From the NCBI GenBank assembly GCA_025454715.1, contig JALONY010000004.1, positions 1 to 18,295 on the forward strand: a stretch of 18,295 bases of DNA. The letters are read 5' to 3'. A model generated the notes under the pieces. It saw nothing but the letters and a program-made list of their open reading frames with translations, was not told where the DNA came from and did not search any database. Positions 1 through 18,295 of this stretch are shown here, one piece after another. Both the position numbers and the translations under genes were made by a program. How positions within the stretch are numbered: position 1 is the first letter of the stretch; each line of letters begins with the position of its first letter. The stretch comes from Anaerolineae bacterium (GTDB lineage: Bacteria; Chloroflexota; Anaerolineae; Aggregatilineales; Phototrophicaceae).

Positions 1-1467
1 GCGATTCGTCAGCGGTTGTTCGACCATGTGACGCGGCTGGATATGCGGTATTTCAACACCACGCCGGTGGGGCAAATCGTGGCGCGTTTGACGACCGATG
101 TGGAGGCGTTGACGGAACTGCTCTCGACGAGCATCGTGATGGTGTTGTCGAACCTGATCACGTTGGTGGGGTTGGTGGTGGTGATGTTCGCGCTCAATTG
201 GCGTTTGGCGCTGTTTGGGCTGGCGGTGCTGCCGCTGATGATTTGGGCGACGCTGTATTTTCGTCGGACAATTCGGGCGATGTCGGGGCAATTGCACCGT
301 GTGACGGGGGATTATCTGGCCTACACCAATGAGCACTTCGGCGGGATGTTGATCGTGCAGTTGTTCGGGCTTCAGGCGTTGAGCCGAGGCGGGTTCGACG
401 TGGTCAACCGTGGCCACCGCGACACGCACATCGGGTTGCGCGATGAGTATACGCGCTATGCCTCCATCAATATGGCGCTTTCGGCGTTGGGGTTGTGCAT
501 CACGTTGGTGGGTGGCGGGATTGGGGTGTTGAGCGGGTGGGCGAGCGTGGGCGTGATGGTGGCGATGGTGCAATACTCGCGCCGGACGTTCGAGCCGATT
601 TTGCTGCTGGCCGAGCAGTTTTCGCAGATTCAGATGGCGTTGGCGGCGGGTGAGCGCATGGCGCGCCTGTTGCGGGTGAACAGCAGCTTGGAAGAAGCGC
701 CGGAGCCGAAAGGTGTTGACCGGTCAGCGGGGTTAGCGGTGACGTTCGAGGGGGTGGTGTTTGGGTATGATGCGGGCGTGCCGGTGTTGCGTGGCATCGA
801 CGTGCATATCCCCGCCCGCCAGACGGTGGCTATCGTTGGGGCGACGGGGGCGGGCAAGACCTCGCTGGCGGGCTTGCTGAGCCGGTTTTACGATGTGGAC
901 GCGGGCGCGGTCAAGATTAACGGGGTGGATGTGCGCGAGATGTCGGTGGAAGACTTGCGCCGGTGCGTGATGGTGGTGCCACAAAACCCATACTGTTTTT
1001 ATGGCACGGTCGCCGACAACCTGAGGTTATTCGACCCGTCCATCAGCGAGGCGCGGATGAAGGCGGCGGCGGAATTGTCGTGCGCGGCGACGTTCATCGA
1101 GCGGTTGCCGGGTGGGTACGAGTTTCAGTTGTTACCTGCAGGGGCGAATTTGTCGCAGGGGCAACGGCAGTTATTGGCGTTGGCGCGAGCTTTGTTGCAC
1201 AACCCTGACAGCATCTTGGTGCTGGACGAGGCGACGAGCAACATCGACACCGAGACGGAACTGCTGATTCAGGCGGGGTTGAAGCGGGTGTTGCAGGCGC
1301 GCACCAGCATCGTGATTGCCCATCGTTTGAGCACCATCCGCGAGGCTGACCGGATTTTGGTGATGCGGCGGGGTGAGATTGTGGAGCAAGGGACGCACGC
1401 CGAGCTGTTGCGCGCCAAGGGGATGTACGCGGGGTTATATGAGCGGCAGTTCGCCGATGAGGAATGA
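1..1467 (+). CDS. ABC exporter, fused permease and ATPase (5' truncated)
   Basis: Half-transporter of the MsbA/LmrA/MdlB-type exporter family: a six-helix membrane domain followed by a nucleotide-binding domain, working as a homo- or heterodimer in the cytoplasmic membrane. The frame is open to the first base, so the start and the first membrane helices lie outside the window; 488 codons remain. Seen: the intracellular-loop signature TPVGQIVARLTTDVEAL near the left end, several hydrophobic helices up to about residue 200, Walker A GATGAGKTS (838-864), Q-loop VVPQNPY, signature LSQGQRQ (from 1150), Walker B ILVLDEATSNID (from 1213) and H-loop IAHRLSTI. All ATPase residues are intact. The substrate cannot be told from the sequence; drugs, lipids and peptides are all known for the family. 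The gene ends with TGA at 1465-1467. A partner half-transporter may lie upstream, which is common for this family. Confidence 0.93.
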   Translation, partial: AIRQRLFDHVTRLDMRYFNTTPVGQIVARLTTDVEALTELLSTSIVMVLSNLITLVGLVVVMFALNWRLALFGLAVLPLMIWATLYFRRTIRAMSGQLHRVTGDYLAYTNEHFGGMLIVQLFGLQALSRGGFDVVNRGHRDTHIGLRDEYTRYASINMALSALGLCITLVGGGIGVLSGWASVGVMVAMVQYSRRTFEPILLLAEQFSQIQMALAAGERMARLLRVNSSLEEAPEPKGVDRSAGLAVTFEGVVFGYDAGVPVLRGIDVHIPARQTVAIVGATGAGKTSLAGLLSRFYDVDAGAVKINGVDVREMSVEDLRRCVMVVPQNPYCFYGTVADNLRLFDPSISEARMKAAAELSCAATFIERLPGGYEFQLLPAGANLSQGQRQLLALARALLHNPDSILVLDEATSNIDTETELLIQAGLKRVLQARTSIVIAHRLSTIREADRILVMRRGEIVEQGTHAELLRAKGMYAGLYERQFADEE

Positions 1468-1487
1468 CCTACCATTGCCATACGCGG

Positions 1488-1525
1488 GCAAACCCGTGGG
1501 CTTAAAGCCCTCGCGGGGAGTTTGC
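1488..1525. repeat. Intergenic palindromic hairpin (REP-like)
   Basis: Nested inverted repeats fill the gap between the exporter and the cyclophilin gene. The outer arms are GCAAAC (1488-1493) and GTTTGC (1520-1525). The inner, nearly perfect palindrome is GGGCTTAAAGCCC (1498-1510). No T-run follows on either strand, so this is a poor intrinsic terminator. It could be a REP-type repeat, an mRNA 3'-end stabiliser or a weak terminator. No second copy was seen in the window. Confidence 0.5.
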
Positions 1526-1580
1526 GGTTGCGGTTACAATGGGGGTGAAATCGACGAACGACAAAAGGAGAAGGGTTTCG

Positions 1581-2849
1581 ATGCGACGTTTGCGCGTGTT
1601 TTTGGTGATGATGGTCTTGGTGATGGGCGTGACGATGGTGGGGGCGCAAGACGCGGTCACCCCGCAAGCCCTGTGCGATGCGGCGACGCCCGCCGAGCCG
1701 GCGACTCGCGAGTTTAGCGAACCTGCGGAGGTGCTGGAAGAGGGCGTGGATTATCGCGCTGTCTTCTGTACCGATGCTGGTGCGGTGTACATCGACTTGT
1801 TGGAAGACTTTTCGCCGGTGACGGTGAACAATTTCGTGTTCCTCGCGCAGAACGACTATTACAACGGGACGATTTTCCACCGCGTCATCGAGGACTTCAT
1901 GGCGCAGGGTGGCGACCCGACGGGCACCGGCATGGGCGGCCCCGGGTATGAGTTCGACGACGAAGTGACGCCGTTCTTGACGTTTGCGCGCCCCGGGTGG
2001 TTGGCGATGGCCAACGCGGGGAGCCAGAACGGGCGCGGGACGAACGGCTCGCAGTTCTTCATCACCACGGCACCGACCACTCACCTCGATTATCGCCACA
2101 CGATTTTTGGCGAGGTGCTGGAAGGGCAAGAGAACGTGCTGAACATCCAGATTCGCGACCCGCAGGCCGCCGACTCTCCGGCGACGACGTTGCAGGCGGT
2201 CATCATCGTGACCGACCCGAGCACGGTCGAGACGACGTATGAGGCACCGGCAGGGTTGAGCAAGGAAGAGGTGTTGGCGGCAGTTTCTGCGGACAACATG
2301 CGCCTGAACCTGAGCCAATTGCTGGGTCAAGAGATTGGCGAGGAAATCATCGGCTTGGCGACGAACGAACTGACCTTGGACGAGGCCGCGGCCAACAGCG
2401 GGGTGAGCGAGGCGGTCAGCGCGTTCTTGGCTGAGCATGAAGTGGAGTTCATCACCGAGACGGTGATGACCAACGCGACGTGTGACGAGACGATTTTGCC
2501 GTTTTACGAGTCGAGCTACACGCTGTACAAGCTGCCGAGCGCGGCGGACGTGGCCGAGGCGCTGGCCGATACCGATTTGGCGGCGTATGGCGTCGGGGGC
2601 GGCCTGAGCCGTGTGGCCGAGCTGGCTTATGACGGTCAGCCGGTGTACTCGGGCGAGCGCACGGTGTGCGATAAGTCGGCGTTGGTCGGGCGGGTGTTCT
2701 TGCAACGCGGGTCTTATCTGGTGAAGCTGGAGGGCGCGGTGCCGAACGTCGAGGGCGCGCCGTTTACGCCCGGGCAGTTGTTGGAGCAGTTCACCGGGTT
2801 CGTGTTCGAGCGCGGTGCGTCGGACGTGATGCTGAACCAACTGCGCTAA
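1581..2849 (+). CDS. Secreted cyclophilin-type peptidyl-prolyl cis-trans isomerase
   Basis: Folding catalyst that interconverts cis and trans peptide bonds before proline, here predicted to act outside the membrane. The ATG at 1581 is chosen because AAAGGAGAA (1563-1571) lies at the right distance; a longer frame from 1539 lacks such a site. The 422-residue product begins with a signal peptide (positively charged MRRLR, hydrophobic stretch, likely cleavage VGA/QDA near residue 22; no lipobox). The cyclophilin domain spans about residues 65-212. It shows [19 protein letters not shown] and GSQFFIT, which supply the family's catalytic Arg (R101), Phe (F106), Gln (Q109) and Phe (F160). Residues about 225-422 are a charged, partly helical extension with two cysteines that I cannot assign to a family. 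It is probably monocistronic, between the 1488-1525 hairpin and the terminator at 2869. The enzyme call is firm; the substrates and the tail's role are unknown. Confidence 0.92.
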
Positions 2850-2868
2850 TTGAGGTGGTTGAATGACC

Positions 2869-2896
2869 AAAAGCCCTCGCTTCGGCGGGGGCTTTT
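2869..2896. terminator. Intrinsic terminator between convergent genes
   Basis: A 12-bp stem, AAAAGCCCTCGC with GCGGGGGCTTTT (one G-U pair), closed by a TTCG tetraloop. It ends in a short T-run on the + strand and, because the arms carry A and T runs, in a T-run on the - strand as well. It sits 20 bases after the cyclophilin stop and 8 bases before the end of the kinase gene, so it probably serves both as a bidirectional terminator. Confidence 0.88.
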
Positions 2897-2903
2897 GCGT
2901 TGG

Positions 2904-4112
2904 TCAGGGGGTTTGGAGGATGGGGAGGCTGAAGCAAAATGTGGAGCCGACGCCCAATTCGCTTTCGACCTCGACGGTGCCCCCGTGGGCGTGGACGAGC
3001 TGACGGACAATGGCGAGGCCGATGCCAGTGCCGCCGGTAGCGCGGGTGCGTGAGGCATCGACGCGATAGAAGCGCTCGAACACGTAGGGCAGGTGTTGGG
3101 GGGAGATGCCTTTGCCGGTATCGTGAATGCTGACCCATACCCAATCGCCATCGCGGTAGGCGTCGAGGGTGATGCGCCCATTGGGCGGGGTGTGGGCGAG
3201 GGCGTTGTTGATGAGATTGGCGATGACTTGTTTGATGCGGTCGGGATCGACGTGAAGGCGTGGCAAGTGGTCGAGCGATTTGACGATGAGGGTGGGTTGT
3301 GGGCTGGGGCGGTCGCGGATGGTGATGAGGACATGCTTGACGAGGGCGGCCAGCGAGGTGGAGACGCGGTGTAGGTTGAGCTGCCCCGCGTCGGCCAAGG
3401 CGAGGGTTTGGAGGTCGTTGACGAGGCGGGTGAGCAGGTTGGCCTCTTGGTGGAGCGACTCGAACAACTCGGGCTTGGGGGTGATGACGCCATCGCGCAA
3501 GCCCTCCATGTAGCCTTGGATGTTGGAGAGGGGTGTGCGGAGCTCGTGGGCGATGTCGCCGACCATGGCGTGGCGGAGGTGTTCGACGCGCTCGAGCGAG
3601 TCGGCCATGGCGTTGAAGGAGCGCGCTAGCTCGCCGATTTCGTCGGGGGAGCGGACGCTGACCCGTTGGTGGCGGTTGCCACTGGACAAGAGGCTGGCGG
3701 CACGGGTGAGCTCCTCGATGGTGCGGAGGCGGGGGATGACGAGGACGCCGATGGTGAAGAGGGTGATGACGGCGGCGTTGACCAAGACGACGAGGATGGT
3801 GGTGGTGGCGGAGGCGACGAACTCGTTTTTGATGGTCTCGATGATTTCTTCGTCGCTGACGATGAGGCAAACGCGGTCGGGGGTGCAGTGTGAGGGGTAG
3901 CCGGTATTGGGCTGGGTTTGGACGACGATGCTGTCGAAGCGCAGGGTGACGGCATAGGTGACCAACATGCCCGAGACCACGGTGGTGAGGCTGATGATGA
4001 GGGCTGCGCCCAGTAAGAGCTGGAGGCGGAGGCTATTTCGCAGGCGTGGACGCTGCGAAGCGGTATCCGACCCCAAAAACCGTTTGAACATAGTGTGCTG
4101 CGTGAACGTCAT
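2904..4112 (-). CDS. Sensor histidine kinase, HAMP/HisKA type
   Basis: Membrane sensor kinase that autophosphorylates on His and passes the phosphate to the regulator encoded just upstream. Of 402 residues: short cytoplasmic N-terminus, membrane segment about 29-53, an extracytoplasmic loop of about 50 residues with a cysteine pair (C76, C82), membrane segment about 103-127, HAMP domain about 127-178, HisKA with DIAHELRTPLSN (phospho-acceptor H189), then a HATPase_c domain with N-box (NLINNALAHT), DTGKGI and GGTGIGLAI. All catalytic boxes are present. The ATG at 4112 (GGCGGA a few bases upstream) overlaps the regulator gene by 80 bases; the next ATG at 4091 would give 59 and has no visible ribosome-binding site. 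The overlap implies co-transcription and translational coupling. The small loop fits a class I (EnvZ/PhoR-like) sensor, but the stimulus cannot be deduced. Confidence 0.93.
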   Translation of the reverse strand: MTFTQHTMFKRFLGSDTASQRPRLRNSLRLQLLLGAALIISLTTVVSGMLVTYAVTLRFDSIVVQTQPNTGYPSHCTPDRVCLIVSDEEIIETIKNEFVASATTTILVVLVNAAVITLFTIGVLVIPRLRTIEELTRAASLLSSGNRHQRVSVRSPDEIGELARSFNAMADSLERVEHLRHAMVGDIAHELRTPLSNIQGYMEGLRDGVITPKPELFESLHQEANLLTRLVNDLQTLALADAGQLNLHRVSTSLAALVKHVLITIRDRPSPQPTLIVKSLDHLPRLHVDPDRIKQVIANLINNALAHTPPNGRITLDAYRDGDWVWVSIHDTGKGISPQHLPYVFERFYRVDASRTRATGGTGIGLAIVRQLVHAHGGTVEVESELGVGSTFCFSLPILQTP

Positions 4113-4731
4113 CGAGTTTCCGCCGTAGGTTCATGATGTGATAATCGACCGTGCGCTCGAGGCTTTCGGAGTCGGGGCCGAAGGCGTATTCGAGCAGTTG
4201 TTGGCGGCTGAAAACCCGACCGGGTTCACGCGCCATCATGACGAGCAACTTAAATTCGCGGGGGGTGAGGGTGATGAGGTATCCTTGGAACGTGACCTCA
4301 TGACGCGCCAATGAGATGAGGAGGTCGCCGAAGGTCAGGGTGTCTTGGTCGGCGTGGATGGGGCGCGTTTTGATGCGGCGCAGGGCGGTGCGGATACGGG
4401 CGACGAGCTGGCGGGGGCTGAAGGGTTTGGTGATGTAATCGTCTGCGCCAAGCTCGAGGCCGGTGAGGATGTCTTCTTCGGTGGTGCGGGCGGTCAGCAT
4501 GACGATGGGGATATCGCTGTCGGCACGCAGGATGCGGCAGACATCGAGTCCGTCGATTTTGGGCAGCATGAGGTCGAGGATGACCAAATCGGGCTGTTTT
4601 TCGCGGACGAGGGTCAGGGCGTCGCTACCGTTATCGGAGGTGAGGACTTGCCAGTGTTCTTTTTCGAGGTAGGTGCGGATGAGCTCGACCGTGAGCGGAT
4701 CGTCATCGACCACCAAGATGCGGGGAACCAT
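4033..4731 (-). CDS. OmpR/PhoB-family response regulator
   Basis: Two-domain transcription factor of 232 residues and standard family length. The receiver domain (1-120) has the acidic pocket D9/D10/D11, phospho-acceptor D53 in VILDLMLP, switch Thr T80 and conserved K102 in TKPFSP. The winged-helix DNA-binding domain (about 130-228) contains LTPREFKLL and the recognition-helix region RTVDYHIMNLRRKL, ending in the family's VFGVGYRF. The start ATG at 4731 is preceded by AAGCAAGG at a good distance. It is the first gene of a two-gene operon with the overlapping kinase gene and diverges from the SET-domain gene. The targets are unknown. This family often binds direct repeats and regulates its own promoter, but I see no convincing repeat here. 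Confidence 0.95.
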   Translation of the reverse strand: MVPRILVVDDDPLTVELIRTYLEKEHWQVLTSDNGSDALTLVREKQPDLVILDLMLPKIDGLDVCRILRADSDIPIVMLTARTTEEDILTGLELGADDYITKPFSPRQLVARIRTALRRIKTRPIHADQDTLTFGDLLISLARHEVTFQGYLITLTPREFKLLVMMAREPGRVFSRQQLLEYAFGPDSESLERTVDYHIMNLRRKLDDVHAAHYVQTVFGVGYRFAASTPAK

Positions 4732-4783
4732 GGTATACCTTGCTTTCTTGGGTCTGTTGGATGTGCGGTCATGAAGTGGTTAA

Positions 4784-4789
4784 ATTATA
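4784..4789 (-). promoter_or_regulatory. Candidate -10 box for the two-component operon
   Basis: On the - strand the sequence reads TATAAT, a perfect sigma-70-type -10 hexamer, about 45 bases before the regulator's ATG, in the AT-rich stretch 4780-4810. No good -35 box lies 16-18 bases upstream; the nearest, TTGTTA, is only 11 bases away. The promoter is plausible but not secure. Confidence 0.4.
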
Positions 4790-4828
4790 GAGCAAAACCT
4801 TAACAAAAACTGGGTTTATTGGGGGGAG

Positions 4829-4856
4829 CCTGCACTTGAGACGTGCGGGTTTTTTT
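4829..4856 (+). terminator. Intrinsic terminator or attenuator just upstream of the SET gene
   Basis: CCTGCAC (4829-4835) and GTGCGGG (4843-4849) form a 7-bp stem (one G-U pair) with a 7-base loop, followed at once by seven T residues (4850-4856). The structure works only on the + strand. No + strand gene lies upstream, since the neighbour there runs the other way, and the SET gene starts 30 bases downstream. Any transcript of that gene starting upstream has to read through it, which suggests attenuation or a short leader RNA. Confidence 0.6.
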
Positions 4857-4885
4857 AGGGGTTGTGGTCGAGGAGAGGAACGCGG

Positions 4886-5398
4886 ATGCTGCATCCAAAC
4901 GTGCGGGCGATTTTGGCGAGTTCGATACATGGGAATGGGTTGGTGGCCGTGGCGCCGATTGGTGCGGGCGAGGTGGTGAGCCGATTGGACGAGGGGATGC
5001 CGCGCATGACGATTGCGGCGTTCTTGGAGAAGTCGCAGGAAGAGCAGGACGACATCTCGCATTATGCCTACCAGATTTCGGAGACCGAGTTGGTGTTCGA
5101 GGGGGAGCCGGAGCGGTTCATGAACCACTCGTGTGATCCGAACGTGTGGTGGGCAGACTCGTATACGATGGTGGCGCGGCGCGACATCGCGGCGGGCGAG
5201 GAACTGACGTATGACTACGCCATGACCGAGGTCGATGTGCCGTTTGCGATGGATTGCCGGTGTGGTAGCCCGATGTGCCGGAAGCGGGTGACGAACCTCG
5301 ACCATTTGGATGCGGCGTGGCAGGCGCGGTATGGGGAGCATTTACCTGCCCACACGCTCAAGGCGATTGGGCGGGCAAAGGCGCAACCGACAGGCTGA
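4886..5398 (+). CDS. SET-domain protein (lysine methyltransferase family)
   Basis: Small SAM-dependent protein methyltransferase of 170 residues, about the length of a bare SET plus post-SET unit. ATG 4886 is chosen for AGGAGAGG at 4871-4878; an upstream TTG at 4862 is less likely. Seen: HGNGLVA (15-21) at the start of the fold, the SAM-binding NHSCDPN (80-86), GEELTYDY with the catalytic tyrosine region (104-111), and a post-SET motif C124-x-C126-x4-C131. With C83 these cysteines give the four zinc ligands known from eukaryotic SET enzymes. Family knowledge says lysine methylation; the bacterial target could be a ribosomal or DNA-binding protein and is not visible. The gene stands alone, divergent from the two-component operon, with a terminator-like hairpin before it and a strong terminator after it. 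Confidence 0.88.
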   Translation: MLHPNVRAILASSIHGNGLVAVAPIGAGEVVSRLDEGMPRMTIAAFLEKSQEEQDDISHYAYQISETELVFEGEPERFMNHSCDPNVWWADSYTMVARRDIAAGEELTYDYAMTEVDVPFAMDCRCGSPMCRKRVTNLDHLDAAWQARYGEHLPAHTLKAIGRAKAQPTG

Positions 5399-5420
5399 GG
5401 CTGGGGTGCGAGGCATACCG

Positions 5421-5460
5421 ACAGGGCTGCGGTGGGGGAACCCATTGCAGCCCTGTTTTT
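5421..5460 (+). terminator. Intrinsic terminator after the SET gene
   Basis: Perfect 10-bp stem ACAGGGCTGC (5421-5430) with GCAGCCCTGT (5447-5456), an inner TGGG/CCCA pair in the loop, and five T residues at 5456-5460. It lies 22 bases after the SET stop and 11 before the end of the convergent potA. There is no T-run on the - strand, so it mainly stops rightward transcription. Confidence 0.9.
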
Positions 5461-5470
5461 AGTTGCGGGG

Positions 5471-6595
<1,125 letters not shown>

Positions 6596-6623
6596 GGGGT
6601 TCCTCTGCTGAAACTAGACAAGA

Positions 6624-6651
6624 ACAGAGCGGGACTTGCGCCCCGCTCTGT
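6624..6651 (-). terminator. Hairpin between potD and potA (attenuator-like)
   Basis: Perfect 10-bp stem ACAGAGCGGG (6624-6633) with CCCGCTCTGT (6642-6651) and an 8-base loop. On the transcribed strand it is followed by TCTTGTCT, only moderately T-rich. Inside an ABC-importer operon such hairpins commonly stabilise the upstream binding-protein mRNA or partly stop transcription so that more binding protein than ATPase is made. Confidence 0.6.
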
Positions 6652-6681
6652 GTCGATGTTACCGATAGCGCCGGAGAGCGG

Positions 6682-7779
6682 TTAGAGGCCGCTCATGATT
6701 TTGACTTCGTCCCAAGCATCGTTGATGATCAGCTCGGTCTCGGGGCCGACATTCTCGATGAAGAAGGTGGCTTCGAGGACTTCTTCGGGGATGTTGACGC
6801 CGGAGCTTTGCATGAAGGCTTCCTCGACGAGGCCTTCTTCGATGGCGACGACGTTGGGGGTGGGGTAGCGGATGGTGTTGGTGATCGAGGCTTGGATTTC
6901 GGGCTCGAGGATGTAGTCCATCCAGACTTGGGCGAGGGCAGGGTTGGGGCCATCGGCCAGCAAGATGATGCTGGTGTAGTCGATGGCGCCGCCGACCGCG
7001 GGCACGACGTACTTGAGGTTGTCGCACTCGCACTCGTCGATTTGTTGACCGACATCACCACCGTATTCGACGGCGATATCGACTTCGCCTTGCGCCAGCA
7101 GGGCGTCGCCGTCATCGGCGGCGATGGAGACGACGTTGCCGCTGTTGGCGATCAGGAAATCGCGGGCTTCGGCGATTTCGTCGGGGTTGGTGGTGTTGGG
7201 GTCATAGCCCAGCACGGTGAGGGCGGCACCGAACATGATGCGGGGGCTATCGAGCCAAGCGACGCGGCACTCGCACTCGAAAACCTGCTCCCACGAGGTG
7301 ATTTCGTACCCGACGGTCTCGAGGTTGTAGCCGATGCCGGTGGTACCCCAAACGTAGGGGACAGAGTGCAGGTTCTCGGGGTCAAAGCTCTGGCCGAGGT
7401 ATTGCTCACCGATGTTGGCGAGATTGGGGATGTTGGCCTTGTCGATTTCACCCAGCAGGCCTTCGACGCGCATGATATCGACGACGTAGTCGGTCGGGAA
7501 GGCGACATCGTAGCCCGGGTTGCCTTGGCGCATACGGGCGAGCATGATTTCGTCGCTGTCGTACACGTCATAGAGGACGGTGACACCGCACAGCAACTCG
7601 AAGTCGGCGACGGTGTGGTCACCGATGTAGGTCGCCCAGTTGAAGACGCTGAGGGTTTGGCCTTCGAAACCCTCGGGGCACGTCCAGTCGGTCTCGACGA
7701 CGGTTTGCGGGGCTTCATCTTGGGCGCTGACGAGGGCGCTGAACGAGAGCAGGACGAGCAAGATGGACAGGATACGCAT
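6682..7779 (-). CDS. potD: Polyamine-family extracellular solute-binding protein
   Basis: Captures substrate outside the membrane and delivers it to PotB/PotC. It has 365 residues and a signal peptide with likely cleavage VSA/QDE at residue 19. There is no lipobox cysteine, so the mature protein would not be a classical lipoprotein. PotD-type features: LSVFNWATYIGD (W48 and Y51, matching the ligand-stacking NW..Y of the family), YDVYDSDEIMLARM, GYDVAFPTDYVV and a late VGGAIDYTSI strand. By eye, the family's C-terminal Trp-x-Asp ligand pair is not conserved (Asp-Tyr-Thr here), so the exact substrate is uncertain. It carries six cysteines (C34, C64, C169, C171, C250, C252), four of them in two Glu-Cys-Glu-Cys motifs. 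AAGGAGAA lies 10 bases before the ATG. It is third in the operon, 42 bases after potC. Confidence 0.9.
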   Translation of the reverse strand: MRILSILLVLLSFSALVSAQDEAPQTVVETDWTCPEGFEGQTLSVFNWATYIGDHTVADFELLCGVTVLYDVYDSDEIMLARMRQGNPGYDVAFPTDYVVDIMRVEGLLGEIDKANIPNLANIGEQYLGQSFDPENLHSVPYVWGTTGIGYNLETVGYEITSWEQVFECECRVAWLDSPRIMFGAALTVLGYDPNTTNPDEIAEARDFLIANSGNVVSIAADDGDALLAQGEVDIAVEYGGDVGQQIDECECDNLKYVVPAVGGAIDYTSIILLADGPNPALAQVWMDYILEPEIQASITNTIRYPTPNVVAIEEGLVEEAFMQSSGVNIPEEVLEATFFIENVGPETELIINDAWDEVKIMSGL

Positions 7780-7821
7780 GGGTATGGTGTTCTCCTTGTG
7801 TTGGACGAGCCGGATAGGGGT

Positions 7822-8754
7822 TTAGCGTGCGATGGGTCGGTCGGTATTGCGGTTTTGGAGGATGAGGGACAGACCGACGATCAGTGTCGAGAACAGCAGC
7901 ATCAGGGTCGAGAGGGCGTTGACCTCGGGGGTCACGCTCGTCTTGATGAGGCCGTGGACAAACATGGGGAGGGTGGTGGTGCCTACACCTGCGTTGAAGA
8001 ACGTCACGACCAGATCGTCCATCGAGAGGGTGAGGGCGAGCAACGCCCCTGAAATGACACCCGGCAGGATGAGCGGTAGGGTGATGCGCAAGAAGGTTTG
8101 GAAGCGGTTGGCGCCGAGGTCACGGGCGGCTTCTTCGAGGCGCGGGTTCATGTTGGCGAGGCGTGCGGCCACCACGATGGCGACGTAGGAGATGTTGAAG
8201 ACGACGTGGCCGATGATGATGGAGCCGAAGCCCGGGGTGGCGCGGACGCCGGTCTGGGACTCGATGAAACTGAAGACCAGCCCAAAGAAGATGGCGAGGG
8301 AGACGCCTTGGGTAATCTCGGGGATGACGACCGGCAGGTAAAGCAGGGAGTCAATCAGCTTTTTGCCCGGGAGCGGGGCGCGGGCGAGGCTGAGGGCGAC
8401 CATGGTGCCGATGACGGTGGCGATGAGGGTGGAGACGAGCGCGACCAGCAGGGTGTTGCCGAGGGCATTGAGCATCAAGCTGGTGGCGAAGCGGGCTTCA
8501 CCGCCCATGGTGCCTGCGAAGATGTTTTCGTACCAGCGCAGGGTGAAGCCACCCCATGAGCTGACGCTACGGGAGTCGTTGAACGAAAACAGGACGAGCA
8601 GCAGGATGGGCGCCCACAAGAAGAAGTAGGCGAACAGGGGCGTAGCGGTCAGGGCGACCTTGCCCACGGAGCGGAGGACGAGCCCCCCGCGAATGGCTTG
8701 CTGCGGCTCGACGGTACCACCGATGGTGGTACGGCTGATGACTTGATTACCCAT
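7822..8754 (-). CDS. potC: Spermidine/putrescine ABC importer permease
   Basis: One of two channel-forming permeases of the importer. The 310-residue protein has a cytoplasmic tail of about 35 residues, then hydrophobic helices at about 37-58, 98-122, 136-163, 176-198, 225-250 and 280-302. The EAA loop that contacts PotA is EEAARDLGANRFQTFLRITL, followed by PLILPG. N-terminal WAPILLLVLFSFNDSR and the EITQGVSLAIFFG segment are typical of PotC. It begins three bases after the potB stop (TAG-GAC-ATG), with GGGAGGG inside the end of potB as the probable ribosome-binding site, so the two permeases are translationally coupled. The N-terminal tail before the first helix is somewhat long for the family; an internal start is possible but has no better support. 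Confidence 0.93.
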   Translation of the reverse strand: MGNQVISRTTIGGTVEPQQAIRGGLVLRSVGKVALTATPLFAYFFLWAPILLLVLFSFNDSRSVSSWGGFTLRWYENIFAGTMGGEARFATSLMLNALGNTLLVALVSTLIATVIGTMVALSLARAPLPGKKLIDSLLYLPVVIPEITQGVSLAIFFGLVFSFIESQTGVRATPGFGSIIIGHVVFNISYVAIVVAARLANMNPRLEEAARDLGANRFQTFLRITLPLILPGVISGALLALTLSMDDLVVTFFNAGVGTTTLPMFVHGLIKTSVTPEVNALSTLMLLFSTLIVGLSLILQNRNTDRPIAR

Positions 8755-8757
8755 GTC

Positions 8758-9615
8758 CTACTTTTCCCTCCCGAAGCGCGCATAGATGAACAGCGCGGCC
8801 ATCACAACCAGCATCATCACGACCGACAAGGCAGCGCCCAGCGGCAAGTTGCCGCTACGGCTGTATTGTGCGTGGATGAGATTACCAATCATCAACCCTT
8901 GTGTGCCGCCCAGCAGGTCGGACGTGACGAACGTGCCGATGGCTGGGATGAACACCAACATGCAACCTGCGACCACGCCCGGAAGGGTGATGGGCAGCAT
9001 GACTCGCCAAAACGCCGTCCAGTCGTTGGCACCGAGGTCTTGCGCGGCCTCGATGAACCGGAAATCGAAACGACTGAGCGATGCGTAGATGGGTAGCACC
9101 ATGAACGGCAAGAAGCCGTAGACGAGGCCGAGCATGACCGCGAACTCCGTATTGAGGAGCTCGAGTGGCTCGGTGATGATGCCTGCGCCCATGAGCGAGG
9201 AATTGATGAGCCCTTCACGGCCTAGCAGGACGCGCCATGCGTAGGTGCGAACGAGGAAGTTCGTCCAGAAGGGGAGGATGACGAGAAAGAGGGCAAACTG
9301 CTTGCCAAAGCTGGAGCGGCGGCGGACAATGAAGTACGCCAAGGGGTAGCCAGCGATGAGGCAGATGATGGTGGTGACGAACGCGACATTGATGGAGCGC
9401 TGCATGACGACCCAGAAGGTGTCGAAAACGCGCTCGTACTGTGCGAACGTGAATGGGAGGGCGACTTGGCCACCTTGACTGCGCGTGAGGAAGCTGAACA
9501 CGAGCACAATCAGGAGCGGTAGTAGAAAGAACAACCCCAGCCACAACAGAGCCGGCAAGGCTAGGAGGATGCCGCTGGTTCTGGATGATTCTGGCGAAGT
9601 CACTCGGGCGGCCAC
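8758..9615 (-). CDS. potB: Spermidine/putrescine ABC importer permease
   Basis: Partner permease of PotC and first gene of the operon. It has 285 residues and starts with GTG at 9615; GAGGAG (9624-9629 on the opposite strand) lies eight bases upstream and decides this start. Helices lie at about 16-41, 72-95, 108-128, 156-180, 208-232 and 255-279. The EAA loop is EAAQDLGANDWTAFWRVMLP. N-terminal FFLLPLLIVLVFSFLTR and the LPFWTNFLVRTYAW segment are characteristic of PotB. The gene's base composition is less skewed than its operon partners' (the + strand here is not G-rich), possibly from membrane-protein codon needs. The substrate is inferred from family and operon only. Confidence 0.93.
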   Translation of the reverse strand: MAARVTSPESSRTSGILLALPALLWLGLFFLLPLLIVLVFSFLTRSQGGQVALPFTFAQYERVFDTFWVVMQRSINVAFVTTIICLIAGYPLAYFIVRRRSSFGKQFALFLVILPFWTNFLVRTYAWRVLLGREGLINSSLMGAGIITEPLELLNTEFAVMLGLVYGFLPFMVLPIYASLSRFDFRFIEAAQDLGANDWTAFWRVMLPITLPGVVAGCMLVFIPAIGTFVTSDLLGGTQGLMIGNLIHAQYSRSGNLPLGAALSVVMMLVVMAALFIYARFGREK

Positions 9616-9701
9616 GTGCCGAGCTCCTCATCGAAAAGTCTGTTGGTGAACAGCATAAAACCGACTCCCTGACAGGTTTACAGGTGTTTGTGAGAACCAA
9701 T

Positions 9702-9729
9702 ATAGTATCGCGATTTCGCTACGATGCAA
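9702..9729 (-). promoter_or_regulatory. Candidate promoter of the pot operon
   Basis: On the - strand, TTGCAT (9724-9729) and TACTAT (9702-9707) are spaced by 16 bases, about 90 bases upstream of the potB GTG. Both boxes are partial matches to the sigma-70 consensus. Between them and the gene lie repeated CCTGT/CAGG words (9669-9684) that could be an operator. It is read by eye only. Confidence 0.4.
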
Positions 9730-9798
9730 GTTAAGATTCTTTAAATGTTCCCCGTATGTTGGGGGATGATGGGGCAAGCGTTGGTTGAGGGGGATGAG

Positions 9799-11889
9799 AT
9801 GGGTTGGTCTGAGGGGCAAACGCGCCTGATTGAGCATGGCAGGGGCGGGTTGTGGGTACGTGGCGTGGCGGGGGCGGGCAAGACGACCGCGGCGGTCGAA
9901 CGGGTCAGGCGGTTGCTTGGGCGTGGGGTGGCGGGGCATACGGTGATGATTTGCACGCCACAGCGTTTGTTGTCGCGGCCTTACCGCGGGTTCGTGGGCG
10001 GTGCCGAGCGGGTGATGGGGAGTGACCCTCAGTTCATGACGTTCGGGCGTCTGACGCAGTATGGGGTGGGGTTGTATTGGCCGTGGGTGGCCGAGGCGGC
10101 TGGGTTGCCGACAGGCGTTCAGCCGACCTTTTTGGACGCGGAGAGCGCGCAGTGGTTGATGGGGTTGGTGGTTGCGCCACAGATGGCGCAGGCGGGCATT
10201 TTTCAGACGGTGAAGCTGCCGCGTGCGCGCATTTATGGGCAGGTGCTGGACAACATGAACAAGGCGGCGTTGGTTGGGTTCGATGTGCACACGATTGGCG
10301 AGCGGTTGAGCCGTGCGTGGTCGGGCGAGGTCAGCCAACTGCGAATGTATGAGGATGTGCAGACGGCGGCGGACTTGTTTCGGGCGTATTGCCTAGAGAC
10401 GGGTGCATTGGATTATTCATTGACGGTGGAGCTGTTTTTGCGGCATGTGTGGCCGTTACCTGCGGCGCGGGCGCATTTCGAGGCGATGGCGCGGCACATG
10501 ATTTATGACAACTGCGAAGAAGACGCGCCCGCCGCGCACCATGTGTTCGCCGAGCTGGTGGGGACGTGTGAGAGCGCGGTCGTGATGTTGGACGACGAGG
10601 CGAATTATCGTCGGTTTTTGGGGGCGGATGAGCAGTCGGCGGCGGGGGTGTTGGCCGAGGCTTGTGATGAATCGTTGGTGTTGGAGCCGTATGGCGATGT
10701 CGAGGCGCGGCGGGCATTGGTCGGGCATTTCGCCGTGAGTTTTGGGTTCGAGCGGGGGGAGTTGCCGGAGGCTGACCCATTCGTGGGGGTGGAGCGCCTC
10801 TCGGCGCGGTTGTTCCCCGATATGCTGGATCGGGTGGCGGAGCGGGTGGCGGCATGGGTAAAGGACGATGGCGTGCCGGTCAACGAGATTGCGTTGGTGT
10901 CGCCATACGTCTCTGATGGGTTGTTGTTCGCGATGCGGTATCGGTTGGAGCGAATGGGTATCGAGACGCGCTCGTTGCGCCCGTCGCGGATGTTGCGGCA
11001 AGAGCCGGTGGTGCGTTGTCTGGTGACGCTGGCGTATTTGGCGCATCCGGCATGGGGTATCGTGCCGACGGTGGAAGACATCGGGCATGTGTTGGTGACG
11101 GTCATCGAGGGGTTGGATCCGGTGCGGGCGGCGTTATTGGCGTCCGTCAGCCGGAAACGGTTTAGCCCGTTCGAGACATTGGTTGCCGCGATGCAGGAAC
11201 GGGTGACCTTGGCTTTGGGCGAGCGGTACGAGCGCTTGCGCCGGTGGGTGGAGGCTTACCAGCAGGGCGAGCCGATTGCACTAGACCACTTTTTTAGCCG
11301 CGTGTATGCCGAGGTGTTGTCGCGGCGCGGGTTTCGGATGCATGGGGATTTCGAGATGGCGCAGGCGGTCGCGGCATTGGTGGACTCGGCTGCTTCGTAT
11401 CGCTTGATGATGGCGGCTTTGCCGATGGAGGTGGACAGCGCGGTCTTGTATTTGGAGGGGCTGAGCAGCGGGTTGTTGGGGCAGCGTAGCCTAAGCGAAC
11501 CGGATGTCTTGGAAGGGGCGGGCGTCTTGATTGCACCGGCCTATACCTTCTTGATGGCCAATCAGTTCGTGACACATCAGGTGTGGTTGGATGCGGGGAG
11601 TGGCGGCTGGACGGAACGGCTGGCGCAACCGTTGGCACACCCATATGTGTTGAGCGCGCAGTGGGAAGATGGGCGGGTGTGGACGGGCATCGATGAGGGA
11701 TTGAGCGCGGCACAAGGGGCGTATCGGCTGATTGCCGGGTTGTTGCGGCGATGCCGAGGGACGGTGGTGTTGGCGTCGAGCGAGTATGGGGAACAGGGGA
11801 TGCCCCAACAAGGGGTGTTGCTGAACGCCTTTGGGCGAATTGTGCGGCGGGTGGCGAAGCGTGAAGGGCGGAAGACCGATGGGGTTTGA
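9799..11889 (+). CDS. Degenerate UvrD/RecB-fold protein (AddB-like pseudo-helicase)
   Basis: The 696-residue protein has the order of elements of an SF1A helicase but looks hydrolysis-dead. Kept: Q-motif region EGQTRLIEH, Walker A GVAGAGKTT (22-30), a motif Ic-like segment FMTFGRLTQ, the ALDYSLTVELF region, and a 2A domain start (NEIALVSPYVSDGLL, then IETRSLRPSRM). Changed: the Walker B position reads YDNCEED (236-242), Asn instead of catalytic Glu; motif III reads DDEANYRRFLGAD with Ala for the usual Gln; motif V (K-G-L-E) and motif VI (T-R-A) are absent. The same pattern (ATP site kept, motor lost) is known for AddB. ATG 9799 is chosen for GAGGGGG just before it; ATG 9745 would add 18 residues without a binding site. 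It is first of three overlapping genes, and a scaffold or DNA-end-recognition role beside the next two products is inferred. Confidence 0.78.
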   Translation: MGWSEGQTRLIEHGRGGLWVRGVAGAGKTTAAVERVRRLLGRGVAGHTVMICTPQRLLSRPYRGFVGGAERVMGSDPQFMTFGRLTQYGVGLYWPWVAEAAGLPTGVQPTFLDAESAQWLMGLVVAPQMAQAGIFQTVKLPRARIYGQVLDNMNKAALVGFDVHTIGERLSRAWSGEVSQLRMYEDVQTAADLFRAYCLETGALDYSLTVELFLRHVWPLPAARAHFEAMARHMIYDNCEEDAPAAHHVFAELVGTCESAVVMLDDEANYRRFLGADEQSAAGVLAEACDESLVLEPYGDVEARRALVGHFAVSFGFERGELPEADPFVGVERLSARLFPDMLDRVAERVAAWVKDDGVPVNEIALVSPYVSDGLLFAMRYRLERMGIETRSLRPSRMLRQEPVVRCLVTLAYLAHPAWGIVPTVEDIGHVLVTVIEGLDPVRAALLASVSRKRFSPFETLVAAMQERVTLALGERYERLRRWVEAYQQGEPIALDHFFSRVYAEVLSRRGFRMHGDFEMAQAVAALVDSAASYRLMMAALPMEVDSAVLYLEGLSSGLLGQRSLSEPDVLEGAGVLIAPAYTFLMANQFVTHQVWLDAGSGGWTERLAQPLAHPYVLSAQWEDGRVWTGIDEGLSAAQGAYRLIAGLLRRCRGTVVLASSEYGEQGMPQQGVLLNAFGRIVRRVAKREGRKTDGV

Positions 11890-14119
11890 ACCGAGGGCGG
11901 AACAGCGCGAGATTTTGGCGTATCGCGGGGGGCGCATGGCGATTGCGGCGGTGCCCGGGAGCGGAAAGACGCGCACGTTGTCGTATTTGGCGGCGCGTCT
12001 GGTGGCCGAGGCCGACTTGCGGGAAGAGCAAGAGGTGCTGGTGGTGACGATGAGCAACTCGGCGGCGGACAACTTCTCGCAACAAATCGAGGGGTTTTTG
12101 CGCGAGACGTTCGATTTGCCGACGGGGTTCGGTTATCGGGTGAGGACGCTGCACGCGCTGGCGCATGACATCGTGCGGATGCGGCCAGAGTTGTTGGGCT
12201 TGAGCGAGCGGTTCGAGATTATCGACGAGGCCGAGAGCGAGCGATTGCTGACCGATGTCGTTCAGGGCTGGGTGAAGGCGTCGCCCGGGTGGTATTACGA
12301 GCTGGATGAGAACCCCGACACGGCGCGTTCGCGTAGTCATGACTGGTTGGACTTGCTGATGCGGTCGGCCAATGCGTTCATCAAGAAAGCTAAGGATGAG
12401 CGATGGAGTGTGGGTGGGGTATCGGCGGGCTTGAAGGCGACGCAAGAACCGCTGATATTGGCGCGGGCGTGCCTCGATATTTATGAGCGGTATCAGGGGT
12501 TGTTGGATTATCGTGGCGCGGTCGATTTTGCGGACTTAATCGCTGGGGCATTGGTGGTTTTGGGGCGTGATGCGGCTCTATTGGCATTGTTGCAAGACCG
12601 CTGGGCATATGTGCTGGAAGACGAGGCGCAAGACAGCACATTGGCACAAGAGGCCTTGTTGCGCGTATTGACGGAGCGACACGGCAACTGGGTGCGCGTG
12701 GGCGACCCGAACCAAGCGATTTACGAGACGTTTACGACGGCCAGCCCAGAGCACCTGCGGCGGTTTATGGGGGAGGCTGGCGTGGTGGTGCGGGCGTTGC
12801 CACGGTCTGGGCGCTCGGCGGGGGGGATTATCGCGGCGGCCAATACGTTGTCCCGTTGGGCGCGTGAACACCCCAATGACGCGGTGCGTGCGGTGGTTCC
12901 ATTGGCGCCGCCCGAGATTTTGCCGACCCTGCCGGACGACCCGCAACCCAACCCCCCTGATCAGGGGCGGGCATTGACGATTGCGGTGGGGCTTCAGACC
13001 TCGGACGAGGAGCGCAAGCGGGTGGCGGAGCACATCCGCAAGAGCATCGATGCCGGTCATCAGATGACGATGGCGGTGCTGGTGCCGCGCAACAAATCGG
13101 GGGCAGAGATGGCTAAAGCGTTGGAGGCGGTGGGCGTGCCGTTTTCGGAGCTGTTGCGGACGCCGAGCAGCACGCGCAAGGCGGCACATGCGTTGTATGC
13201 GGTGGTCGATGTGTTGGCGCATCCGGTGGATATGGGGCGGTTGGAGCGAGCCTATGCCGCGTGGTTGACGATGCGGACGGGGACGGACGAACTCGATGTG
13301 CCGGGCGCGAGTGAGCTGGTGTTTCGGCTGTTGAAGCGGAATGTGGTGGGGGTCGAGGATGTGTTGTTTGGCGATGAGGCGCCGATTGCCGAGGTGTTGG
13401 AGCGGCTGAGCGGGGAAGATATGGCTCTGGCGCAGGGTTTTTGGGTGTTTCGCGAGATGATGCAGCGCTGGTTGCGGGCGGCGGTATTGCCGATTGACCA
13501 GATTGTGCTGATTATCGGGCAGGAGCTGTTCTCGCAACCGGTAGACCTCGCCATCACGCACGCCTTGGGTTTGACGATGCGGCGGGCTGCGGAGCGTGAA
13601 CCGACATGGCAATTGGCGCAATTCGCTGGGGAACTGAAGCAGATTGCAGAGAACCGCGGGGTGATTTATGGCTTTGGCGATGCGGATGAGGGCGAGGGTG
13701 CGGCACCCGAGGCTACGGTGACGATTTCGACGATGCACCGGTCTAAAGGGTTGGAATGGGATCGGGTGTATTTGACCTCGGTCAACTCGTATGATTTTCC
13801 GTCGGGGGAGCCGCAGGACACGTATTTGGGTGAGCGGGATTTCGTCAAAGGCAAGCTGGACGTGGTTCAGGAGGCCGTGGCACAGCTTGAGGCGGTGATG
13901 ATGCCTGAGCAAGTGGCTTATGAGGCTGGGGCGGCGACGCAGCGCGCCAGAACGTACTATATCGCCGAGCGGTTGCGGTTGTTGTACGTGGGGATGACGC
14001 GGGCGCGGCGCGAGTTGTTCATGACCGCAAATCAAGGGCAAGGGCAGGCGCGCCCAGCCAAACCGCTATTGATGTTGGACGCATGGCTGAGGGGGACATA
14101 TGACGACGCCGCGCAGTAA
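11879..14119 (+). CDS. UvrD/PcrA-like SF1 DNA helicase, AddA-like, no nuclease domain
   Basis: ATP-driven 3'-5' DNA translocase by family. The 746 residues contain every SF1A motif: Walker A AVPGSGKT (24-31), Ia VVTMSNSAADNF, Ic RTLHALAHDIV, Walker B DEAQD (248-252), III VGDPNQAIYETF (274-285), IV with SGRSAGGIIAAAN, V TMHRSKGLEW (618-627) and VI YVGMTRAR (703-710). It ends about 30 residues after motif VI, so it lacks the RecB-type nuclease domain that AddA and AdnB carry; that activity is encoded by the next gene. ATG 11879 gives an 11-base overlap with the preceding gene; an upstream in-frame start at 11831 is less likely because the canonical N-terminus begins at FEPRAEQREIL. Probably the motor of a DNA-end resection complex. 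A stand-alone repair helicase is the alternative. Confidence 0.88.
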   Translation: MGFEPRAEQREILAYRGGRMAIAAVPGSGKTRTLSYLAARLVAEADLREEQEVLVVTMSNSAADNFSQQIEGFLRETFDLPTGFGYRVRTLHALAHDIVRMRPELLGLSERFEIIDEAESERLLTDVVQGWVKASPGWYYELDENPDTARSRSHDWLDLLMRSANAFIKKAKDERWSVGGVSAGLKATQEPLILARACLDIYERYQGLLDYRGAVDFADLIAGALVVLGRDAALLALLQDRWAYVLEDEAQDSTLAQEALLRVLTERHGNWVRVGDPNQAIYETFTTASPEHLRRFMGEAGVVVRALPRSGRSAGGIIAAANTLSRWAREHPNDAVRAVVPLAPPEILPTLPDDPQPNPPDQGRALTIAVGLQTSDEERKRVAEHIRKSIDAGHQMTMAVLVPRNKSGAEMAKALEAVGVPFSELLRTPSSTRKAAHALYAVVDVLAHPVDMGRLERAYAAWLTMRTGTDELDVPGASELVFRLLKRNVVGVEDVLFGDEAPIAEVLERLSGEDMALAQGFWVFREMMQRWLRAAVLPIDQIVLIIGQELFSQPVDLAITHALGLTMRRAAEREPTWQLAQFAGELKQIAENRGVIYGFGDADEGEGAAPEATVTISTMHRSKGLEWDRVYLTSVNSYDFPSGEPQDTYLGERDFVKGKLDVVQEAVAQLEAVMMPEQVAYEAGAATQRARTYYIAERLRLLYVGMTRARRELFMTANQGQGQARPAKPLLMLDAWLRGTYDDAAQ

Positions 14120-14903
14120 GAGGTTTACGCAGACCAACCTCGAAGATTATCTGGCGTGTGCCTATCGGTATTGGCTGGCGCATGTGCAAGAAGTGCGTTG
14201 CCCTGCGCCCGAGGTGGAGCCGCTGACGGATTGGGAAGTACAGACGCGGCGGGGGAGCCGCTTTCACCGGATGGCTGAGCAGGTGGTGGCGGGGGTGCGT
14301 GCCGATTTGCTCGACCCGAAAGACGACGCCATCTTGGCGGAGTGGTGGGCGCGCTTCAAGCGTGATGCGATGCGTGGTTTGCCGACGACGCGGTATGCGG
14401 AGGTGAGCTTATCGGTGCCGTTCGGCGGGTTGCGTTTGGCGGCCAAGCTGGATTTGTTGGCGGTCGAGGCGGGCAAGCGCTTAGTCATCGTGGATTATAA
14501 GACCAACAAGAAGGCCTCGCCGAAGTCGTTGCGCGGGCGGTTGCAGACCCAGATTTACCGCTATGTGGTGGCAAGGGCGGGTAGCGCATTTACGGGCGGG
14601 GTCGAGGTGAAGCCCGAACATGTCGAGATGCGGTATTGGTTCGCGGCGGATGAGAGGCCGTCGGTGCGCTTGGTGTATTCACAGGCGGAATTTGAAGCGG
14701 ATGAAGCAGAGCTGACCGCATTGGTTGAGCGGTTGAGGGCACAGACGACATTTCCCAAGACGGATGATGTGTCGCGCTGTGGGTTTTGCACGTATCGGTC
14801 GGTCTGTGACCGTGGGCAGGCTGGCTGGGTGGAGGAACATGACGCCGAACCGGTGGTTGGGTGGGGCGGTGAGCGTGAGGGACTGTTCGGGGATGTAGAG
14901 TAA
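14100..14903 (+). CDS. PD-(D/E)XK exonuclease with AddB/Cas4-type Fe-S cysteines
   Basis: RecB-family single-strand or end-processing nuclease of 267 residues. Active-site elements in order: RRGSRFHRMAE (H56), an acidic residue at about E101, D118 in AKLDLL, D132 and K134 in IVDYKTNK, and the QxxxY motif Q149/Y153. Four cysteines, C20 in the first helix and C227-x2-C230-x5-C236 near the end, have the spacing of the 4Fe-4S clusters in AddB and Cas4 nucleases, where the cluster pins the N- and C-terminal ends of the domain together. ATG 14100 has GAGGGGG four bases upstream and overlaps the helicase gene by 20 bases, so the three genes form one coupled operon. No cas1, cas2 or repeat array is present, which argues against a CRISPR role. 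It is probably the detached nuclease module of an AddAB-like complex. Confidence 0.87.
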   Translation: MTTPRSKRFTQTNLEDYLACAYRYWLAHVQEVRCPAPEVEPLTDWEVQTRRGSRFHRMAEQVVAGVRADLLDPKDDAILAEWWARFKRDAMRGLPTTRYAEVSLSVPFGGLRLAAKLDLLAVEAGKRLVIVDYKTNKKASPKSLRGRLQTQIYRYVVARAGSAFTGGVEVKPEHVEMRYWFAADERPSVRLVYSQAEFEADEAELTALVERLRAQTTFPKTDDVSRCGFCTYRSVCDRGQAGWVEEHDAEPVVGWGGEREGLFGDVE

Positions 14904-14909
14904 GTAAGG

Positions 14910-14937
14910 GCGGGGGGAGCCAAAATGCTCCCCCCGC
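14910..14937. terminator. Strong GC hairpin between convergent genes
   Basis: Perfect 11-bp stem GCGGGGGGAGC (14910-14920) with GCTCCCCCCGC (14927-14937) and a 6-base loop, 6 bases after the nuclease stop and 12 before the end of the convergent gene. Neither strand has a T-run after the stem, so termination efficiency is uncertain; it may also protect the mRNA 3' ends. Confidence 0.6.
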
Positions 14938-14949
14938 GGCATGATGGGG

Positions 14950-16152
14950 CTAGACTTGGGGGGTGGGGGTGACGAGTAAGTCGAGGCGCTCACCGATGGC
15001 ACGGAAGGCCGTTAGGGCACGGTCGAGGTGCTCGCGGGTGTGGGTGGCCATGTAACTGGTGCGCAGTAGGCTGAGGTTGGGGGGGACGCCGGGCGGGATG
15101 ACGGGGTTGGTGTAGACGCCTTCGTCAATCAGGGCACGCCACGCGAGGATGGTGCGATACTGGTCGCGGATGATGACGGGGATGATGGGGGTGTTGCTCT
15201 GGCCGATGTCATAGCCGATGGCGCGTAGGTTCTCGCGCATGTAGTCGGCATTTTCCCACAGGCGGGCGACGCGCTCCGGCTCGTTTTCCATGATGTCGAG
15301 GGCGGCGAGGGCGGCGGCGGCGGCGGGTGCGGGCAGGGCTGCCGAGAAGATGAGGGCGCGGGCGTGGTGTTGGATGTAGTGGATGACATCCTTACTCCCT
15401 GCGATGAAGCCCCCGATGGAGGCAAAACTTTTGCTGAAGGTGCCCATGATGAGATCGACTTGGTCGGTCAAGCCGAAGTGCGCGGCGGTGCCGCGGCCTT
15501 GGCCAGTGACTCCGATGCCGTGGGCGTCATCGACCATGATGCGGGCGCCGTAACGCTTGCAGATGGCGACGATGTCGTGCATCGGGGCGATGTCGCCACC
15601 CATGCTGTAGACGCCATCGACGATGACGAGTTTGCCGGCGTCGGCGGGGAGCTCGGCAAGGACGCGCTCGAGGCTGCTGATGTCGTTGTGCCGGAAGCGC
15701 TTGAGCTCGCCACGGCTGAGCATACAGCCATCGACGATGCAGGCGTGAGCATCTTTGTCGATGATGACGTAATCGCCCTTGCCGACGATGGCCGAGATGG
15801 TGCCGACGTTGGTTTGGTAGCCCGTGGAGAAGACGAGGGCGGCCTCTTTGCCCATGAAGCGGGCGAGGCGGCGGTCTAGCTCGAGGTGCAGCTCGAGGGT
15901 GCCATTGAGGAAGCGAGAGCCGGTGACGCTGGTGCCATAGCGCTCGAGAGCGTCTTGGGCGGCGGCGCGGACGCGGGGGTCGGTGGTGAGGCCGAGGTAA
16001 TTGTTGGAGCCAATCATCACGACCTCGCGCCCTTCAAAGGTCGCGGTGGTGCCTTCGGAGTCGCTTAGGGCGCGGAAGTAAGGGTAAATCCCCAGCTCAA
16101 TGGCTTCTTTCGCTTGTGTGAAGCCGTGTACTTTGTCGAAGATGTCGGTCAC
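14950..16152 (-). CDS. Alpha-oxoamine synthase, serine palmitoyltransferase-like
   Basis: PLP enzyme that condenses an amino acid with an acyl-CoA and releases CO2. It has 400 residues, the family norm. Seen: FEGREVVMIGSNNYLGL, GTSVTGSRFLNGT, stacking His H136 in KDAHACIVDG, DGVYSMGGDIAP, MVDDAHGIGVTG (D208, H211) and PLP Lys K241 in GTFSKSFASIGGF. The FSKS-ASIGGF form is that of bacterial serine palmitoyltransferases and their close relatives. 8-amino-7-oxononanoate synthase and 2-amino-3-ketobutyrate ligase usually read differently around this lysine. No biotin or threonine-degradation gene is nearby. The GTG at 16152 is preceded by GAGGGA. A candidate promoter overlaps a palindrome at 16288-16310. 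The substrate assignment, and hence sphingolipid or other long-chain base synthesis, is an inference; the fold and chemistry are firm. Confidence 0.85.
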   Translation of the reverse strand: MTDIFDKVHGFTQAKEAIELGIYPYFRALSDSEGTTATFEGREVVMIGSNNYLGLTTDPRVRAAAQDALERYGTSVTGSRFLNGTLELHLELDRRLARFMGKEAALVFSTGYQTNVGTISAIVGKGDYVIIDKDAHACIVDGCMLSRGELKRFRHNDISSLERVLAELPADAGKLVIVDGVYSMGGDIAPMHDIVAICKRYGARIMVDDAHGIGVTGQGRGTAAHFGLTDQVDLIMGTFSKSFASIGGFIAGSKDVIHYIQHHARALIFSAALPAPAAAAALAALDIMENEPERVARLWENADYMRENLRAIGYDIGQSNTPIIPVIIRDQYRTILAWRALIDEGVYTNPVIPPGVPPNLSLLRTSYMATHTREHLDRALTAFRAIGERLDLLVTPTPQV

Positions 16153-16270
16153 GACATATCCCTCATCTGGATATCAGCGGTCATCATGAGAAGCGCCCAC
16201 ACGAATAGAAAACAGTCACATGAGGTGGGATAGCAATCGCACGTCTTTGGGTGGGGCGCTCATTGGCGTA

Positions 16271-16299
16271 AGTTTAGCGTGTGTTGAATGAGTTAACAA
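16271..16299 (-). promoter_or_regulatory. Candidate promoter of the oxoamine synthase gene
   Basis: On the - strand, TTGTTA (16294-16299) and TAAACT (16271-16276) are spaced by 17 bases, giving a leader of about 110 bases before the GTG at 16152. The -35 box lies inside the palindrome 16288-16310, so a protein bound there would block this promoter. Confidence 0.4.
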
Positions 16300-16310
16300 G
16301 TTTAACTCAT
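16288..16310. promoter_or_regulatory. Perfect 23-bp palindrome, probable operator
   Basis: ATGAGTTAA (16288-16296), spacer CAAGT, TTAACTCAT (16302-16310): perfect 9-bp arms in the AT-rich middle of the 242-base divergent intergenic region. The size and symmetry fit a dimeric repressor site such as TetR-, MarR- or LacI-type factors use. No regulator gene is adjacent, so the binding protein is unknown. No T-run follows, so it is not a terminator. Confidence 0.6.
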
Positions 16311-16323
16311 CTTGAGAGAACGC

Positions 16324-16353
16324 TTGCGAGAACGGTGCATCATCGGTTAGAAT
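16324..16353 (+). promoter_or_regulatory. Candidate promoter of the small membrane protein gene
   Basis: TTGCGA (16324-16329) and TAGAAT (16348-16353) are spaced by 18 bases; the expected start is about 35 bases before the ATG at 16395. The -10 box matches five of six consensus bases. The palindrome at 16288-16310 ends 14 bases upstream. Confidence 0.5.
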
Positions 16354-16394
16354 CGGGATATTGGTACATCGTTTAGAGGCTGGAGCGAAAAGCG

Positions 16395-16634
16395 ATGAAT
16401 TCGTTGTTCTTGCGCCGTGTTTTTGTTTGGACGGTCAGCATGGTCTTGGGCACGCTGATTGGCTGGCTGATGATTACGTTCATGTTGCCTGCCTTGAGCC
16501 CCGACAAGAACGCCGTGGCGATTTCGGTCGCCGAGTACGGCATCATCTACTTCCTCGTGACCGTGGTTCCCATCGGCTTGATTTTCGTGACTTGGCTGGA
16601 CTACTACCTCGACACGCGGATTTGGCCTGACTAG
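16395..16634 (+). CDS. Small two-helix membrane protein of unknown function
   Basis: A 79-residue protein I do not recognise. It has a basic start (MNSLFLRRV), a first hydrophobic helix about residues 8-33, a short loop with SPDKN, a second helix about 46-68, and an acidic aromatic end (WLDYYLDTRIWPD). The positive-inside rule places the N-terminus in the cytoplasm and, with two helices, the C-terminus too. GGAG lies nine bases before the ATG. The gene has its own candidate promoter and an excellent terminator, so it is probably transcribed alone. It is accepted as real because of this gene-like setting and the clean helix pattern. An overlapping frame at 16361-16630 lacks these features. Confidence 0.75.
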   Translation: MNSLFLRRVFVWTVSMVLGTLIGWLMITFMLPALSPDKNAVAISVAEYGIIYFLVTVVPIGLIFVTWLDYYLDTRIWPD

Positions 16635-16653
16635 GCTTGTGCCCAGACGCCTG

Positions 16654-16690
16654 AAGCCCGACACCCTCGCTATGAGGTGTCGGGCTTTTT
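16654..16690 (+). terminator. Intrinsic terminator after the small membrane protein gene
   Basis: Perfect 12-bp stem AAGCCCGACACC (16654-16665) with GGTGTCGGGCTT (16676-16687), a 10-base loop, and a T-run 16686-16690. It lies 20 bases after the stop codon. Confidence 0.93.
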
Positions 16691-16694
16691 GTTT

Positions 16695-16736
16695 GCCCGC
16701 TGCGGTGAAGCGGGCGTGAGAGCGGGCTTTATATTT
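16695..16736 (+). repeat. GCCCGCT with two competing AGCGGGC partners
   Basis: GCCCGCT (16695-16701) can pair with AGCGGGC at 16709-16715 (7-base loop) or with a second copy at 16721-16727, which is followed by TTTATATTT. The two stems exclude each other; the second resembles a weak terminator. It lies between the terminator at 16654 and the HMG-CoA reductase promoter region. It could be a back-up terminator or a degenerate repeat. Confidence 0.45.
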
Positions 16737-16771
16737 CGCATAGTCATTAGACAAACCACAAAAGAGAGCTT

Positions 16772-16795
16772 TTGACACGGGACGATACCTATACT
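16772..16795 (+). promoter_or_regulatory. Candidate leaderless promoter of HMG-CoA reductase gene
   Basis: TATACT (16790-16795) matches five of six bases of a -10 box and ends seven bases before the ATG at 16803, which puts the transcript start at or beside the start codon. A perfect TTGACA lies at 16772-16777 but only 12 bases upstream, too short for the usual 16-18 spacing. No Shine-Dalgarno sequence precedes the ATG, which supports leaderless translation. The arms ATACC/GGTAT (16786-16790 and 16800-16804) flank the box. Confidence 0.5.
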
Positions 16796-16802
16796 CATCG
16801 GT

Positions 16803-18098
16803 ATGAATGACACAAAAACCTCTCAACTCTCACAATTTTACAAACGGCCAGTCGGCGAGAGACGTTCGGTCTTGGCGGACTGGGTTCAGGGCGATGGCCA
16901 ACACTTGGCCGATGTCCTCGACGGTGGGTTATCGGTCGCGCAAGCCGACTCGATGATCGAGAACGTGGTTGGGGTGTATGGGTTGCCGATGGGGGTGGCT
17001 ACCAACTTTCGGATTAACGGAAAAGACTATCTGATACCGATGGTGGTGGAAGAGCCCTCAGTTGTGGCGGCGGCCAGCAATGCAGCCAAGCTGTTTCGGC
17101 ACGGGGGCGGGTTCCAAACCCAAAGCGATGCCCCTGTGATGATCGGACAAATTCAAGTTTTGGAGGTCGAAGACCTCGAAAGCGCGATGCAGGCGGTTCT
17201 CGATGCTAAGGCCACCTTGATGGCGAAAGCCGATATGGTCGGTGGGAGCATCGTGCGGCGGGGGGGTGGTGCCCGTGATCTGACTGTCCGAGCTATCCGA
17301 GAGTCGGCTGTTGGGTCAATGCTGGTGGTACATCTCATGATGGATGTACGCGATGCGATGGGAGCGAACGCAATCAATACAGCCGTCGAGCACATCGCGC
17401 CAGACATTGCCGAGCTGACGGGTGGGCGCGTGCACCTGCGAATCTTGAGCAACCTGACGGATGCGCGTAAAGCAAAGGCTTGGGGGACGGTTCCGGCTGG
17501 TGCGTTGCATCATGACCCAAGCGAGGCCAAGCGCATCATCCGAGGTATCGTCGAGGCATCGGCCTTTGCCGAGGAAGACCCTTACAGAGCCACGACGCAC
17601 AACAAAGGCGTGATGAACGGAATCGATGCCGTGGTCATCGCTACGGGAAATGATTGGCGCGCCATCGAAGCGGGCGCGCACGCCTTTGCTGCACGTCGTG
17701 GCTCGTATACCAGCTTGTCCCGATTTCGGGAGGATGCAAGCGGCGATTTGTACGCGGAAATTGAGCTGCCGTTGGCGGTCGGGATTGTGGGTGGGGCAAC
17801 CCGTGTGCACCCGACGGCACAACTCGCCTTACAGTTGCTGGGCGTACAGAGCGCGCAAGAATTGGCAGAGGTCATCGTCGCCGTCGGGCTGGCACAAAAC
17901 TTCGCTGCGGTGAAGGCTTTGGCCGGTGACGGCATCCAGAAAGGACATATGCGGTTGCACGCCAAGCAATTGGCCTTGGCGGCGGGCGCGCCGGTCGAGA
18001 TGGTCGCTCAGGTCGTGGACATCATGACCCGCGAGGGGCAAATCCGACTGGAACGCGCCAAAGAATTGGTTCAACAACTCAGCCATACAACGGAGTGA
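16803..18098 (+). CDS. mvaA: Hydroxymethylglutaryl-CoA reductase, class II
   Basis: Interconverts HMG-CoA and mevalonate with NAD(P)H, the committed step of the mevalonate route to isoprenoids. It has 431 residues, soluble, without the membrane domain of eukaryotic class I enzymes. Class II motifs: MIENVVGVYGLPMGVATNF, MVVEEPSVVAAAS (catalytic E84), the dinucleotide-binding DAMGANAINTAVE, HNKGVMNGIDAVV (K268), ATGNDWRA (D284) and GIQKGHMRLHAK (H382). Each catalytic residue is one position after its counterpart in the Pseudomonas mevalonii enzyme. N-terminal SQFYKRPVGERR matches the usual family start and supports ATG 16803, which has no ribosome-binding site. With HMG-CoA synthase encoded next, a biosynthetic rather than mevalonate-degrading role is inferred. 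Its third codon positions are less G-biased than those of the other + strand genes. Confidence 0.95.
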   Translation: MNDTKTSQLSQFYKRPVGERRSVLADWVQGDGQHLADVLDGGLSVAQADSMIENVVGVYGLPMGVATNFRINGKDYLIPMVVEEPSVVAAASNAAKLFRHGGGFQTQSDAPVMIGQIQVLEVEDLESAMQAVLDAKATLMAKADMVGGSIVRRGGGARDLTVRAIRESAVGSMLVVHLMMDVRDAMGANAINTAVEHIAPDIAELTGGRVHLRILSNLTDARKAKAWGTVPAGALHHDPSEAKRIIRGIVEASAFAEEDPYRATTHNKGVMNGIDAVVIATGNDWRAIEAGAHAFAARRGSYTSLSRFREDASGDLYAEIELPLAVGIVGGATRVHPTAQLALQLLGVQSAQELAEVIVAVGLAQNFAAVKALAGDGIQKGHMRLHAKQLALAAGAPVEMVAQVVDIMTREGQIRLERAKELVQQLSHTTE

Positions 18099-18107
18099 GG
18101 TCAAGAG

Positions 18108-18149
18108 ATGAACGAAACACCCCGAACGAGGGTAACGAGCGCTTGTTGA
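18108..18149 (+). CDS. 13-codon leader ORF overlapping the HMG-CoA synthase start
   Basis: ATG at 18108, with GGAG and GAGG words 6-15 bases upstream, opens a 13-residue frame (MNETPRTRVTSAC) that ends in TGA at 18147-18149. Its last base is the first of the next ATG (TGATG). The layout fits translational coupling: ribosomes ending here restart on the synthase gene, which has no close binding site of its own. Alternatives are chance, or a single-base error that splits the true N-terminus of the synthase. Expression is unproven. Confidence 0.4.
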   Translation: MNETPRTRVTSAC

Positions 18150-18295
18150 TGCAGCCTGTACGGCAGGTCGGGATTGTGGGCTATGGTGCTTACGTGCCGC
18201 GCTACCGGTTGCCCGGGAGCGAGGTCGCCCGTATCTGGACGAAGGGGATGGGCGGAAGCCCAATCAAAGAGAAGGCCGTCGCGGGGCTGGATGAA
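18149..18295 (+). CDS. Hydroxymethylglutaryl-CoA synthase, N-terminal fragment
   Basis: First 49 codons of a gene that runs past the window end. The N-terminus VGIVGYGAYVPRYRL and later IKEKAVAGLDE are characteristic of the archaeal/bacterial HMG-CoA synthase family, which condenses acetyl-CoA with acetoacetyl-CoA to make the substrate of the reductase encoded 50 bases upstream. The active-site Cys lies beyond the window. The start is uncertain: ATG 18149 gives the family-like N-terminus, but the frame is open back to a GTG at 18095 that overlaps the reductase stop. Co-transcription with the reductase is very likely. Confidence 0.82.
   Translation, partial: MQPVRQVGIVGYGAYVPRYRLPGSEVARIWTKGMGGSPIKEKAVAGLDE

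Follow-up and report, generated by a model that had tools for sequence, protein, structure and literature searches.

Break resection in bacteria is usually told as a choice among three alternatives, RecBCD, AddAB and AdnAB. Beside these stands end resection by RecQ-RecJ with RecFOR, in which a 3'-5' helicase working with RecJ leaves a 3' overhang. AddAB consists of two long chains, each joining a helicase or helicase-like region to a nuclease, and in the actinobacterial AdnAB both AdnA and AdnB are likewise fused to a nuclease. According to the accessible part of a genome survey, RecBCD, AddAB or AdnAB occurs in 88% of genomes, very few genomes have both RecBCD and AddAB, and reports of AdnAB are confined to Actinobacteria (PMC6452273). 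The dead helicase domains of AddB and RecC are described, in the available portion of another report, as reading Chi, and ATP bound by AddB at a second site as modulating Chi recognition and the Chi complex (PMC4824097).

The nearest published parallel to the locus described here is a cyanobacterial set comprising ago, cas4, uvrD, recJcy and Synpcc7942_0992, as excerpted from its report (PMC10653904). A second relevant arrangement, found mostly in Clostridiales, is a two-gene operon in which a UvrD-type helicase adjoins a Cas4-like (pfam12705) nuclease; the excerpted account judges its context repair-like and places UvrD-Cas4 fusions in defence contexts (PMC5704561).

A three-gene helicase-nuclease locus

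The window, meaning the whole stretch of 18,295 nucleotides that was analysed, contains three overlapping genes in the order A-B-C. A preliminary description had placed them so, and its layout holds, with ATG starts throughout and overlaps of 11 bases (A/B) and 20 bases (B/C):

9799..11889, + strand: gene A, a catalytically dead homologue of SF1A (UvrD-type) helicases, 696 aa, without a nuclease domain
11879..14119, + strand: gene B, a full UvrD/PcrA-type helicase, 746 aa, motifs intact, without a nuclease domain
14100..14903, + strand: gene C, a free PD-(D/E)XK nuclease of the AdnA/AddB/Cas4-like type, 267 aa

An alternative start for A, the in-frame ATG at 9745, would give a protein of 714 aa. 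Downstream (3') of C lies an aminotransferase-family gene on the opposite strand, and among the genes inspected 3' of C in the window no recJ adjoins C. None of the three proteins reaches an NCBIfam cut-off. The order A-B-C in one stretch was found in 28 of 37 compiled genomes (this one included), and thus the layout is neither chance nor an assembly artefact; conserved synteny in relatives had been named as a check in the preliminary description, and relatives do keep the order. In half of the 28 contiguous loci (14), judged by longest open frames, the A-B overlap is 4 or 8 bases.

We suggest that A, B and C make up one helicase-nuclease unit, AddAB/AdnAB-like in its parts yet distinct, which in many lineages is accompanied by a dedicated long RecJ, and we put the probability of this reading at roughly 60%. 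That the three proteins form a complex, with the activity and role proposed below, is what we infer from their sequences. We file the trio as a variant helicase-nuclease that is a member of neither AddAB nor AdnAB. It has in common with AddAB an inactive helicase fold in one subunit and the AddB-type Fe-S PD-(D/E)XK pattern, but A and B have no nuclease match, C is separate, there is no second nuclease within the trio, A lacks ADDB_N, and the trio coexists with AddAB-like pairs. Whereas AdnAB fuses its nucleases to both chains, the trio carries its modules on three genes. The trio departs from RecQ-RecJ in that its helicase is of the UvrD type and is joined by a dead partner and one more nuclease, the RecJ involved being an additional and longer paralogue. 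The Synechococcus elongatus set resembles the trio plus RecJ, by description, in having a UvrD helicase, a RecJ paralogue, Cas4-like and PD-(D/E)XK nucleases and a single phenotype, although the available text of that report mentions no dead helicase corresponding to A (PMC10653904). The two-gene operon resembles B-C, but neither an A-like gene nor RecJ is mentioned in the excerpted account (PMC5704561). Among the literature matches listed, which lie mostly outside subscription papers, no title or abstract opening described the dead helicase, the trio or an A-B-C-recJ cassette.

Motif states of the three proteins

Motif alignments were made after filtering by length and E-value, which kept 28 of 35 rows for A, 27 of 34 for B and 30 of 30 for C; a further alignment (A2) has 25 B rows. 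The assignment of B is straightforward. It matches Pfam UvrD-helicase (4.5e-42) and UvrD_C (5.3e-20), its motif residues are invariant across 25 aligned rows, and its PDB profile matches include PcrA (1e-47), AdnB (8e-31) and AddA (2e-29), so that both the SF1A motifs and the UvrD_C region by which UvrD/PcrA helicases are recognised are present. B reaches 134-135 bits where the UvrD equivalog models demand 965 and 1144, which makes it a relative of UvrD and not UvrD itself. No nuclease domain was found on B, and the trio therefore appears to be without an AddA-type 3'-strand nuclease.

Gene A is the more divergent. Against Pfam it gives only a sub-threshold UvrD match at the Walker A region (14.6 bits, cut-off 23), and two of its motifs stand out:

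9862..9885, + strand: Walker A (motif I) GVAGAGKT, kept, with the lysine in 28 of 28 aligned A homologues
10507..10521, + strand: degenerate motif II DNxEE, the catalytic glutamate of DExQ being replaced by asparagine in 25 of 28 homologues and by histidine in 3 of 28

The glutamine of motif III is lost in all 28 aligned homologues and motif V is lost too, while the arginine of motif VI is kept in 27 of the 28, with lysine in the remaining one. Because the ATP-binding lysine is retained, we regard A as a degenerate rather than a featureless helicase; fold comparison and motif states together indicate an inactive helicase fold, and RecBCD chains occur in the list of fold matches.

We considered whether A might simply be AddB minus its C-terminus, and rejected this idea, since the A profile finds UvrD/PcrA among PDB sequences with no match to AddB, RecC or AdnA at E <= 1, and since B and AddB are near-equally close to it by profile (hhalign 92 against 90). 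A also lacks an ADDB_N match at E <= 1, a domain for which a relative's AddB-like protein reaches 79.8 bits (cut-off 26.6).

Gene C matches PDDEXK_1 across positions 1-247 (106.8 bits), a far better fit than the Cas4 models, of which NCBIfam TIGR00372 gives 34.2 (cut-off 65) and Pfam Cas_Cas4 gives 23.9 (cut-off 22.7). The presumed cluster ligands are as follows:

14157..14159, + strand: C20, the first presumed cluster cysteine, in 30 of 30 rows
14778..14807, + strand: C227-x2-C230-x5-C236, the remaining three presumed 4Fe-4S ligands, in 30 of 30 rows

By sequence and fold, then, C has the AddAB-like Fe-S nuclease pattern C...C-x2-C-x5-C, the cluster itself being presumed, and its conserved cysteines and catalytic residues in the C alignment count in favour of a helicase-nuclease unit. 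The module reading of the preliminary description, in which A would be a dead helicase, B a live one and C a free Fe-S-type nuclease, agrees with this motif and profile evidence.

Joint inheritance, AddAB and a second RecJ

Homologues with names, a minority of the best 120 of 299 matches, belong to Anaerolineae, Anaerolineales, Thermoflexia or Chloroflexi/Chloroflexota, one of the contigs being from a Caldilineaceae MAG. The host is accordingly taken to be a member of the Chloroflexota, in GTDB class Anaerolineae. A is present in 32 of 41 genomes of the host order (its own genome included). A sample of 400 genomes from the phylum has it in 45, every one of which belongs to the host's class. 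A comparison within the class covered 199 genomes, with E cut-offs of 1e-20 for A, 1e-100 for B, 1e-15 for C, 1e-25 for AddB and 1e-80 for AddA and RecJ. A was found in 109 of these, B in 107 and C in 100; all three occur together in 93, A and B without C in 11 (so that 11 of the 104 genomes having both A and B gave no match to C), A and C in 3, B and C in 3, A only in 2, C only in 1, and none of the three in 86.

The pairing of A with B has few exceptions (A without B in 5 genomes, B without A in 3). They are concordant in 191 of 199 genomes, whereas 2000 within-family shuffles averaged 174 and never exceeded 185, 10 of the 52 families being mixed; as the observed concordance lies above every shuffle, family-level kinship is insufficient to account for it, within-family shuffling being a coarse control. 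A skeptical reader could nonetheless propose that A, B and C are separate repair genes which share operons and lineages through vertical inheritance and operon conservation. In several families the genes are indeed dispersed: A and B are adjacent in 63 of 104 genomes and unlinked in 41, on different contigs in 37 (for some of these perhaps through assembly) and on a shared contig, but separated by over 1.5 kb, in 4. Among these 4 is G411, which has A, B and C on a single 4.0-Mb contig, each more than 0.8 Mb from the others. Pairwise distances are also correlated and look vertical (r 0.91 for A-B, 0.77 for A-C and 0.72 for B-C), as vertical inheritance alone would give likewise. Against separate genes stand the shuffles, none of which (0 of 2000 in each case) matches the A-B agreement or leaves trio-less genomes free of long RecJ (discussed below), and the joint presence of the genes in Salinibacter, and we consider this explanation improbable. 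A single functional unit, as originally suggested for the trio, is the reading on which co-inheritance, synteny and motif states agree. Relatives mostly keep or lose A, B and C jointly, often with a second RecJ, so that the genes apparently encode one DNA-processing machine.

Some long frames had the appearance of A-B or B-C fusion proteins. Fusion was rejected for those of G452, G500, G112 and G461, the first running into an apparently non-coding frame and the last into the adjacent dnaN; the long frames of G485 and G491 were inspected less closely.

The trio had initially been thought to act in place of AddAB, and this part of the preliminary description does not survive. In the genome that harbours the trio (71% complete, 444 contigs), contig C167 carries an AddB-like gene, and AddA-like pieces lie at the termini of C354 and C211; contig ends interrupt these AddAB-like genes, and the AddB-like one also shows apparent breaks of frame. 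In G011, a genome from the same family, the AddB-AddA pair is unbroken and lies on a different contig from the trio. The AddAB proteins of this class fall below the NCBIfam AddA and AddB cut-offs, while AddB passes Pfam ADDB_N; AddB was found in 62 of 199 genomes and AddA in 59. Of the 109 A-positive genomes 40 have AddB, as do 22 of the 90 A-negative ones, which shows a slight tendency to occur together (Fisher p 0.07) rather than mutual exclusion; AddB is likewise seen in 40 of the 104 genomes with both A and B.

These data bear on the possibility that the trio is a three-gene replacement of AddAB/AdnAB, doing the bulk of double-strand-break resection. Its module content would suit such a role, and no AddB was detected in 55 of the 93 full-trio genomes. 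However, AddB is present in the other 38 of 93, the trio's own genome has AddA- and AddB-like pieces, and neither system looks obligatory: in 16 trio-negative, AddB-negative genomes that were checked, an AddAB-sized nuclease (PDDEXK_1) was absent, apart from one partial match of 25 bits in a frame of 2149 aa. We regard replacement as highly improbable. Where both occur, the trio exists beside AddAB instead of replacing it.

A fourth gene is often associated with the trio. A recJ gene lies within 1.2 kb 3' of C, on the same strand, in 25 of 42 loci with C, several of the other 17 being short of downstream sequence; in a genome of the same genus as the window (G001) a cut A is followed consecutively by B, C and recJ. 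Those cassette RecJs that are uncut by contig ends have about 700-870 aa, with some 200 residues past DHH, DHHA1 and RecJ_OB, and the three that were scanned all have these domains and score 463-525 bits, above the TIGR00644 cut-off of 396.9. Matches of the ordinary RecJ of the class end at about position 575-615 of a 773-position model, and we read as long RecJ those rows extending past about position 650, together with high-scoring partial rows (for example in G442 and G526). Counted in this way among matches listed down to about 2e-152, below which weaker partial copies may be missed with or without the trio, long RecJ is present in at least 80 of the 199 genomes. All of the 80 listed have A or B and 76 have both, and among the matches listed none falls in the 87 genomes without A and B. 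Within-family shuffles never gave zero long RecJ in trio-less genomes (0 of 2000, minimum 1, mean 7). Long RecJ lies within 3.5 kb 3' of C in 47 of 78 genomes with both, among the matches listed, and within 200 bases in 34. The association is imperfect: among the matches listed, 32 of the 112 genomes that have A or B show no long RecJ, and these include every one of the 9 genomes of one family (f15). The single RecJ match of the window's own genome is outside the matches listed, so whether it is of the long or the ordinary type is uncertain.

The preliminary description had also proposed a single nuclease site. The trio itself does appear to have one nuclease, C, but as a statement about the whole system the proposal is incomplete, for a long RecJ often accompanies the trio and three genomes of one family (f2) have a second nuclease gene 5' of A.

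Proposed mechanism and the cassette outside the class

What is known of UvrD-type helicases, of the AddB nuclease and of RecJ suggests the following assignment of strands as the most probable. B would load on the 3'-ended strand at a DNA end, move 3' to 5' and peel off the 5'-ended strand, which C, a nuclease of the AddB/AdnA type, and RecJ (5'-3') would then degrade to leave a 3' overhang. A may bind ATP without hydrolysis and serve, like the dead helicase in AddB or RecC, to clamp or read the DNA. Likely roles would be to process replication ends that are broken or stalled, or to destroy incoming DNA.

More tentatively, and with the odds somewhat against us, we raise the possibility of a fourth bacterial DNA-end helicase-nuclease besides RecBCD, AddAB and AdnAB, in which a dead motor locked with ATP, a live motor and a nuclease of the AddB/AdnA type are separate proteins, often with a dedicated second RecJ. 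Its nucleases would act on the 5' strand only, it would have moved between phyla as a cassette, and it may act mainly on incoming DNA. With all nuclease activity on the 5' strand, an enzyme of this fourth kind would produce 3' overhangs without a Chi-controlled switch. The unit is present in about half of the class sample, has the same modules on separate genes, occurs with or without AddAB and is tied to a second RecJ, and its parts could be tested singly. In particular, the role of an ATP-binding dead helicase is hard to isolate in the fused enzymes and would be separable in the trio.

Outside the class, and in another phylum (Rhodothermota), A, B, C and recJ follow one another on plasmid pSR56 of Salinibacter ruber M8. 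Against the profiles its A scores 792 bits, its B 902 and its C 310, and its A has the motifs GTGKTT and DNVEE. Four more Salinibacter ruber proteins have 87-90% identity to the pSR56 A. In a FastTree of A, rooted with a very distant Ilyobacter protein, Salinibacter A falls within the Anaerolineae in a 36-tip clade (support 0.996), while the B and C trees leave its placement unresolved (support 0.55 and 0.53). Among plasmid records besides pSR56 there was no C at E <= 1e-5 and no B at E <= 1e-30. The A search also found an Ilyobacter plasmid protein (20% identity, 657 aa), within 12 kb of which there are no annotated helicase or nuclease genes. A phage origin was considered and rejected, since phages gave no match to A at E <= 1e-3 and none to B at E <= 1e-30, and viral contigs gave none to A.

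It may instead be that the unit is foremost a barrier to foreign DNA, unwinding and degrading plasmid, phage or transforming DNA. In the available text of the Synechococcus elongatus report, loss of ago, cas4, uvrD, recJcy, rpoD2 or a PD-(D/E)XK gene aids RSF1010 plasmids and natural transformation (PMC10653904), and the fold of C is close to that of a nuclease, ACE1, described in the accessible part of its record as Argonaute-associated (PDB 9iab, 9iac). However, no PADLOC system matches A-B-C, A and B are without phage matches and A without viral-contig matches, and neighbouring genes in nine loci read by eye are mostly housekeeping-looking. We think this emphasis less likely than not, though it is the chief competitor of our reading and a good deal likelier than replacement of AddAB; DNA-end processing by the A-B-C unit and a barrier role are compatible and need not exclude each other. 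The trio offers a testable link to the cyanobacterial cas4, uvrD and recJcy genes that limit plasmid uptake.

With no matching PADLOC system, a catalogued defence system, Gabija included, was rejected as an identity for the trio, and among the matches listed GajA has no match in A, B or C at E <= 0.001. Considered singly, A matches no PADLOC model, B, as a UvrD-type helicase, matches numerous GajB models along with a single DRT helicase model, and C matches mainly Cas4 models, with weak matches to DruK and others.

A second nuclease beside A

In all three genomes inspected of family f2, a PD-(D/E)XK gene additional to the Fe-S-type nuclease gene C lies immediately upstream of A, the dead helicase homologue, so that the f2 locus carries two nucleases. 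The extra gene has a cysteine pattern of its own.

L059:8528-9541, - strand, extra PD-(D/E)XK gene
L052:6173-7168, + strand, extra PD-(D/E)XK gene
L047:6457-7479, + strand, extra PD-(D/E)XK gene

Neighbours and remote relatives of A

Genes for dnaN, yidC and jag are frequent neighbours of the replication origin. In the relative G461, the reading frame of A is continuous with that of the adjoining dnaN, with unread letters within (L086:6682-10143, - strand). In G028, yidC- and jag-type genes precede A and a DNA methylase gene follows it (L060:2752-8154, + strand). A adjoins a response-regulator gene and a long recJ in G009 (L040:6809-11829, - strand), where 63 kb separate A from C and the B-type helicase was absent among the matches listed.

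A remote relative of A, 657 aa long, occurs in Ilyobacter and Propionigenium of the Fusobacteriota (L104:11818-13791); judged by eye, it contains Walker A and the motif VDNLEN. Its branch yielded 31 proteins.

AddAB-like genes of the same genome

The AddB-like gene of the bacterium's own genome has a split reading frame (L054:7779-10996) and stops with two of its expected four cysteines encoded. The AddA-like gene of this genome is spread over two contig ends (L063:4457-6964 and L064:3615-4259). These breaks could reflect either assembly error or decay.

Other genes in the window

SET-domain proteins are uncommon in bacteria; one is encoded here, and there is also a transporter cluster.

4862-5398, + strand, small SET-domain protein (57 bits against a cut-off of 22.4)
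5471-9615, - strand, four-gene ABC transporter cluster, divergent from the trio

The cluster comprises an ATPase with TOBE, a binding protein and two permeases, the latter recognized by eye, and resembles the spermidine/putrescine uptake type, a substrate likewise assigned by eye.
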